Positions 1-64,000 of a DNA stretch of 64,000 nt are shown here, piece by piece. Source of the DNA: Arthrobacter pigmenti (GTDB lineage Bacteria; Actinomycetota; Actinomycetes; Actinomycetales; Micrococcaceae). The position numbers and the translations under genes were made by a program. The stretch lies in the NCBI RefSeq assembly GCF_011927905.1, contig NZ_JAATJL010000001.1, forward strand, positions 2,604,001 through 2,668,000, in the 5' to 3' direction. The first letter of the stretch is position 1, and every line of letters begins with the position of its first letter. Under the pieces are notes generated by a model, which saw only the letters and a program-made list of their open reading frames with translations, was not told where the DNA came from and made no database searches.

Positions 1-763
1 CCAGCCCTATCTCCTGCGCCCAGAGCGGCAGCACTGCCTGCCGTGTGGCCCGGACGGCGGCGATCAGCAGAACGCCGACGCCAACAGTGGCGAAGATCCT
101 GGCGTGACTTCGCAGGATCGCGCGAACCGTCGCCGGAGGTGGCACAGGAGTCGCAGGATCCGACGGTGAACCCCGCCCGCGAACGGTGTGCTGCGGCGCC
201 GCAAGCTCCGGCACCCGATAACTCAGCACAGCGGCTGCAAGGGTGGCGGCGGCACCCACCCAGTACGCGCCGTCGAGCCCCAGACCGCTCATCGCGAGCG
301 CACCGGCAAAGGGACCGATAAACACGCCGATCCGGGTAACACCGCCCAACGTTGACAGGGCACGGGCGCGGAAGTCGATCGGTACGGCCTCCGTCAGGTA
401 ACTTTGCCGCGCCAGCCCAAACACCGCTCCGGCCATCCCGACCATGAAGATCGCCGCGCCGAAAATTGCCAGGTTCGGCGCGGAAAGGGCCAGGATCATC
501 GCCGCCGAACACCACAGCGACGCCGCGACGAGCGCCCACCGCTCGCCGAACCTTGTGGTGACCAGTGTCGCCGGGACATTGGTCAAGAGCGAGCCGATTC
601 CGGTCAGCGTGATGATGAGCGCCGCCGTCGGAATGTCCGCACCCAGGTCACGCGCGGATAGCGCAATCACGGGCGTGATCGACCCCGTCGCCACTCCGTA
701 CAGCAACGAGGGACCGTACGCTCCGATTGCTATCTTGCGGAGGCTGAACGGTTCCTGGGGCAC
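1..763 (-). CDS. MFS transporter, C-terminal part beyond the left edge
   Basis: About 254 residues can be read leftward from a GTG at 763; the 3' end lies outside the window. The sequence is mostly hydrophobic helices and has a cytoplasmic-loop motif of MFS type (TRFGERWAL) after the second helix and a central hydrophilic linker before the second half. It is therefore the N-terminal half and part of the second half of a Major Facilitator Superfamily permease. It lies 9 bp after the stop of the four-helix membrane protein and is probably co-transcribed with it and with the cupredoxin. No clear Shine-Dalgarno precedes the GTG, so the start is uncertain. The substrate cannot be told from sequence. 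Confidence 0.75.
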   Translation of the reverse strand, partial: MPQEPFSLRKIAIGAYGPSLLYGVATGSITPVIALSARDLGADIPTAALIITLTGIGSLLTNVPATLVTTRFGERWALVAASLWCSAAMILALSAPNLAIFGAAIFMVGMAGAVFGLARQSYLTEAVPIDFRARALSTLGGVTRIGVFIGPFAGALAMSGLGLDGAYWVGAAATLAAAVLSYRVPELAAPQHTVRGRGSPSDPATPVPPPATVRAILRSHARIFATVGVGVLLIAAVRATRQAVLPLWAQEIGL

Positions 764-772
764 CGTCCAACG

Positions 773-1225
773 CTAGCGCAGGGCGGCGTCCTTTCGTGGC
801 ACCAGGAAGAAGCCGACGACGGCGAGGACCCCCGCAATCCCCTCCGCAACCGCGCTCACGGTCTTCTCGAAGAACCAGAGCGGCTCGTACATCGCCGGAA
901 TAGGCCCGATCTGGGGCAACTGCACATACACCGACAGCACAACGGCGGCGAACGCCGAAAGCGCGACGACCGCGGCTATGGCGTAGGACAGCCTGCTACC
1001 CCGGACGAGTACGTAGATTGCAGCAAGAATTGCCACCACGGCCTGGATGCGGAACAGGTTCCCTCCGCCGATGCCGTCCGGATACGCGAACTGGTACTGC
1101 GGTGCGAGGACGAAGTGCACGTAGGCGTCAACGGCCAGTCCCACTGCGATGATCACGCGAAGGACCATCAGCAACGCGGTGGAACGACCATGCGCCGCCG
1201 GCCGTCGGGCCGCTTTCCTAGCCAT
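773..1225 (-). CDS. Small membrane protein with four predicted helices, function unknown
   Basis: This 150-residue protein has a basic N-terminus followed by four hydrophobic stretches (about residues 17-38, 58-75, 82-102 and 122-143) and a short charged tail. I do not recognise a named family. Its start overlaps the 3' end of the cupredoxin lipoprotein gene by 8 bp, and the MFS permease follows 9 bp after its stop, so the three genes look like one operon. The context suggests an envelope or metal-related role, but that is inference only. Confidence 0.7.
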   Translation of the reverse strand: MARKAARRPAAHGRSTALLMVLRVIIAVGLAVDAYVHFVLAPQYQFAYPDGIGGGNLFRIQAVVAILAAIYVLVRGSRLSYAIAAVVALSAFAAVVLSVYVQLPQIGPIPAMYEPLWFFEKTVSAVAEGIAGVLAVVGFFLVPRKDAALR

Positions 1226-1700
1226 CGCTAGTCACCACCAGTGTGCCCGTCATGTTCGGGTGGTAGGTGCAGATGAACGGATATTCTCCCGGTTCCGACG
1301 GAGCGGTGAACGTGACCGTCTGGCCGCCCTCGGCGACGGCATCGAAATCGTCAGTCTCCGTCGTTGTCACGGTGTGCGGGGCCGTGTCCTCGTTGATGAC
1401 AGTAATCTCGGCTCCGGCCGGGACGGATTCCGGCATCTCGTACTCGAAGTTTCGGATGGTGATGACAATTTCCTCGGCCGGCGCTTCCTCGGTCGGTTCT
1501 TCCGAAGCAGTCTCAGAGGTCTCTTCCGACGGTTCCTCTGAGGCGTCCTCAGAGGTGGCTTCATCGGCGGTCGGCTCGGCAGCGCTGGTTGTCTCTGCGG
1601 GAGGGGCCTCACCCGCCTGATCGTCGCCGGACCCGCAGCCCGCCACTCCAACGAGCGCTGCAGCGAGAACTAAACCAAGGGCACTACGCGTGATGTTCAT
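1218..1700 (-). CDS. Cupredoxin-domain lipoprotein (plastocyanin-like)
   Basis: The 160-residue product begins with a lipoprotein signal peptide ending in a lipobox (VAGC, Cys 22). An acidic Ser/Thr/Glu-rich tether of about 50 residues follows, then a C-terminal cupredoxin fold. A type-I copper site is visible: His in APHT, then Cys, His and Met in the C-terminal stretch ICTYHPNMTG. The protein should bind one copper ion on the outer face of the membrane and act in electron transfer or copper handling. The start at 1700 is preceded by GGAGAG. It heads an operon with a small membrane protein and an MFS permease. Confidence 0.85.
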   Translation of the reverse strand: MNITRSALGLVLAAALVGVAGCGSGDDQAGEAPPAETTSAAEPTADEATSEDASEEPSEETSETASEEPTEEAPAEEIVITIRNFEYEMPESVPAGAEITVINEDTAPHTVTTTETDDFDAVAEGGQTVTFTAPSEPGEYPFICTYHPNMTGTLVVTSDG

Positions 1701-1835
1701 GGCTCTCCATTCCGGCGGGACCTACGTCCGGTGGCTCCGGGAACGTGTAACCCAGCTCATATGGTGTTCGCTGCGGCAAGCCGAACGGACTGCGATGATG
1801 GAGCAATAATGGCGCTATCAGTCGATGTCCAGTAG

Positions 1836-1850
1836 CCATTGCGACAATGG
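1836..1850. promoter_or_regulatory. Short palindrome in the divergent cupredoxin/kinase intergenic region
   Basis: The 15-bp sequence CCATTG-CGA-CAATGG is a perfect inverted repeat. It sits directly beside a TTGACA hexamer (1852-1857) between two divergently transcribed genes. It is a plausible operator, but no regulator is encoded next to it and a matching -10 box is not obvious. Confidence 0.35.
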
Positions 1851-1882
1851 GTTGACAGAGCGTACACCCGCGAGAGGCAAAA

Positions 1883-2518
1883 ATGACCGGCATTCCAGGA
1901 AATCCACAGGTTCTCCGTGTGGTCCTGCTTGGGATTGACGGCGCGGGGAAAACTACGGTTGCGCGGACCCTGATGCGCGAGCTCGCCGCGCAGAGCGTCG
2001 AGACAGAGCTGTACCGGAATCCTGGCGGCCGTCGCACGCTGAACCGGTGGGCCTCACGCTACTCCGCCACCGCGGAATCCCTCCTCGGAGTGCGGGTGCT
2101 GGATGCCCTCGAAACCATGCTTCGCGTGCTCGCCGTACTTCGCTCGACGTTCCGGGCACGACGACGGCGCGGCGTCGTCGTCTTCGACCGGCACCTCAGC
2201 TGCCAGCTGGCGCTGCGGAAGGTGCGGGGGCTGAGTGCCGGCCGCCTGATTCCGTGGCTGCTGAAACTGCTTCCACAGCCTGACCTGGTGGTCTACCTCA
2301 GTGTGGAACCGCGTGTGGCGCACGCACGCATCGCCTCGCGTGCCACGGATGAGGAGACCCTGGAGTTCCTCTCAGCGTTGGACGCCGCCTACCGCTCACT
2401 CCCGGGCTTCGATACGTTCGCTGTTCTCGACGGCAACGGCTCGGCACAGAGCACCGCCCATGCGCTGTTTTCGTTGATTGAACGCCGTCTCAGCCGGACT
2501 GCGTTCCCCACGTCCTAG
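1883..2518 (+). CDS. dTMP kinase-like P-loop nucleoside monophosphate kinase
   Basis: The 211-residue protein opens with a Walker A motif, GIDGAGKTT (about residues 18-26), and has a DRH motif in VVFDRHLS (about residues 95-102), as in thymidylate kinases and related NMP kinases. The following DLVVYLSVEP strand is also typical of dTMP kinases. Overall similarity looks loose, so it may be a paralogue rather than the housekeeping Tmk. A GAGAGG Shine-Dalgarno lies 5 nt before the ATG. It stands alone between the divergent cupredoxin operon and a convergent hydrolase gene. Confidence 0.7.
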   Translation: MTGIPGNPQVLRVVLLGIDGAGKTTVARTLMRELAAQSVETELYRNPGGRRTLNRWASRYSATAESLLGVRVLDALETMLRVLAVLRSTFRARRRRGVVVFDRHLSCQLALRKVRGLSAGRLIPWLLKLLPQPDLVVYLSVEPRVAHARIASRATDEETLEFLSALDAAYRSLPGFDTFAVLDGNGSAQSTAHALFSLIERRLSRTAFPTS

Positions 2519-2613
2519 TCGGCGCTCTCTCGATCCCCGTCCGGAATGCAAGGACGCTTCAGTACAAACAGTGGCACAATGACGCTGAAGATGGGGAAAC
2601 CGGCACGCGACCT

Positions 2614-3474
2614 TCAGCTGCTCTGGCGTTCCAGCCACTTCCAGTGCGCGAGCGTCCGAAGCCGGGTAAGAAGCACCCGCGACTGCTCGGGACCATAAGG
2701 CAGGATCGGGATGGCCTTGGTCATGTCTACCGATGCTTCGTCCATCGCGATTTTCGTGACGCGTACGGCGCTGCGCATTTTGTTCAGTTGCGTGGTCACG
2801 AAGTCCACGCTGACGGGCGAGCCATGACCGGGCACGAACACGTCGTACAGGTCATCGAGCGCGGCTACCTTGCCCAGGGTGCGGATCCAGTCGCTCGGGA
2901 ACGAATCATCGAAGGCGGGATCCGCGCCTTCCTCGACCAGGTCTCCGGTGAAGAGCACGTTCCCGGCGCCCACCAAAAGATCGTGGTCAGTGTGTCCACG
3001 TCCAAGGTGGAAGAGCGTTACCGATACTCCCCCAAGATCCAGGTCCACCGGCGCATCAGTGACCAGCTTGTTAGCCGGATGGAGGTTCGTGTGGTCGCCG
3101 TCGTTCGATGCCATGGCCGGCTCCAGCGCGGCGACAGCGGCCCGCCACTTGTCACCGTGTTCGATGACGACGGCGGCGCAACGCTCTGCCGCCCAGAAGT
3201 CCTCAACGCCGTGAGCTGCGAGGTACGCGTTCCCGAAGACATGGTCGTAGTGCGCGTGTGTGTTCACCGCAGTGATCGGCCGGTCGGTCATCTGGCGGAC
3301 CGCGTCGAGAATCCACGCCGCCTGCAGCGGACCGGTTCCCGTATCGATCACCAGTGCACGCTCAGTGCCGACCACCAGGCCCACGTTCATCCGGAGTCCA
3401 TCGGTCTGCAGCGTCCAGACGTGTTCGGCGAGTTGCTGCCAGGGATGGGGCTGGTCGGTACTCAGCTCGGTCAT
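2614..3474 (-). CDS. Metallo-beta-lactamase-fold hydrolase
   Basis: The 286-residue protein carries the zinc-binding signature HAHYDH (residues 73-78), a GHTDHD motif (160-165), a GDL motif near 177 and PGHGSP near 215. Together these define the metallo-beta-lactamase fold of subclass B3-like or SoxH-like hydrolases. The frame stays open upstream to 3732. The ATG at 3474 is chosen because GGAAGGA lies just before it and the protein then starts as family members do. It lies downstream of the 2-oxo acid dehydrogenase operon in the same direction, about 100 bp away. The substrate is not evident. Confidence 0.85.
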   Translation of the reverse strand: MTELSTDQPHPWQQLAEHVWTLQTDGLRMNVGLVVGTERALVIDTGTGPLQAAWILDAVRQMTDRPITAVNTHAHYDHVFGNAYLAAHGVEDFWAAERCAAVVIEHGDKWRAAVAALEPAMASNDGDHTNLHPANKLVTDAPVDLDLGGVSVTLFHLGRGHTDHDLLVGAGNVLFTGDLVEEGADPAFDDSFPSDWIRTLGKVAALDDLYDVFVPGHGSPVSVDFVTTQLNKMRSAVRVTKIAMDEASVDMTKAIPILPYGPEQSRVLLTRLRTLAHWKWLERQSS

Positions 3475-3549
3475 GGTTCCTTCCACTTCGACGGCGCTGT
3501 GCTCAAGCCTAGCGGCACGGACCCGATGCGAGCGCAGCGAGCCCAGGGG

Positions 3550-3568
3550 GCCGCTGAGCGCTAGCGGC
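3550..3568 (-). terminator. Hairpin after the E2 gene
   Basis: GCCGCT and AGCGGC form a perfect 6-bp stem with a 7-nt loop, 10 bp past the E2 stop codon. There is no T-run, so it may be a Rho-dependent or RNA-stability hairpin rather than a classical intrinsic terminator. Confidence 0.35.
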
Positions 3569-3578
3569 AGACAAACCG

Positions 3579-5057
3579 CTAGAGGTCGGCCAGCACGCCG
3601 CCCGGATTCTCGATGGCGTCCGCAACGTACCGGAGGAAACCGCCCGCCACTCCGCCGTCGCACACGCGATGGTCGAACGCGAGGGTCAGCTCGGTCACCT
3701 TCCGAACATCTAGTTCGCCCTCGACCACCCACGGCCTGTCGATGATCCGGCCGAGTCCGAGGATCGCAGCCTCCGGGTAGTTGATGATTGCAGCGCTGCC
3801 GTCGACGCCGAACACCCCGTAGTTATTGAGCGTGAACGTGCCCGATGTGAGCTCGGCCGGCGTCGCTTTTCCATCGCGTGCAACGGCGGCGAGCCGGCGG
3901 ATCTCCGCGTCCAGTTCGCGCGCGCTGAGCCGGTCCGCGCGATGCACGCTCGGAACCATCAGCCCGCGGTCCGTCTGCGCAGCGATTCCGAGATTCACGC
4001 CGTCGAACCGCAGGATCTCGCTGGTGCCGTCCTCACGTTCAACAATGCGGGTGTTCAGCTCCGGATACTTCGCGAGCCCGGCGAGCGCAAACCTCGCTAC
4101 GAACGCCAGGATGCCCGGCGTCGAATCGGGCTGACGGCGCTTCAGTTCGGCGCGGAGGTTCACCAGTGCGGTTGCATCGACGTCCACCCACACGGTCGCT
4201 TCTGGTATTTCACGACGACTGCGCGACATGGCTTCCGCCACAGTCTTGCGGACGCCCTTGACCGGAATGCGGTCGGAGATACCCAACCCGCTGCGGCGGT
4301 CCTCGTCACCCGTACCGCTCAGCGTCGAGGCAGCCGCGCGGCCGGAGCCGGCGGAAGCAACCGAATCAGTCTGGGAAGCTTTCGAAGACCCCAGCGCTTG
4401 CTCGACGTCGCGGCGCAGGATCATCCCGTTGGCACCGCTGCCGGAGATGGAACGCAGGTCGATGCCAGCATCGCGGGCCAGCTTGCGGACGAGCGGTGAG
4501 ATGCAGAGAACGGCCTGTGTTTCCGTGGCCGGTTCGTTGACAGGAGCGGCGGGAGCCGCGGCTGCAGGAGCTGGCGCGGCCGCGGCAGATTTACGCCGAC
4601 GGGTCCGTCCGCCCGTCCCAGTACCGGGCGTACCGTATCCGATCAGGACGTTGCCGGAGCCACCTGCGTCGGCTTCAGCTTCCGAGGCGGCGGGAGCGGA
4701 AGCCACTTCCCCATCCGAGGGCACGTCAACGCCGGCGCGCTCCTCCTCGCGGTAAGCCTCGGCGTCCGCGCTTCCTGCGGGAGCACCAGGGGCACCATCC
4801 GGACGCACGGAAATCAGCGGGGCACCCACGTTGATGGTTGTTCCCGCTTCGCCATGCAGCCGGGTGACGACGCCCGCGAACGGCGAGGGCACCTCCACAG
4901 TCGACTTGGCGGTCTCCACTTCGGCGACCGGCTGGTCAACGACCACCGTGTCACCCTCCGCGACCAGCCAGTTGACCAGTTCAGCTTCGGTCAGTCCTTC
5001 GCCGAGGTCGGGCAGCAGGAAGACCTTCGCTGAAGGGGAAAGAGTTTCGGCACTCAT
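3579..5057 (-). CDS. 2-oxo acid dehydrogenase E2 component (dihydrolipoamide acyltransferase)
   Basis: The 492-residue protein has one N-terminal lipoyl domain with the lipoylated Lys at about 51 (VETAKSTVEVP) and an Ala/Pro/Glu-rich linker. A peripheral-subunit-binding domain follows near 185-225 (SPLVRKLARDAGIDL), then a catalytic acyltransferase domain ending in the active-site motif FDHRVCDGG. It transfers the acyl group from E1 to CoA. The ATG at 5057 overlaps the E1 beta stop (ATGA), so translation is coupled. Whether the substrate is branched-chain 2-oxo acids or pyruvate is not certain. The E1 alpha/beta split and the Lrp regulator favour branched-chain substrates. Confidence 0.92.
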   Translation of the reverse strand: MSAETLSPSAKVFLLPDLGEGLTEAELVNWLVAEGDTVVVDQPVAEVETAKSTVEVPSPFAGVVTRLHGEAGTTINVGAPLISVRPDGAPGAPAGSADAEAYREEERAGVDVPSDGEVASAPAASEAEADAGGSGNVLIGYGTPGTGTGGRTRRRKSAAAAPAPAAAAPAAPVNEPATETQAVLCISPLVRKLARDAGIDLRSISGSGANGMILRRDVEQALGSSKASQTDSVASAGSGRAAASTLSGTGDEDRRSGLGISDRIPVKGVRKTVAEAMSRSRREIPEATVWVDVDATALVNLRAELKRRQPDSTPGILAFVARFALAGLAKYPELNTRIVEREDGTSEILRFDGVNLGIAAQTDRGLMVPSVHRADRLSARELDAEIRRLAAVARDGKATPAELTSGTFTLNNYGVFGVDGSAAIINYPEAAILGLGRIIDRPWVVEGELDVRKVTELTLAFDHRVCDGGVAGGFLRYVADAIENPGGVLADL

Positions 5058-6109
5058 GCCTCGTCCTCCCACTGCAGTTCGTCCACGGTGTCCAGGATGC
5101 GGTCCACGCTGGGCAGGAAGTAGTGCTCGAGCTTCGGCGCGGGATAGGGGATGTCGAAGCCCGTCACCCGGCGCACGGGTGCGGCGAGCGAGTGGAAGCA
5201 GCGCTCCTGGATCCGGGCAACAATCTCCGAAGCCACCGACGCGAAGCCCGGCGCTTCGGCGATAACGACGGCGCGTCCCGTCTTCCGCACGCTGGCGCTC
5301 ACCGTTTCATCGTCGAACGGAACGATCGAGCGGACGTCGATCACTTCGAGGCTGCGGCCTTCCTCGGCCGCTGCCGCTGCGGCGGCAAGCGCGGTTGGAA
5401 CGGAGGGACCGTACGCAACCAGCGTTGCGTCAGTACCCGTGCGGGCGACCACCGCGCGGCCAACGCCCGGGGCGCCGTCGTCGTCGGCTGTTTTCCGAAG
5501 TTCCTCAAGGTCCAGCGTCTCCTTGGACCAGTACAACTTCTTCGGCTCCAGGAAGACCACGGGGTCGGGGAAGCGGATGGCTTCGCGCAGCATGAGGTAG
5601 GCGTCGCGGACCGTGGCGGGCGCCAGCACAGTGAGGCCGGGGGTGTGGGCGTAGTAGGACTCGGAGGAGTCGCAGTGGTGCTCCACACCTCCGATGCCGC
5701 CGGCATACGGGATCCGGATGACCAGCGGCAGCGTGACACGACCCTTGGTCCGGTTGGGCATCTTCGCAACGTGGCTGACCACCTGCTCGAAGGCGGGGTA
5801 GGCGAAGGCGTCGAACTGCATCTCGACGACGGGACGCATCCCGTTCATCGCCATGCCGACCGCCATGCCCATGATTCCGGCCTCGGCCAGCGGCGTGTCG
5901 AAGCAGCGTTCCTCCCCGAAGCGGGCCGTGAGTCCGTCAGTGATGCGGAAGACGCCGCCGAGCGGCCCAACGTCCTCACCGAACATCACAACTGATGAAT
6001 CCGCTTCCATCGCATCAGCGAGCGCGGCGTTGAGCGCCTTTGCGAACGTGACTGGCTGCGGGCCGGTTTTTGCCGGCGCCGGAGCGGCTCGTACGGCGGT
6101 GTCGGTCAT
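5054..6109 (-). CDS. 2-oxo acid dehydrogenase E1 beta subunit
   Basis: The 351-residue protein has the transketolase pyrimidine-binding domain in its N-terminal half (VVMFGEDVGPLGGVFRIT; FDTPLAEAGIMGMAVGMA) and the transketolase C-terminal domain in the rest. With the alpha subunit it forms the thiamine-diphosphate E1 heterotetramer that decarboxylates 2-oxo acids. It overlaps the E1 alpha stop by 4 bp upstream and the E2 start by 4 bp downstream, showing a tightly coupled operon. Length and motifs match BkdA2/PdhB proteins. Confidence 0.92.
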   Translation of the reverse strand: MTDTAVRAAPAPAKTGPQPVTFAKALNAALADAMEADSSVVMFGEDVGPLGGVFRITDGLTARFGEERCFDTPLAEAGIMGMAVGMAMNGMRPVVEMQFDAFAYPAFEQVVSHVAKMPNRTKGRVTLPLVIRIPYAGGIGGVEHHCDSSESYYAHTPGLTVLAPATVRDAYLMLREAIRFPDPVVFLEPKKLYWSKETLDLEELRKTADDDGAPGVGRAVVARTGTDATLVAYGPSVPTALAAAAAAAEEGRSLEVIDVRSIVPFDDETVSASVRKTGRAVVIAEAPGFASVASEIVARIQERCFHSLAAPVRRVTGFDIPYPAPKLEHYFLPSVDRILDTVDELQWEDEA

Positions 6110-7299
6110 CGCTGGACCCCTTCACGGATGAGTTCTTCCTTCAGCAGAGCGGCCTGCTCGCGCAACTGGCTGGTCTTCTCGGAGTAGACGAACTCGAAGA
6201 GATCCATCGGATCAACCTCGGGGTCTTCATTCAGGCCGTCGCGCAGTGTCGCGGCCATATGTTCGGCGGCCTGCGTGATGCTGCGCTCCACCTCGTCCGT
6301 GAGCAGGTTGAGGTTGGTCAGGTAGGTCCGCATCCGGCTTATCGGGTCCTTCGGCACCCACTGCTCGACGTCGGACTGCTGGCGGTAGCGGGAGGGATCA
6401 TCAGCGTTGGTGTGGGCCTGCATCCGGTAGGTGTGGGCTTCCACGAGGGCCGGGCCGCCGCCGTCGCGCGCCCGGTCAGCGGCCTTGCCGAGAACGGACA
6501 GCATTGCTGCGAGATCGTTTCCGTCCACCCGTTCGCCCGGCATTCCGTAGCCGATCGCCTTGTGCGCCAACGACGGCGCCACGGACTGGTTCTTCAACGG
6601 CACCGAGATGGCGTACTCATTGTTCTGGATGAGGAACACTACGGGCACGTGGAAAACGGCCGCGAAGTTCAGTGCCTCGTGGAAGTCGCCCTCGCTGGTG
6701 GCGCCGTCGCCGCACATCGCAAGCACCACGGTGTTCTCGCCGCGGAGTTTCGCAGCATGGGCAACTCCGACGGCGTGCAGCAGCTGGGTTGCCAGGGGCG
6801 TGGCCTGGGTGGCGGTCTTGTGCTCCTGCGGGTTATAGCCGGCGTGCCAGTCGCCGCGCAGCAGGGTAAGCACTTCCAGCGGGTCAACCCCGCGCGTGAT
6901 GACCGATACCGTGTCCCGGTAGGTGGGAAAGAGCCAGTCATCCTTTTCGAGCACGACGGCGGCAGCCACCTGGCATGCCTCCTGGCCGTGGGATGACGGG
7001 TAGACGGCCATGCGGCCCTGCCGGACGAGCGCGTTGGCCTGCTCGTTGATTCGCCGGCCGATGACCAACTTCTCATAAGCGGCAAGGAGGGCTTCGCCGT
7101 CGGGCAGTGGGTAGCGGTCGTTATGGACGTGTTCACCTCGCGGGTCAACCAGTTGTACCGGCTCATCCGATGGGAGCATGTACTCCTCAGCCGAGGGACC
7201 GCTGTCCTGGCCTTTGCGGCGCTGACCGCCGTCCTTCATGGACGCGCCGTAGTTGTTGTCCGCCGAATTGCCCGTGGAGCTTTCCGAATGAATGGTCAT
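6106..7299 (-). CDS. 2-oxo acid dehydrogenase E1 alpha subunit
   Basis: This protein of about 397 residues carries the thiamine-diphosphate motif GDGATSEGDFHEALNFA with the closing NN pair (LIQNNEYAIS). It binds the cofactor and performs the decarboxylation step with E1 beta. The reading frame extends upstream to 7353, but the ATG at 7299 is preceded by GGAGG at 5-nt spacing and is chosen. It is the first gene of the E1 alpha-E1 beta-E2 operon. No E3 lipoamide dehydrogenase is present here, so it must be shared from elsewhere. Many relatives are annotated pdhA; the divergent Lrp gene resembles the bkdR arrangement. Confidence 0.92.
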   Translation of the reverse strand: MTIHSESSTGNSADNNYGASMKDGGQRRKGQDSGPSAEEYMLPSDEPVQLVDPRGEHVHNDRYPLPDGEALLAAYEKLVIGRRINEQANALVRQGRMAVYPSSHGQEACQVAAAVVLEKDDWLFPTYRDTVSVITRGVDPLEVLTLLRGDWHAGYNPQEHKTATQATPLATQLLHAVGVAHAAKLRGENTVVLAMCGDGATSEGDFHEALNFAAVFHVPVVFLIQNNEYAISVPLKNQSVAPSLAHKAIGYGMPGERVDGNDLAAMLSVLGKAADRARDGGGPALVEAHTYRMQAHTNADDPSRYRQQSDVEQWVPKDPISRMRTYLTNLNLLTDEVERSITQAAEHMAATLRDGLNEDPEVDPMDLFEFVYSEKTSQLREQAALLKEELIREGVQR

Positions 7300-7410
7300 A
7301 GCTACCTCCATCGCCGCCGTGGCACTTTGGGCGACTCCTCTGCCTGGACGCATCCGGCGCTACCGGATGACGCTGGTCTGTCCCTCGATTATCCTTCTGA
7401 GAGCGGTTTC

Positions 7411-7495
7411 GTATCCAGTTCTCGCCGAAATCATGGATAGGTGGATACAGTTCAGCTATTCTCGTAGACAAAAAGTTATTGTGATCTGGATTACG
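7411..7495. promoter_or_regulatory. Divergent control region between E1 alpha and the Lrp regulator
   Basis: This stretch is clearly more AT-rich than its surroundings. It contains a 7-bp inverted repeat, GTATCCA (7411-7417) with TGGATAC (7442-7448), and an imperfect dyad TGTGATCTGGATTACG near 7480. Lrp-family regulators bind several degenerate dyads in such intergenic regions, so it probably holds sites for the divergent Lrp protein. Confidence 0.45.
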
Positions 7496-7512
7496 ACCAA
7501 GGATGTAGACAT

Positions 7513-7956
7513 ATGGTAGAGCAGCCGCTCGATGAAGTGGACCGGAAAATTCTTGCAGAGCTGACAATGGATGGCCGGCTGTCGGTCACAGCGGTTGCGG
7601 AAAACGTGCATATCTCACGCGCCCACGCGTATTCACGCATTGCCCGGCTCACGGAGAGCGGAGTCCTCACCAAGTTCACGGCACTGATTGACCCGATCAA
7701 GGCAGGCCTGAGATCCTCCGCCTATGTCACGCTCAAGGTCCGGCAGCATTCCTGGCGGGAATTGAGGGAACAGCTGCGGGCAATTCCAGAGATTCACCAT
7801 ATAGCCCTGGTTGGTGGGGACTTCGATGTGATCCTGCTGGTTCGCGCGGAGGACAACGTCGATCTCCGCCGGGTCATTTTCGACCAGCTGCAGTCCATGC
7901 CTGGGGTGCTGGACACGCAGACATTCCTGGTCTTCGAGGACATGGACACTCGGTGA
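7513..7956 (+). CDS. Lrp/AsnC-family transcriptional regulator
   Basis: The 147-residue protein has an N-terminal winged helix-turn-helix (LDEVDRKILAELTMDGRLS through residue 50) and a C-terminal RAM ligand-binding domain (about residues 70-140). It is transcribed divergently from the 2-oxo acid dehydrogenase operon. In several bacteria BkdR, an Lrp-type activator, controls branched-chain dehydrogenase genes in this layout, so control of the adjacent operon and autoregulation are the likely roles. Confidence 0.88.
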   Translation: MVEQPLDEVDRKILAELTMDGRLSVTAVAENVHISRAHAYSRIARLTESGVLTKFTALIDPIKAGLRSSAYVTLKVRQHSWRELREQLRAIPEIHHIALVGGDFDVILLVRAEDNVDLRRVIFDQLQSMPGVLDTQTFLVFEDMDTR

Positions 7957-8015
7957 CAGAACTTCAGGTGTCTCTGTTTCAAAAAGCGGCGTGGCCGGGG
8001 CATTCATCGTCTGGA

Positions 8016-8041
8016 GGTGACATCCCGTTCTAAATGTCACC
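8016..8041. terminator. Hairpin between the convergent lrp and paaG genes
   Basis: GGTGACAT and ATGTCACC form a perfect 8-bp stem with a 10-nt loop. It lies 60 bp after the lrp stop and faces the end of paaG, so it may terminate the regulator transcript. No strong T-run follows. The remaining DNA up to 8208 is AT-rich and contains no gene that I can support. Confidence 0.4.
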
Positions 8042-8207
8042 ATCCCCCATCAGGCCCCTCGACGAACCGACCCCGACCACATGTCCCAGTAAATGCTACA
8101 AAGTGACAAATATGTCCCCGTTGTAGCGAATTCGACGTAAATCGAGTTCAAAATGTTGCAATACTAGTTGCTTTTGTGTATTAGTCAGTGGATGCGAACC
8201 GGTTCCT

Positions 8208-8987
8208 TCAGCCTTTGAAGACCGGGGTTCGCTTCTCCTGGAAGGCCCGGAAACCCTCCGCGTAGTCCTCGCTGCCGCACAATTCTCCTTGCGCGGTATT
8301 TTCCTCGGAGACTGCGTCCCAGAGTCCGAGCCTGCGATCCCGAATGGAGGCGACCAAACCCTTGGATGCCCGGAAAGCGCCGGTAGCGCCGCTTGCAACT
8401 CGTCCCACCGTTGACCGCGTGGAATCGAGCAGTTCGTCGGCAGGGAAGACGCGGCTGAAAAGGCCGCCAGCCACTGCATCCGCGCCGGACATCAGGTCCG
8501 CTGTGTAGATCAGGTCAAGCGTGCGGTGGGCTCCCAGCCGCTCGGTGAACAGCCAGTGGCCCCCCGAGTCCAGTGTGGCTCCCAGCTTGGCGAACGGCGA
8601 TCCGATCTTCGCGGAGTCGGCAACGTACACGACGTCGGTCGCGATGAGCAGACCCAGGCCAACGCCAAGGCAAGCGCCGTGTGCGGCGGCGAAGGTCGGT
8701 GCCGGGAAGCCGGCCATCTTCTTCAGCAGTGGGGTGACGAGCCCGTCGAGGTAGGCGACGGCGTCGTCCGTTTCCGGTTCGACGCCGGCAATGTCCCGTC
8801 CCGCACAGAAGGCACGGCCTTCGCCGCGCAGGAGCAACGCGCGGACCCGGCCTTCCGCGGCGGCGGAGGCGGCGTCGTCGTACGCTCTCGAGAGCTCAGC
8901 GACCGCATCCTCGTTGAGGGCGTTGAGCTTCTCCGGAGCGTTCAGGACGATTTCGGCGACGTTGTTCTCAATGGTCAGGTCGATCAT
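8208..8987 (-). CDS. paaG: Enoyl-CoA hydratase/isomerase, probably PaaG
   Basis: This 259-residue crotonase-fold protein has the oxyanion-hole signatures GRAFCAGRDIAG and AAHGACLGVGLGLLIATD. Its place at the end of the paaABCDE operon fits PaaG, which converts 1,2-epoxyphenylacetyl-CoA into the oxepin form. The frame remains open upstream to 9143, but the ATG at 8987 has a clear GGAG Shine-Dalgarno. An 18-bp inverted repeat separates it from paaE, so its expression may be adjusted relative to the epoxidase genes. Confidence 0.82.
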   Translation of the reverse strand: MIDLTIENNVAEIVLNAPEKLNALNEDAVAELSRAYDDAASAAAEGRVRALLLRGEGRAFCAGRDIAGVEPETDDAVAYLDGLVTPLLKKMAGFPAPTFAAAHGACLGVGLGLLIATDVVYVADSAKIGSPFAKLGATLDSGGHWLFTERLGAHRTLDLIYTADLMSGADAVAGGLFSRVFPADELLDSTRSTVGRVASGATGAFRASKGLVASIRDRRLGLWDAVSEENTAQGELCGSEDYAEGFRAFQEKRTPVFKG

Positions 8988-9013
8988 GAGTGCTCCTTGG
9001 GTAGTTTCGTGCA

Positions 9014-9075
9014 CATCGAGCGGCCACTTATAACGCCTTTCCTTCCGAGATGCCGTCATAAGTGGCCGCTCGATG
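9014..9075. repeat. Perfect 18-bp inverted repeat between paaE and paaG
   Basis: CATCGAGCGGCCACTTAT (9014-9031) is exactly matched in reverse complement by 9058-9075, with a 26-nt spacer. It lies 6 bp past the paaE stop and 26 bp before the paaG start. In RNA it would form a strong stem. There is no T-run, so processing, stability control or partial termination between the two genes is more likely than full termination. Confidence 0.8.
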
Positions 9076-9081
9076 GTGGGG

Positions 9082-10242
9082 TTAAGCGTCGTAGTCCACG
9101 CTGACTTCAGGGCTGGTGGGCCGGGACTGGCAGGTGAGCACATACCCGCCCGCTATTTCGTCGGGTTCCAGGGCGTAGTTCTCTTCCATATCCACTGTTC
9201 CGCTCACCAGTTTGGCGCGACAGGTCCCGCAGACACCGCCGGCGCACGCGAACGGGACGTCCGGGCGCACCCGCAGCGCCGCATTGAGGATGGACTCCCG
9301 CGCGTGCGTGGGGCTCGAGACGTTGCCCTGGAGGCCGTCCAGGTTGAAGGTGATGGCATAGCTGTCATCAGTCTGATCCTCCCGGACCGGCCGCCCGATC
9401 TGCCCCTCGGGCTTGGTCGGCTCCCCAGTGGTGAAGAGCTCGAACCGCACCTTCTCCGCAGGCACACCGCGCTCGGCAAGCGTGTCCCGGCACAACTGGA
9501 CGAGTTCGAACGGTCCGCACAGGAACCACTCGTCGACGTCGTCGGTCCGGATGACGTTGGCCAGCAACGACTGCAGCTTCTCGGCATCGATACGCCCGCT
9601 GAGCAGCGGCGAAATGCGCTGTTCGCGGGAAAGCACATGATGAAGCGCGAAGCGTGCCGGGTAGCGGTCCTTCAGATCAGCGAGCTCTTCGAGGAACATC
9701 ACGTCCATTGCGGCCTTGTTCGCATAGATGAGATCGAAGCGCACCGCCGGATTCGCCGCGAGGACGGAGCGCGCGATCGCGATGACAGGCGTGATTCCGG
9801 AGCCCGCCGCCACGGCGACGAAAGAGTGTTCCAAGTCGGTGTCGATGTTTTCCGGGCTGTTCAGCTCATTCATGGGGTGCTTCGAAATGAACTGTCCCAT
9901 GGGGCTCATGACGTCGAGCTTGTCGCCGGCCCTCAGGTGTTCATTGGCCCAGGTGGAGAAAGTACCTCCGAGATCCTTCTTGATGGCAACACGAACCTCG
10001 CCCGGCTGCGGCTCGGCACAGATCGAGTAGCTGCGGCGAACCTCCTTCGGCTCACCGTCGACGTCCAGCATGGTGCGCAGCGCAACATACTGCCCCGGCA
10101 CGTAATCGAAACGCCCGGACAGCTCCTCGGGAACGGCGAACGTCACCTCGATGGCGTCCTCGGTGAGACGGCGCACCTCCGCGACCGTCAGCTCATGGAA
10201 GGCTGTGCGCCGCTTGTTCGACGGCGCTAGTTTGACTGCCAT
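9082..10242 (-). CDS. paaE: Phenylacetyl-CoA epoxidase reductase subunit PaaE
   Basis: The 386-residue protein has a ferredoxin-reductase FAD domain (RRSYSICAEP), an NAD(P)-binding domain (VAAGSGITPVIAIAR; FLCGP) and a C-terminal plant-type 2Fe-2S domain with cysteines in FACAGGVCGTCRAKL and a distal LTCQS. It passes electrons from NADPH to the PaaAC di-iron centre. The ATG at 10242 overlaps the paaD stop by one base (TAATG). It is the last gene of paaABCDE before a strong hairpin. Confidence 0.95.
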   Translation of the reverse strand: MAVKLAPSNKRRTAFHELTVAEVRRLTEDAIEVTFAVPEELSGRFDYVPGQYVALRTMLDVDGEPKEVRRSYSICAEPQPGEVRVAIKKDLGGTFSTWANEHLRAGDKLDVMSPMGQFISKHPMNELNSPENIDTDLEHSFVAVAAGSGITPVIAIARSVLAANPAVRFDLIYANKAAMDVMFLEELADLKDRYPARFALHHVLSREQRISPLLSGRIDAEKLQSLLANVIRTDDVDEWFLCGPFELVQLCRDTLAERGVPAEKVRFELFTTGEPTKPEGQIGRPVREDQTDDSYAITFNLDGLQGNVSSPTHARESILNAALRVRPDVPFACAGGVCGTCRAKLVSGTVDMEENYALEPDEIAGGYVLTCQSRPTSPEVSVDYDA

Positions 10243-10763
10243 TAGTGGACCTTGAAGTAGTCGAAGGGTTCGCGGCAATCCTGGCAGACGTACAGCGCCT
10301 TGCAGGATGTGGACCCGAAGCGGGTCAGTTCACGCGTGTTGAGGGACGAGCACTGCGGGCACTTGACGCTGAGGCCTACGCTCACCTTTCCTGCGGCAGC
10401 CTTCCCGGTAGGCGGCGCAATCCCGTACTCCTCGAGCTTGACCTTCCCGGCCGCGCTCATCCAGTCCGTGGTCCAGGCTGGTGAGAGCACGAGGTTCACC
10501 CGCACGTCGGTGTACCCATTCGCTGCGAGCGCAGTGATGATGTCATCACGGATAGCATCCATGGCCGGGCACCCCGAGTAGGTGGGGGTTATCGTGACTA
10601 CGACAACCCCACCGTTGCCGCCGTCGTCGTCGGTCTTCACCGAGCGCAGGACGCCCAGGTCCTCGATGGTGAGGACCGGAATCTCGGGGTCTGCCACCGT
10701 GGCGGCGATGTCCCAGAGCGTCTCTTCGCGGGTCCTGATCGATACGCACTGTGTGCTCACCAT
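10242..10763 (-). CDS. paaD: Phenylacetate degradation protein PaaD (MIP18/DUF59 type)
   Basis: The 173-residue protein combines an N-terminal MIP18/DUF59 domain (VADPEIPVLTIEDLG; PTYSGCPAM) with a C-terminal zinc-ribbon-like segment (CPQC and CQDC pairs). PaaD is needed for epoxidase maturation, probably iron-sulfur assembly on PaaE. It overlaps paaC by 7 bp and paaE by 1 bp. Confidence 0.94.
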   Translation of the reverse strand: MVSTQCVSIRTREETLWDIAATVADPEIPVLTIEDLGVLRSVKTDDDGGNGGVVVVTITPTYSGCPAMDAIRDDIITALAANGYTDVRVNLVLSPAWTTDWMSAAGKVKLEEYGIAPPTGKAAAGKVSVGLSVKCPQCSSLNTRELTRFGSTSCKALYVCQDCREPFDYFKVH

Positions 10764-11581
10764 GTTGCCCCCGGATGTTCGCGCGCCAACACCTGCATCT
10801 CAGCAAGCAGATAGCCCAGGTGCTCGCTGTGGCGTCCAAAACGGCCACCGCCGACGGCGGCAGGAACCTCGGGTGCCTCGAGCTCGGCTTCGGCGAAAAT
10901 CGCCTCGACCTGCGCATCAAAGGAAGCACGAAGCGCCGAGGGCCGCACTGCAACGCCGTCGAGATTGGCTACAAGGGCGTCGTCCTCGAACAGCTCGCCG
11001 ACATAAGGCCAGGTCAGCGTCAAGCCTGCGATCATGCGACGGCGGGACTCGTCTGTTCCGAGGGCGAGCCGCAACACCCACTGGCCGGCGTGGTCGCGGT
11101 GGTAATCGACTTCCTTCACGGCCTTGGCAGCGATGGCGGCCAGCGTGGGATCAGCAGAATCCATCAACCGCGAGTACAGCTCGAACTGGTAGTGGGAAAC
11201 CACCAGTTGGCGTGCGATAGTCCGCGCGAAGTCGCCGTCCGGCTGCTCCACCAAATGGCAGGAGCGGAACTCGTCCTCCCCGCGGAAGTAAGCGAGATCG
11301 TCCTCCGTCTTGTCCCAGGCTCGCCCGGCATAGGTGAGGAAGGACCGCGCATGGCCCATCTGGTCCAGTGCGATATTGCCCAACGCCACGTCTTCCTCGA
11401 GTTCGGGCGCACGGGAAATCCACCATCCCAGTCGCTGCGCCAGGATGAGCGCGTCATCGCCCAGGCGAAGCGCGTACTCCCCCACTGCCTCGCCCGGCTT
11501 GAGGTCGGCGGCGGCGATGTCTTCAGGCCGCAGCGCATTGCCGGGCGTGATGCGGGTGGCGCTCGCGTTCGACTCGCTCAC
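10757..11581 (-). CDS. paaC: Phenylacetyl-CoA epoxidase subunit PaaC
   Basis: The 274-residue ferritin-like helical protein is the structural partner of PaaA. Typical elements are LGWWISRAPELEEDVALGNIA, DQMGHAR and KEVDYHRDHA. The long upstream open frame is an artefact. A GTG at 11581 overlaps the paaB stop (GTGA) and matches the usual N-terminus. Confidence 0.94.
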   Translation of the reverse strand: MSESNASATRITPGNALRPEDIAAADLKPGEAVGEYALRLGDDALILAQRLGWWISRAPELEEDVALGNIALDQMGHARSFLTYAGRAWDKTEDDLAYFRGEDEFRSCHLVEQPDGDFARTIARQLVVSHYQFELYSRLMDSADPTLAAIAAKAVKEVDYHRDHAGQWVLRLALGTDESRRRMIAGLTLTWPYVGELFEDDALVANLDGVAVRPSALRASFDAQVEAIFAEAELEAPEVPAAVGGGRFGRHSEHLGYLLAEMQVLAREHPGATW

Positions 11582-11931
11582 AGGTGCTTCACTCCCTCGC
11601 TCTTGGTGTAGTACGTCGCATGGCGGTAGTCCTTGCCCTGCGGGGACTCGAAGAACTGGCCCTTGGCGTCCGGGTCGCTGGAAATGATCGACGACGCCGG
11701 CACCACCCACAGGCTCACGCCTTCGTTGCGGCGTGTGTACAGATCACGGGCGTTGCGAACAGCCATCTCGGCGTCCGGAGCGTGCAGCGAGCCGGCGTGG
11801 ACGTGGCTGAGTCCGCGCGATGAACGAACGAACACTTCCCACAGTGGCCACGGCTCAGCCTTCGGGTGTTTGGGCTGCTCCGCGCTGGGGGCCTTGGCGC
11901 CGTCGTCGCCGGTTGTTGATCCGCCGGTCAT
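11578..11931 (-). CDS. paaB: Phenylacetyl-CoA epoxidase subunit PaaB
   Basis: The 117-residue protein has the conserved PaaB core WEVFVRSSRGLSHVHAGSLH and ends after DYRHATYYTKSEGVKHL. PaaB bridges PaaAC heterodimers in the epoxidase. It starts immediately after the paaA stop (TAG-ATG) and its stop overlaps the paaC start. Confidence 0.95.
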   Translation of the reverse strand: MTGGSTTGDDGAKAPSAEQPKHPKAEPWPLWEVFVRSSRGLSHVHAGSLHAPDAEMAVRNARDLYTRRNEGVSLWVVPASSIISSDPDAKGQFFESPQGKDYRHATYYTKSEGVKHL

Positions 11932-12906
11932 CTAGGCCGCCTCTTCCATCGTTCGCTTTTCAGCCTGCTTCGCGGCATAAGCCGCAGCAGCCTCACGGAC
12001 CCACGCGCCGTCGTCGTGCGCTTCCCTGCGACGCTCGAGGCGCTGGGCGTTGCAGGGGCCACGGCCGGCGAGGACTTCCTTGAACTCGTCCCAGTCGAGC
12101 GGGTCGTGCTCCCACTTGCCTGATTCCTCGTTGTACCCGATCTCATCATCCGGCAGGGTGAGACCGAGCGTCTTGACCTGCTCCACGATCATGCCGACGA
12201 AGCGGGACCGCAGCTCATCATTAGAGAAGCGCTTGATGTTCCAGGCCATGGACTGCTTTGAGTTCGGCGAATCATCGTCCGGCGGGCCGAACATCATGAG
12301 GCTCGGCGCGTACCACCGGTTCACGGCGTCCTGGGCCATCTGCTTCTGCGCTTCGGTGCCGTTGGCAAGCTCAAGAAGGATTTCGAAGCCCTGCCGCTGG
12401 TGGAAGGACTCTTCCTTGCAGATGCGCACCATCGCGCGGCCGTACGGTCCGTACGAGGCGCGGCACAACGGCACCTGGTTGGCGATGGCGGCGCCGTCGA
12501 CCAGCCAGCCGATGGCACCCATGTCGGCCCAGGTGCGCGCGGGGTAGTTGAAGATGCTCGAATAGCGCGCCTTACCCGCGATGAGGTCCGCCATCATCTG
12601 GTCGCGGGTGGTGCCGAGGGTCTCGGCTGCCGAGTAGAGGTAGAGCCCGTGACCCGCTTCATCCTGCACCTTCGCCATAAGGATGGCCTTGCGCTTCAGG
12701 CTCGGCGCGCGCGTAATCCAGTTGGCCTCAGGCTGCATGCCGATGATCTCGGAGTGCGCGTGCTGGGAGATCTGCCGGGCGAGGGTCTTTCGGTATGCCT
12801 CGGGCATCCAGTCACGGGGTTCAATGCGGGAGTCGTCGGCAATCAGCCTGTCGAACTGCTCCTGCTCCGCGGTCAGATCCTGCGGCGCTTCCGTAGCGGT
12901 TGTCAT
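11932..12906 (-). CDS. paaA: Phenylacetyl-CoA epoxidase catalytic subunit PaaA
   Basis: The 324-residue ferritin-like protein carries di-iron ligand motifs including [26 protein letters not shown] and [11 protein letters not shown]. It inserts oxygen into the aromatic ring of phenylacetyl-CoA. The ATG at 12906 has GAGGTGA just upstream; the longer frame to 13014 would run through the promoter. It heads paaABCDE-paaG and has a PaaR-type operator about 50 bp upstream. Confidence 0.96.
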
Positions 12907-12955
12907 GATGGTCACCTCACTGTGCGCGGACTGGCTCGATGCCAGACCGAAATAA

Positions 12956-12972
12956 TTACCGACCGTTCGTTC
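12956..12972 (-). promoter_or_regulatory. PaaR-type operator in the paaA promoter
   Basis: On the plus strand it reads TTACCGACCGTTCGTTC. The same 17-mer plus four more upstream bases occurs before paaJ. In the direction of paaA the operator ends in GGTAATTAT, so its right half overlaps a plausible TAATTAT -10 box. Binding of a TetR repressor here would block transcription initiation. It is one of five related sites in the window. Confidence 0.7.
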
Positions 12973-13083
12973 AGGATATCGGCGAGGCAAGTTCAGAGTC
13001 AACACCGGGAGCACTCCGTGGACACGGAAAGGGCCGGCACAGCGTGCTCCACTGTCCCGGCCCTAACCGCTGCTTACTTGTTC

Positions 13084-16000
13084 CTACTTTGCCTCGAAGA
13101 CCGCTACCGTGAGCGGCGGTACGGTGAAGCTGCCCGTCGCTGAATCGAAGGCCGCGTCCTTCACAACCTCATCCGAGCCGTTCCGCTGGACTGGATGCAG
13201 CTCAAAGGACTGCCCCGCAGCAGCCGCCACCGTTTGCGTCGTAGCGGTGTCAGACGCGTTGAAAACGACGACGACGCCGCTACGCTCGCTATCCAGGTCC
13301 GGTCCGCTGATGTCATCAATGTGCATCACAATCACGCCCGGAGTCTGTTCGGGGCCGCCCGTGGGGAACGACACCTTCTGCTGAACCAGCTCGGCCGTGC
13401 CCAGGTGGAACAACGGCGTGCTCGTGCGGATCTCCAGCAAGGACAGTGCCTGATCGCGAGCCGCTGCGATCTCCGCCGGCGCGGGCTTGAGTGCGGGATC
13501 CGCCAGCAGCGGCTTCATGAACTCGTATTTGTCAGCGTTATCCGCACGCGGCGGGAGTCCGCGGGCGAAGCCGTTTTCGGTTCCGGTGTGGTCCAGAAGG
13601 TTGAACCAATCACCGGAGTTGTAGCTGTTGCGGTCGAGCGACTTACTGCGCAGTGCCTCTCCCCCGGCGTGCCAGAAGGAAACACCCTGGCCGAAGGCCG
13701 TGGTGCTGAGCGAGAGGGTCTGGAACCGGATGCGGTCGTCCATCGATGTTCCGGGCGCCAGCTTGAACGCGAGGCTGTCGAACAGTGTCTCGTTGTCGTG
13801 TGCCTCGACATAGGTGATGGCTTCCTGCGGATCGGCGGTGTAGCCTGCGGGACTCCCGTTGTAATCGACATCGGCGCCCGTGACTTCAGTTCCCGTGCGG
13901 TCAATGAAGCTGTAATCCCGCAGGTTCCCGGTCAGGCCGACCTTGATCTGATCCTGGCTGAGCAGCAGGCGGGCGCGCTGCTCCTCAGGACTGCCATTGA
14001 CCTCCGCACCGTTGGGCTGGGTCCAGAGACCGGAACCGAAGCCCTGCACTCGAGGGTCTTCGTCGAACGGCCCGCCGCCTCGCACCGCGTCACGAAGCCT
14101 GTCGTTGAAGGTTCCGATGCCTGTGCCGGCCATATTCAGCTGGGTGGCCTGCTCGAACCGCGCGTTATTCGCCACCTCGCCGAAGTTCCAGCCTTCGCCA
14201 TAGACGTAGATGCTCTTGCCGTCAACACCGTCCTTCTTGAGCGTCAGCTCATCGAGCGCAGCGCGAACGTCGAGCATGTTCTGCTTGCTGTGATGACCCA
14301 TCAGGTCGAACCGGAATCCGTCGAGCTTGTAGGTGCGTGCGAGCGTCACCACGGAGTCCACCATGAGCTTGCCCATCATGGCGTTCTCAGTTGCCGTATT
14401 GGGGCAGCAGGTCGAGGTTTCGACGGCTCCGCTGGTCGGGTTCAACCGGTGGTAGTACCCGGGAACGATCCGGTCGAGATTGTTGCTCGATTCCTGCCCG
14501 GCACCGGCCGTGTGGTTGTAGACCACGTCCTGGATGACCCGAAGCCCGATGCCGTTGAGGCCCGCCACCATGTCGCGGAACTCGCGGATACGGGTCGCAT
14601 CCTCCGGATTAGTGGTGTAGGAGCCTTCCGGCGTCGTGTAATGCAGCGGGTCATAGCCCCAGTTGAAGCCGTCCTTGCCCGCAACAGCTGAAACGCACGC
14701 CTGCTGTCCATCACTGTCTGGAGCAAAACTTGCCAGATCACACTGCGGCTCTGCCTGGACATCGCGGCGCTCCTCAATGGTTCCGATGTCATTCACCGGC
14801 AGGAGGTGCACGGCGTTCAGCCCGGCATCCGCCAGGTCTGCAAGCCGCTGCATTCCGTCACTGCCCGTTTCGGCGAAGGCTGCGTATGTGCCACGGCGCC
14901 CCGCCGGGACTGTGGTGTCGGAGATCGAGAAGTCCCGGACGTGCAGTTCATACAGTGAAAGGTCCTCGGGTTGAGCGAGCGCGGGCTTCTTTGTTGAGTT
15001 CCAGCCGGACGGCGCGAGTGAGGGGTCCGCGAGATTCACGATCATGCTGCGCTCTGAATTTGTGGACAGGCCCACGCTGTAGGGGTCGGTGACGACGTTG
15101 CGTTCCACTTTCCCCGTTTCCGGCACGTAGACCTCCACCTCGTAGAGGTAGTAGGCATCTTTCCAGTCCTTCTCCCCGAGAAGGGACCACACGCCGTCGT
15201 GCCCTTCTTTCAAGGGAACGGTGGCCAGAGCCTCGCCGCCGGACCCTTCCCGGTACACCTGGAGGGTCACCTGCCGGGCAGTCGGAGCCCACAGGTCAAA
15301 GCGCGGGCGCTGACCCTTCCAGCTCAACCCGAGTGTCCGTTTGAGGGCGTTCGGGTACAGGGCATCCAGCACACGGGGAGCCTGCACGCCCGTAGCCTGC
15401 AGGACCGTTCCGTCGGCGGCCAGCTGCACAGCAAGCAACTCGCCCTTGAGCAGGTGTCTCGCCTGCCGAGCCGCCTTCTTCGGAAGCGTCAGCGTATCGA
15501 AGGACTTCAGGTGCGGGGACGCGGCCGCCAGCTCAGGGTTGAGCACGTCAGAGCTACGCTCCAGGTCAATGAACTCACCATTGGTGACAACGCCGTCGAT
15601 CACTTCCAGGCTGCCGTCCATCGAGGAATAGAGCCGGTAGAAGGAGCCCTCGGGTGCTTCCTGAAGATCCCAGGCCAGGACACCCGGAGCCAACCAGTGC
15701 GCAGCGGCGCCAGCGACCAGTGACTCCGGAACGTCGCTGGTGATCACATGCGTGCTGTGGTTGTAGGTGAAGGTGATTTGCCCACCCTGCGCGGTCAGGG
15801 GGATGTCGGCTCCTCCCGCCGCGCCACCGTCGCCGTAGTTTTCGGCCCAGCTTCCGTTGAGCGCCGCCTTGTAAGCGTAATCTCCCGTCGGGACATCGAA
15901 GGTGCCGCTGTAGGTTCCGGGTGAGCCCTCCACCTCATTGAGGATGCTTGCGGCGCACTCGGGCTGCCAGTCGCCGGGGCAACCGAGCTCGGATTGGAGG

Positions 16001-16152
16001 GAGCCGACAAGGGTTACGGAACCAGGGGCGGCGCTGTGGTCCGCGAGCGCCGGCAGCGGGACCAGACTGACGAGCAGCGGTACGGCGAGGACGCCGGCGG
16101 CCAACCCGGCGTAGCGCCGTCGGCCGCGGTGGGCTGGTGTTGAAGTGTGCAT
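13084..16152 (-). CDS. Secreted pullulanase-type alpha-1,6-glucosidase (GH13)
   Basis: The protein of about 1022 residues has a signal peptide ending near ALADHSAAP. An N-terminal beta-sandwich follows ([20 protein letters not shown]), like the X25 module of pullulanases, then a CBM48-like segment near residue 280 and a GH13 barrel. Catalytic residues are visible in [11 protein letters not shown] (Asp nucleophile), [10 protein letters not shown] (acid/base Glu) and [11 protein letters not shown] (stabilising Asp). A C-terminal DUF3372-like domain completes it. It cleaves alpha-1,6 branches of pullulan or starch outside the cell. The ATG at 16152 has GGAGGA upstream. A LacI regulator is divergent. 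Confidence 0.92.
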
Positions 16153-16163
16153 AGATCCTCCTC

Positions 16164-16183
16164 GACGTGCCACAGTGCACGTC
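16164..16183. promoter_or_regulatory. Inverted repeat just upstream of the pullulanase start
   Basis: GACGTGC and GCACGTC are perfect 7-bp arms around CACAGT, about 12 nt upstream of the ATG and next to its Shine-Dalgarno. It could be a 5'-UTR hairpin or an additional operator. Confidence 0.4.
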
Positions 16184-16245
16184 CGGTGTTAGTGGTAGGC
16201 GTTTCTCACCCTAGGAAGCAGCACACCGAACGGTCAATAGCTTGC

Positions 16246-16268
16246 TGAAAGTTTCATGAAAGTTTTCA
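16246..16268. promoter_or_regulatory. Two abutting palindromes, probable LacI-family operator
   Basis: TGAAAGTTTCA (16246-16256) is directly followed by TGAAAGTTTTCA (16257-16268). Each is a palindrome with TGAAA/TTTCA arms. They lie between the divergent pullulanase gene and the LacI regulator, immediately upstream of the regulator start, and would be a natural binding site for control of both genes. Confidence 0.6.
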
Positions 16269-16278
16269 CACTGGTAAT

Positions 16279-17331
16279 GTGCCCCGATACGATGGAGGCG
16301 TGAATTTTCCTCCGTTGAATGACAAGCCCCGACTGGAAGACGTTGCGCGCCGTGCCGGAGTCAGTGTGCCGACGGTCTCGCGGGTACTCAACGGACGCAG
16401 CGGCGCCTCACGCGAGACACGGCAGTCCGTGCTGACCGCCATGGATGACCTTGGCTATGAGCGGCCGGACCGCCTGTCAGGCCGGGCGAAAGGGCAGATC
16501 GGCATCGTGGTCCCGGACCTGGTCAACCCGATTTTTCCCGCCTTCGCAGGGGCCATCAGCGCCCTGGTGGCCCCCAACGACTACATTCCCGCGCTGTGCA
16601 CTCTGCCGGGGGGCGGCGTAACGGAAGACGAGTATGTCTCCCTGCTGCTGGATCAGGGCGTGAGTGGCCTGATTTTTGTGTGCGCCGCCCACGCGGACGG
16701 CCGTGCAAGTGTTGAGAGGTATCACCGGCTGCGGGCACGCGGTATCCCTTTCGTGCTGACCAACGGAACCCGACCCGAGATTGACGCCCCTTCCATTGCC
16801 AATCACGACTCCATGGCCATCCAGACCGCTGTCCGGCACCTTGCCTCCCTGGGCCATCGAAACATCGGGTTTGCCACAGGGCCGGAGCACTTCATTCCCA
16901 GTCGGCGGAAGGCAGAAGGGTTTCGGGCGGGTCTCGAACAACACCTGGGCCAGACGGATCCCCCCGAGCACAAAGCCGTTACCATGTTCAGCATCGAGGG
17001 CGGGCACAGTGCAGCCGTCGAGCTTCTGGAGTCCGGTCATACCGGCATTGTGTGCGCGTCGGACGTGATGGCCCTCGGCGCCATTCGCGCCGCGCGCTCG
17101 CGGAGCCTGCGTGTACCGGAGGACGTGTCGATCGTCGGATTCGACGACTCTCCGCTGATGGCTTTCACCGACCCACCGCTGACAACGCTCAGGCAGCCCG
17201 TCTCCGCCATGGCGGAGGCGGCGGTTCAGGCGCTGCTCACGGAGCTGTCGGGTGAGCCAGGCAGCCGCACCGAGGTCCTCTTCGAATCTGACCTGATAGT
17301 CCGGGGGTCTACCGCCGCCGCTCCCGGCTGA
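16279..17331 (+). CDS. LacI-family transcriptional regulator
   Basis: The protein of about 350 residues has an N-terminal LacI helix-turn-helix (RLEDVARRAGVSVPTVSRVLNG) with hinge, then a periplasmic-binding-like effector domain ending with the typical VPEDVSIVGFDDSPLM and TTLRQP motifs. It is divergent from the secreted pullulanase, so it probably represses that gene in response to a maltodextrin-type sugar. Two starts are possible: GTG at 16279, which fits leaderless spacing from CACACT, or GTG at 16300, which has GGAGG only one base away. The first is used. Confidence 0.9.
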   Translation: MPRYDGGVNFPPLNDKPRLEDVARRAGVSVPTVSRVLNGRSGASRETRQSVLTAMDDLGYERPDRLSGRAKGQIGIVVPDLVNPIFPAFAGAISALVAPNDYIPALCTLPGGGVTEDEYVSLLLDQGVSGLIFVCAAHADGRASVERYHRLRARGIPFVLTNGTRPEIDAPSIANHDSMAIQTAVRHLASLGHRNIGFATGPEHFIPSRRKAEGFRAGLEQHLGQTDPPEHKAVTMFSIEGGHSAAVELLESGHTGIVCASDVMALGAIRAARSRSLRVPEDVSIVGFDDSPLMAFTDPPLTTLRQPVSAMAEAAVQALLTELSGEPGSRTEVLFESDLIVRGSTAAAPG

Positions 17332-17350
17332 CATCCCGGCCCTTCCGCAG

Positions 17351-17442
17351 AACGATTCCGCGCAGGTTCGGCGTGCGTCCTCCCACGATCATCGGCGTGT
17401 TCCCCGTCGACACGCACCTGCGCACTTCAAACCTGCACGGAA
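17351..17442 (+). repeat. 92-bp dispersed structured repeat, copy A
   Basis: The element starts AACGATTCCGCGCAGGT and ends AAACCTGCACGGAA, so its ends pair as a long stem. An inner CGTGT/ACACG pair forms a second hairpin. A copy of identical length lies at 40521-40612 on the minus strand with the same ends, the same inner arms and a diverged spacer. It lies between lacI and ptrB and is oriented with transcription. Function unknown. Confidence 0.75.
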
Positions 17443-17486
17443 CCGTCGTGAGCGTCGCCTGCGCCATGCTCTGGCAGGATGGTGCC

Positions 17487-19658
17487 ATGACTGTCACCCC
17501 TCCTGTCGCCAAGAAGGTTCCCACCGAACGCACCCACCACGGCGATACGTTCGTCGACGACTACGAGTGGCTGCGCGCCAAGGACAATCCGGAGGTTGTC
17601 GAGCACCTCACGGCAGAAAACGCCTATACCGACGCCGTTACTGCCGGTCAGGAACAGCTCCGTCAGGACATTTTCAACGAGATCAAGAACCGCACCCAGG
17701 AAACGGATCTCTCGGTGCCGGCCCGCAAGCAGGACTGGTGGTACTACTCCCGCACCGAGGAAGGGAAGCAGTACAGCATCCACTGCCGCGTCCGTGCAAC
17801 CGATACCGGGGACGTCGCTAAAGACTGGACTCCCCCCGAGGTGGTTCCGGGCCAGGCGGTGCCCGGCGAGCAGATACTGCTGGACGGCAATGCCGAAGCC
17901 GAGGGCAAGCCGTTCTTCTCCGTCGGCGGGATCGCGGTGAGCGAGGACGGCAACCTGCTTGCCTTCAGCGTGGACAACGCCGGCGATGAGCGCTTCACCC
18001 TCCGGATCAAGGATCTGCGATCCGGTGAACTGCTGCCGGACGAGATCCCGAACGTCTTCTACGGCGTCGCGTTTTCCCCGGACGGACGGCAGGTGTTCTA
18101 CACCGTCGTGGACGACAGCTGGCGCCCCTACCAGGTGAAATCCCACCGTCTCGGGACCGCCGTCGACGACGACGCGCTGGTCTACCAGGAGGACGACGTC
18201 GCCATGTGGACCGGCTTCGACCTCTCCGCTGACCGCACTCAGTTGCTCATCGGCATCGGCTGCTCCGAGTACAGCGAATACCGGGTGCTGGACCTGCGCA
18301 ATCAGGACGCCGGACTCACCACCCTCATTCCCCGTTCCGAGCGTGTGCTCTATGAAGCGGAACCGCTGACCATCGACAGCCGCCTCCACTACCTCCTCAC
18401 CCATGACCGCGGCGCGAAAAACTCGATGGTGAGCCTGGTGGGTGCTGAGCAGTTCGAGCGCCCCCTCACCGAGCAGCAGTGGTTGACAGTCGTAGAGCAC
18501 GACGACGCCGTCCGCGTGCACGGCGCGACCGTCACGGCCACGCACGTCCTGGTTTCAGTGCGCAAGGACACCACCATGCGGGTGCAGATCCTGCCGAGGG
18601 AAGGTCTCGGCACTTCGTCCCAACACGCGCCGATCGAGCCCTCCTTCGAGGAAGATCTCTACACCTGCACCCTCGCCGGTGCCGAGTTCGAAGCCCCGAT
18701 GATCCGGCTTTCCTACATTTCCTACTTCACACCGCCCCGCATTTATGACTACCTGCTCGACGGCGGTGAGCTGACCCTGCGCAAAGAAACCCCGGTGCGC
18801 GGCGGTTACCGCTCGGAGGAGTACGTCGCCGAACGCCAGTGGGCAACAGCGGCCGATGGTACGCAGATTCCGTTGTCGGTGCTGCGGCGCCGCGATCTCA
18901 CCGATGACGGCACCAACCCGGCCGTCATCTACGCCTACGGCAGCTATGAGATCAGCATGGACCCGGGGTTCTCGATCTCGCGGCTGTCGCTGCTGGATCG
19001 CGGCGTGATGTTCGTAGTCGCTCACATCCGCGGCGGCGGCGAAATGGGCAGGACCTGGTACGAGGACGGCAAGAAGCTGGCCAAGAAGAACACCTTCACC
19101 GACTTCGTCGATGCGACCACGCACATCGCCGAATCCGGCTGGGTGGACCGGAACCGGATCGCCGCAATCGGCGGATCGGCCGGTGGCCTACTGATGGGCG
19201 CCGTCGTCAACCTCGCGCCGGAGAAGTACCGTGCCGTAATCGCGCAGGTCCCGTTCGTGGACGCGCTGACCACCATCCTCGATCCGGAGCTGCCGCTGTC
19301 AGCGCTGGAGTGGGAAGAGTGGGGCAACCCGATCACCGATCCCGAGGTCTACCGGTACATGAAGGAGTACACGCCGTACGAGAACGTGAAGGCAACCACG
19401 TACCCGCGCATCGCCGCCGTCACCAGCTTCAACGACACACGCGTGCTCTACGTGGAGCCCGCGAAGTGGGTTGCGAAGCTGCGAGAGGTGACCACCGGCA
19501 GCGAACCGATCGTGCTCAAGACCGAGATGGACGGCGGCCACGGCGGCGCGAGCGGACGTTACGAGCAGTGGAAGGATGTCGCCTGGGACTATGCGTTCGC
19601 TGCGGACGCGCTCGGTGCGACGGCGCCGCTTACGCGGACCGCCGGCGTCGCGGGGTAG
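17487..19658 (+). CDS. ptrB: Oligopeptidase B (prolyl oligopeptidase family S9A)
   Basis: The 723-residue protein has an N-terminal seven-bladed beta-propeller and a C-terminal alpha/beta-hydrolase domain. The nucleophile Ser lies in GGSAGGLLMGAV, the catalytic Asp in FNDTRV and the His in DGGHGGASGRY. Oligopeptidase B cuts short peptides after Arg or Lys in the cytoplasm. The frame is open upstream through the 92-bp repeat, but ATG 17487 is preceded by AGGA and gives the usual N-terminus with TERTHHGDTFVDDYEWLR. Confidence 0.92.
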   Translation: MTVTPPVAKKVPTERTHHGDTFVDDYEWLRAKDNPEVVEHLTAENAYTDAVTAGQEQLRQDIFNEIKNRTQETDLSVPARKQDWWYYSRTEEGKQYSIHCRVRATDTGDVAKDWTPPEVVPGQAVPGEQILLDGNAEAEGKPFFSVGGIAVSEDGNLLAFSVDNAGDERFTLRIKDLRSGELLPDEIPNVFYGVAFSPDGRQVFYTVVDDSWRPYQVKSHRLGTAVDDDALVYQEDDVAMWTGFDLSADRTQLLIGIGCSEYSEYRVLDLRNQDAGLTTLIPRSERVLYEAEPLTIDSRLHYLLTHDRGAKNSMVSLVGAEQFERPLTEQQWLTVVEHDDAVRVHGATVTATHVLVSVRKDTTMRVQILPREGLGTSSQHAPIEPSFEEDLYTCTLAGAEFEAPMIRLSYISYFTPPRIYDYLLDGGELTLRKETPVRGGYRSEEYVAERQWATAADGTQIPLSVLRRRDLTDDGTNPAVIYAYGSYEISMDPGFSISRLSLLDRGVMFVVAHIRGGGEMGRTWYEDGKKLAKKNTFTDFVDATTHIAESGWVDRNRIAAIGGSAGGLLMGAVVNLAPEKYRAVIAQVPFVDALTTILDPELPLSALEWEEWGNPITDPEVYRYMKEYTPYENVKATTYPRIAAVTSFNDTRVLYVEPAKWVAKLREVTTGSEPIVLKTEMDGGHGGASGRYEQWKDVAWDYAFAADALGATAPLTRTAGVAG

Positions 19659-19695
19659 GCCCGAAATTCCCGCTACCTCGCGATCTTTCAGGGCT

Positions 19696-19741
19696 TGGGC
19701 TCCGAATACACAGTATGGAAAGTGCACAAGTGTTCGGAGCC
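19696..19741. repeat. Inverted repeat between ptrB and the kinase gene
   Basis: GGGCTCCGAA pairs perfectly with TTCGGAGCCC, and the flanking CAC/GTG adds three pairs after a bulge. The loop is long. It lies 40 bp past the ptrB stop and may terminate that transcript, but no T-run follows. Confidence 0.45.
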
Positions 19742-19783
19742 CTGCCGGGCGTCCTGCAGCCCACCGATGACAGCCCGCGTCGG

Positions 19784-19789
19784 TATAGT
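19784..19789 (+). promoter_or_regulatory. -10 box for a leaderless kinase transcript
   Basis: TATAGT ends 6 nt before the ATG at 19796. Standard spacing puts the transcription start on the A of that ATG, so the mRNA would have no 5' leader. No Shine-Dalgarno is present, which agrees. Confidence 0.55.
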
Positions 19790-19795
19790 TAACAG

Positions 19796-21163
19796 ATGGA
19801 CAGCAAGCGTGCCGGTTCGGCACATGCTGCGACAACTGTGGGAGCCGATGGCCCCCAGGACGAGCCTGTCCAGCACCAAATCCTTGGAGGCCGGTACCGG
19901 CTTGTCAGCCTCATCGGCCAGGGTGGCATGGCGTCAGTCCATCAGGGACGGGACGAAATACTGGGCCGTGACGTAGCAGTCAAGGTTTTCCACACCGGGC
20001 CGGTCGGATCGGATGACGAGGCCCGCCAGCAGGCCGAAGCGAGGATACTGGCCAGCCTGAACCACCCCAATCTGGTGACTGTTTTTGACATCGGCATTGA
20101 CAAGGAAGACCTCCATCACCGGGCGTTCCTCGTGATGGAACTGATCACCGGCGAGGACCTCCGCCGCACCAATTCCCATGCACCGCTCACTGAAGGTGAA
20201 ACGAAGGCGCTGGGCCGCGGAGTGGCCCAGGCGCTGGCATATATCCATGACCAGGGTGTAGTCCATCGCGACGTGAAACCGGGCAACATCCTCATTGGTG
20301 CCAGCAGCAATCCCCGCCGTGCCGAGAAGCCCAAACTCACGGATTTCGGCATCGCCCGCCTCGTAGAAGATGCACATCTGACTGCCACCGGCCAATCCGT
20401 CGGCACCGCTGCCTACTTCAGTCCCGAGCAGGCTGAAGGCCTTGCGGCGACCGCTGCCAGCGATGTCTATTCCCTCGGCCTGGTCCTGCTTGAGTGCCTC
20501 ACCGGGGAGACCGCATTTCCCGGTCCCGCTGCAGCCTCGGCCGCTGCCCGCCTCCACCATGACCCGGCAATTCCCTGGCCGGACTGCGATTGGGGCCGGC
20601 TGCTCCGCGATATGACGCAGCGTGATCCGGCTGCCCGTCCTTCCGCGAAGGACGTTTCGGCAGTCCTCGATTCCGAGTTCAGTGAAACCCGCCAGTCGGT
20701 TGTCCCAGCGAGGAATCTCGACGGCGATACCCGGGCCGGCTTACCGACGGCAGCAGTAGGTGTGGTTGGGCCTGGCGAAGACAGCGAAGCGACGGCGGCC
20801 CTGACAGCCTCGGATGCGACAGCAGCATCGCCGTCTGCCGCACCACACGAGGCGTTTCCCATAACCGCACAGCAACCGCAGCAGAACCGGCGCGGAGCAC
20901 CACTGCATACCCCTGACGAAGAAGACGAAGGGGACCGTGGACACGGGGCTTCAGGGTCGGTGACATCTTCGCGCAGGCGCAGGCCGGGAGCGCTGCAGTG
21001 GGCACTGATAGTGCTTCTGGCAGTGCTAACCCTTCTGACTGCGGCGGCTTTCCTTGTTCCTGCTCTTCTGCCGGGAACGGACTCCCAACCCATTGACTAT
21101 CCTCCGGCGACCGGGGAACTTGGCGAACTTTTGGAAAATTTGCAGGAGAGTGTCACCCCGTGA
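19796..21163 (+). CDS. Transmembrane serine/threonine protein kinase
   Basis: The 455-residue protein has an N-terminal Hanks-type kinase domain (about 33-290). It shows a glycine loop (LIGQGGMASVHQG), the ATP-binding Lys in VAVKVF, the catalytic loop HRDVKPGNIL and a DFG motif (TDFGIARL). A Ser/Thr/Ala-rich cytoplasmic linker leads to one membrane helix near 400-425 and a short outer tail. There are no PASTA repeats. The stop overlaps the GTG start of a secreted proline-rich lipoprotein (GTGA), so the two are translationally coupled and probably work together at the cell surface. Confidence 0.92.
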   Translation: MDSKRAGSAHAATTVGADGPQDEPVQHQILGGRYRLVSLIGQGGMASVHQGRDEILGRDVAVKVFHTGPVGSDDEARQQAEARILASLNHPNLVTVFDIGIDKEDLHHRAFLVMELITGEDLRRTNSHAPLTEGETKALGRGVAQALAYIHDQGVVHRDVKPGNILIGASSNPRRAEKPKLTDFGIARLVEDAHLTATGQSVGTAAYFSPEQAEGLAATAASDVYSLGLVLLECLTGETAFPGPAAASAAARLHHDPAIPWPDCDWGRLLRDMTQRDPAARPSAKDVSAVLDSEFSETRQSVVPARNLDGDTRAGLPTAAVGVVGPGEDSEATAALTASDATAASPSAAPHEAFPITAQQPQQNRRGAPLHTPDEEDEGDRGHGASGSVTSSRRRRPGALQWALIVLLAVLTLLTAAAFLVPALLPGTDSQPIDYPPATGELGELLENLQESVTP

Positions 21164-21963
21164 AGAAGAGAGCAGCCCGTCTTTGCTCCGCAGGAGCAGC
21201 GCTAAGCCTGGCACTGCTCAGCGGCTGTAGTCCTGCCCCGGACAGTGGTGCGGCCGCAATGCGGCAGCTTCAGGCAGACGTCCTGGAAGTCAGCCAACTT
21301 TCCGTGGGCGGCGACTTCGCCGAAGCACTGGACGCGCTGGACAGCCTGAGTACCCGATTGGGTGCGCTCGCTCTCATTGGGGCAGTCGACTCCGTACAAC
21401 AGCGGGAGATAGAAGAAGCGATGACCAACCTCCGGGTGTTTCTCGATCGCAGCCTGAGCGACGGCACGCCGTCTGAGTCAGCTACGCCAGCACCGGAGCA
21501 AACCAGTCCAGAGCCAACGGGCACACCCGGCCTGCCCTTCCCGCCAGCGCCTATTCAAGTACCCGCTCCGGCACCTGCGCCCGCCCCTGAGCCTGTTCCC
21601 GCACCGGAGCCCGCACCCGCTACCACCCCCGCACCGGATCCGGCACCTGATCCCGAGCCCACACCGGAGCCGGAACCGGAACCGAGCCAGCCCCCACCTC
21701 CTGAACCGGAACCCGATCCTGCGCCTTCTGAACCTGCGCCGACTGAGCCTGCGCCCGCACCAAGCACCACTCCCGCACCTGAGCCGTCGGGTTCCCCAAC
21801 ACCTGCACCTACGGAGCAGTCCGGCCCCGGCGTCGGGCCGCCAGACAACCCAGAACCGCCGCCAAGTTCCGAGCCGGGCGGGCCACCAGCGCCACCCGGT
21901 GAGCCGGGCGGGCCTGGTGAGCCGGGTGGACCACCAGGGTCACCGGGTGGTCCGGGCGGGTAG
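21160..21963 (+). CDS. Proline-rich lipoprotein paired with the kinase
   Basis: This 267-residue protein has a lipoprotein signal peptide with lipobox LSGC (Cys near 24). A small helical region follows (about residues 35-95), then roughly 150 residues of Pro/Ala/Glu/Asp repeats changing into a Gly/Pro-rich tail. Such tails usually span or bind the cell wall. The helical part could be a ligand-sensing or partner-binding module for the upstream kinase, but I do not recognise it. The 3' end overlaps the convergent GH1 gene by 24 bp. Confidence 0.8.
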   Translation: MKKRAARLCSAGAALSLALLSGCSPAPDSGAAAMRQLQADVLEVSQLSVGGDFAEALDALDSLSTRLGALALIGAVDSVQQREIEEAMTNLRVFLDRSLSDGTPSESATPAPEQTSPEPTGTPGLPFPPAPIQVPAPAPAPAPEPVPAPEPAPATTPAPDPAPDPEPTPEPEPEPSQPPPPEPEPDPAPSEPAPTEPAPAPSTTPAPEPSGSPTPAPTEQSGPGVGPPDNPEPPPSSEPGGPPAPPGEPGGPGEPGGPPGSPGGPGG

Positions 21964-23358
21964 TCCGTTGGCGCGGATGACGTCGGCGAACCAGCGCGCG
22001 CTTGCCTTCGGGATGCGCCGCTGCGTTTCGTAGTCCACACGCACCAGGCCGAACCGCTGGTGGTAGCCCCAGGACCACTCGAAGTTATCGAGCAGCGACC
22101 ACGCCAGGTAGCCGCGGACGTCCGCGCCGTCTGCGATGGCGTCGGAGACGGCGTGGAGGTGTGATTCGATGAAGGCAAGGCGGTCCTGGTCATCCACGTA
22201 GCCGGATTCGTCCGGGTGGTCGTTGTACGCAGCGCCGTTTTCCGTGATGTAAAGCGGAATGTTCCTGGGCCCGGTGTAGTCCTGGTGCAGGCGGTTCAGA
22301 AGCCTGCGAAGGCCCTCCGGCTGGACCTCCCAGCCCATGGCGGTCACGGGCAGGCCGCGCGGGACCGAGGATACGCCGTCGGCCGCGACGTACGGCGAGG
22401 AAAGCCGACGCGCCGATTCGGGCCTATCCACGGGCGGCTGCGCTGTGGTGGTGACCGCTTCGCCGTGGTAATAGTTCACCCCGAGCAGGTCGATCGGCGT
22501 GGCGATTATGTCAAGGTCGCCGGGCTGGATGAAACGCTCGAAACCCAGGTGGCGTACGTCGTCGAGCACGTCCTCCGGGTAGTGCCCTTTCACCACCGGG
22601 TCCAGGAAGATCCGGTTGAACTGTCCGTCGATGCGCCGGGCGGCGTCGCGGTCAGCCTCGCTGTCGGGATCGAGCGGGTCCGGAACGGTGAAGTTGAGGG
22701 TGAGTCCCAGTTGGGCGTCCGGGTCGCCCTTCCGCAGTTCACGCGTTGCCAGTCCGTGCGCAAGCAACAGATGGTGAGCGGCGGCCAGGGCCGCAGCGGG
22801 TTCCTGTCTCCCGGGAGCGTGCTCACCCGAGGCATACCCGAGGAACGCAGAGCACCACGGCTCATTCAGGGTGGTCCAGATCCGGACGCGATCGCCGAGT
22901 GCCTGGTGCATGGTTCTGGCGTACTCCGCGAAAAGGTGCGCCGTCTCGCGTTTGGTCCACCCGCCGTCGTCCTCCAGCGCCTGCGGCAAGTCCCAGTGGT
23001 AAAGGGTCAACCACGGCGTGACGCCCGCAGCGAGCAACTCATCCACCAGGTCCGAGTAGAACCGGATCCCCGCCGGATTAGGGGTCCTGCCATCTGGCAT
23101 GCACCGTGACCATGATGTCGAGAAGCGGTAGGCGCCCAGCCCCAGTTCCTTCATGAGCGCAACATCCTCGGCGTACCGGTGGTAATGATCGCAGGCGACG
23201 TCGCCGTTATGGGCGTCAGCAACGGCGCCGGGAACGCGCGCAAAGACATCCCAGATGGAGTCCTGCCGACCGTCCTCGTGTGCCGCGCCCTCGATCTGGT
23301 AGGCAGCGGTAGCCGCTCCCCACAGGAACCCATCCGGGAAGGGTGCTGTTGCGTTCAT
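21940..23358 (-). CDS. Beta-glucosidase, glycoside hydrolase family 1
   Basis: The 472-residue TIM-barrel enzyme has the GH1 N-terminal signature FLWGAATAAYQIEGA, the acid/base Glu in TLNEPW and the nucleophile Glu in LYITENGAAY. It has no signal peptide, so it hydrolyses beta-glucosides in the cytoplasm after uptake. The start has AAGGAG upstream. Its 3' end overlaps the convergent lipoprotein gene. Confidence 0.93.
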   Translation of the reverse strand: MNATAPFPDGFLWGAATAAYQIEGAAHEDGRQDSIWDVFARVPGAVADAHNGDVACDHYHRYAEDVALMKELGLGAYRFSTSWSRCMPDGRTPNPAGIRFYSDLVDELLAAGVTPWLTLYHWDLPQALEDDGGWTKRETAHLFAEYARTMHQALGDRVRIWTTLNEPWCSAFLGYASGEHAPGRQEPAAALAAAHHLLLAHGLATRELRKGDPDAQLGLTLNFTVPDPLDPDSEADRDAARRIDGQFNRIFLDPVVKGHYPEDVLDDVRHLGFERFIQPGDLDIIATPIDLLGVNYYHGEAVTTTAQPPVDRPESARRLSSPYVAADGVSSVPRGLPVTAMGWEVQPEGLRRLLNRLHQDYTGPRNIPLYITENGAAYNDHPDESGYVDDQDRLAFIESHLHAVSDAIADGADVRGYLAWSLLDNFEWSWGYHQRFGLVRVDYETQRRIPKASARWFADVIRANGLPARTTR

Positions 23359-23459
23359 ACTGGTTGCTCCTTACGCGTTTCCCTGAAACCCGATCATCTA
23401 CCGGCAGAACGGCAGGATTTGGTTGAGAGTACAGCACGCATCCATGCCGCACAGGTTCA

Positions 23460-23480
23460 TATGTGCACAACTGCGCACTT
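23460..23480. promoter_or_regulatory. Imperfect palindrome before the MFS-ArsR pair
   Basis: TATGTGCAC and GCGCACTTA are imperfect inverted arms separated by about three bases (7 of 9 positions pair). The dyad lies just upstream of the MFS start. ArsR/SmtB repressors bind such dyads, and one is encoded downstream. Confidence 0.45.
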
Positions 23481-23486
23481 AAAGAT

Positions 23487-24734
23487 ATGTTTGTGCCCAT
23501 GTTCAGTGTCCTGCAGGTACCGACGTACCGGAATCTTTTCGCAGCCCAGGTGATCGCTCTGCTGGGAACTGGCCTGCTGACGGTTGCGCTGGGCCTGCTG
23601 GCCTTCGACCTCGCCGGCGGCCGGGCGGGCGCCGTGCTTGGCACAGCACTGACCATCAAGATGCTCGCCTACGTCTTCGTTGCCCCGGTGATGGCGGCCC
23701 TGGTGGAAAGACTGCCGAAGAAGGCCGTCCTGGTGGGCGCGGACCTGGTGCGCGCCGGCATCGCGATGACGTTGCCCTTCATCGACCAGGCCTGGCAGAT
23801 CTACATCCTGGTGTTCATCCTGCAATCGGCCTCCGCGACCTTCACGCCGGCTTTCCAGTCACTGATTCCCGTTGTTCTGCCGAAGGAACGCGACTATACG
23901 CGGGCATTGTCACTCTCACGCCTTGCCTACGATCTGGAGTCCCTGCTGAGCCCGGCGCTGGCCGCCGCGCTGCTGACGCTGATGAGCTACTCGAACCTTT
24001 TCATGGGGACGATGGCCGGGTTCCTGTTCTCCGCGCTGATGGTCGTTTCCGCCCGGCTACCCTCCGTGCCGGTACAGGCCAACACCGGCTCTGTCTGGCA
24101 TCGCACGACGCTGGGCAGCCGGATCTTCATTCGGGATCCTTCCCTGCGGGCCCTGTTGGCCCTGAACCTGGTGGTCGCCGGCGGAACGGCCCTGGTGCTG
24201 GTCAACACGGTGGTTTACGTCAGGGACATCTACGCTGGATCCAATGCTGAAGTCGCGCTGGCTCTCGCCTGCTTCGGTGCGGGTTCCATGGTGATCGCCC
24301 TGATCACTCCGCGCCTCCTGGAACGGATCACTGACCGCAGCTTCATGCTCGCAGGTGCGGCTGTAATCAGTGCCGGCATGGCTGCTGCGGTCCTGGTTGT
24401 CCTTGCAGAACCCCCGTGGGCTGCGATGCTGGCGGTCTGGGCGTTCCTCGGTGCCGGCACCTCAATGATCAATACGCCCTCGGCGCGGTTACTGCGCCGG
24501 GCGGCCACGGATGCAACCAGGCCGCACCTCTTCACCGCACAGTTTTCCCTGTCCCACGCCTGCTTTATCCTCACCTACCCAGTGGCCGGCTGGGTTGGCG
24601 CGGTCGCCGGTCAGGTGAGCGCCGCCGTCGTTCTCGCTGTACTGGCTACACTGGGCACAATGGCGGCGATTCGCCTCTGGCCCGCAGAGCCCGCAATGGA
24701 GGCCGACGGAATGTCCACGCTGTCGGGAAGGTGA
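23487..24734 (+). CDS. MFS transporter, MFS_3-like efflux type
   Basis: This protein of about 415 residues has twelve predicted helices and an N-terminal segment (FSVLQVPTYRNLFAAQVIALLGTGLL) typical of the MFS_3/enterobactin-exporter-like group. The start is uncertain: ATG 23487, ATG 23499 and an upstream GTG are all in frame. ATG 23487 is used because the palindrome lies before it. Three bases separate its stop from an ArsR-family regulator, so they form an operon, probably for exporting a metal ion or drug. Confidence 0.85.
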   Translation: MFVPMFSVLQVPTYRNLFAAQVIALLGTGLLTVALGLLAFDLAGGRAGAVLGTALTIKMLAYVFVAPVMAALVERLPKKAVLVGADLVRAGIAMTLPFIDQAWQIYILVFILQSASATFTPAFQSLIPVVLPKERDYTRALSLSRLAYDLESLLSPALAAALLTLMSYSNLFMGTMAGFLFSALMVVSARLPSVPVQANTGSVWHRTTLGSRIFIRDPSLRALLALNLVVAGGTALVLVNTVVYVRDIYAGSNAEVALALACFGAGSMVIALITPRLLERITDRSFMLAGAAVISAGMAAAVLVVLAEPPWAAMLAVWAFLGAGTSMINTPSARLLRRAATDATRPHLFTAQFSLSHACFILTYPVAGWVGAVAGQVSAAVVLAVLATLGTMAAIRLWPAEPAMEADGMSTLSGR

Positions 24735-24737
24735 GAC

Positions 24738-25097
24738 ATGAGCGAGAGTCCGGTATCCGGTGCACCGAGCCTGCACCACCCGATCACGCCGGACAGTGCG
24801 CGTCTGGAAGCAGGCGCTGCGACCTTCCGGATGCTCGCTGATCCCACCCGGTTACACATCCTTTGGCTCCTCGCGGAGCATCCTGCGGGTGTGGGCTCCC
24901 TCGTAGAGCGGACGGGCGCAACCCGGACGTCAGTCAGTCAACACCTGGCGAAGCTGCGCTTTACCCAGCTGGTCAGCGCGAAAAGGGAGGGCCGGAACGT
25001 TGTCTACAGCATCATCGACGGGCACCTGGCACGCCTGGTCCGTGAAGGGATGAACCATGCAGACCACCGCGTCACGGGCGAACCCACGCACGAATAG
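24738..25097 (+). CDS. ArsR-family transcriptional regulator
   Basis: The 119-residue protein has a winged helix-turn-helix (FRMLADPTRLHILWLLAEHP, recognition helix TRTSVSQHLAKLR) and a beta-wing REGRNVVYSI. A C-terminal helix with MNHADHR provides His and Asp residues that could bind metal in an alpha-5 site. It lies 3 bp after the MFS gene and probably represses the operon until its ligand appears. Confidence 0.88.
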   Translation: MSESPVSGAPSLHHPITPDSARLEAGAATFRMLADPTRLHILWLLAEHPAGVGSLVERTGATRTSVSQHLAKLRFTQLVSAKREGRNVVYSIIDGHLARLVREGMNHADHRVTGEPTHE

Positions 25098-25107
25098 CCG
25101 CTGGGCG

Positions 25108-26946
25108 CTAAGGCGGAAGCACCACACCGCTGGCGGTGTCGTTGCGGGGCTCCGCGCCGATGCGGGCCGTCAAACCGTCCTCGCTGATTTCAAGCATGTT
25201 CGCTGTTCCGAAGATCCCGATCCCAATCGCGATGTTGTGGCCGCGGGCGCGCAGATTCTCAACCGTCGCAGCCGGGTAGCTCGTCTCGACGTGCAGGATG
25301 TTGTCCGCGGGATACGGGAAAATCGACGCCGGGAATGCGGTGCTCACGAAGCGCGGCTGGGCTACAGCCTCCTGCGGACCCAGCCCGAACGCCACCACGT
25401 TCATGAACTGTTGGAGCTGCGCCTGCGGCTGGGTATCGACGCCCGTGTTCCCGCCGAGCAGGTACGGCCGGCCGGTCCGGAGCACCATGTACGGGTTGGA
25501 CGTGTGCCGTACGGTTGCGCCCGGGGCCACGGCGTTCACGTTGTCCGGATCGGTTGACATGAACTTCATGCGCTCGTTGATGTGGATGCCCGTGTCCCCG
25601 ACCACGAGAAACTGGCCGCCCAGGCTGGTAGTGACTGCTGAGGCGTTCCCCTCGGCGTCCGTTACGTGGAAGGTTGTGGTGTCGGTCGCCTGCCGGTCCA
25701 GCCCGGCTTCGATGGGCCACTCGGCCGCGCGCTCCATGTCGATCCGGGTGCGCTGTGTGGCGGCATACTCGTCCGAGAGCAGTTCCTCCACGGGCATCTC
25801 CGTGCGGTCCGGATCGCCGATGTACTCGAAGCGGTCGGCATAGGCGAGCTTCACCGCTTCCACCTGGCGGTGGACCACGTCAGGGTCCGACGGCGACCGC
25901 CCGGTCCAGTCCTCAGCCTTCAGGATATTCAGTGCAAGGAGCATCGCGATCCCCTGGCTGTTCGGCGGATTCTGCAGGACCGTGAGGCCTTGGCCCCAGT
26001 CGACCGAGATCGGCTCCACCTGCTCCGCCTCGTACCCGGCGAAGTCTTCAAGTGTCAGGTACCCGCCGAACTCGTCGGAATACGCAACGATCGCCTCCGC
26101 AAGGGGCCCCCGGTAGAAGTAGTCCCGAGCGGCCTGGATGCCGGCCGCATGGGAGGCGGCCTCGTCACCCGAGGAGGCTGCGCCGTCGTCGTACGCGGTT
26201 GCGAGCGCCTCGAGCGTGTCGGCGAGATCGGGCTGCGTGACGGTCTGGCCGGTCGCAACCAACGCACCGTTCCGCAGGTACAGCTCGCTCAGCTTGGGGC
26301 TGTTCCGGATGTTAACTTCCTGCTGGGTCAGCCAGAAGGTCATTTCGGTGCTGACCGGATAGCCGGCCCGCGCGATCCCGATCGCAGGCGCGAGCACCTC
26401 ACGCAGGTCCAGCCTCCCGTGGTCGCGAAGCCACAGCATCCAGCCGTCCCAGGCACCCGGCAGGATCGCTTGGTGCATCCCGTACTCACCCGCCCGGGCG
26501 GAGTAATCTTCCAGCGTCGCCTTGCTGCCAACGGGGCCCACACCGTTGAGGCTCGTGGCTTCCTGCGTGCCGGCGTCGTAGTAGAGGGCCCAGGTGTCAC
26601 CGCCCAGAACGCTCGAATAGAACGGCTCGACGACGGTCAGCACCGCGGCCACCGCCACCGCCGCGTCGGCGGCGGTCCCGCCCGCGTTGAGGATCTCAGC
26701 TCCGGCATCGGTTGCGAGCGAGTTGGAAGAGACAACCGCCTGGACGTGGGGCTGGGCCGGCGTCGTTGTTGGTGCCTCTGTTGTAGGGGCTGTGGTGGTT
26801 GGGGCTGTGCTTGTGGGCGCCGGAGTTGTTTGCTCCGTGCTTGTCGAAGTCGGCGCGGTTTCCGGGGGATTCGGGACCGTGCAGGCCGTGATCGTCCACA
26901 CCGAGCACACTGCGATGGCCAGTAGCCGGAAAATTCGTTGTCGCAA
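25108..26946 (-). CDS. ggt: Gamma-glutamyltransferase-family lipoprotein
   Basis: The protein of about 612 residues has a lipoprotein signal with lipobox ITAC, a Thr/Pro-rich tether and a gamma-glutamyltransferase domain (GGTAADAAVAVAAVLTVVEP; NPPNSQGIAMLLALNILK). The Thr that becomes the N-terminal nucleophile after self-cleavage is expected in TTTFHVTDAEGNASAVT. A GGNTGVDTQPQAQLQ stretch replaces the classical GSPGG, as in divergent GGT-like members. It would cleave gamma-glutamyl compounds outside the membrane. TTG 26946 is chosen for its AAAGGGG Shine-Dalgarno; the start remains uncertain. Confidence 0.85.
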   Translation of the reverse strand: MRQRIFRLLAIAVCSVWTITACTVPNPPETAPTSTSTEQTTPAPTSTAPTTTAPTTEAPTTTPAQPHVQAVVSSNSLATDAGAEILNAGGTAADAAVAVAAVLTVVEPFYSSVLGGDTWALYYDAGTQEATSLNGVGPVGSKATLEDYSARAGEYGMHQAILPGAWDGWMLWLRDHGRLDLREVLAPAIGIARAGYPVSTEMTFWLTQQEVNIRNSPKLSELYLRNGALVATGQTVTQPDLADTLEALATAYDDGAASSGDEAASHAAGIQAARDYFYRGPLAEAIVAYSDEFGGYLTLEDFAGYEAEQVEPISVDWGQGLTVLQNPPNSQGIAMLLALNILKAEDWTGRSPSDPDVVHRQVEAVKLAYADRFEYIGDPDRTEMPVEELLSDEYAATQRTRIDMERAAEWPIEAGLDRQATDTTTFHVTDAEGNASAVTTSLGGQFLVVGDTGIHINERMKFMSTDPDNVNAVAPGATVRHTSNPYMVLRTGRPYLLGGNTGVDTQPQAQLQQFMNVVAFGLGPQEAVAQPRFVSTAFPASIFPYPADNILHVETSYPAATVENLRARGHNIAIGIGIFGTANMLEISEDGLTARIGAEPRNDTASGVVLPP

Positions 26947-27086
26947 GGCGTACCCCTTTCCGGAGCGCCGCTGTGCGGAACAGACTAGCACCGCTGGCGG
27001 GCGTGCGGCAGGGCTCTTTTATAGGTCCCGATGGTGCGCCACAATGCCAACATCAGCTTGACAGTCGGCGCCGTGCCGGTATTACC

Positions 27087-27103
27087 TAATGAACATTCGG
27101 TAA
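27087..27103 (+). promoter_or_regulatory. PaaR-type operator before paaI-paaK
   Basis: TAATGAACATTCGGTAA matches the reverse complement of the other paa operators (ACCGAATGTTC core) and runs into TAAATAAT, a plausible -10 region, 20 bp before the thioesterase start. Confidence 0.65.
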
Positions 27104-27122
27104 ATAATTCTGAGAGGCCTCC

Positions 27123-27605
27123 ATGAAGGACACTGACGTCCGTCCTGCACACCCCATCCTCGAACTGGATCATGCCTCTCGCTGGCTGGGAATCGACGTG
27201 GTCCAACTCGCGGACGGGCATGCCACCATCACCATGCGCCTCCGCGAGGAGATGTTGAACGGCTTCGGCATTGCGCACGGCGGCATGGTCTTCGCCTTCG
27301 CCGATTCGGCCTTCGCGCTTGCCTGTAATCCCGTTGGCGAAACGGACACCATCACCGTTGCGTCCGGCGTCGATATCAACTTCCTCTCCTCCGCCCTGCC
27401 GGGCGAGCTGCTTACCGCCGTTGCCAATCGGCGGGCCTCGGCAGGACGCAGCGGGCTCTACGACATCGCCATCACAGCAGCGAACGACGACGGCGACACG
27501 CGCCTTATTGCTGAGTTCCGGGGACGCTCGCGTACGGTCCCCAACCGCCGCTCCCAACCGTCCGGGAACGCGCCGAACAACCAGTCCGAAGAGAGGAACG
27601 CATGA
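27123..27605 (+). CDS. paaI: Hotdog-fold phenylacetyl-CoA thioesterase PaaI
   Basis: The 160-residue protein has the hotdog-fold motif GIAHGGMVFAFADSAFA and lies in one operon with paaK through an ATGA overlap. PaaI hydrolyses stalled ring-hydroxylated CoA esters during phenylacetate breakdown. A GAGG Shine-Dalgarno lies 5 nt before the start. A tail of about 20 residues rich in Ser/Asn/Pro extends past the usual domain end. Confidence 0.88.
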   Translation: MKDTDVRPAHPILELDHASRWLGIDVVQLADGHATITMRLREEMLNGFGIAHGGMVFAFADSAFALACNPVGETDTITVASGVDINFLSSALPGELLTAVANRRASAGRSGLYDIAITAANDDGDTRLIAEFRGRSRTVPNRRSQPSGNAPNNQSEERNA

Positions 27606-28933
27606 GCACCACAGCCATCAAGGCAACCGCAGCGGACGCCGCAACCTGGGATGCCGAAGAGGGTTTCGACCGCGGCCGCATCGAAGAACTGCAGTTGGAG
27701 CGCCTCCAGTGGACGGTCAAGTACGCGTACGAGAGGGTAGAACTCTACCGCAGCAAGTTCGACGACGCCGGGGTCCATCCCACCGATCTGCGTGAGCTCT
27801 CGGACCTCGCCAAGTTCCCCTACACAACCAAGGAAGACCTTCGGCAGACCTACCCATTCGGCATGTTTGCGGTTCCACAGGACCAGGTGGCGCGGATTCA
27901 TGCGTCCTCAGGCACCACCGGACGGCCTACCGTCGTCGGCTATACCACTGGGGACCTTGACCGGTGGGCTTCGCTTGTGGCGCGGTCCCTGCGGGCGAGC
28001 GGGGTCAAGAAGGGCGATAAGGTTCACAACGCCTACGGCTACGGTCTCTTCACGGGCGGCCTGGGCGCGCATTTCGGTGCCGAAAAGCTCGGTTGCACGG
28101 TCATTCCGATCTCCGGCGGGCAGACGGAGCGCCAGGTGCAGCTCATCCGCGACTTCGAGCCCGACGCCATCCTCAGCACGCCTAGCTATCTGCTCACGAT
28201 CCTCGATGCGATGGTGGCAGCCGGAATCGATCCGCGAAGCACCTCGTTGAAGACTGCGGTGCTTGGTGCCGAGCCATGGACGTCCGAAATGCGGCACGAG
28301 CTTGAGGAACGCATGGGTTTCGACGCGTGCGACATCTACGGACTCTCAGAGGTGATGGGTCCCGGCGTCGCCGGCGAATGCGTTGAAACCAAAGACGGCT
28401 CGCACATCTGGGAGGATCACTTCCGCCCGGAAATCATTGACCCGTTCACAGATGCGGTGCTCGACGACGGCTCATCCGGGGAACTGGTCTTCACCTCGCT
28501 GACCAAGGAAGCGCTGCCCATCATCCGCTACCGAACGCATGATCTCACGCGTTTGCTGCCCGGCACGGCCCGTCCGGGAATGCGCCGCATGGACCGGATT
28601 ACGGGACGCAGCGATGACATGATCATCCTGCGCGGCGTGAATCTTTTCCCCACACAGATCGAGGAGATTGCGCTGCGGATTCCGGCGCTGAGCCCGCACT
28701 TCCAACTGGAGCTCACACGCCCGGAGGGACAGCGGATGGATCAGCTGACTATCCGGATTGAGCCTCGCGAGGGTGTGAGTTCCGACGACGCCGCGGCTGC
28801 CGCTTCCCAGTTGAGCGAGCAGATCAAGATTCACATCGGATCAAGCTGCGCGGTATCGGTTGTGGAGACGGGGTCCCTGGCACGCTCCAGCGGAAAGCTG
28901 AAGCGGATTTATGACCTGCGACCCAAGGCGTAG
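27602..28933 (+). CDS. paaK: Phenylacetate-CoA ligase PaaK
   Basis: The 443-residue adenylate-forming enzyme has the AMP-binding motif ASSGTTGRPTVVGYT, the YGLSEVMGPG motif and the C-terminal hinge region with ITGRSDDMIILRGVN. It makes phenylacetyl-CoA from phenylacetate, ATP and CoA, the first step of the pathway. Its start overlaps the paaI stop. Confidence 0.95.
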   Translation: MSTTAIKATAADAATWDAEEGFDRGRIEELQLERLQWTVKYAYERVELYRSKFDDAGVHPTDLRELSDLAKFPYTTKEDLRQTYPFGMFAVPQDQVARIHASSGTTGRPTVVGYTTGDLDRWASLVARSLRASGVKKGDKVHNAYGYGLFTGGLGAHFGAEKLGCTVIPISGGQTERQVQLIRDFEPDAILSTPSYLLTILDAMVAAGIDPRSTSLKTAVLGAEPWTSEMRHELEERMGFDACDIYGLSEVMGPGVAGECVETKDGSHIWEDHFRPEIIDPFTDAVLDDGSSGELVFTSLTKEALPIIRYRTHDLTRLLPGTARPGMRRMDRITGRSDDMIILRGVNLFPTQIEEIALRIPALSPHFQLELTRPEGQRMDQLTIRIEPREGVSSDDAAAAASQLSEQIKIHIGSSCAVSVVETGSLARSSGKLKRIYDLRPKA

Positions 28934-28954
28934 TTCGGCGCTTGAAAGCGCTGC

Positions 28955-28971
28955 TGACCGAACGTTCATGC
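28955..28971 (+). promoter_or_regulatory. PaaR-type operator before paaR
   Basis: TGACCGAACGTTCATGC carries the ACCGAACGTTC core 14 bp upstream of the paaR start. Its position implies autoregulation of the TetR repressor gene. Confidence 0.6.
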
Positions 28972-28984
28972 GAAAATAGCCCGT

Positions 28985-29590
28985 ATGCCCAGTTCACAGG
29001 CCGCAACGCGTCGCGGACGTCCCGGATACGACCAGCAGACTGTCCTCAACATCGCCGTTGACGTCTTCAACCGGCACGGCTACGAGGCTACCTCGATGGG
29101 CGTGCTCGCCGAGAACCTGGGTATCAGCAAGTCTGCTATCTACCACCACGTTCCTTCGAAGGGCGATCTGTTGCGCCTGGCGCTGGATCACGCGCTCGGC
29201 GGGCTCGAGGCGGTTCTGACCCATGCTGACGCGACCGATGGAAAGGCTGACCAGCGCCTTGAATATGTGCTGCGCGGCACCATTGCCGTCCTGACCGAGC
29301 GGTTGCCCTTCGTGACGCTGCTCCTGCGGCTGCGCGGCAACACGGAGGTTGAGCGCGAAGCCCTTGAGCGCCGTCGTGCCTTTGATCACCAGGTGGCTGC
29401 CCTTGTGGAAGCTGCCCGGTCCGAGGGGTCTGTGCGGAAGGATATCGATCCGCGCACCACCACGAGATTGCTCTTCGGCACCATCAACTCGCTGGTCGAG
29501 TGGTACAAGCCGGGCGGCCCCCTGACGCCCGAGAAACTTGCCGACGACGTCATCGCCATGGTCTTCGAGGGCCTCCACCACCACGCCTAG
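28985..29590 (+). CDS. paaR: TetR-family regulator, probable phenylacetate repressor PaaR
   Basis: The 201-residue protein has an N-terminal TetR helix-turn-helix (VLAENLGISKSAIYHHVPSKGDLL, about 40-65) and a variable ligand-binding domain. It lies 51 bp downstream of paaK, and an operator-like site precedes it. In actinobacteria PaaR of this family represses paa genes and is released by phenylacetyl-CoA. The identity is inferred from context and the shared operators. Confidence 0.85.
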   Translation: MPSSQAATRRGRPGYDQQTVLNIAVDVFNRHGYEATSMGVLAENLGISKSAIYHHVPSKGDLLRLALDHALGGLEAVLTHADATDGKADQRLEYVLRGTIAVLTERLPFVTLLLRLRGNTEVEREALERRRAFDHQVAALVEAARSEGSVRKDIDPRTTTRLLFGTINSLVEWYKPGGPLTPEKLADDVIAMVFEGLHHHA

Positions 29591-29664
29591 CTCCGCCGAT
29601 TTGCCCGGTGCTCGCGCCCGATCCTTCCCGCCCGGTCTCGATCGATGCACCCACTCAATCGCCC

Positions 29665-29700
29665 GGTTCACTGGGTATGTCTAGACATGCCCAGTGAACC
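29665..29700. repeat. 36-bp palindrome at the 3' side of the DUF559 gene
   Basis: GGTTCACTGGGTATGTCT is followed by its reverse complement with one mismatch that a G-U pair would tolerate in RNA. The core TATGTCTAGACATG is shared with a second 36-bp palindrome at 30659-30694. The stop codon of the DUF559 gene lies inside it. Confidence 0.85.
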
Positions 29701-30546
29701 GCCGGATTCGATGGGAGCACTTGCGCGGATGTGCGTGCCTCGGTGAGCGGCGAGCGTCTGCTGAACCATTTTGAGATACGCCTCAGGACGGTCCACGACT
29801 TGGCCGCGGGTCACACGCAGGACCGGGACACCACCCACTGTGAGCAGGTTCCAACGACGACGGTCCTCTTCGAACTCCACCGGCCCGCTGTGATATTCCC
29901 TTCCATCGGCTTCGATTCCGAGGATCCCGTCGACGAAGAGATCCAGCCGCCCAACCCCCTTCACATAGACCTGGGACTGAACGGCGAGCCCGGCTTCTCT
30001 GAGTGGATATCGCGCGACGGTCTCAAGTATGGACTGTGAGTGCGGGTCTACGAGGCTTATGATCCGACGCAGTGGCGCATCCCGTTTACCGCCGGTACTG
30101 CTTCGGAGTTGCTCGAGTGAAACCAGCCGCCTCACAACTGCGGACTCGACAATACAGAGCGCATCTAGCTCAGGCAGGCACCGCATAACCTGCAGGCAGA
30201 TGAGCAGAGGTGTTACCGGCCGCGCTGCCCGATGCACCCGGACGTCCGGCCCGACCTGGCGCGCTTGGTCGAAGCACACGTGCAAGAGCGTTGGTTTGCG
30301 CAGCACCCACAGGTTGAGTCGCTCGGCGGCGCTGATGCAGGCAAGCTCCCCGCCCATCGCCGCAGCTGCAATCCTTCCGCGGTCGGCGTCCGGCAACGCG
30401 TAGATTCCGCGTCTTGCCTTGGCTACCCTACGTTCCTCCAGTGCGCGCTGAAGCTTCCTCGCACTGATTCCGGCAGCAACCAGGTCGCGTCTGCGGCAGA
30501 CTCCTCCATGCAGGATCAGCACGTTCTCAATCTCCATGGGATCCAT
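29668..30546 (-). CDS. AbiEi-like N-terminal domain fused to a DUF559 (Vsr-like) nuclease domain
   Basis: This 292-residue protein starts with the winged-helix region found in type IV antitoxins of the AbiEi type (VLILHGGVCRRRDLVAAGISARKL; RGIYALP). It ends with a DUF559 domain of the Vsr/PD-(D/E)xK group, where RLDLFVDGILGIEADGREYH supplies the acidic residues and DRRRWNLL follows. No AbiEii-like toxin is adjacent. Such solitary proteins are common in actinobacteria and their role is unknown. Two 36-bp palindromes bracket the gene. The start may be ATG 30546 or 30537. Confidence 0.8.
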   Translation of the reverse strand: MDPMEIENVLILHGGVCRRRDLVAAGISARKLQRALEERRVAKARRGIYALPDADRGRIAAAAMGGELACISAAERLNLWVLRKPTLLHVCFDQARQVGPDVRVHRAARPVTPLLICLQVMRCLPELDALCIVESAVVRRLVSLEQLRSSTGGKRDAPLRRIISLVDPHSQSILETVARYPLREAGLAVQSQVYVKGVGRLDLFVDGILGIEADGREYHSGPVEFEEDRRRWNLLTVGGVPVLRVTRGQVVDRPEAYLKMVQQTLAAHRGTHIRASAPIESGGSLGMSRHTQ

Positions 30547-30658
30547 GGTGGCCGAGTCAGCCGACGCGCGGGGACGAACCCACTCCTATGTGGAAAAGTC
30601 GCCCCAGATCGATATTGGGCCGCACGTAGGACGCACACTATGCCCCACCGAATCATAG

Positions 30659-30694
30659 GTTTCACGGGGTATGTCTAGACATACCCCGTGAAAC
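30659..30694. repeat. 36-bp perfect palindrome at the 5' side of the DUF559 gene
   Basis: GTTTCACGGGGTATGTCT and its exact reverse complement abut. It shares the 13-bp centre TATGTCTAGACAT and overall design with the palindrome at 29665-29700. It lies upstream of the DUF559 gene and downstream of paaZ. Confidence 0.88.
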
Positions 30695-30732
30695 GTCGGA
30701 GTCGGTGGGTTGATTCACGCGCCGAAGCGAGG

Positions 30733-32817
30733 CTACTTCTCCACGAGCGTCAGGACGTCATAGGTGGCAACAATCTCGTCATCCTGGTTGGTCAGCACCG
30801 CATCCCAGGAAACCTCGCCGTACTCCTCATCCTCGCGCGGGGTGATCCGCTTTGCCGTGAGCGTGACGCGGATGGAGTCCCCCGCCGCAACGGGCGTGAT
30901 GAACCGCAGGTTCTCGAGCCCGTAGTTAGCCAGGACCGGCCCCGGCGCAGGCTCGACGAACAGCCCCGCACCCCAGGAAAGCAGCAGGTATCCGTGCGCC
31001 ACGATGCCCGGGAAGAACGGGTTCGCCGCGGCAGCTTCCTCGTTGGTGTGCGCGTAGAACTTGTCCCCCGTGGTGTTCGCGAAAGCCGTGATGTCCTCGA
31101 GCGTCACCTGGCGCAGGTCGGAGCGGATGGCATCGCCGATACGCAGAGTTGCCAGGTTCTTCCGGAACGGGTGTTCCTCGTCGAAGTTGCGGTCCGCTCC
31201 GGCGTGCCAGACGCCCGTGACGGCGGTGAGCATGTTCGGTGAACCCTGCAGCGCCGTGCGCTGCATATGGTGCAGCACTGAACGGATGCCACCGAGCTCC
31301 TCGCCACCCCCGGCCCGGCCCGGTCCGCCGTGTACGAGGTGCGGCACCGGCGAGCCATGCCCGGTTGAGGACCGCGCATCCTCCCGGTTCAGCAGCAGCA
31401 CACGTCCGTGGTGGGCAGCGATCCCCAGAACCAGTTCGCGGGCAATAGACGGATCATTGGTGCACACTGTCGCCACCAGAGAACCCTCGCCCATGGCGGC
31501 CAGGCGCACGGCGTGGGCGACGTCGTCGTACCCTACAACGGAGGCGACCGGGCCGAACGCCTCCACCGTGTGAAGCTCGACGGCGTCGGCGTTCTCCCAG
31601 GTGAGGAGAACCGGCGACATGAAGGCACCATCTTCGACGACGTCCACCGTCCCGTCCGCCTGCGTAACCCGCGGTGAATCCAAGGTTCCGTACGCCAGCT
31701 CACCACCGGCGGCGATCATGGACTCGACGGCGGCGCGAACGTCCCGGAGCTGGCCCAGCGAGGCCAGCGCGCCCATGGTGACACCCTCAGCGCGCGGGTC
31801 ACCGAGCGTGACGCGCTGCTCGATGCGGTCGCGGGCGGCAGCAACGACGTCGTTCACCAGCGTTTTGGGCACCAGCGTCCGGCGGATGCTGGTGCACTTC
31901 TGGCCGGCCTTGACAGTCATCTCGGTGACGAGTGACTTGATGAAGGCATCGAATTCAGGGGTGCCCGGTACTGCGTCCTCACCGAGGATCGCCGCGTTCA
32001 GGGAGTCAGTCTCGGAGGTGAACCGGACACCGCCGGTTGCAACGTTTTCGTGGGACTTCAGCTTGTTCGCCGTTGTGGCCGAGCCGGTGAAGGACACCAG
32101 GTCGCGGTAGTCCAGGTGGTCCAGCAGGTCGCGGGCAGGCCCGGAAATCAGCTGCAGCGAACCAGCCGGCAGGATGTTCGACTCGATGATCAGCTTCACG
32201 ACGGCGGCGGTCAGGTAGCCTGTCGGCGTGGCCGGCTTCACGATGGTCGGCACACCTGCGAGGAACGACGGCGCGAGCTTCTCGAGCATGCCCCACACGG
32301 GGAAGTTGAATGCGTTGATCTGCACGGCCGCACCTGGAATGCGTGTGTAGATGTGCTCACCGACGAAGGAGCCGTCCTTGGACAGCACTTCCGCAGGCCC
32401 GTCGATGACTACCTGCGAGTTCGGCAGCTCACGCCGCCCCTTTGAACCGAAGGTGAACAGCACACCGATCCCGCCGTCGATATCCACCATCGAGTCCACC
32501 TTGGTGGCGCCGGTTCGGGCGGAAAGTTCGTACAGGTGGTCCCGCTGCCCGTTCAGGAACTGCGCAAGAGCCTTGAGCTTCAGCGCGCGCTGATGGAAGG
32601 TGAACTGGCCCAGCTCCGCCTGGCCGGTGGTGCGGGCGTACTGGACGGCGTCGGCGACGTCGAGCCCGCTGGTGCTCACCAGGGCGAGCAGTTCGCCGGT
32701 GCTCGCGTCCCGGACTTCCGTCGAGTTGTCCTCGGAGAGAGTGTGCTGGTCCGGTGTCCACCAGGCGTCGCGGATGAAGCTGGGGACGATGTCCACGCTG
32801 AGGGCGGTCGAAGTCAT
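30733..32817 (-). CDS. paaZ: Bifunctional PaaZ: aldehyde dehydrogenase and oxepin-CoA hydrolase
   Basis: The 694-residue fusion has an N-terminal aldehyde dehydrogenase domain (about 1-515) with the NAD-binding segment NAFNFPVWGMLEKLAP and the catalytic Cys in KAGQKCTSIRR. A C-terminal MaoC-like hydratase domain (about 530-694) includes FYAHTNEEAAAANPFFPGIVAHG. It opens the oxepin ring and oxidises the resulting semialdehyde. The start has AAAGG upstream. A PaaR-type operator lies between it and the divergent thioesterase. Confidence 0.95.
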   Translation of the reverse strand: MTSTALSVDIVPSFIRDAWWTPDQHTLSEDNSTEVRDASTGELLALVSTSGLDVADAVQYARTTGQAELGQFTFHQRALKLKALAQFLNGQRDHLYELSARTGATKVDSMVDIDGGIGVLFTFGSKGRRELPNSQVVIDGPAEVLSKDGSFVGEHIYTRIPGAAVQINAFNFPVWGMLEKLAPSFLAGVPTIVKPATPTGYLTAAVVKLIIESNILPAGSLQLISGPARDLLDHLDYRDLVSFTGSATTANKLKSHENVATGGVRFTSETDSLNAAILGEDAVPGTPEFDAFIKSLVTEMTVKAGQKCTSIRRTLVPKTLVNDVVAAARDRIEQRVTLGDPRAEGVTMGALASLGQLRDVRAAVESMIAAGGELAYGTLDSPRVTQADGTVDVVEDGAFMSPVLLTWENADAVELHTVEAFGPVASVVGYDDVAHAVRLAAMGEGSLVATVCTNDPSIARELVLGIAAHHGRVLLLNREDARSSTGHGSPVPHLVHGGPGRAGGGEELGGIRSVLHHMQRTALQGSPNMLTAVTGVWHAGADRNFDEEHPFRKNLATLRIGDAIRSDLRQVTLEDITAFANTTGDKFYAHTNEEAAAANPFFPGIVAHGYLLLSWGAGLFVEPAPGPVLANYGLENLRFITPVAAGDSIRVTLTAKRITPREDEEYGEVSWDAVLTNQDDEIVATYDVLTLVEK

Positions 32818-32864
32818 CGTTGACCTTTCGCTTTCGGGGCTCGATGAGGATGCTGGAAATTACT

Positions 32865-32881
32865 GAACGGACGTTCGGTAA
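32865..32881. promoter_or_regulatory. PaaR-type operator between paaZ and a thioesterase gene
   Basis: GAACGGACGTTCGGTAA lies between divergent genes. Toward the thioesterase it continues as GGTAATAT, which supplies a TAATAT -10 box overlapping the operator. One bound repressor could control both directions. Confidence 0.68.
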
Positions 32882-32924
32882 TATGTCCAGAGTACATTAA
32901 GCGCCATACCCAATAGGAGCCCGA

Positions 32925-33326
32925 ATGACCGGCGAACCCTGGCAGATCACCCTCGGCGAACTCGACGAGAAGATGGGCGTGACCATCACCGAGCAGTCCG
33001 TGGAGCGGGTTGTGGCCACGATGCCAGTGGAGGGGAACCGGCAATCGTTCGGGCTCCTGCACGGCGGTGCATCCCTTGCGGTCGGCGAAGCTGTGGGCTC
33101 CTGGGCCGCCGTCATCCATGCCAGCACGCTGGGGAAAATCGCCGTCGGCGTGGATGTTTCAGCTACCCACCACAAGTCCGCGCGTAGCGGCGTCATCACT
33201 ATCACGGCCACTCCCATTCACCTGGGCCGCACCCTCACCACGCATGAAGTGCTGATAACCAACGACGACGGCGAGCGCCTCTGCACCCTCCGCATCACCA
33301 ACCTGCTGCTCGAGAAAAAGAAGTAG
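32925..33326 (+). CDS. Hotdog-fold acyl-CoA thioesterase (PaaI/YdiI-like)
   Basis: The 133-residue protein shows NRQSFGLLHGGASLAVGEAVGSWAA, the catalytic motif of the hotdog thioesterase family related to EntH/YdiI and PaaI. GGAG lies 6 nt before the start. It is divergent from paaZ and shares an operator with it, which suggests a second thioesterase in the phenylacetate regulon. Its substrate may also be 1,4-dihydroxynaphthoyl-CoA, since relatives act in menaquinone synthesis. Confidence 0.87.
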   Translation: MTGEPWQITLGELDEKMGVTITEQSVERVVATMPVEGNRQSFGLLHGGASLAVGEAVGSWAAVIHASTLGKIAVGVDVSATHHKSARSGVITITATPIHLGRTLTTHEVLITNDDGERLCTLRITNLLLEKKK

Positions 33327-33329
33327 CGC

Positions 33330-33926
33330 CTACGCGCACGGTTTGGCCAGCCGATACTCGAGGTGCGAACGCACCATCGGCCACTCCGAAGCGATCACCG
33401 AAAACACAACCGTGTCCCGGACCGTCCCGTCCGGCATCCGCACATCCCCGCGCAGCACGCCGTCCTGTTTCGCGCCGAGCCGGGAAATCGCCTCACGGGA
33501 CTGGTGATTCATCCAATGGGTCCGGAATTCGACGGCAGTGCAGCCCAGCGTCTCGAATGCGTGCGTCAGCAGGAGCAGCTTGCTTTCGGCGTTGGCGCCG
33601 GTGCGCTGCGCCGATAAACGATTCCAGGTGTACCCGATCTCAACCTTCGGCGTGTCAGCGTTGATGTTGCAGTACGTCGTCATCCCAAGGACCTCACCCG
33701 TGTCCGAGCGCCGCGCAGTGAACGGCAGCATCGAGCCGGCACGCTGCTTGTCGAGACGTCCCTCAATTTCTCCGGCCATGCCCTCAGGCCGGGGAATCCG
33801 GGTGTACCAGAGGTTCCAAAGCTCACCGTCACGCACCGCGTCAACGAGGCCGTCGTGGTGTTCCATGGACAACGGTTCCAGCGTCACCGCCCGTCCCCGC
33901 AGCGTCACAGGCCCGATCGCACTCAA
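33330..33926 (-). CDS. GNAT-family N-acetyltransferase (RimJ/RimL-like)
   Basis: This protein of about 198 residues has the RimJ/RimL-like pattern VTLRGRAVTLEPLS, VLGMTTYCNI and the acetyl-CoA binding region NAESKLLLLTHAFETLGCTAVEFRTHWMN in two conserved blocks. It probably acetylates a protein or small-molecule amine. TTG 33926 overlaps the phosphatase stop and has GGGAGAGG upstream. Confidence 0.85.
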   Translation of the reverse strand: MSAIGPVTLRGRAVTLEPLSMEHHDGLVDAVRDGELWNLWYTRIPRPEGMAGEIEGRLDKQRAGSMLPFTARRSDTGEVLGMTTYCNINADTPKVEIGYTWNRLSAQRTGANAESKLLLLTHAFETLGCTAVEFRTHWMNHQSREAISRLGAKQDGVLRGDVRMPDGTVRDTVVFSVIASEWPMVRSHLEYRLAKPCA

Positions 33927-34657
33927 GCCGTCAGCCTCTCCCGCACAGCGCCAATCTCCTGCTGGGAAAGGCCGGCGTCGAGCAGATAAGCCTCGGCGTC
34001 GAACCCGTTCAACAGTTTCAGGAGATGCTCCCGCGTGTGACTGATCCACTCCCGAAGTTCTTCCGGCGACTTCGGCATTTCCCGTGGCTCCTCCTGCGCG
34101 AGGTGGTGCTCGTTGATCCCGTGGACAGCCAACGCGTAGTCATTCGCGATGTCCTCGTGCGGCACGCCTGCCAGCGCGAGCAGCACGGCACTCACCATGC
34201 CCGTCCGGTCCCGTCCGGCAGCACAATGCACGACGACGGCGCCCTCCGCCTCAGCGACGGCGCGCACCACCGCCGCGATCTTCTCCGGCCAGCGCCGAAG
34301 GTTCTCGCCGTAGTACTCCGGTGAATTCAGGTAGGGGCCGGCGAGCGCCATGAATTCCTTGTCCGACTGGTCTTCGGTGAGGCAGTTCACCACCCGGAAG
34401 CGGTCCAATACCGCGCTGTTAAGGACGGGGTCCGTCTCCCGCCGGCCGCGTTCCCCAGGGTTCCGCAGGTCAATAACGGTGCGGACGCCGTCGTCGTACG
34501 CCTGCTGCCAGCCAGCCTCCGTCAGCCACTCGTGGCGGCCCATCCGGTAGAGCCGGCCAGGCTTCACCGCAGCGCTGACCCCGCCAAGATCGCGTGCATT
34601 GACCGCGCCCTCCCAGGTGACGTTCCGCTGCGAAGTGTCAGTGTCAAAGAAGACCAT
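33923..34657 (-). CDS. Tyrosine-protein phosphatase (PTP-like, DUF-type dual-specificity)
   Basis: The 244-residue protein carries the P-loop signature HCAAGRDRTGM, in which Cys is the nucleophile and Arg binds phosphate, and the N-terminal NARDLGGV segment of bacterial tyrosine/lipid phosphatases. It precedes the acetyltransferase with a 4-bp overlap. A TAGCCT box lies near the ATG, so it may be leaderless. Confidence 0.9.
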   Translation of the reverse strand: MVFFDTDTSQRNVTWEGAVNARDLGGVSAAVKPGRLYRMGRHEWLTEAGWQQAYDDGVRTVIDLRNPGERGRRETDPVLNSAVLDRFRVVNCLTEDQSDKEFMALAGPYLNSPEYYGENLRRWPEKIAAVVRAVAEAEGAVVVHCAAGRDRTGMVSAVLLALAGVPHEDIANDYALAVHGINEHHLAQEEPREMPKSPEELREWISHTREHLLKLLNGFDAEAYLLDAGLSQQEIGAVRERLTA

Positions 34658-34678
34658 GTTTCCAAGGCTACAAGCGGT

Positions 34679-35740
34679 TCAGGGCACGAGAAGGTAGAAG
34701 CGGAAGAACCCGAAGCCTTCAATCGGAAGTATGCGCACCTCGCTGAACCCGGCTGAGGATGCGTACCGGCGTAGGATCTCCGGGCGCATTACAGTGCCCG
34801 TTCCGGCACTGTTCGGGTGCGACATGCCATCTGGTAGGCAGATCAGCAGGCTGAAGCCGTACATGAGCCGTTCAGTGTCATCACCTGGCGGGGCGAACGA
34901 ATCGGCCACTGCCTCGTCCATGACGACGACGACGCCACCTGGCCGAAGCGACCGGCGCACCGCTGAGAGAACCTCCACCGGGTAAGGCATGTCATGGATG
35001 CATTCGAACGCAAAGACCACGTCGAACTCGTTTGGCGGCAGGCCGCTCGCGTCGATCTGCTGGAAACCGGCGGAGCTTCCGGCAGAGGACGCGTTGGAGC
35101 GTGCGAGGTCGATCGACGGTTCGTCAATATCGAATCCTGTCACCCGCGCAGCGGGGAAAGCACGGGCGAGGGCGATAGTTGACCAACCGGCACCACAGCC
35201 GACGTCGGCGATTGACGCTCCCGGCGCCTGCAGCCAAGACGTCAGATCCTGCGCTTGGTTCAGCGCTTCCGCGAGTTCCCGCTCGAACCACGGGCGGTTC
35301 ATGTCCGCCTGGGATTCACGGGCGTCATCACCGAACTCCTGCCAACTCACCCCGGCGCCCGCGCGATAGGCACGGTCCAAGGACGGGAGCTGCACGGCCG
35401 CCACGGCGATCATGCGTGCCAGCGGAGCGAGGTAATTGAGGCTGTTCGTGTCCGTCAGCACCTCGGCGGCGCCGGGAGGCAGGACGAAGCGGGGAGTGCC
35501 GCCGTCGCGGTTCACTTTCAGGAGGCCGGTGATTGCCTGCTGCTCAAGCCACTCCCGGGCGTATCGCTCGGAAGTGTCGGTACGCTGCGCCAGTTCCGAC
35601 GATGACGCCGGCCCGTCGTTCGCCAGGCTCCGGTACCAGCCGAGCCGGTCGCCAAGGTGGATAGCGAGGATGTCCATGCTGCCGAGAGCCGCTGTGAAAA
35701 CCCGCTCTGCCACGGCGTCGGCATCCTCTTCTGAAGCCAT
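34679..35740 (-). CDS. SAM-dependent class I methyltransferase
   Basis: The 353-residue protein has an N-terminal winged-helix dimerisation-like region (about 20-90, SSELAQRTDTSERYAREWLEQQ) and a Rossmann SAM-binding domain with IADVGCGAGWSTIALAR and FEVVFAFECIHD-like motif IV (FDVVFAFECIHDMPYP). The ATG at 35740 has GGAGGA upstream. The substrate is unknown. Confidence 0.88.
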   Translation of the reverse strand: MASEEDADAVAERVFTAALGSMDILAIHLGDRLGWYRSLANDGPASSSELAQRTDTSERYAREWLEQQAITGLLKVNRDGGTPRFVLPPGAAEVLTDTNSLNYLAPLARMIAVAAVQLPSLDRAYRAGAGVSWQEFGDDARESQADMNRPWFERELAEALNQAQDLTSWLQAPGASIADVGCGAGWSTIALARAFPAARVTGFDIDEPSIDLARSNASSAGSSAGFQQIDASGLPPNEFDVVFAFECIHDMPYPVEVLSAVRRSLRPGGVVVVMDEAVADSFAPPGDDTERLMYGFSLLICLPDGMSHPNSAGTGTVMRPEILRRYASSAGFSEVRILPIEGFGFFRFYLLVP

Positions 35741-35853
35741 TCTTCCTCCCGGATCGCGTGCCCTTGGAGCAAGGATGGACCCGCCGCCCACGGTTGGCAA
35801 GACGTGGCCACAGCCCTATGTTCGCGGCGTCCGATCAGGAGTATCTTGAGCCA

Positions 35854-36687
35854 ATGAAACTCTTTCGGATAGCGGCCGGCGCGCTTCTCGCGTCCGGCCT
35901 GGTTGCTGGTTCAGCGGTCGCGCCCGCATCAGCGGGCGAGCGGGACACAATCGACTACGTCGCTTTCGGCGACTCTTACGCGGCAGGATTCGGGGCGGGT
36001 TCCTACATCGACGCGTGCGGCCAATCCGCGCTCGGATATCCCGGCCTCCTCGATGAGCGGAGACGGATCGAACTGGATGCCAACCTGGCCTGTAGCGGCG
36101 CCACCGCGCTGGGCGATGTCCCGCTGCAAATAGGGGCAGCAGTTCAATCAGGTGTGCTAAACAGGAAAACCGATCTGGTCACCATCTCCGCCGGGGGCAA
36201 CGACGTAGGGTTCTTGACGGTCATCGGCGCCTGCGCGAGCCCCGCGCCGGCGGATTGTGAAAACGCGGTCGCGGCAGCGACGTCCTACGCGCAGACGAGC
36301 CTTGCTGCGAACCTCCCGAGTGTGTACGCGGGCATCAAGGCGAACGCCGGTAAGGCCCAGATCATCGTGACCGGCTACCCGCACCTGTTCTCGCCGGAGT
36401 TCGGAAACGCAGTACCCGTGGCGTTCGGAACGTTCCAGGGAGTGCTTACGTCCGAGGCCCAACAGGAGTTCAACGACGGCACGGACGCGCTGAACAAGGT
36501 CATCCGGAAGGCAGCCAAAGCGGCCGGCGTCAAGTACGTTGACCTCACCAAGCGGTTCGACGGTCACGGATTAGGCTCACCAAAGCCCTGGTTCACGGCC
36601 GGGACTGCCCCGGACGGGCTGCACCCTAACGCGGAGGGCTACGAAGACGGCTATCTCCACGAGATAAAGGACGTGATCAAAGACTAG
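35854..36687 (+). CDS. Secreted SGNH-type lipase/esterase
   Basis: The 277-residue protein has a signal peptide ending near APASAGE and the SGNH hydrolase blocks: GDSYAAGFG with catalytic Ser, GGNDVGF, and DGLHPNAEGY with the catalytic His. It resembles streptomycete secreted lipases with several cysteines. A TATCTT box ends 6 nt before the ATG, matching a leaderless start. The stop abuts that of the convergent next gene. Confidence 0.9.
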   Translation: MKLFRIAAGALLASGLVAGSAVAPASAGERDTIDYVAFGDSYAAGFGAGSYIDACGQSALGYPGLLDERRRIELDANLACSGATALGDVPLQIGAAVQSGVLNRKTDLVTISAGGNDVGFLTVIGACASPAPADCENAVAAATSYAQTSLAANLPSVYAGIKANAGKAQIIVTGYPHLFSPEFGNAVPVAFGTFQGVLTSEAQQEFNDGTDALNKVIRKAAKAAGVKYVDLTKRFDGHGLGSPKPWFTAGTAPDGLHPNAEGYEDGYLHEIKDVIKD

Positions 36688-37524
36688 CTAGTCCACCGTA
36701 ATGATCGCCTGCACCGGCGTGTGGTCGGAAGGCCACGCGCCGTCGTAGCGCGTGGTGTTGATGCCCGTCTCCACGACCGTCACACCCGAGTTCACCATCA
36801 CCCAGTCAATCCGCTTCCGCCCCTGCTTCGGCGCGCGGTAATGCGGGAACGTGCCCCAGAGCTCGGTGAGCCGTTCCTCGGCCACGTCCCACGCGTCCGT
36901 GAGCACGTCATCGCTGGTCAGCGCCTCGTACGGCTGCGACGCGGCGCCGGTGTTGAAGTCGCCGAGCACGACGACGGCGCCCTGGGTCCTCGCGACCAAT
37001 GACCGGATTGCCATGACGGACTGCTGACGGGACTTTCGGGACATATGGTCCAGATGCGTATTGATAATCGTAAGTTCCTTGCCCGTCTCCCGGTCCCGGA
37101 ACCGCCCGGTCACGATGATGCGGGGGATCAGGTTGCCCCACCCGTTGGACCCGGGTTCATCCGGGGTGTTGGAGAGTGCGTCCTGGTCCCAGTCCAACAA
37201 CTCGAGCCGCGCCGAGTCATAAACCAGCGGGCACTGCTCACCGCCGCCGTCGGCATTGCGCCCGCGGCCGATGCTGCTGTACTTCTCCCCCAGGCCCTCA
37301 AGGATGGCGGGAAGCTGGTCCGGCAGGGCCTCCTGCACGCCCAGGATGGTGGGCTGCTCGGCAGCAAGCAGGCGACGGACAAGGGGCTCCCGCCTTCCCC
37401 AGTGATCGTGGCTCCATGGATTCACGTGGGCAACCCGGCGTCGGATGTTGTAGGTCATGATGTGCAGTTCAGGCGCTTCGACAGGTCCGACTAACGGCTT
37501 GTCCGCAAGGGTCCGCTCGCTCAT
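36688..37524 (-). CDS. Endonuclease/exonuclease/phosphatase-family hydrolase
   Basis: The 278-residue protein has the family landmarks MTYNIRRRV, LGVQEAL, NTHLDHMS, VVLGDFNT and SDHTPV, which carry the metal and catalytic residues. No signal peptide is seen. Similar proteins hydrolyse phosphodiesters of nucleic acids or lipids. The upstream open frame overlapping paaH is a shadow. Confidence 0.9.
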   Translation of the reverse strand: MSERTLADKPLVGPVEAPELHIMTYNIRRRVAHVNPWSHDHWGRREPLVRRLLAAEQPTILGVQEALPDQLPAILEGLGEKYSSIGRGRNADGGGEQCPLVYDSARLELLDWDQDALSNTPDEPGSNGWGNLIPRIIVTGRFRDRETGKELTIINTHLDHMSRKSRQQSVMAIRSLVARTQGAVVVLGDFNTGAASQPYEALTSDDVLTDAWDVAEERLTELWGTFPHYRAPKQGRKRIDWVMVNSGVTVVETGINTTRYDGAWPSDHTPVQAIITVD

Positions 37525-37597
37525 GGAGAAAACACTAGCCCTTATCCGGTCGCTGGCTGTACTGCTCTTTGCCTCGGAGTGTTCGGTGCCCGATCGG

Positions 37598-38467
37598 TTA
37601 CTCGTCCCAGGTGAAGAAGCCCTGGCCGGACTTCCGGCCCAGGTCGCCATGCGAAACCTTGTCCCGGAGAATCTGCGGCGGCGCGAAGCGCTCCCCCAGC
37701 GTGGACTCCAGATACTCGGCAATCCCGAGGCGCACGTCCAGACCCACAATATCCGTGGTCCGCAGGGGGCCGACCGGATGCTTGTAGCCCAGCACCATTG
37801 CAGTGTCGATATCCTCCGGGGACGCAACGCCCTCCTCGACCATCCGCATGGCTTCCAGGGCTATGGCCACACCGAGCCGTGAACTCGCGAATCCGGGTGC
37901 ATCCTTCACGACCACTGGCGTTTTGCCGAGTGCCTCGGTCCACCCGCGCGCCTGGGCTTCGAGCTCTGCGGAGGTCGACGGCGCCAGCACCACCTCGATC
38001 AGCATCGACGCCGGCACGGGATTGAAGAAGTGCAGCCCGCAGAACCGCTCCGGCCGCTTCAGCACGCCCGCCAGTTCGCTCACCGAAAGGGAGGAGGTGT
38101 TAGTTGCGAGCCAGGCGTCGTCGTCGAGCTGTTCCTCCACCGACGCGAGCGCGGCCGACTTCAGTGCGAAATCTTCCGGCACGGCTTCCACCACTAGCTC
38201 ACAGGACGCGAACGCCGAATAATCCGTCGCGACGCTCAGGCGGCCTGCGAGCGCGTCCTGGCTTTCCGTCGTCGTCCCTTTGGCAACGCTCTTATCCAGC
38301 GCCGCGGTGACGCGCCCGCGCGCGGCTTCAGCGGCGTCGTCGTCCCGTTCGACGACGACGACGGCGGAACCCGCCACACAGAACGCGTGCGCAATGCCGG
38401 CCCCCATGCGTCCGCCGCCGAGAACTCCGACGGTTCCAGGAATCTTCACTTCGGAAGGCGCATTCAC
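37598..38467 (-). CDS. paaH: 3-hydroxyacyl-CoA dehydrogenase PaaH
   Basis: The 289-residue protein has the N-terminal NAD-binding GVLGGGRMGAGIAH, the catalytic His region FCGLHFFNPVP and the C-terminal 3HCDH domain ending DLGRKSGQGFF. It oxidises 3-hydroxyadipyl-CoA. GTG 38467 overlaps the paaF stop (GTGA). It is last in paaJ-paaF-paaH. Confidence 0.93.
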   Translation of the reverse strand: MNAPSEVKIPGTVGVLGGGRMGAGIAHAFCVAGSAVVVVERDDDAAEAARGRVTAALDKSVAKGTTTESQDALAGRLSVATDYSAFASCELVVEAVPEDFALKSAALASVEEQLDDDAWLATNTSSLSVSELAGVLKRPERFCGLHFFNPVPASMLIEVVLAPSTSAELEAQARGWTEALGKTPVVVKDAPGFASSRLGVAIALEAMRMVEEGVASPEDIDTAMVLGYKHPVGPLRTTDIVGLDVRLGIAEYLESTLGERFAPPQILRDKVSHGDLGRKSGQGFFTWDE

Positions 38468-39216
38468 TTTTTCTTCTTCCGGTCTGTGTCTTTCCTTGTC
38501 AGGAAAGCCTGCATGCGTTCGAACTTCGCGTCGGACTCGAACAGGATCCCCTGCGCGAGCTGGTCGATCATCGGGTGAGCCTCGCGCGGTGCACGGAACA
38601 CGCTCTTGGTGATCCGTGTGGCAAGGGGATCCTGCCGGGCAATGCGGTCCGCGAGCTTGTGCGCCGCTTGCAGGAGCGCGTCCGCGGGGTGGATCTCGGT
38701 GATGAGCCGGGCTGCGAGTGCTTCCTCCGCGTTCAGTACGCGGCCCGTCAGCAGGATCTCCTTGGCCAGCGGTTCGCCCACCAGCTCGCGGAGCCGCCAC
38801 GTTGCCCCTGCCGCCGGGAGGATACCGAGTCCCGTTTCGGGGTTGCCGATCTTCAGTTCCGGTGTGCCAAGCCGGAAGTCCGCAGCGAAGGCCAACTCGG
38901 CGCCACCACCCAGGGCGTAGCCGTCGAGAGCCGCGATCACGGGCAGCGGGAGCTGAGCAATGCGGGAGAAGAGCCTGGAGTTGATTCCTGCGAGGGCGTC
39001 GTCCCGGCGTCGTTCCTTCAGCTGGGCTATGTCTGCCCCGGAAGCGAAGACGCCGCCGGTTCCGGAGAGAATCAGTATCCGCGGATCCCGTTCGAGGTCC
39101 GTGCACACCAGGTGAAGCTCATCGACCATCTGCTGGTCTATGGCATTGCGCACCTCGGGACGGTGCAGTTGGACGCTGAGGCGGTCGCCGCCGTCGTCGA
39201 TCTTGAGGGTTTCCAC
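38464..39216 (-). CDS. paaF: Enoyl-CoA hydratase PaaF
   Basis: The 250-residue crotonase has oxyanion-hole motif GVFASGADIAQL and the catalytic region ALDGYALGGGAELAFAADF, with Glu in both usual positions (AELA and NPETGLG). It hydrates 2,3-dehydroadipyl-CoA. GTG 39216 overlaps the thiolase stop by one base. The Lys-rich C-terminus runs into the paaH start. Confidence 0.9.
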   Translation of the reverse strand: METLKIDDGGDRLSVQLHRPEVRNAIDQQMVDELHLVCTDLERDPRILILSGTGGVFASGADIAQLKERRRDDALAGINSRLFSRIAQLPLPVIAALDGYALGGGAELAFAADFRLGTPELKIGNPETGLGILPAAGATWRLRELVGEPLAKEILLTGRVLNAEEALAARLITEIHPADALLQAAHKLADRIARQDPLATRITKSVFRAPREAHPMIDQLAQGILFESDAKFERMQAFLTRKDTDRKKKK

Positions 39217-40412
39217 TACACACGCTCCAGCAGCATCGCCGTGCCCTGGCCGACTCCGACGCACATGGTCGCCAGGCCCAGACGCCCATTCTCGCGCTCC
39301 ATCCGGCCCATCAGCGTGATGGCGATGCGGGAGCCGGACGAGCCGAGCGGGTGGCCAAGCGCAATCGCTCCGCCGTCGCGGTTGACGATCTCCTCATCAA
39401 GTCCCAGCCGGCGGATACACGCGAGCGACTGCGTGGCGAAGGCTTCATTGAGTTCGACGGCGTCGAGGTCACCAATGCTGCGCCCGGCGAGTTCCAGGAC
39501 CTTCTGCGTTGCCGGAACCGGTCCGATCCCCATAATTTCCGGCGGCACTCCCGCTGAGGCGCCGGTGACGATGCGTGCACGCGGCGTCAGGCCAAGCCTT
39601 GTGAGCGCGGCTTCAGAGGCGACGACGACGGCGGACGCCCCGTCATTGAGCGAGCTTGAGTTCCCGGCGGTAACCACGCCGTCCTTGGCGACTACCGGCT
39701 TGAGCCCCGCGAGGACCTCAAGCGTCGTGTCGGCGCGTGGACCTTCGTCGGTGTCCACCGTGACGTTCTTCCTGCGGTTCGTCGTGTTCACCGGGACAAT
39801 CTCGTCCTTGAAATGCCCGGCCCCGATCGCCTTCAGGGCACGCTGGTGGGAGCGCAGCGCGAAGGCGTCGGCGTCGTGGCGGCTGATCCCGTCAACGCGC
39901 GCGACTTCCTCAGCGGTCTCCGGCATCGAGAACGTGGTCTTGTCCTGTGCCGCGAAGGTGGGGTTGGTGAATCGCCAACCGATGGAGGTGTCGAAGGAGG
40001 CACCCGGCTTGGCGAACGCCGTCGTCGGCTTCTCCATCACCCAGGGGGCGCGGCTCATGGACTCGACGCCGCCGGCGATCACAATGTCCGCAGCTCCGGC
40101 CTTGATCATGTGGGAGGCCATGATGATCGCGGAGAGCCCCGAGGCACAGAGCCGGTTCACGGTGATGCCGGGAATGGTGTTCGGCAAGCCGGCGAGGAGG
40201 GTAGCCATGCGGGCGACGTTGCGGTTTTCCTCGCCGGCACCGTTGGCGTTTCCAAGGATCACCTCGTCAATCGCCTCTGGGTCCAGGCCGGTCCGTGCGA
40301 CCGCCTCGCGGATTGTGAGGGCCGCCAGGTCATCGGGGCGGACTGCCGAAAGGGCTCCGCCGTACCGTCCCACCGGGGTGCGTACCCCGCCCACCAGAAA
40401 AGCCTCGGCCAT
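39216..40412 (-). CDS. paaJ: 3-oxoadipyl-CoA thiolase PaaJ
   Basis: The 398-residue thiolase has the acylated Cys in VNRLCASGLSAI, the GGVESMSRAPWVM loop, the His in GGAIALGHPLGSSGSR and the C-terminal Cys in TMCVGVGQG. It releases acetyl-CoA in the last steps of the phenylacetate route. Of two ATGs, 40412 is chosen because GGAGG lies 5 nt upstream; 40427 is the alternative. Confidence 0.92.
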   Translation of the reverse strand: MAEAFLVGGVRTPVGRYGGALSAVRPDDLAALTIREAVARTGLDPEAIDEVILGNANGAGEENRNVARMATLLAGLPNTIPGITVNRLCASGLSAIIMASHMIKAGAADIVIAGGVESMSRAPWVMEKPTTAFAKPGASFDTSIGWRFTNPTFAAQDKTTFSMPETAEEVARVDGISRHDADAFALRSHQRALKAIGAGHFKDEIVPVNTTNRRKNVTVDTDEGPRADTTLEVLAGLKPVVAKDGVVTAGNSSSLNDGASAVVVASEAALTRLGLTPRARIVTGASAGVPPEIMGIGPVPATQKVLELAGRSIGDLDAVELNEAFATQSLACIRRLGLDEEIVNRDGGAIALGHPLGSSGSRIAITLMGRMERENGRLGLATMCVGVGQGTAMLLERV

Positions 40413-40457
40413 GCCAGCCTCCGTCATCGTCAGCGATCGTGTTCGAGGACGGCATAA

Positions 40458-40474
40458 TTACCGACCGTTCGTTC
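40458..40474 (-). promoter_or_regulatory. PaaR-type operator before paaJ-paaF-paaH
   Basis: The 17-mer TTACCGACCGTTCGTTC is identical to that before paaA, and identity extends to 21 bp with the adjacent ATAA. In the gene direction it ends in GGTAATTAT, overlapping the likely -10 box, about 45 bp before paaJ. Confidence 0.7.
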
Positions 40475-40520
40475 TATAAAGAATCGCACGGGGTGCGGGA
40501 GGGGTCAACCGGGTCCTTCA

Positions 40521-40612
40521 TTCCGTGCAGGTTTGCGGCGGCCCGGCGCGTGTCGGACCGCGACACGCCGAGATTACGACGACGGCGCCCGCCAGACCTG
40601 CACGGAATCGTT
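40521..40612 (-). repeat. 92-bp dispersed structured repeat, copy B
   Basis: On the minus strand it begins AACGATTCCGTGCAGGT and ends AAACCTGCACGGAA, as in copy A at 17351-17442. A 13-bp perfect outer stem (40520-40532 with 40596-40608) encloses an inner hairpin, GCGTGTCG (40548-40555) with CGACACGC (40561-40568). It lies just after the ABC-F stop and may terminate that transcript before the paaJ promoter. Confidence 0.75.
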
Positions 40613-40625
40613 CGAAGGACGCCGC

Positions 40626-42248
40626 TTACGCAGCCCGCCGCTCCACCACCCGGCCCGCGTCCAACCGCAGCTCCGAACCGTCAAGGCCTGCAAACCAGCG
40701 GCGCAGTTCCCGGTCGTGGCTGACCACCAGAAGCGTTCCGGCGAACCGCTCGAGCGCCTCCTCCAGTTCCCCGACCAGCACGGGTGATAGGTGGTTGGTC
40801 GGTTCGTCGAACAGCAGCACGTCGTAGGAGCTCACAAGCAACCGGGCAAGCGCCAGCCGGCGGTACTGGCCGGCGGAGAGTCCACCAACCGGCACCGTAA
40901 AGTCCCGCGACCGGAACAGCCCGAGGTTCAGCAGCCGGTCCGCGTGTTCATCGATGTCGCCGCGAAGCCCTTCGGCGAACGCCGGCAGTAGCCGTTGCGA
41001 CGGCTTCTCCGGTGGCGCGAGTTCCTGCGGCAGGTAGCCAAGCCTCCCCCGGTGCCGAGCGGTACCGGCGTGATCCGAGGTTCCGGCGATGGCATTGAGC
41101 AGCGTCGTCTTGCCGGCGCCGTTGGGCCCGGTCACCAGCAGCTTCTCCCCCGCGGCTACCCGCAGCGAGGACACTGCCAGCCGATCCGAAACCACCAGTC
41201 CGGACACCGTGACGACGTCCCCGTGCAGCGAGCGCCCGCCGAACCGAGCGGACAATGCCAGGGGTTGAGGCGGCCGGTCAACCGGGTTCTCCTGCAACCG
41301 CCGTAACCGCTCGAGCGCGTTGCGTTTCTGACTGCTCAAGGCCTCCTGCACGGTGCCCTGCTTGAAGTCGAAGGCCATCTTGTCGCCGTCGCGCTTTCGT
41401 CCGTAGCCCATGCGCTGCTCGACGGTAACCGCTTTGAGCCGCTCGGTCTCCTGCGCGTCGAGCCACTGCTGATACTCCTGTTCCCACCGACGCCGCTCGG
41501 ATTCCTTCGCCGCCAGATAACCCTCGTAACCGTTGCCGTATCGCCGGAGCTCCAAGCGGTCGGCATCCAGTTCCACAATGGAGGTCGCGAAAGTCCGCAG
41601 GAATGCGCGGTCGTGGGACACGGCAAGTACAGCACCCCGGTGGGAGGCGAGTTGCCGTTCAAGCCAGCTGACGGCGTCGTCGTCGAGGTGGTTGGTGGGC
41701 TCATCGAGCAGGAGGATCGCGGCCGGATCAGCCAGCAGGCAGGCGAGCGCCAGTCGCTCCTGTTCACCGCCGGAGAGCGAGGAAAGCGTACGCCCCCGGT
41801 CGATGCCGCCCAGTCCGAGGTGCTGCATCGCCGAGCCCACCCGGGCATCCACCTCGTAGCCTCCGTGCAGGGCGAACTGTGTCTGGAGGTCCCCGTACCG
41901 GGTGAGGCCGGCGTCGTCGGCGGTGTCCAGGCCAGCCTCCAGCGCACGCAGCTCCCCCTCTATTCCGCGAATGAAGGACAGCGCTGCGTCGATCACGTGG
42001 CCAACGGTGTCCGACGGCGGGTGGTCCAGTGTCTGCGCCAGGTAACCAACGCTGCCGTTGATCTTCACGACGCCGGCGTCCGGACTTTCGCGGCCTGACG
42101 CCAGGCGCAGGATGGTCGATTTGCCGGCGCCGTTCTCACCGACCAACGCAACACGTTCGCCGGAGGAGATGAGGAGATCGACGTTATTGAGCAGCAGCTT
42201 GTCGCCATAGCCGTGGGAAACGCCGGACAGGAAAAGGTGTTCGGTCAA
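40626..42248 (-). CDS. ABC-F protein of the antibiotic-resistance type
   Basis: The protein of about 540 residues has two ATPase domains (GENGAGKST with LSGGEQER; GPNGAGKTT with LSAGQYRR; both followed by LLDEPTNHL-like Walker B) and no membrane helices. The inter-domain linker is long and charged (SERRRWEQEYQQWLDAQETE) with an FDFKQGTVQ stretch, resembling actinomycete macrolide-type ribosome-protection proteins such as the TlrC/OleB group. It probably removes drugs from the ribosome. The start is TTG 42248 with GAGG upstream. The leader before it can form competing hairpins. Confidence 0.85.
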   Translation of the reverse strand: MTEHLFLSGVSHGYGDKLLLNNVDLLISSGERVALVGENGAGKSTILRLASGRESPDAGVVKINGSVGYLAQTLDHPPSDTVGHVIDAALSFIRGIEGELRALEAGLDTADDAGLTRYGDLQTQFALHGGYEVDARVGSAMQHLGLGGIDRGRTLSSLSGGEQERLALACLLADPAAILLLDEPTNHLDDDAVSWLERQLASHRGAVLAVSHDRAFLRTFATSIVELDADRLELRRYGNGYEGYLAAKESERRRWEQEYQQWLDAQETERLKAVTVEQRMGYGRKRDGDKMAFDFKQGTVQEALSSQKRNALERLRRLQENPVDRPPQPLALSARFGGRSLHGDVVTVSGLVVSDRLAVSSLRVAAGEKLLVTGPNGAGKTTLLNAIAGTSDHAGTARHRGRLGYLPQELAPPEKPSQRLLPAFAEGLRGDIDEHADRLLNLGLFRSRDFTVPVGGLSAGQYRRLALARLLVSSYDVLLFDEPTNHLSPVLVGELEEALERFAGTLLVVSHDRELRRWFAGLDGSELRLDAGRVVERRAA

Positions 42249-42312
42249 AGGGGTACCTCGCAGGAGTCGAAAAGGCGCCGGCGGAGCCGCCCCGGAATTT
42301 GCGCATCGGGGC
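42184..42312 (-). promoter_or_regulatory. Possible attenuation leader of the ABC-F gene
   Basis: A GC-rich stem, CGGGGC with GCCCCG (42289-42312), overlaps a second possible hairpin, GGCG-GAGC-CGCC (42280-42291), that is followed by TTTT on the minus strand. A 40-codon open frame (42306 to 42184, beginning MRKFRGGSAG) starts here and overlaps the ABC-F start in another frame. Related resistance genes use ribosome-mediated attenuation. This is only a possibility. Confidence 0.3.
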
Positions 42313-42436
42313 CAGCTCAACGCCGGCGAGAAGAATCGGCACAGATTATTCTGCACACTGCGGGTTACATCCACATAGGGAACAGCCTGCCCCTAGAAGC
42401 CCGATTCGTCAACGGTCATGCGCCTCGGAGGCATTG

Positions 42437-42646
42437 TCAGCCCTCGAGCCGGAAGCCGAGCTTGACCGTTACCTGCCAGTCCGCGACCGCGCCGTCCACC
42501 AGGTGCCCGCGGATTTCCTTTACTTCGAACCAGTCGAGATTCCGGAGCGTCTTGGCGGCCTGCGTGACGGCGTTGGTCACCGCCGCATCTACGCCGTCAG
42601 GCGATGTTCCGACAACCTCGGAAATGCTGTATGTGTGATGGGCCAT
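42437..42646 (-). CDS. Dodecin
   Basis: The 69-residue protein matches dodecin, a dodecameric flavin-binding storage protein: VYSISEVVGTSP-like start (HTYSISEVVGTSPDG), the flavin-stacking Trp in NLDWFEVKEIRG and the end DWQVTVKLGFRLEG. The ATG at 42646 is chosen for the GGAGGA just upstream. Confidence 0.92.
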   Translation of the reverse strand: MAHHTYSISEVVGTSPDGVDAAVTNAVTQAAKTLRNLDWFEVKEIRGHLVDGAVADWQVTVKLGFRLEG

Positions 42647-42844
42647 GCTTCCTCCTTGAAGACGGATTCGCCGATCGCGTCCGCTGCGGCGGCGGTTGGG
42701 TGCCACGCTAGTCCTCTCCCCCGCCCGGGTCTAGAGTTCCTTTCCACCCAACGACGACGACGGCGGCCTGCACCCTGATATTCCGGACACCCGATGTCCT
42801 CAATGGGCTGGTGGGCGCGGCAACCCGCTTCTACGCTCGTCGGT

Positions 42845-43282
42845 ATGACATACAGCATTCAGGTTGCAATCGACTGCTCAAACGCTCACGCCCAGGCTGA
42901 CTGGTGGGCAGAGACCCTCGGCTGGGTGGTTGAGCCGACCAACCAGGACTTCATCGACGAAATGCTCGCCAAGGGGTTCGCGAAGGAGAGCGACGTGATC
43001 GAGCACAACGGCGTGCGGGTCTGGAAGGACGGAGCAGCGATCTGTCGGCCGGATGAGGTTGGGGCGAAGGGACGGCAACGGCTGCTGTTCCAGCCGGTGC
43101 CGGAGCCGAAGACGGTGAAGGACCGCATCCACCTCGACATCAACCTTGACGGCGATGACAAGGACGCGCTCCGGTCAACCCTGGAAAGCCGCGGCGCGAG
43201 GTTCCTCTACCAGGCAAACCAGGGACCACACGTCTGGTATACCATGGCGGACCCGGAGGGGAACGAGTTCTGCATCGGTTGA
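42845..43282 (+). CDS. VOC/glyoxalase-family protein
   Basis: The 145-residue protein has two beta-alpha-beta-beta-beta halves and ends WYTMADPEGNEFCIG, typical of the glyoxalase-like domain group in actinobacteria. Its ligand is unknown. A TACGCT box lies near the ATG, so the mRNA may be leaderless. Confidence 0.85.
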   Translation: MTYSIQVAIDCSNAHAQADWWAETLGWVVEPTNQDFIDEMLAKGFAKESDVIEHNGVRVWKDGAAICRPDEVGAKGRQRLLFQPVPEPKTVKDRIHLDINLDGDDKDALRSTLESRGARFLYQANQGPHVWYTMADPEGNEFCIG

Positions 43283-43288
43283 GCGATC

Positions 43289-43654
43289 CTACTGGTCGAG
43301 GATGCGGAAGCGCCCGTCCTCATCGAAGTCGGCGTGCAGCACGTCCTGGACATACTCGGGCTTGATCGGGCCGTACACGTGGGGATAGCTGACGCCCGCA
43401 CCGCCGTCTTCCCAACGGACGTCGACGCCGTCGGATTCGATCTGCTCGCTGTCCATCACCAGAACCAGCAGCTCACTGGGATCAGCCTCGTCCCGGTAGG
43501 CGGATTCAGCCACCGCAGCGAGCTGATCGGGCTCCGCGCAGTGGATGAAACCGGCGTCGTCGAGCGTCGCACCCCTCGTGGAAACGGCGTAGGGCTCGTC
43601 CGCCTGCGCGGCGAAGTTCCAGTCGGAGGCATAGGCAAGGTGCAGTATCCGCAT
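43289..43654 (-). CDS. DUF952-family protein
   Basis: The 121-residue protein carries DUF952 landmarks: an N-terminal ILHLAYASDW, GFIHCAEPDQL and the C-terminal YPHVYGPI. Its biochemical role is not established. A TAGGCT box on the minus strand (43661-43666) ends 6 nt before the ATG, giving a leaderless start. It converges on the glyoxalase-like gene. Confidence 0.85.
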   Translation of the reverse strand: MRILHLAYASDWNFAAQADEPYAVSTRGATLDDAGFIHCAEPDQLAAVAESAYRDEADPSELLVLVMDSEQIESDGVDVRWEDGGAGVSYPHVYGPIKPEYVQDVLHADFDEDGRFRILDQ

Positions 43655-43716
43655 TCCTGCAGCCTACGCACCGTTCGCTTTGATGTCTGCCCCATTCGCG
43701 AAGCTAGACTCGATTG

Positions 43717-44682
43717 GTGACCACAGACCTTCCAGCCCAGGTATCTGACATCTTTGACCCCGTCCGTTGGCGGCTTGTGGAGGGGTTCGAGAACCTTCAG
43801 GACATCACGTACCACCGGCAGGTGGAACGGAGCCAGGCAGAGCGTGCCGAAAGCGAATCCGCGAAGGACCTGCCGACGGTCCGGATCGCGTTCAACCGGC
43901 CTGAAGTACGCAACGCATTCCGCCCCGGCACGGTGGATGAGCTGTACCGGGCCATGGATCACGCCCGCATGACTCCGGACGTTGCAACTGTTCTGCTAAC
44001 CGGCAATGGGCCTTCGCCGAAGGACGGTGGACACTCCTTCTGCTCCGGCGGCGATCAACGTATCCGGGGCAGGGACGGCTACCGCTATGCGGAGGGCGAA
44101 ACGAAGGAAACCATCGACCCTGCCCGTGCAGGCCGCCTCCACATTCTGGAGGTGCAGCGGCTGATGCGGACCATGCCGAAGGTGGTCATCAGTGTCGTCA
44201 ATGGCTGGGCCGCCGGGGGCGGGCACAGCCTGCACGTGGTCTCGGACCTGACGATCGCCTCGCGTCAGCACGGGATGTTCAAGCAGACTGATGCAACGGT
44301 CGGAAGTTTCGACGCCGGATACGGTTCGGCGCTGCTGGCGCGGCAGATCGGGCAGAAGCGGGCGCGCGAAATCTTCTTCCTCGCCCGCGAGTACTCCGCG
44401 GATGAGATGGTGGCGATGGGTGCTGTCAATGAAGCCGTCGATCATGAGCGGCTTGAGGAGGTAGCGCTTGAGTACGCGGCGGATATCGCCCGGCAGAGCC
44501 CGCAGGCCATCCGCATGCTCAAGTTCGCCTTCAACCTCGCCGATGACGGGTTGGCCGGGCAGCAGGTCTTCGCCGGCGAAGCCACCCGCATGGCGTACAT
44601 GACCGATGAAGCGGTGGAGGGCAAGGAAGCGTTCCTCGAAAAACGCAGCCCCGACTGGTCCAGCTTCCCCTACTACTTCTAG
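43717..44682 (+). CDS. menB: 1,4-dihydroxy-2-naphthoyl-CoA synthase MenB
   Basis: The protein of about 321 residues is a crotonase-fold enzyme with the MenB motifs FCSGGDQRIRG, VVNGWAAGGGHSLHVV and TVGSFDAGYGSA. It closes the naphthalene ring of menaquinone. TAGACT (43705-43710) places the transcription start on the GTG at 43717; a TTG three bases earlier is the alternative. menE follows after 6 bp. Confidence 0.95.
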   Translation: MTTDLPAQVSDIFDPVRWRLVEGFENLQDITYHRQVERSQAERAESESAKDLPTVRIAFNRPEVRNAFRPGTVDELYRAMDHARMTPDVATVLLTGNGPSPKDGGHSFCSGGDQRIRGRDGYRYAEGETKETIDPARAGRLHILEVQRLMRTMPKVVISVVNGWAAGGGHSLHVVSDLTIASRQHGMFKQTDATVGSFDAGYGSALLARQIGQKRAREIFFLAREYSADEMVAMGAVNEAVDHERLEEVALEYAADIARQSPQAIRMLKFAFNLADDGLAGQQVFAGEATRMAYMTDEAVEGKEAFLEKRSPDWSSFPYYF

Positions 44683-44688
44683 GCTCCG

Positions 44689-45822
44689 ATGGAACTTCTT
44701 CCTTTTCACACCCCGCCCGGGTCCGATCCACACGCGCTGCTGAAACCCCTAGCGGACGCACTCGCAGGTGAAGGTCCCGCCGTTGCACCGCACTCGGACG
44801 GGCAGCAGAGGTTCGACGGCGAACTGCCGAACGACGAGATTGCCGCGGTACTCAGCACCTCCGGCTCCACCGGGACGCCGAAACAGACGATGCTCAGTGT
44901 CGACGCCCTTGCGGCTTCAGCCATGGGCACCGCGTACGCGCTTCAGGCCGAGGGCCAGTGGTTGCTGACCTTGCCGGTCCATTACGTTGCCGGATTCCAG
45001 GTCCTGGTCCGCTCGCTCTACGCAGGGACCCGCCCGTGGGCCATGGACCTGTCGCAGAAATTCAGTCCGGAGACCTTCACCGAGGCGGCCGGTGAACTGA
45101 CCGACAAGGTCCGCTTCACCTCGCTGGTCCCCACGCAGCTGCATCGGCTGCTGCAGGACCCGGCGCCTGGGACCATCAAGGCCCTTCAGCGGTTCAACGC
45201 CATCCTCCTCGGCGGTGCAGCGGTGACGGACACGCTCCGCAACGAAGCCCGCAAGCACGGCCTGAAGATCGTGCGCACCTACGGGATGAGCGAGACGTGC
45301 GGCGGCTGCGTGTACGACGGCGTCCCCCTCGAAGGCGTTGAACTCACCAACGATGAGGGCCGGCTCTGGATCAGCGGCCCCGTGCTGGCTGACGGTTACC
45401 TCGGCCAGCCCGAACTCACCGAAGAGAAGTTCCCCTTCAACTCCGGCCGGCGCTGGTTCAGGACCGACGACGACGGCACAGTGGAAGACGGCATCCTCAC
45501 CATTCGGGGGCGGGTGGACGACGTCATCATCACCGGCGGCCTGAAGGTTTCCGCTGTTGCGGTCGCGAGCGTCATCGAGGGCATGGACGAGGTCCGTGAG
45601 GCGCTGGTCCTGGGCATCGCCCACCCGGAGTGGGGCACCCAGGTGGCTGCCGCCGTCGTCGGCTCCGTCAATCCCGACGCCGTGCGGAGGCATGCCCAGC
45701 AGGAACTCGGCCCGCACGCGGCTCCGAAAATCGTTTTGACGCTCGATGCCTTGCCGATGCTGCCCAACGGGAAACCGGACAGGCTCGCGATACGGGCGCT
45801 GTTCGAGCAGTCGGCGCACTAG
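44689..45822 (+). CDS. menE: O-succinylbenzoate-CoA ligase MenE
   Basis: This 377-residue adenylate-forming enzyme is shorter than typical acyl-CoA ligases, as actinobacterial MenE usually is. It has STSGSTGTPKQTMLS, the RTYGMSETCGG motif, WFRTDD and the C-terminal Lys in LPNGKPDR. It activates O-succinylbenzoate for MenB. Confidence 0.93.
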   Translation: MELLPFHTPPGSDPHALLKPLADALAGEGPAVAPHSDGQQRFDGELPNDEIAAVLSTSGSTGTPKQTMLSVDALAASAMGTAYALQAEGQWLLTLPVHYVAGFQVLVRSLYAGTRPWAMDLSQKFSPETFTEAAGELTDKVRFTSLVPTQLHRLLQDPAPGTIKALQRFNAILLGGAAVTDTLRNEARKHGLKIVRTYGMSETCGGCVYDGVPLEGVELTNDEGRLWISGPVLADGYLGQPELTEEKFPFNSGRRWFRTDDDGTVEDGILTIRGRVDDVIITGGLKVSAVAVASVIEGMDEVREALVLGIAHPEWGTQVAAAVVGSVNPDAVRRHAQQELGPHAAPKIVLTLDALPMLPNGKPDRLAIRALFEQSAH

Positions 45823-45875
45823 CGCGCCATCCCTTAAAAACGTGACGGCCTCCGCACAAGATCGAAAGGAACACC

Positions 45876-46760
45876 GTGGCAACAGCTGCGCAATGGATTG
45901 AGGGGGCCCGCCCCCGTACGCTACCCATGGCGGTCGCGCCCGTCATCATCGGGTGCGCTGCTGCCTGGGACCTGTTCGCATTCAAGCCGGTAAACGCGAT
46001 GTTAGCCGCGATTGTGGCGATCCTGCTGCAGATCGGCGTGAACTTCGCCAACGATTACTCCGACGGCATCCGCGGCACCGACAACGACCGCGTTGGTCCG
46101 CTGAGGCTGACCGGGTCAGGAGCGGCCAAACCCTGGCAGGTCAAATGGGCCGCATTCGGGTGCTTCGCCCTTGCAATGGCTGCGGGCATAGCGCTGATCG
46201 TCCTGTCGCAGACGTGGTTCCTGCTCCTGGTGGGCGTGGGCTGCGTGGCTGCAGCGTGGGGCTATACGGGCGGTCGGAATCCGTACGGGTACATGGGGCT
46301 CGGCGACGTCTTCGTGTTCGTGTTCTTCGGCCTGGTGGCTACGCTCGGGACCACGTATACGCAGGCGAACCAGTTGAGCGGACCTGCGTGGGTTGGGGCG
46401 ATCAGCACTGGAATCATTGCCATGGCACTGCTGATGGCGAACAACGTGCGGGACATTCCGACTGACCGTGAGGCCGGGAAACTGACACTGGCGGTGCGCC
46501 TGGGTGATACCGCAGCCCGCATCAGTTACGTGATGATGCTGACTGTTGCGTTGCTGCTGCCGCTGTTCCTCGTGTACGACTACCCGTGGGTTCTGCTGGT
46601 GCTGCTGCTCATCCCGCTGTGCCTGATGCCGAGCTGGCTGATGCTGAACGGGAAGAAGCGCCGCAGCCTCATCCCGGTGCTCAAGCAGACCAGCATCATC
46701 AACCTGGGGTTCAGTGTGCTGTTCGCGGCGGGTGTGGTGCTCTCGGGCGTCCTGGCGTAG
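45876..46760 (+). CDS. menA: 1,4-dihydroxy-2-naphthoate polyprenyltransferase MenA
   Basis: The 294-residue UbiA-family membrane protein has about eight helices and the Asp-rich motifs NFANDYSDGIRGTD and DIPTDREAGK, which bind the polyprenyl diphosphate. It attaches the isoprenoid tail in menaquinone synthesis. The start is GTG 45876 with AAGGA upstream. It is the third gene of menB-menE-menA. Confidence 0.94.
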   Translation: MATAAQWIEGARPRTLPMAVAPVIIGCAAAWDLFAFKPVNAMLAAIVAILLQIGVNFANDYSDGIRGTDNDRVGPLRLTGSGAAKPWQVKWAAFGCFALAMAAGIALIVLSQTWFLLLVGVGCVAAAWGYTGGRNPYGYMGLGDVFVFVFFGLVATLGTTYTQANQLSGPAWVGAISTGIIAMALLMANNVRDIPTDREAGKLTLAVRLGDTAARISYVMMLTVALLLPLFLVYDYPWVLLVLLLIPLCLMPSWLMLNGKKRRSLIPVLKQTSIINLGFSVLFAAGVVLSGVLA

Positions 46761-46781
46761 CGTTCGGGCGCGGGCCCGGCA

Positions 46782-47075
46782 TTACAGCTTGCGGCGGTCC
46801 GCGTTGACCGGCGTATTGGGGTCAAGGGTGTCTTCAGCGTCGGCGTCGCGCAGTTCGCGGACGGTCCGTGCGGGCGGCGCGCCGTCGCGGAACCGACGCT
46901 GCAGTGAGGATGCGGCTTCATTGCGCAAGCCGCGGAAGAACAGGTAGGTAACGCACCAGGCCATGATGGCGCCGGCGATGACCGAGAAGATTGCTCCGAG
47001 GCCCAACCAGTAGCAGATGAGCGCGAACACCGCGACGAGGCCCAGGCGAAGAGCGGTGAATTTGAGGAAAGCCAC
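46782..47075 (-). CDS. DUF4229-family small membrane protein
   Basis: The 97-residue protein has two N-terminal helices (about 5-25 and 28-48) and a charged C-terminal tail, as in the DUF4229 family found near menaquinone genes of actinobacteria. The GTG start at 47075 lies 6 nt after TAAACT, so it is probably leaderless. Function unknown. Confidence 0.82.
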   Translation of the reverse strand: MAFLKFTALRLGLVAVFALICYWLGLGAIFSVIAGAIMAWCVTYLFFRGLRNEAASSLQRRFRDGAPPARTVRELRDADAEDTLDPNTPVNADRRKL

Positions 47076-47081
47076 GCAACA

Positions 47082-47100
47082 AGTTTACCGCGCCTACAAT
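47082..47100. promoter_or_regulatory. Back-to-back -10 boxes in a 31-bp divergent intergenic region
   Basis: TAAACT on the minus strand (47082-47087) and TACAAT on the plus strand (47095-47100) each end 6 nt before the start codons at 47075 and 47107. The two promoters must overlap, with each -35 region inside the other gene. Confidence 0.6.
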
Positions 47101-47106
47101 TGATGC

Positions 47107-47502
47107 ATGCCCCGCTTTCTGCTGTTAATCGTGATCCTGGGGATCGCCGTCATCATTTACGCGCTGTTCGACTGCATTATGAGCCGGGGGAACGCAGTGC
47201 GCAGCATCTCCAAACCCGCCTGGATTCTGACCATCCTGCTCGTACCGCTGCTGGGCGCCGGGCTCTGGTTCCTGTTCGGTCGTCCCCGTCAGGACGGGAA
47301 CTCCGTGAAGCGCCGGAACACACCCCGCCGTCCTTCAGCCCCGGATGACGATGCACAGTTCCTGCGCAACCTCGAAGTGAAGCGCCGCCAGGAAGCACGG
47401 GAGGCGGAGTTGCGCCGTAAGGAAGCTGAGCTCCGCGCGAAGGAAGACAAGAAGAAGAAGAACGACGACGGCGGCACGGCCACCGACGGCAAGACCGCCT
47501 GA
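47107..47502 (+). CDS. PLDc_N-domain membrane protein
   Basis: The 131-residue protein has two N-terminal helices with SRGNAVRSISKPAWILTILLVPLLGAGLWF split across the second, typical of the phospholipase D nuclease N-terminal (PLDc_N) domain. A charged, Glu/Lys-rich coiled-coil-like tail follows (about 85-125). The ATG is placed for leaderless transcription from TACAAT. It is divergent from the DUF4229 gene. Confidence 0.85.
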   Translation: MPRFLLLIVILGIAVIIYALFDCIMSRGNAVRSISKPAWILTILLVPLLGAGLWFLFGRPRQDGNSVKRRNTPRRPSAPDDDAQFLRNLEVKRRQEAREAELRRKEAELRAKEDKKKKNDDGGTATDGKTA

Positions 47503-47547
47503 CCGCTCCCCGAAGAATGAATCGACTCTCCCTAAATGGGCCTTTTG

Positions 47548-47564
47548 AACGCGGAAAACGCGCT
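47548..47564. repeat. Left copy of a 17-bp direct repeat flanking the insertion sequence
   Basis: AACGCGGAAAACGCGCT at 47548-47564 is repeated exactly at 48927-48943, immediately inside the inverted-repeat arms. This looks like a target-site duplication of the hairpin loop. Confidence 0.75.
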
Positions 47565-48926
47565 GTCATGTCTCAAGACTTCGTGGACAGTTTATGTCTC
47601 GGGACTTCGTGGACTGTTGGTGTGTCAGGACTTCGTGGACTGTTGGTTCGCCATGAAGCCGCGGGGCTGGTTGTTGCCGATGTAGGTAGTACCTGGTTCC
47701 GGTGGGGTGATGCTGCGAATTTCTGTGCCCGCGGCATCGAAGAACATGATCGCCGCTGGTGTGATGATGATCGTGATGGTTTGGCGAGCATGGTGGTGTC
47801 CGAGCATGACCATGGTGGATCGGACTTTCACGCTGCCTTTGGGGCAGGCCCGTCGGGTGGTCTCTTCGGGTTGGGCCTCCGGGACCGGTGGGGGTTGCGG
47901 TGGGCTCGCCTTGGGCATGGCGTCCCAAGCTTCCTGCGGGGTTTTACCGTTGAGCGCTTGGTGCTCGCGTTCGGTGTTGTAGTACGGGCGGAACAGATCG
48001 AGCTGGTCCTGAAGCTGGTTCAGCGTGGCAACTGGTGGTTGTTGGGTCAGGAAACGCTGCAGGGTGGAGTGGATACGTTCGTTCTTTCCTTGCGTGGTGG
48101 GAGATGAGGGTTTACCGGTGATTGGTTTCACGCCCAGGGCTTTGAGCATTTTCACTAGGGCGCCTTCCCAGCCTCGCCGTGAAGGGTTCAGCGCGGTGCC
48201 GTTATCGGAGAGGACTTTCTGCGGAACTCCGTAGCGTTCGATCGCCAGGCTCACCGCCCGCACCGCGTCTTCGCTGTTCTTCGACCGGGCGGACATGGAC
48301 ACTAGTTCCAGCCGGGAGTGATCATCGATGATCTCGAAAATCACTGCTGTGCGGTCCTGCAGCTGCCATCCGGTTGCATCGATCTGCCAACACGAGTTCG
48401 GGTTCGGATGAACGAACCGCCGGTAGGAAGAACGTGGGCGTTTGCGTGGCTGCGGGGTTACCAACCCGGCCTGGGTGAAGATCCGGTGCAGCGTCGCCGG
48501 TGCGGGAGCTTTAATGCCCATCCGGCGCATCTTCGCCGCAACACTTTTCGGCCCGTAATCCCACCCGTTCTTCTTCAACCTCGCCCTGATCTCGATCGCG
48601 GTCGAACGTACCGGTTCGCTGACCATCGTGGGCGTGGAGCGGGGTCGGGTGCTTTCCTTCGTTAGTGCTTCCAACGAGCCTTTCTCACGTGCCCGCTTAC
48701 GGATCTTATGGAACCAGGACGTCGATACCCCGTTCTCCCGGCAGAACTTGACTACCGCGCCCCGCGGGGCCGAATCATCCCAATTAACAACGGCAGCACG
48801 GACTTCCGGACTTGGCTGTGTCTTTCCCATAAGACCAGCCCAGCCACCGAAGTGTCCACGAAGTCCTGAGACACACCGTCCACGATGTCCTGAGACAGTT
48901 AAGTGGAATAAGTCCTGACATCACAC
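47565..48926 (-). mobile_element. IS481-family insertion sequence
   Basis: The element of about 1.36 kb lies between two 17-bp direct repeats and encodes one transposase. Its ends carry iterated motifs: at the left, TGTC-GGACTTCGTGGAC-type units near 47569, 47595 and 47621 (26-bp period); at the right, inverted units near 48854, 48878 and 48903. The intact transposase frame and the exact flanking repeat suggest a recent insertion. Confidence 0.85.
47625..48830 (-). CDS. IS481-family transposase
   Basis: The 401-residue protein has an N-terminal helix-turn-helix (CRENGVSTSWFHKIRKRA) and an rve-type DDE integrase core. Asp lies in WQIDATGWQL, the second Asp in VLSDNGTALN and the Glu in GKNERIHSTL. 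The C-terminal segment continues past the catalytic core for about 100 residues. Nothing suggests frameshift or truncation, so the element may be active. Confidence 0.93.
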   Translation of the reverse strand: MGKTQPSPEVRAAVVNWDDSAPRGAVVKFCRENGVSTSWFHKIRKRAREKGSLEALTKESTRPRSTPTMVSEPVRSTAIEIRARLKKNGWDYGPKSVAAKMRRMGIKAPAPATLHRIFTQAGLVTPQPRKRPRSSYRRFVHPNPNSCWQIDATGWQLQDRTAVIFEIIDDHSRLELVSMSARSKNSEDAVRAVSLAIERYGVPQKVLSDNGTALNPSRRGWEGALVKMLKALGVKPITGKPSSPTTQGKNERIHSTLQRFLTQQPPVATLNQLQDQLDLFRPYYNTEREHQALNGKTPQEAWDAMPKASPPQPPPVPEAQPEETTRRACPKGSVKVRSTMVMLGHHHARQTITIIITPAAIMFFDAAGTEIRSITPPEPGTTYIGNNQPRGFMANQQSTKS

Positions 48927-48990
48927 AACGCGGAAAACGCGCTCAGAAGACCCATTTGAGGAGAGTCGATGTTGCTTAAGAGGCAGCTGG

Positions 48991-50040
48991 CTACGGCATC
49001 ACGCCGCCGTAGCTGTGCAGACCCGAGAAGTAGATGTTCACGATCGTGAAGTTGAATACGATGCACAGGTAGCCCACGATCGACAGCCAGGCGGCCCGTG
49101 TTCCGGTCCAGCCGCGCGTTGCGCGGGCATGCAGGTAACCGGCGAAAACCACCCAGATGACGAAGGTCCACACTTCCTTGGTGTCCCAGCCCCAGTAGCG
49201 GCCCCACGCCTTTTCGGCCCAGATCGCCCCGGCCATGAGGGTGAACGTCCAGAGCACAAAGGCGATGGCGTTGATTCGGTAGGAGAGGTTCTCGAGGCTG
49301 AGGGCTGAGGGAACCAGCCGCATGAACGGCAGGCGGTCCTGCCGCCCGGCGGCCAGACGTGCCACGCGGTCGGACTGGAGCTGTTGCAGCACCGACATCG
49401 CGAAGGTGAGGGTGAACAGGGCCGACGCCGCGACGGCCACCGAAACGTGAATGATGAGCCAGTAGCTCTGCAGCGCGGGAACCAGGTTGGCGACCGGTGT
49501 CGGGAATCCGATGGTCGCCGCACAGAGCATGACAACCACGAGGCCGATCACGAACGTTCCGAGGAACCTGAGATCCTTGCGCGTCAGCACCACCAGGAAG
49601 ACCAGTGCTACCACCAGGCCGCCGGTGGTGCAGAACTCGTACATGTTGCCCCAGGGAACGCGGCCCGCGGCGATCCCCCGCGAGAGCACCGCAACCGTAT
49701 GGACCGCTGCGGCGAGGATGGTGAGCGCGACGGCGATGCGCGCCGCGGAGCGCCGCTCACCCTGGTAGTTCATCGCATCATCGGCTGTGCTGCCTGCGGG
49801 AATTGCTTCCGCGGCTTTGGGACGGCCGCGCTTGCCACCGGCCACGGCTCCGGCAAGCACCAGCTCCCGCTCTTCGGCTGACTGAGCGGATCCGGCCAGA
49901 CCTGCTTCGATTTCCCGGATCTTACGGCTGCTCTTCACGAGGTCCCACGTGAACGCGAGGAACGCGGCCGTGTAGGCGAGCGCGGCCAGCAGCATGAACA
50001 GCTCGCTGTACTGCCCCAGAGTCTGGTTTATGTTCTGCAT
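48991..50040 (-). CDS. ccsB: Cytochrome c biogenesis protein CcsB (ResC)
   Basis: The 349-residue protein has about eight helices and the haem-handling tryptophan-rich motif WGRYWGWDTKEVW (WWD domain), with conserved His residues in IIHVSVAV and GYLHARATRGW. With ResB it carries haem across the membrane and attaches it to apocytochrome c (System II). Its start overlaps the resB stop (TGATG). Confidence 0.94.
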   Translation of the reverse strand: MQNINQTLGQYSELFMLLAALAYTAAFLAFTWDLVKSSRKIREIEAGLAGSAQSAEERELVLAGAVAGGKRGRPKAAEAIPAGSTADDAMNYQGERRSAARIAVALTILAAAVHTVAVLSRGIAAGRVPWGNMYEFCTTGGLVVALVFLVVLTRKDLRFLGTFVIGLVVVMLCAATIGFPTPVANLVPALQSYWLIIHVSVAVAASALFTLTFAMSVLQQLQSDRVARLAAGRQDRLPFMRLVPSALSLENLSYRINAIAFVLWTFTLMAGAIWAEKAWGRYWGWDTKEVWTFVIWVVFAGYLHARATRGWTGTRAAWLSIVGYLCIVFNFTIVNIYFSGLHSYGGVMP

Positions 50041-51770
50041 CAGTTGTCCTTACCGCTCATCCGCGCCGATGCCCCCACGTGCGCTGTTTCATTCTCGTCG
50101 TCGTCGTTGGTATTCGCCAGCCAGCGTTCCCGCAGAAGCTTCTCGATTGCGGCTCCTTCGCCGGCCAGCCGGTGGTCCTCGCCGCGCGCCAGAAGGCCGT
50201 ACTCGACCATTACCCGCCCATCGGTGTGGGTCCCGGCGCGGATCCACACCCGTCGCCTGCCGATGAAGAGGGACGCGCTCAGCCCGGCGAGCGCCAACGA
50301 GGAGAAAACCAATGCGCCGAGTTCCGCGGGGTCATGGGTGATGTCCAGGGCAACGTAACGCCGAAGGCCGTCGAAGGTGATTGAGCCCTTGTCCTCGGGC
50401 AGTTCCACGGTTTCGCCCGCATCGAGCACAAGGCCACTGGCGTCGCTGTTCCGGCTGTTGAGCTCGGTGAGGGTGTCGGTTTCGAGCACGTACACGTTCT
50501 GTGGTTCGCCGTTGTCGAGCCCCAGATCTCCATAGTAGGAGTTGAGATTGAGCTGGGGCAGGAACGGGTCCGGGTCCCGCGAGAAGGAGACGCCGTTCTC
50601 ATCGATCGCCGCCGTGGGCAGGAAGAAGCCGACGAACCCGAGCTGGTCCGGCTGGGCGTCCGGCACCTTCAGCACCATGAGCGAGGTGAACAGCCCATCC
50701 TGCGGAATGGAGACTACGGGCCCCTGATGCGCGATATTCCCCTCGCCGTCGCGCACGGTCACCACCGGGGCGTATCCGTTGCCCACCAGATACACGCTCG
50801 TGCCGCCGATGGTCAGCGGCTCGTTGACCTTCAGGATCTGCTCCTGCGGTTCGGCGTCCGGCCCCGCCTTGGTGGTCATGGTGGCGGTGAAGTCGATCGG
50901 CTGTCCATAGTGCGTGAGCTGACGGTCGAACTGGACCTCGAAGTCCTCAAGGGTGATCGCGTACGGGTCGAGATTGTTCTCGGAGAAGTTGGTGCCGGGA
51001 GTGAAGGAGTCATAACCCACGAGGGTGTTGACGAACGTCTCCCCCTCCACAAGGATTTTCTGTCCGCGATAGCCGAATAGCCCGCCCACCGCCACCGAGA
51101 TGAGAACCCCGATCAGGGAGATGTGGAACACCAGGTTGCCGAGTTCCTTCGCGAACCCGCGTTCCGCTCCGGCGGAAGGCTGGGCGGCGTCCTCATCGCG
51201 GACATCCACACGGTAGCCGCGCTTCTTCAGGAGAGCGGCGGCGTCGACGACGGCGGCACGCGCCGACGACGGCCGCTCACCTGCTTGCCCACCGGCCTCG
51301 GCAGGCGTCCCGGCGGCTCCGGTTGCGGGTCCGGCCCCATCAGGTACAGACCCAGCCGGAATGGCGAAGGCGCCGTACACCGGTAGGCGGGACAGCCGCT
51401 TGGGAGTGCGTGGCGGCTTCGAGCGCCAGGCCCGTCCGTGCGCGATGGCGCGCGGGATCACGCAGCCGATCAGCGAGATGAACAGGAGCAGGTAGATCGC
51501 GGAGAACCAGATCGAGGAGTAGACATCGAAGAGCTGGAACCAGTCGAGGATCGGCCCAGTCTCGGGATTGTCCTGGATGTACTGGGTGACAACTGCGGGG
51601 TTGGCCGGACGCTGCGGAAACAGTGACCCTGGGACCGCTGCGACTGCGAGGAGCAGCAGGAGGAACAGTGCCGTGCGCATGCTCGTGAGCTGGGTCCATG
51701 CCCAGCGGAGGGTCCCGAGGAACCCGAGAGCCGGGAGCGCGACGTCCTGCTCGCGATCCTTTTGTGCCAT
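50040..51770 (-). CDS. resB: Cytochrome c biogenesis protein ResB
   Basis: The protein of about 576 residues has the ResB layout: two to three N-terminal helices (SMRTALFLLLLLAVAAVPGS), a helix near 200, a large external domain and a C-terminal helix. It partners CcsB. ATG 51770 has AAAGGAAAG upstream; an ATG at 51794 that overlaps the ccdA stop would add eight residues and is the alternative. Confidence 0.92.
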   Translation of the reverse strand: MAQKDREQDVALPALGFLGTLRWAWTQLTSMRTALFLLLLLAVAAVPGSLFPQRPANPAVVTQYIQDNPETGPILDWFQLFDVYSSIWFSAIYLLLFISLIGCVIPRAIAHGRAWRSKPPRTPKRLSRLPVYGAFAIPAGSVPDGAGPATGAAGTPAEAGGQAGERPSSARAAVVDAAALLKKRGYRVDVRDEDAAQPSAGAERGFAKELGNLVFHISLIGVLISVAVGGLFGYRGQKILVEGETFVNTLVGYDSFTPGTNFSENNLDPYAITLEDFEVQFDRQLTHYGQPIDFTATMTTKAGPDAEPQEQILKVNEPLTIGGTSVYLVGNGYAPVVTVRDGEGNIAHQGPVVSIPQDGLFTSLMVLKVPDAQPDQLGFVGFFLPTAAIDENGVSFSRDPDPFLPQLNLNSYYGDLGLDNGEPQNVYVLETDTLTELNSRNSDASGLVLDAGETVELPEDKGSITFDGLRRYVALDITHDPAELGALVFSSLALAGLSASLFIGRRRVWIRAGTHTDGRVMVEYGLLARGEDHRLAGEGAAIEKLLRERWLANTNDDDENETAHVGASARMSGKDN

Positions 51771-51793
51771 GGAACTTTCCTTTGGTTTGGTCA

Positions 51794-52591
51794 TCAGATG
51801 GGAAGGGTCACCCCGCCTATCCATTGCTGAAGTTCGTTGATCCACAGGTTCCAGACCCCGGTGGCCATGAGTAGGCCGACGAGGATGAGCATCCCGCCAC
51901 CGATCCTCTGGAGCAGCAACCGGTGGCGGCGGAAGAATTTCATGGCGCCCATGCCGCGGCGGAGTCCGAGGGCGATCAGCAGGAAGGGCAGTCCGAGGCC
52001 GAGGCAGTACACAAAGGTGAGCAACGCTCCCTTGGCCGCGCTGGCGCCGTCGTTCGAGAATGCCAGCAACTGCACGGCGGAGAGTGTGGGGCCGATGCAG
52101 GGCGCCCAGCCAAGACCGAAGGTCAACCCGAGCAGGGGTGCTCCCCACAGCCCGCTCGGCACCCTCGCGTGCAGCTTCTTCTCCTGCTGGAACCAGGAGA
52201 ATCCGCCCATAAACACGATGCCGAGCACAATCACCACGAGACCGAAGACCCTGATCAGCCAGTCCTGGGAGCCCGCCAGCCACGCACCCAACTGCCCAAA
52301 CAGCGCACCGTAGGCCATAAACACAACCGAGAAACCAACAACGAACAACCCGATTCCAGCGAGCATCCTGCCGCGCTTCTGCTGTTCGAGATCCACACCG
52401 GTCAGGCCGCTGACGTAGCCAAGGTATCCGGGCACCAGTGGCAGAACGCAAGGGGATACGAAGGAGACCAGCCCTGCGAGCAGCGCCACTGGCAGCGCCA
52501 GCAGCATCGAGCCGTTCAGCACGGCATCTGCGAAGGCGTTGCCTGCGGGCGCCAGTGCGACCACGGCGTTCAGCTGGGGAATAGGAGTCAC
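51794..52591 (-). CDS. ccdA: Thiol-disulfide transmembrane carrier CcdA
   Basis: The 265-residue protein has six to seven helices and the two redox cysteines of CcdA/DsbD-beta proteins, in VSPCVLPLVPGYL and GWAPCIGPTL. It moves electrons from cytoplasmic thioredoxin to the external thioredoxin encoded next upstream, keeping apocytochrome c reduced. Confidence 0.94.
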   Translation of the reverse strand: MTPIPQLNAVVALAPAGNAFADAVLNGSMLLALPVALLAGLVSFVSPCVLPLVPGYLGYVSGLTGVDLEQQKRGRMLAGIGLFVVGFSVVFMAYGALFGQLGAWLAGSQDWLIRVFGLVVIVLGIVFMGGFSWFQQEKKLHARVPSGLWGAPLLGLTFGLGWAPCIGPTLSAVQLLAFSNDGASAAKGALLTFVYCLGLGLPFLLIALGLRRGMGAMKFFRRHRLLLQRIGGGMLILVGLLMATGVWNLWINELQQWIGGVTLPI

Positions 52592-52607
52592 GGCTGATAC
52601 TTGATTA

Positions 52608-53228
52608 CTACTCGGCCAGCGCGGTTTCGATCAGGGCGCTGAGCGTTCCCTTGTCCGCCAGCCCGAGAATGCGCGCGGCGACGCGGCCCTGCTGGTCGAG
52701 CACGATCGTGGTCGGCACGGCCTGCGGAGGAACGTAGCTGGTCATCGAGAGGAGGACGCCGCCGTCGGAGTCGTTGAAGCTGGGGTACGGAATGCCGAAG
52801 GTGCGCTCGAAGGCCTCGGCGTTTTGCTTGCTGTCCCGGATGTTCACTCCGTAGAACTGGACGCCCTGCGGCTCGAATTCCTCGTGCAGTGCCACTAGGT
52901 CAGGAGCTTCTTCCCGGCACGGTGCGCAGGCCGCGTACCAGAAGTTCAGGACGGTCACCTGGCCTTGCCAGTCAGTGGAGTTCACGCTCTGGCCGCTATA
53001 CAGCTCCCCTTCGATGTCCACCGGTTCACCGCGTTCAGCGGGTGCGTACTCGGTGACAGAACCGTCTCCGGCGATGTAGTTCTTGTTGTTCCCCTCGGCC
53101 GCCTGCTGGGCCAGCGGATCCTGGGCAGCACAGCCCGAGAGCACGACGGCGGCGGCCAGCACAGCGGCGGCTAATCGCATGAGCCTGCCGATGGTTCGGC
53201 GGCGGGGGGCAGCATCAGAATGAGTCAC
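52608..53228 (-). CDS. resA: TlpA/ResA-like thioredoxin lipoprotein
   Basis: The protein of about 206 residues has a lipoprotein signal with lipobox LSGC and a TlpA-type thioredoxin domain with the active site CAPC (FWYAACAPCREEAPDL) and cis-Pro in QAVPTT. It reduces apocytochrome c haem-binding cysteines. GTG 53228 has GGAAGA nearby; GTG 53240 is also possible. It heads resA-ccdA-resB-ccsB. Confidence 0.92.
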   Translation of the reverse strand: MTHSDAAPRRRTIGRLMRLAAAVLAAAVVLSGCAAQDPLAQQAAEGNNKNYIAGDGSVTEYAPAERGEPVDIEGELYSGQSVNSTDWQGQVTVLNFWYAACAPCREEAPDLVALHEEFEPQGVQFYGVNIRDSKQNAEAFERTFGIPYPSFNDSDGGVLLSMTSYVPPQAVPTTIVLDQQGRVAARILGLADKGTLSALIETALAE

Positions 53229-53266
53229 ATCGTCTTCCACAACTTCTACAACGTGTAGTAATACTA

Positions 53267-53932
53267 TTACGCTCCCGGGATGTTCGCCGCACCGGGAAGC
53301 AGGTCAGCGCACGGCTCTTCATACCGGACGCCGGTGAGTACGTCGTCATCGAAGTAGAGCGAGGTCACCGAAGTCAGGGTGCAACGTCGCTGCCGCGGAT
53401 CATGCCACAGCCGCTTTCTCTCCGCAGCCAGCCGTGCAACCCAGATGGGCAGCTGGTGGCTGACCATGATCGCTTCAGCGTCTTTACCGCCCGCGGCTTC
53501 CAGAGCTTTCTGCCGTGCCTCGTGGACGGCTTCCATCACCCGGGTCACCTGTACCTGGTACGGCTCACCCCACGAAGGCTTGAAAGGGTTATGCAGCGAC
53601 TTCCAGTGCCGTGGGTGGCGCAATTGCCTGGCCACCTGTGCCATGCCTTCGAAGCGGTTCTCGGCTTCGATGATGCGCTCGTCGGTCACCACCGTCAGGC
53701 CGAGTGCGCGCGCCGTGGGTGCCGCCGTTTCCTGTGCGCGCGTCAACGGCGAGGCAACAAGATGGACTATCTCGGCGCCGTCGTTCCTTCGTTTGGCGAA
53801 GTGCGCAGCTACCCGCTCTGCCATCTCCTGCCCCAGCTCGGACAGGTGGAACTCGGGCAGCCGGCCGTAGAGGATGCCATCTGGGTTGTGGACCTCGCCG
53901 TGGCGCACAAGATGGACGGTGGCTGTAGGCAT
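53267..53932 (-). CDS. Histidine phosphatase (phosphoglycerate mutase-like)
   Basis: The 221-residue protein begins with the catalytic LVRHGEVHNPDG motif and has the second Arg/His elements in ASPLTRAQETA and IMVSHQLPIW. Homologues often lie beside the res/ccs operon in actinobacteria. The substrate is unknown. A GAAACT box ends 6 nt before the ATG. Confidence 0.9.
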   Translation of the reverse strand: MPTATVHLVRHGEVHNPDGILYGRLPEFHLSELGQEMAERVAAHFAKRRNDGAEIVHLVASPLTRAQETAAPTARALGLTVVTDERIIEAENRFEGMAQVARQLRHPRHWKSLHNPFKPSWGEPYQVQVTRVMEAVHEARQKALEAAGGKDAEAIMVSHQLPIWVARLAAERKRLWHDPRQRRCTLTSVTSLYFDDDVLTGVRYEEPCADLLPGAANIPGA

Positions 53933-54129
53933 ACCCCAAGTTTCGCACCTCTCGGTTCGGGCAGCTAAATCGCGAAGCAGAGTGCCTTCTGCGAGGCCAT
54001 TCTGAAAATATTTGAAGATTGAAGTAATTTCCGGAATAAAAGATGCAAACGCATGTTTATTACAGGTACACCCGTTGTTCCGCCGGCTCGGCTGGGCAGC
54101 ACATACCGACAGACATCAGGAGAACAATC

Positions 54130-54681
54130 ATGGCCATCCCCACCGGACTCACCCAGGGCACCTGGAACTTCGACGGCGCGCACAGCGAGGTCGGCTTCAC
54201 TGTGCGTCACGCAGGCATCAGCAAGGTGCGCGGCAACTTCGACACCGTCGACGCAACCCTGCAGGTCGGTTCCTCGCTTCAGGATTCGAAGATCACCGCG
54301 ACCATCAAGACTGCCTCCTTCAACTCGAACGACGCCAACCGCGACGCCCACGTCCGCGGTGACGACTTCTTCGCCGTCGAACAGTTTCCGGAAATGACCT
54401 TCGAGTCCAAGCGCGTGGAAGGCGCCGGCGAGACCTACCAGCTCGTCGGCGACCTGACCATCCGCGGCGTGACCAAGGAGGTTGTCATCGACACCGAGTT
54501 CAACGGCGTGGCAGTTGACCCCTTCGGCGCTACCCGCGCCGGATTCTCCGGCCAGACCGTCATCTCGCGCAAGGAGTTCGGACTGACCTGGAATGCTGCA
54601 CTTGAAGCTGGCGGAGTGCTGGTGGGCGACAAGGTGACGATCAACGTCGACGCCGCGTTCGTTGCGCCTTCGGCCAACTAG
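54130..54681 (+). CDS. YceI-family lipocalin-like polyisoprenoid-binding protein
   Basis: The 183-residue protein matches the YceI beta-barrel: GTWNFDGAHSEVGFTVRHAG, FNSNDANRDAHVRGDDFF and GFSGQTVISRKEFGLTWN. It has no signal peptide and may bind an isoprenoid such as a quinone precursor. GGAG precedes the ATG. The 200 bp upstream contain no other gene but hold an AT-rich promoter-like stretch near 54000-54060. Confidence 0.92.
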   Translation: MAIPTGLTQGTWNFDGAHSEVGFTVRHAGISKVRGNFDTVDATLQVGSSLQDSKITATIKTASFNSNDANRDAHVRGDDFFAVEQFPEMTFESKRVEGAGETYQLVGDLTIRGVTKEVVIDTEFNGVAVDPFGATRAGFSGQTVISRKEFGLTWNAALEAGGVLVGDKVTINVDAAFVAPSAN

Positions 54682-54693
54682 CCAGAACTGATG

Positions 54694-54728
54694 CGTGGGG
54701 TGCCCGGACTCCGACCGGGCACCCCACG
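54694..54728 (+). terminator. Strong hairpin terminator after yceI
   Basis: CGTGGGGTGCCCGG and its exact reverse complement form a 14-bp stem with a 7-nt loop, 12 bp past the yceI stop, followed by a short T-containing stretch (TGGTTTG). Confidence 0.75.
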
Positions 54729-54794
54729 ATGGTTTGTCAGCAGTTTCGCCCGAAAGTCCCCCGCCTGAGGGCTTCCCGGCGGTACGCTGGGCGC

Positions 54795-55412
54795 ATGAGC
54801 ACGCCATCCCACGACCCCCAGCCCCCCGAACGCGACCCGGACAAGCTCTCCGGCACTGACCCCCTCAACCCGGCCGAACCGGGTCCGGCACAGAATTCAG
54901 CTGCCGGCCTCTCCCCCGAACCGCAGAAGCCTGCTACGGACGATCACCAGCAGCAGAGCGGATCGCCGTACGGCTACCAGGCAGCCCAGCCCTCCGGCTA
55001 TGCCTACCCGGGTTCCGCGAGCATGCCCCAGGCGCAGCGCCCGCCTATGCCCAAGGAAGTGAACTGGGCATTCTGGCTGATTATCGCTGCCGGCGTTGTG
55101 AGCTTGATCTCCGCATTCATCCCGATTGATTCCTCTCAAGTACCCAGCGAACTTCAATCCACAATCGCCGGATTCGCCATCGGAGGCGGAATAGTGGCGC
55201 TCGCCATATACGTGCTTCTGGCCGTCTTTATTCGCAAGGGACATAACTGGGCGAGAATCACGGCAACCGTCCTCGCTGCCCTGTCCCTGGTTGGACTATT
55301 CACAGGTAGCATCCTGGGAATTGTCTCGATCCTACTTGGCGTCGTCGGCGTCGTACTGTGCTACCTCAAGCAGTCCAACCCCTACTTCAAGCCGAAGCAG
55401 CCCCAATACTGA
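54795..55412 (+). CDS. Membrane protein with Pro/Gln-rich N-terminus, function unknown
   Basis: The 205-residue protein has a disordered, Pro/Gln/Ser-rich N-terminal part of about 95 residues and three to four C-terminal helices. Such proteins are common in actinobacteria and some are annotated DUF4064- or DUF4190-like. A TACGCT box (54783-54788) fits leaderless transcription from the ATG. It converges on rex. Confidence 0.8.
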   Translation: MSTPSHDPQPPERDPDKLSGTDPLNPAEPGPAQNSAAGLSPEPQKPATDDHQQQSGSPYGYQAAQPSGYAYPGSASMPQAQRPPMPKEVNWAFWLIIAAGVVSLISAFIPIDSSQVPSELQSTIAGFAIGGGIVALAIYVLLAVFIRKGHNWARITATVLAALSLVGLFTGSILGIVSILLGVVGVVLCYLKQSNPYFKPKQPQY

Positions 55413-55427
55413 GCTGCGGCTAAACCC

Positions 55428-56144
55428 TTACTGAGCCGCGCGGGCGCGGGGGCCGGATTCCAGATCCGGGTCCTGCGCCCGTTGTGCGTGGTAGGCCAGG
55501 ATCTGCAGTTCGGTGGCCATGTCCACCTTGCGCAACTGCACGTGGTCGGGGATCTGCAGCACAACAGGGGCGAAACTCAGGATGCTCGTGATGCCGGCAT
55601 CCACCAGTTCATCGCACAGGGATTGCGCAACTCCCGCAGGCACAGCAAGGACAGCCATGTTGGCGCGGGTGCGGCCAAGTACGGTTGCGAGGTCCTGTAC
55701 GGGACTGACGCGAAGCCACCCGACTTCCGTTCCGACAATCAACTGATCCGCATCGAAGAGGGCAACCACTTCGAAGCCGCGCGACTGGAATCCCGAATAT
55801 CCCGCCAGCGCCCGGCCGAGGTTTCCTGCACCGACAATCGCAACGCGCCAATCCTGCGACAGGCCAAGCGCGGTGGAGATCTGGCTGTTGAGGTACTGGA
55901 CGTCATAGCCCACGCCGCGGGTTCCGTAGGAACCGAGATAGGACAGGTCCTTGCGCAACATCGGCGAATTCACGCCGGCGGCCTCCGCGAGCTCGTCGGA
56001 GGAAACCCGCTCAATACCTTCCGCGAGCAACGAGTTCAGGGCGCGCAGGTAAATGGTGAGCCGCGCCAGCGATGCCGGCGGGATCTGCCTGCCCTGCTGC
56101 TCTCCGGCTGCGCTCCGCAGCCCGGGTATCTCCGACATTGTCAC
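55428..56144 (-). CDS. rex: Redox-sensing transcriptional repressor Rex
   Basis: The 238-residue protein has an N-terminal winged helix (RLTIYLRALNSLLAEGIERVSS; VNSPMLRKDLSYLGSYGTRGVGYDV in two blocks) and a Rossmann domain with AIVGAGNLGRAL that binds NADH/NAD+. It represses respiratory genes when NADH is low relative to NAD+ and releases DNA when NADH rises. The GTG at 56144 or ATG at 56138 is the start. No clear TTGTGA-type Rex site was seen in the window. Confidence 0.95.
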   Translation of the reverse strand: MTMSEIPGLRSAAGEQQGRQIPPASLARLTIYLRALNSLLAEGIERVSSDELAEAAGVNSPMLRKDLSYLGSYGTRGVGYDVQYLNSQISTALGLSQDWRVAIVGAGNLGRALAGYSGFQSRGFEVVALFDADQLIVGTEVGWLRVSPVQDLATVLGRTRANMAVLAVPAGVAQSLCDELVDAGITSILSFAPVVLQIPDHVQLRKVDMATELQILAYHAQRAQDPDLESGPRARAAQ

Positions 56145-56270
56145 TGGTTCATCGCTCCATCACTATGCAAAGGCTGCACCCGGCAGCTCCGCCCGCCCAC
56201 CGGAGGATGACGGCGGGGGTATGTCCACTTTAGGTCGCCGTTGTGGGTGCTCAAAGTTGGCTTCGGTACG

Positions 56271-56567
56271 CTACGCCAACAGCCGACGCAGGCGGCCCTC
56301 ATCGATCGTCCAAAAGTCACGTTGAACGCCGTCAATCAGGAGAACCGGTACTTCCTCCGCAAAGCGCTCCAGTAGCTCAGCGTGGTCAGAGATCGACACT
56401 TCGCTCCAGCTGGTCCCGAGTTCGTCAGTTACTCGTACGACGACGTTCCGCGCCTCTGCACACAGGTGGCAGTCCGGGCGGGTGACCAGCACGAGGCCTG
56501 TGGACCAGGGCTCTTCCGGCTTTTCAGACTTTCCCGGCTCTCCGGTCGACGCGTTGTGTTCGCTCAT
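56271..56567 (-). CDS. Glutaredoxin-like protein
   Basis: The 98-residue protein has a CHLC redox motif (TRPDCHLCAEARNVV), the cis-Pro region VPVLLIDG and the end of a thioredoxin fold. It belongs to the glutaredoxin-like DUF836/YruB group commonly found beside rex. It starts near a TACGCT box and is probably leaderless. Role: dithiol redox exchange, partner unknown. Confidence 0.88.
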   Translation of the reverse strand: MSEHNASTGEPGKSEKPEEPWSTGLVLVTRPDCHLCAEARNVVVRVTDELGTSWSEVSISDHAELLERFAEEVPVLLIDGVQRDFWTIDEGRLRRLLA

Positions 56568-56608
56568 GGTGCCAAGCGTAGTGTGCGCGGGTTCGGCGCG
56601 GGACGCCA

Positions 56609-56710
56609 GCCGGGGATTGCGGCGCCGGGGCCCTGTCGACGGCCCGCCGTCGTCGTCCTTGTGAACCGCCGTCGTTGCCCTCAGGCCGGGGATTGCGGCG
56701 CCGGGGCCCT
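56609..56710. repeat. Two 26-bp direct repeats upstream of the HAD phosphatase gene
   Basis: GCCGGGGATTGCGGCGCC begins each copy, and identity continues to GGGGCCCT. The copies are 56609-56634 and 56685-56710, 76 bp apart. The second ends 10 bp before the -10 box. Confidence 0.7.
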
Positions 56711-56731
56711 TGCAGTGATTAGACTCGTTCT

Positions 56732-57574
56732 ATGTCCGCTGCGAACCTCCGACCCGCCATCAACCCCGGGTCTTCAACGGTTTCAGCGTCCGAAGAAGAA
56801 GCGCCGATCGGCGGTCCAGCAGGAGAAGCTGCCTTCTTCGACGTCGACAACACCATGATGCGCGGTGCAAGTCTCTTCCACGTTGCGCGGAAGATGTACC
56901 AGCGACGCGCCTTCACGCTCCGCTTCGCTGCCGGATTGGCCTGGAAGCAGCTCCGGTTCGTCATGCGGGGCGAAAACATGACCGATATCCACGCCGTCAG
57001 GGATGCCGCGCTGGCGTTCGCGATCGGCATCGCCCATGAGGATGTTCTGGCCCTTGGCGAGGAGGTCTACGACGAGATGATCGCGTCGAAGATCTGGCCG
57101 GGCGCCCGGGCGTTGGCCGAGCAGCATCTGCGTAACGGCCGCCGGGTGTGGCTGGTGACGGGCACGCCCGTTGAGGTGGCGAGCGTGATCGCCAACCGGC
57201 TGGGTCTGACGGGCGCACTGGGAACAGTGGGAGAAGTTGCCGATGGTTTCTACACCGGCAAGCTGGTTGGCGAGTTCCTGCATGGACCGGCCAAAGCCGT
57301 CGCGGTCCGTGACCTCGCAGAGAAGGAAGGCCTGCATCTCTCCCGATGCTGGGGCTACAGCGATTCCTACAACGATATTCCGCTGCTCAGCATTGTTGGT
57401 CACCCGGTTGCAATCAATCCGGACCATCGGCTCCGGAAACATGCACGCGACCACAACTGGCCGATCTACGACTTCCGGAGTGGACGGCGTGCTGCCACTT
57501 TAGGGTTGAAGGCAGCGACCGGCGCCGGCGTGGTTTACGGGCTGTGGCGCGGCTTCGCCCGCATGAGGGGTTAA
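56732..57574 (+). CDS. HAD-superfamily IB hydrolase (SerB-like)
   Basis: The 280-residue protein has the HAD motifs: motif I AAFFDVDNTMM with the Asp nucleophile, motif II LVTGTP, and motif III/IV GYSDSYNDIPLL. It belongs to the HAD-IB group that includes phosphoserine phosphatase-like and 1-acylglycerol phosphatase-like enzymes. A C-terminal hydrophobic stretch (about 255-275) may attach to the membrane. TAGACT ends 6 nt before the ATG. Confidence 0.9.
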   Translation: MSAANLRPAINPGSSTVSASEEEAPIGGPAGEAAFFDVDNTMMRGASLFHVARKMYQRRAFTLRFAAGLAWKQLRFVMRGENMTDIHAVRDAALAFAIGIAHEDVLALGEEVYDEMIASKIWPGARALAEQHLRNGRRVWLVTGTPVEVASVIANRLGLTGALGTVGEVADGFYTGKLVGEFLHGPAKAVAVRDLAEKEGLHLSRCWGYSDSYNDIPLLSIVGHPVAINPDHRLRKHARDHNWPIYDFRSGRRAATLGLKAATGAGVVYGLWRGFARMRG

Positions 57575-57581
57575 AGCAAAA

Positions 57582-57606
57582 CCGGCCCGCCTCAATGGCG
57601 GACCGG
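57582..57606 (-). terminator. Intrinsic terminator of the bS22 gene
   Basis: CCGG-C-CCGCC pairs with GGCGG-A-CCGG around a 5-nt loop. On the minus strand it is followed by TTTTGCTTT, which makes a good intrinsic terminator for bS22 transcription. It also ends the convergent HAD gene region. Confidence 0.75.
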
Positions 57607-57614
57607 ATGCGATG

Positions 57615-57713
57615 CTACTTCTTGTTGCGACGCTGGTGGCGGGTTTTGCGAAGCAGTTTGCGGTGCTTCTTCTTCGCCATCCGCTTGCGGCGCTTCTTGA
57701 TTACTGAACCCAT
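57615..57713 (-). CDS. Small ribosomal subunit protein bS22 (AURKAIP1/COX24 family)
   Basis: This 32-residue, extremely Lys/Arg-rich protein begins MGSVIKKRRKRM and continues AKKKHRKLLRKTRHQ, matching the actinobacterial bS22 found in mycobacterial 30S subunits. GAGGAC lies just before the ATG and a terminator follows the stop. It is easily missed because of its length. Confidence 0.93.
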   Translation of the reverse strand: MGSVIKKRRKRMAKKKHRKLLRKTRHQRRNKK

Positions 57714-57882
57714 AGAGTCCTCACAAACTATTCATTCCGGTTCCGAACGCGCTACCCAGGCAGGGGCGAACGGATCTGACAGTGACGTACATTGTGCGGC
57801 CGTCAACCGACCGCCTACGCAAAACGCTTCTTAACAGGATACCCGCTCCGCGCAGGTCTCCCGACCGGGAGGCAGTCCAGCG

Positions 57883-58095
57883 CTAGCCAGTGCCCGCCTC
57901 ACCGTCCACTGACGCTGAGCGAAGATACTGTTCCACAGCCGACTCCGGCACGCGATATGACCGACCAAACTGCACGGCAGGCATCTCACCGGAGTGAACC
58001 AGCCGGTACACGGTCATTTTGGAAACCCGCATGACATCTGCGACCTCCGCGACCGTCAGGAAGCGCACATCGGCGAAGTTGCTCCCGCTAGTCAT
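57883..58095 (-). CDS. bldC: BldC-type helix-turn-helix regulator
   Basis: The 70-residue protein consists of a MerR/excisionase-type helix-turn-helix (FLTVAEVADVMRVSKMTVYRL, HSGEMPAVQFGRSYRVPE). It closely resembles BldC, a DNA-binding regulator conserved across actinobacteria that binds tandem direct repeats. Its targets here are unknown. Confidence 0.9.
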   Translation of the reverse strand: MTSGSNFADVRFLTVAEVADVMRVSKMTVYRLVHSGEMPAVQFGRSYRVPESAVEQYLRSASVDGEAGTG

Positions 58096-58135
58096 CTCAC
58101 CACTGTCCTTTTCTCTGGAACCTAACCCTGAGATA

Positions 58136-58162
58136 GGCGTCCACCCACTTAGGTGGAGCGCC
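58136..58162 (-). terminator. Hairpin after the DAHP synthase gene
   Basis: GGCGTCCACC and GGTGGAGCGCC pair over ten positions with one bulge around CACTTA. It lies about 65 bp past the DAHP synthase stop and before bldC. No T-run is seen, so it could instead be an operator for bldC. Confidence 0.4.
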
Positions 58163-58228
58163 GGACGGCGTGTCGCCTTGAGACCTGAGGATTATCCGTC
58201 TAGGGAGATACTCTAGTGGTTGAAGTGA

Positions 58229-59332
<1,104 letters not shown>

Positions 59333-59402
59333 GGTCCCGGCTTTCGAGGGTGGTGTTCCTCAGCGGGGACTGTTCTCCAGAACCCGCCGTGGAAACGACG
59401 AA

Positions 59403-59424
59403 GGGCAGGAAGCGTGTCCTGCCC
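59403..59424 (-). terminator. Attenuator hairpin between the aromatic leader and DAHP synthase
   Basis: GGGCAGG and CCTGCCC form a 7-bp stem with an 8-nt loop, 30 bp past the leader stop codon, followed on the minus strand by TTCGTCGTTT. Upstream, GGCTCTG at the end of the leader can pair either with GAGCC beside it or with CAGAGCC nearer the hairpin, as expected for competing structures. Confidence 0.6.
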
Positions 59425-59453
59425 TATTGGCTCTGAAGGTGTTGGTCAGCGTT

Positions 59454-59510
59454 TTAGGCCGCGGGCTCCTCCAGAGCCAACGAAAAATACGCATACCAAC
59501 GGATTGTCAT
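59454..59510 (-). CDS. aroR: Aromatic amino acid leader peptide AroR
   Basis: A short open frame encodes MTIRWYAYFSLALEEPAA, with codons for Trp, two Tyr and Phe in the run RWYAYF. It precedes an attenuator hairpin and the DAHP synthase gene. A WYF-type leader called aroR is known upstream of the corresponding gene in corynebacteria and other actinobacteria. Ribosome stalling here would sense shortage of all three aromatic amino acids. Confidence 0.8.
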   Translation of the reverse strand: MTIRWYAYFSLALEEPAA

Positions 59511-59617
59511 GACATGAAGCGTAGCGGCACCTGCCCGATTCGGCCAAGTGTGTGCCTGAGTGTGACGAGTTTTCGAAGCCGGCGGGCGAGGATTCGCCGG
59601 GGCGATTCACCTACCGT

Positions 59618-59659
59618 TAATTGCAGTGACCGAGCTTCTAATTGCAGTGACCGAGCTTC
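59618..59659. repeat. Perfect tandem duplication of 21 bp
   Basis: The unit TAATTGCAGTGACCGAGCT plus TC occurs twice head to tail (59618-59638 and 59639-59659) in the 400-bp gap between DAHP synthase and the HNH gene. Nothing else was recognised from 59520 to 59617. Confidence 0.85.
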
Positions 59660-59737
59660 GCATGCGGCTCATGGGATAGCGTGCAGGCGTTTCCCACAAG
59701 CTCTCCCATTCGTATATGTTTTCGAATACAATTAGGT

Positions 59738-61450
59738 ATGAGCTTAGCCGCGGTCATCGACACCCCCGACGTCGGTGATGAGCGCACCGGCTCTGTCTCT
59801 GAAATCGGTGGCCGGCCTGCCGATTCCGGGCGCTCTCCTGCCGAGTTGAACCGGCTGGTCGCCTCGTTCGCAGCCGGGTTCACCCAGAGCTACCCAGGTC
59901 TGGGGCAGCCCGACCTGGCGGAGCATCTTGCCAGCATTGAGGAACTATCCCGGACCGTGGAGTACCTCCAGGTCGTCGCCGCTACTGCGGTGGATCGCAG
60001 CAACGCCGCCGCAGGAGGACGGCCCGCCGAAGGAAACCCCTCCACCGGTGGTGCCGGATTCGTCTTCAACACCTCCCACGTGAACACTCCGGACGTCAAC
60101 ACACCCGGCTTCAACACTCCCGGCTTCAACACCGCTCAGGGTAGGCGCTCGGTGTATCGGTGCACCGCGGAGTACCTGCAGGACCGGCTACGGATCAGCC
60201 GCAGCGAAGCCACCCGCAGACTCCGCCTCGGCGCCAAACTCCTACCCCGCATCACCCTCACCGGCGACACCCTCCCGGCACCCCTGGAACACCTCGCAGC
60301 AGCCGTATCCCCCAATAAGACCTCCCCCAGTAACATCTCCGGAAGTAACATCTCCGGAAGTAACATCTCTGCCGGGGACGTCTCTGGCAGCAAGGTCTCC
60401 GGCCGGTCAGCAACCCTGATCGCCACCGCACTGGACCGGGCCCGCTTCGTTGCTGAACCCGCGGTACTGGAGACCATGGAAGCTCAACTCACCGCTAGCG
60501 CCACCACCTATGACCCGGACTTCCTTACCCGGCTGATCCGCCGCTGGGAAGCACACCTGGACCCCGACGGACCAGAACCCACCGACAAGGAACTCACCGC
60601 ACGCCAAGGCGTGTTCCTGCGCGGCGAGAAACGCGGACTACACCTGTTGGACATCGCAGCCACCGACGAACAATACGAATACCTCACCACCGTCATGAAC
60701 ACCACCACCAACCCCCGCACACAACCCGGCGGTAATGATGGCGCCGCTGGCGTCTCCTCCGCACCGGTCCGCGAGCGTGAGGAAACCTTCGAAACCCGGA
60801 CCCGAGCCCAACTACTCCTCGACGGGCTCATCGGCGCCTGCCAGATAGCACTGGCCACCGACCAGCTGCCGGCAACCGGAGGGCACCGACCACAACTCCT
60901 GGTCACCATCGACTACCAGACCCTCCTGCGGGAAGTAGCCGAAAACGGTGCCACCCCCGACCCCACCAACGGGCTAAACAGCCGTCACCATGCCCACGAC
61001 ACAGACAATCGACCGAACGCGATCACCGATGGGGCGTCCTTCGCGTTCACCGGACCCATCAACGCCCGAACCGTCCGGAAACTCGCCTGTGACGCCGACA
61101 TCATCCCCATCGTGCTCGGCGGGACCAACGAGATCCTCGACCTGGGCCGCACCCAACGACTCTTCACACCCAAACAACGCAAAGCACTTCACGCCCGTGA
61201 CAAGGGCTGCGCCTTCCCCGGCTGCCACATGCCAAGCCACTGGACCGAAGCACACCACATCACCCCCTGGTCAGAAGGCGGAACCACCACCACCGACAAC
61301 GGCGTACTGCTCTGTAGCCACCATCATCACCTGATCCACCAAGGCGAGTGGACCATCCAAGTACACGACCGACTCCCCTGGTTCATCCCACCCCAACAAC
61401 TCGACCCCCAACAACACCCCCGACGCAACCACTACTGGACCCTCTGCTGA
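59738..61450 (+). CDS. DUF222 protein with C-terminal HNH endonuclease domain
   Basis: The 570-residue protein has a DUF222 region covering most of its length and a C-terminal HNH motif (CAFPGCHMPSHWTEAHHITPWSEGG, in two short blocks; NGVLLCSHHHHLIH). Such proteins are abundant, often as many copies, in actinobacteria and their role is unclear. Two internal short repeats occur: NTPGFNT near 125-140 and SNISG near 205-220. TACAAT lies 5 nt before the ATG, so it is probably leaderless. Confidence 0.9.
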   Translation: MSLAAVIDTPDVGDERTGSVSEIGGRPADSGRSPAELNRLVASFAAGFTQSYPGLGQPDLAEHLASIEELSRTVEYLQVVAATAVDRSNAAAGGRPAEGNPSTGGAGFVFNTSHVNTPDVNTPGFNTPGFNTAQGRRSVYRCTAEYLQDRLRISRSEATRRLRLGAKLLPRITLTGDTLPAPLEHLAAAVSPNKTSPSNISGSNISGSNISAGDVSGSKVSGRSATLIATALDRARFVAEPAVLETMEAQLTASATTYDPDFLTRLIRRWEAHLDPDGPEPTDKELTARQGVFLRGEKRGLHLLDIAATDEQYEYLTTVMNTTTNPRTQPGGNDGAAGVSSAPVREREETFETRTRAQLLLDGLIGACQIALATDQLPATGGHRPQLLVTIDYQTLLREVAENGATPDPTNGLNSRHHAHDTDNRPNAITDGASFAFTGPINARTVRKLACDADIIPIVLGGTNEILDLGRTQRLFTPKQRKALHARDKGCAFPGCHMPSHWTEAHHITPWSEGGTTTTDNGVLLCSHHHHLIHQGEWTIQVHDRLPWFIPPQQLDPQQHPRRNHYWTLC

Positions 61451-61504
61451 AACCAAACGTGATGGATCGCTAAAGACGCCATAAACACAGGCGCTGGCAT
61501 CTCG

Positions 61505-61702
61505 CTAGGCCCTGTTTCGCGCCCGCATCACAAGTACGGCTGCTCCGAGCGCACTCGCCAGGGCGGCAAGCGTCAGCGTAAGCCCTAACTGGTAGGGCTC
61601 ATGCGCCTCAAATAGCGGCGGGACCGACAAGATAAGAGCGGCCGCTGTAAACGCCATTGCGACCAGAACGGTCAGAAATCGGCGATTACTCTTCTGGTTC
61701 AT
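61505..61702 (-). CDS. Small two-helix membrane protein, function unknown
   Basis: The 65-residue protein has two hydrophobic helices (about 9-28 and 40-60) and a basic end. GGGGA lies upstream of ATG 61702. It follows the ArsR-type regulator gene on the same strand by about 70 bp and may be co-transcribed with it. Confidence 0.65.
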   Translation of the reverse strand: MNQKSNRRFLTVLVAMAFTAAALILSVPPLFEAHEPYQLGLTLTLAALASALGAAVLVMRARNRA

Positions 61703-61774
61703 ATTTCCCCTCACATGATGCTTGGTCGCACGACGAAAGCCGACATAGGGCCCGGACAGCGTCCCGCCCCGCAA

Positions 61775-62224
61775 CTACTCCTTGCGGCGACGCAGCTTCG
61801 GAAACTGCGAGAGCAGATCCGCCGCCCGCTCGGCAGCCCGACCGACAGTCCTACCGAATGGCTGGACCCCGTCGCCATTCTGCAGACCGGGCACACTTGG
61901 AACGAGTTCACCCGGTTCCGGCTCCGTCACAGCAGGCGCCAGGACCTGGGGTGGCTGCTGGGCCGGCAAATCGAACTCGGATAACCAGGCTGCAACAGCG
62001 TGCAGAGGCTCGATGTTCAGCGTGTAGAACCGTTTCTGCCCCTGTGCACGCATGGAAACCAGCCCGGCTTCCCGCAACACCTTCAAGTGTTTGGAAACTG
62101 TGGGCTGACTGACCGCCAGTTCTTCCACCAATTCGCCTACGGCTTTGTCCCCGTCCCGCAACGATGCAAGGATCTGTCGGCGGGTGGCTTCAGCGATGAC
62201 GGCGAATACATCATCCATGACCAT
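61775..62224 (-). CDS. ArsR-family regulator with C-terminal extension
   Basis: The 149-residue protein has a compact winged helix (VFAVIAEATRRQILASLRDG; SQPTVSKHLKVLREAGLV) and a C-terminal extension of about 60 residues rich in Pro and charged residues. No obvious metal-binding cysteines are present. TATGGT lies 6 nt before the ATG at 62224, suggesting leaderless transcription; ATG 62218 is also possible. Confidence 0.85.
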   Translation of the reverse strand: MVMDDVFAVIAEATRRQILASLRDGDKAVGELVEELAVSQPTVSKHLKVLREAGLVSMRAQGQKRFYTLNIEPLHAVAAWLSEFDLPAQQPPQVLAPAVTEPEPGELVPSVPGLQNGDGVQPFGRTVGRAAERAADLLSQFPKLRRRKE

Positions 62225-62280
62225 CCCATTACCATAACCGCATATATCCCTCAGGGCATCACGCGGGCACTATCCGGTGC

Positions 62281-63483
62281 TCAGTCGAACCAGGGGTCCA
62301 ATCCGTGCAGCGGGAAGACTGCCTTGCGCGTGGCCATGATGGACCGGTCCACGCTTTCGTTCGGGTCGAAGCCCGCCTCCCACGATTGCCACCACAGGTC
62401 AGCTCCGTCACCCAGCAGTGCGGGGACTGCACGTCCATAGCGTTCAGTGACGTAAGATCGCCACTCGGCGGGCACCGGCGTCGTCGTCGTAATGTCCGCA
62501 CCAACCGCTACCGCGGTGAGAAGTGTCCACGATCTCGGCACAACCGACGTGATGTTGTATCCGCCTCCGCCAGTGGCAATCCAACGGCTCTCGCAATACC
62601 GTGAAGCAAGGTCTCGGATGCTTAGGGCTGCAGCATGTTGGGCGTCGACCGAGATCCTCAGGTTAGTCAGCGGATCATCCACATGGCTGTCACAGCCATG
62701 CTGACTCACAATCACCTCCGGCTGAAACGCCTCCGCCAACTGGGGAACTACCGCATGGAACGCCCGCAGCCAGGCTGAATCACCCGTGGTGGTCGGCAAT
62801 GCAACGTTCACGGCATAGCCATGCGCGTGCGGCCCACCGATCTCGTCGGAGAACCCGGTTCCGGGAAACAGGCTCACCCCGGTCTCATGAAGCGAGATGG
62901 TCATGACCCGTTTGTCGTCCCAGAAGATCTCCTGGGTTCCATCGCCATGGTGCGCATCGACGTCAACGTACAAAACCCGCTGCACTCCCCCGTCCAGGAG
63001 TCGCTGGACAGCTGCAGCGGCATCGTTGTAGATACAGAACCCGCTTGCACGGGCACGGCCCGCGTGGTGCAACCCGCCGCCGAAGTTGACCCCATGCTGC
63101 ACACTGCCGGACAGCACCGCATCGGCCGCAGCAAGCGAACCACCGACCAGCCGTGCGCTCGCCGAATGCATGCCACTGAAAGCAGGAGTGTCCTCCGTGC
63201 CCAAACCGGCGGTGCCGTACGCGCCATCCGGATCCGCGTCCGCCGCTTTCACCGCTGCCACATAATCAGCAGCATGGACCGTGCATAACTCACTGTCGGC
63301 GGCCACCTCGGGAACCTCGATGCTTACCTGCGGTAAGTCAAACAGTCCGACGGCGCGTACCAGCCTCGCGGTCAGGTCCAGCCGACGCGGATCCATGGGG
63401 TGGTTAGCGCCGAAATTGTACGCAAGCATGGAGTCGTCCCACACCACTCGGGTGCTGAACACGGGAACCGGCGCACTGGACAC
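62281..63483 (-). CDS. acuC: Acetoin utilisation AcuC / histone-deacetylase-family protein
   Basis: The 400-residue zinc deacetylase has the catalytic motifs GGGLHHAGRARASGFCIYND, VDVDAHHGDGTQEIF and HETGVSLFPGTG. AcuC in Bacillus removes acetyl groups from acetyl-CoA synthetase; this is the likely type of target. TAGCCT ends 6 nt before GTG 63483. Confidence 0.92.
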   Translation of the reverse strand: MSSAPVPVFSTRVVWDDSMLAYNFGANHPMDPRRLDLTARLVRAVGLFDLPQVSIEVPEVAADSELCTVHAADYVAAVKAADADPDGAYGTAGLGTEDTPAFSGMHSASARLVGGSLAAADAVLSGSVQHGVNFGGGLHHAGRARASGFCIYNDAAAAVQRLLDGGVQRVLYVDVDAHHGDGTQEIFWDDKRVMTISLHETGVSLFPGTGFSDEIGGPHAHGYAVNVALPTTTGDSAWLRAFHAVVPQLAEAFQPEVIVSQHGCDSHVDDPLTNLRISVDAQHAAALSIRDLASRYCESRWIATGGGGYNITSVVPRSWTLLTAVAVGADITTTTPVPAEWRSYVTERYGRAVPALLGDGADLWWQSWEAGFDPNESVDRSIMATRKAVFPLHGLDPWFD

Positions 63484-63597
63484 CCCAGCAGGCTACGCGA
63501 TCGCTGCCGCTCCTGCCCACAGGTGTTGGCCGGAAGTGGTTTACTACTCGAAGGACTCTAGCGGGCAACTCGAGTGAATCGGAGCTGATCGACAAGG

Positions 63598-64000
63598 ATG
63601 GCAAGAGAACAACCGTCCTGGTTGGGAGGTACTGACCAGGCTCGTTTACGCCCGCTCGCGAGGATTCGCGACTTCATCGACGGCGTAGTCAACAGCTCTC
63701 CAGCGCGGGTCGCGCTACTGGTCTTCTTCCTTGTGGTAATCGTCTTCACCGCGCTGCTGAGCCTGCCGCTCGCCTCCGCGTCCGGAGAGTTCACGCCGCT
63801 ACACGACGCCCTGTTCACTGCAGTTTCCGCCGTCTGCGTGGTGGGACTAACTGTAGTGTCGACAGCGGCTTACTGGTCGTTCTTCGGCCAACTCATCATC
63901 CTCATCGGGATTTTCGTAGGTGGCCTGGGGACCCTTACGCTGGCATCGGTACTGGCGCTGATGGTTAGCAAACGCCTTGGAGTCAGAGGCAAGCTACTAG
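63598..64000 (+). CDS. TrkH/KtrB-type potassium uptake protein, N-terminal part
   Basis: About 134 residues can be read before the window ends. They include two to three helices and the first selectivity-filter region, TAVSAVCVVGLTVVST, which is characteristic of the TrkH/KtrB potassium transporters. A KtrA-like partner may follow beyond the window. The ATG has AAGG immediately before it and GGAG further upstream, so the start is moderately certain. The gap from 63484 holds no recognisable riboswitch. Confidence 0.88.
   Translation, partial: MAREQPSWLGGTDQARLRPLARIRDFIDGVVNSSPARVALLVFFLVVIVFTALLSLPLASASGEFTPLHDALFTAVSAVCVVGLTVVSTAAYWSFFGQLIILIGIFVGGLGTLTLASVLALMVSKRLGVRGKLL

Follow-up and report, generated by a model that had tools for sequence, protein, structure and literature searches.

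The stretch of DNA that we analysed (the window, 64,000 nucleotides) covers positions 2,604,001-2,668,000 of the single-contig, 3.79-Mb genome of Arthrobacter pigmenti and holds two copies, A and B, of a polar palindromic element. The first-pass annotation had described two 92-bp sequences, 17351-17442 and 40521-40612, with common ends and CGTGT/ACACG arms. Coordinates and blocks were verified and both sequences are there at that length, but the repeated core is 87 bp (17356-17442 and 40521-40607). Copy A (17356..17442, minus strand; E 1.4e-19 with model R1, whose training set includes copy A) lies between the genes for a LacI-family regulator (stop 17331) and an S9 peptidase (start 17487), as named by Pfam. 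Its outer arms, 17356..17370 and 17428..17442, pair at 13 of 15 positions around an inner hairpin, CGGCGTGT/ACACGCA (17393..17416). Copy B (40521..40607, plus strand) has as its Pfam-assigned neighbours the genes for an ABC-transporter-type ATPase (stop 40626) and a thiolase (start 40427); its outer arms, 40521..40535 and 40593..40607, pair at 14 of 15 positions, and its inner hairpin is GCGTGTC/GACACGCC (40547..40570). Polarity was set by the position of the hairpin, which makes A a minus-strand and B a plus-strand copy, the reverse of the frame used in the earlier annotation. Both copies fold more stably than shuffled sequences on both strands (z -3.1 to -4.5). Rfam matched no family in the window at the gathering score, and a search of six loci at E up to 1 returned only a tRNA and one sub-threshold miRNA match, in agreement with the earlier view that the repeat belongs to no named family.

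Searching the whole genome with the 14-mer AAACCTGCACGGAA, allowing up to 2 mismatches, returned 35+36 matches against 4+2 for the reversed control, so the repeat exceeds chance. Most of these matches combine as the two ends of full-length copies, of which there are 19, each 86-87 bp long and all of a single stem type; model R1, itself built from them, recovers them all. The family consists of polar intergenic elements of about 90 bp in which a lineage-specific outer inverted repeat surrounds the nearly invariant inner hairpin. With the hairpin turned to the left, a copy runs from CGA through outer arm TTCCGTGCAGGTTTG and 11 variable positions to CGGCGTGTC; after a loop of 6 bases comes GACACGCCG, which about 22 variable positions separate from CAAACCTGCACGGAA and TCG. 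Each copy departs from this plan in a few changes. The hairpin lies 26 bp away from one element end and 37 bp away from the opposite end. An extension of the outer stem by 3 bp, CGA/TCG, is common, its positions being complementary in 16, 14 and 9 of the 19 copies. These triplets are mostly present in the flanks of the 19 copies, beyond which there is no constant base and no GTAG or CGTC tag at the palindrome end. The same copies gave no sign of target-site duplication (direct matches averaged 3.26, against 3.45 when flanks were swapped), and inspection by eye found none of the end motifs of attC sites.

Several variants accompany the full-length copies. Two 99-bp relatives (L032 16541-16639 and L033 15235-15333) have the same outer arms and a different interior that lacks the GCGTGTC hairpin, and a 56-bp near-perfect hairpin (L034 2135-2190, genome 280134-280189) carries the same arm stretch, GTGCAGGTTTG. 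In two pairs of copies one spacer is shared almost completely and the other is not: L044 4273-4359 and 9864-9950 (21/22 in one spacer, 8/11 in the other), and L048 2645-2731 and L050 2460-2546 (11/11 in one, 7/22 in the other). At three places (G006 C1:93923-94518; G003 C20:89441-89799; L130 2433-2769), between three and five elements follow one another in tandem, spaced about 119-135 bp apart from start to start.

Of the earlier proposals, that of a selected DNA or RNA structure, to be recognized by further copies in relatives and by compensatory changes in the stems, is supported. Elements occur in 33 of the 38 genus genomes. Across species the inner hairpin is nearly invariant, and the outer stem is wholly different between lineages and still largely self-complementary. 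In alignment A4, 87.7% of cells pair, against 73.8% when shuffled and 33-47% in slid registers, and double changes affect 16 of the 18 outer pairs. Alignment A6, which was fitted to the model and counted over 127 distinct rows that include opposite-strand duplicates, holds 551 double-change cells against 213 when shuffled, distributed over all 18 outer pairs. Arm complementarity in 60 elements picked for stem score (3 of 63 were dropped) averaged 12.8 for an element's own arms, 10.4 when arms were swapped within one stem type and 5.1 when they were swapped between types. This covariation appears between lineages: on the 19 own copies alone, RNAalifold recovered no more than 10 outer pairs and hardly any covariation. 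A signature of an RNA strand was also sought in the wobble cells and rejected. Although a smaller set of 46 rows gave 43 G.T and 26 A.C cells, the larger set of 117 rows (30 of 147 having been dropped as opposite-strand duplicates or identical rows) gave 113 and 94 (p 0.21), with no strand preference, so selection on DNA fits better than selection on one RNA strand.

One pair of elements in this genome, the 63-kb unit, encloses a gene for a 274-aa protein (P0001). Pfam matched AbiEi_4, DUF559 and MTES_1575 in this protein, and PADLOC reported an AbiEi match. It is predicted to combine an AbiEi-type winged helix with a Vsr/homing-endonuclease-like domain: the fold matches of its predicted model are AbiEi (6Y8Q), I-Bth0305I (3R3P) and Vsr (1CW0). 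Acidic and His residues are invariant across 28 proteins, and by predicted fold and these conserved residues the domain fits a Vsr/EDxHD nuclease; in P0001 the predicted catalytic residues are E215, D217 and H222. Pfam found no transposase domain in the framed gene. A Y1/RAYT transposase in the genome was considered and rejected, since Y1_Tnp had no match at E 0.01, a threshold at which 6 of 14 control genomes gave one. Neighbouring ORFs, viewed by eye without a profile scan, included no obvious AbiEii partner.

The arrangement of gene and elements recurs across the genus. Among 31 loci, drawn from 37 genes listed at at least 47% identity (the other 6 genes and two short fragments had no locus), 30 carry elements on both sides of the gene within 1.5-kb flanks, as detected with model R2; the exception, L128, has no element. 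Model R2 was built on 46 elements of many species, with training elements from 20 of the 31 loci, and at the loci without training sequences 10 of 11 are framed. None of 29 S9 peptidase control loci is framed on both sides, and 4 have an element on one side. The framing copies are direct repeats, and their stronger strand is always antisense to the gene. Gene and element also co-occur: each of the 30 genomes that have the gene holds one or more R2 matches, against 3 of the 8 that lack it (Fisher p 1.1e-4). In three of the 30 (G011, G018 and G022) the relatives are only partial or broken, and the three gene-less genomes with elements are G003 (6 matches; an 84-aa gene fragment is kept), G019 (4) and G023 (1). 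Within the A. pigmenti genome, the solo copies carry the stem of the 63-kb unit, and 17 solo copies are of this stem type. The repeat that frames the enzyme gene is also that of the solo copies. The same likeness between solo copies and their own units is seen in G002, G017 and G037 (rows L102, L095, L086 and L087). Between species the nuclease gene is mostly syntenic, most of the compared loci falling into a few groups that share both flanks.

The window itself contains a second system of this kind (29650-30709). Its enzyme gene is a 292-aa ORF at 29668..30546 on the minus strand, the third homologue of the nuclease gene, whose product is 37% identical to P0001, matches AbiEi_4 above the cut-off and scores 37.3 bits for MTES_1575, just below the cut-off of 38.2. 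Palindromes lie at the 3' end of the gene (29650..29715, outer arms CCCACTCAATC/GATTCGATGGG around CGGTTCACTGGGTATGTC/TAGACATGCCCAGTGAACCG) and upstream of it (30644..30709, outer arms CCCACCGAATC/GAGTCGGTGGG around GTTTCACGGGGTATGTC/TAGACATACCCCGTGAAAC), the inner parts being located by script and the outer arms by eye. The two have the core GGTATGTCTAGACATRCC in common and differ in their arms, and the downstream one overlaps the 3' end of the ORF. With up to 2 mismatches this core occurs in 5 of 38 genomes and in none of the control; it frames the counterpart gene in G035, and in the A. pigmenti genome only the two framing copies were found.

More distant relatives of the nuclease were surveyed by a de novo inverted-repeat search for alike stems on both sides of the gene. 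The best 80 of 190 relatives all came from Arthrobacter, Pseudarthrobacter and Paenarthrobacter records, and 77 of them (3 were too short) provided named loci. Matched stems framed 28 of these 77 loci, against 6 of 77 control windows; as the likeness was made stricter, the counts went from 28 to 22 to 17, against 6, 2 and 0 in the controls. A class-wide sample contained relatives in 58 of 197 genomes. The first count there was 13 of 30; after the removal of three loci truncated at the end of a contig, among them one false match, and of the A. pigmenti gene itself, 11 of 26 uncut loci were framed, against 0 of 30 S9 controls, and stricter stem likeness left 9 and 8 of 26. New stems at the distant loci include GGGGCACTTTG, CGTCACGCC and GATCGTACTGAC. 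In most distant relatives this search found no matched stems (49 of 77 named and 15 of 26 class-wide loci).

Single sites were also compared between species. For copies A and B, as for four further own copies, both flanks align with those of a copy in G035 and/or G037; the partner of A is in G037, and those of B are in both genomes. In this comparison of 6 sites (9 pairs), which were found by the models, so that lost copies are missed, and which leaves out a cluster at 66-70 kb, the arms are 79-80% and the inner hairpin 85-91% identical, against 44-46% for the flanks and 40-43% for the spacers and loop. These sites are shared by descent, so the copies are not young insertions. Site A is empty in G035, G036, G012 and G017, and in G026 and G028 it holds an element of another stem type in unchanged orientation to the S9 gene. 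The copies are thus old and maintained, yet sometimes gained or lost.

Compensatory change, so extensive between lineages, was only partly borne out at these single sites. Outer pairing amounts to 11-15 of 15 positions in the own copies and 10-14 of 15 in the nine partners. Compensation is complete for copy B in G037, where both arms have changed, from TTCCGTGC/GCACGGAA to TTTCTCGC/GCGAGAAA, with 14 of 15 pairs, and for the own TTCC/GGAA block at the 740 kb site, which is AAAA/TTTT in G037 and nearly so in G035. In contrast, A in G037 and B in G035 have one arm changed only, leaving 11 of 15 pairs each. Six of the nine partners pair at only 10-11 of 15 positions because one arm is of another subtype: a GTGC arm is joined to a GCGAG arm, or the reverse, with loss of pairs, in A in G037, B in G035 and both partners at 3361 kb and at 740 kb. 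Pairing at each site is therefore not strictly kept. It would seem that halves of two stem subtypes are being combined, among some own copies as well, and the hybrid arms together with the sharing of single spacers make exchange between half-elements possible.

The genomic placement of the copies was examined with a home-made codon-usage gene caller. Among the 19 own copies, 17 lie between genes, and the remaining 2 overlap only a gene start that is probably misplaced (for S9, homology puts the true start later; for the second gene this was assessed by eye). A gene 3' end lies within 50 bp of 14 of the 19. The earlier statement that the copies are oriented with local transcription is true of A and B but does not extend to their family in this genome, of which 8 copies have convergent, 8 co-directional and 3 divergent neighbouring genes. 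On a larger scale, 86 of 116 listed matches (E up to 1e-4) from nine genomes with a long chromosome contig formed 67 clusters, which are not independent among related species. Counted in fifths from the origin to a terminus assumed opposite dnaA, they are distributed 16/21/21/7/2, and the terminus-proximal 40% holds 9 of 67 (p 4e-6), or 9 of 51 when the A. pigmenti genome is excluded (p 9e-4); G002 has two clusters near the terminus. An orientation bias with replication direction was tried and rejected (33 of 67 clusters co-directional).

How do these elements compare with known repeats? RAYT genes are largely inherited vertically. REP/REPIN repeats with their RAYT (TnpA-REP) enzymes resemble the present system in the framing of the gene, the solo copies near gene ends, the co-evolution of repeat and enzyme and the vertical descent of the gene. 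As set out in PMC3733652, REPtrons comprise an endonuclease gene framed by cognate palindromes, with solo copies in intergenic gaps near gene 3' ends, and part of PMC8266576 describes the co-evolution of REP repeat and RAYT enzyme types. The REPtron enzyme, however, is of the HUH/Y1 type, whereas here it is a winged-helix, Vsr-like protein; the element here is about 90 bp with two stem tiers and no GTAG tag, its framing copies are directly repeated and it has no replication-strand bias. Because the enzyme is not HUH, the tag is missing and the framing copies are direct repeats, we do not file the system as a REPtron, although we hold that it works like one. CGTC-tagged REPs, for which the available portion of PMC3733652 reports no dedicated transposase, are also intergenic palindromes but differ from the present elements, which are much longer, have no constant CGTC tag and are linked to a nuclease gene. 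The EDxHD/Vsr-like homing endonuclease I-Bth0305I and Vsr itself differ from the protein described here, which has an AbiEi-type N-terminal part and palindrome framing and whose gene was not seen in an intron or split site. The AbiEi antitoxin of the type IV toxin-antitoxin system AbiE is alike in the N-terminal part (6Y8Q; PADLOC AbiEi), which is here fused to a predicted nuclease. ERIC and other long imperfect intergenic palindromes are, like this family, about 100 bp long, palindromic, intergenic and present in many copies. ERIC is not known to have a linked enzyme gene, and it also differs in sequence and phylum. In the literature that we searched, mostly without subscription journals, a partnership of this kind between an enzyme and its own repeats was not found described, nor did any paper found there join DUF559 with 'repetitive extragenic palindromic'. 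The portions available of the literature on DUF559 and MTES_1575 contained no link to repeats, and among the matches listed from the broader literature no title or abstract dealt with such a system.

Taken together, the existence of an element family with inverted repeats in two tiers, its framing of the gene and co-occurrence with it, and its conservation at fixed sites lead us to think it on balance probable that this system is REP/RAYT-like but has an unrelated enzyme, of the PD-(D/E)XK type, at its base, with copy A a solo member of the repeat population of a trans-acting endonuclease gene. Transcription terminators or mRNA 3'-end structures that end or protect transcripts, with a link to the nuclease by descent only, would suit the intergenic copies, the 8 of 19 that lie between convergent genes in gaps down to 10/7 and 20/3 bp, and the frequent 3' ends nearby. 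We nevertheless judge this unlikely. No terminator-like site lies on copy A or B (one weak site, 40485-40497, is outside B), and the intrinsic feature of a stem followed by a T-run is absent from both, the other copies having been judged by eye only. Moreover, 3 of 19 copies lie between divergent genes, the wobble cells have no strand preference, a terminator needs no fixed length, invariant inner hairpin or framing of one gene family, and REPs are placed likewise, as stated in part of PMC3733652. Distinctly improbable, in our view, is that the elements are binding sites of an AbiEi-nuclease acting as a regulator or addiction module, the framing copies being operators and the solo copies decoys or protected sites. 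The AbiEi-type fold, the dyad TGTC...GACA in both window systems and the presence of copies on both sides of the gene would agree with it, but an operator has no need of a palindrome with two tiers and 87 bp, or of a copy past the end of the gene; moreover, the genome has 17 solo copies of the stem type at other places, and the nuclease residues are invariant.

Terminal inverted repeats and dispersed intergenic copies are what ordinary MITEs of a DNA transposon, with the outer arms as its ends, would have; this is very unlikely given the lack of target-site duplications and of a Pfam transposase domain in the framed gene, and given that at syntenic sites it is the interiors that differ and the arms and inner hairpin that stay alike, contrary to what neutral decay of a MITE would leave. 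The 66-70 kb region (L031 6392-10523, genome 66392-70523) has two direct-repeat copies around about 4 kb of genes, while at the same junction G035 has a single element and lacks the 4 kb, and G037 has two elements around a glutaredoxin gene. Such a picture would be expected of attC-like recombination sites of gene cassettes, but it comes from one site only, and simple recombination between repeats gives the same picture. The ends of attC sites read RYYYAAC...GTTRRRY, and with no such motifs seen here we give this explanation the slightest chance of all. Terminator activity and operator function are both compatible with the REP-like reading and do not exclude it.

Under the REP/RAYT-like reading, the AbiEi winged helix would bind the element, with the inner TGTC...GACA repeat as a common signal and the outer stem as a lineage-specific one, and the Vsr/EDxHD-like domain would nick or cut it. 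Nuclease activity may once have spread copies into the gaps beside gene 3' ends, and it may let the stem of a whole population shift together with its enzyme; selection acting on the DNA would keep those copies that persist. The parts of this scheme that we infer are cutting, mobility and host benefit: linkage, co-occurrence and fold suggest that the nuclease acts on the element, and that it moves the element is suggested more weakly, as neither a target duplication nor a young insertion was found. Against the reading stand the pairing that is not strict at each site, the mostly syntenic gene, the 3 of 8 gene-less genomes with elements, the bare locus L128 and the majority of distant relatives in which no matched stems were found, and the depletion of elements near the terminus is outside what it accounts for. 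A recount that included the hybrid arms left our estimate unchanged because the covariation between lineages is independent of those sites. A broader proposal, in which our confidence is short of even, is that Actinobacteria may have a categorically separate repeat-endonuclease partnership. In it, a chromosomal nuclease of the winged-helix/Vsr type would recognize its own dispersed palindromes through the inner hairpin that all of them share and through an outer stem that can be retargeted freely; it would rewrite that stem throughout the population, one half-element at a time and in step with its own change, and would keep copies at fixed sites outside the terminus region.

The enzymes known for REPIN-like populations are of the HUH class. 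How such repeat populations last for millions of years in bacterial chromosomes is described as an open question in PMC8049555. If our reading is true, an unrelated class of enzyme has come to a like layout, which would mean that such partnerships arise repeatedly and would make their purpose testable. A role would be suggested, too, for the AbiEi-DUF559/MTES_1575 proteins, with relatives in 58 of the 197 genomes sampled from the class, and a nuclease would become available with a target stem that varies naturally from species to species.
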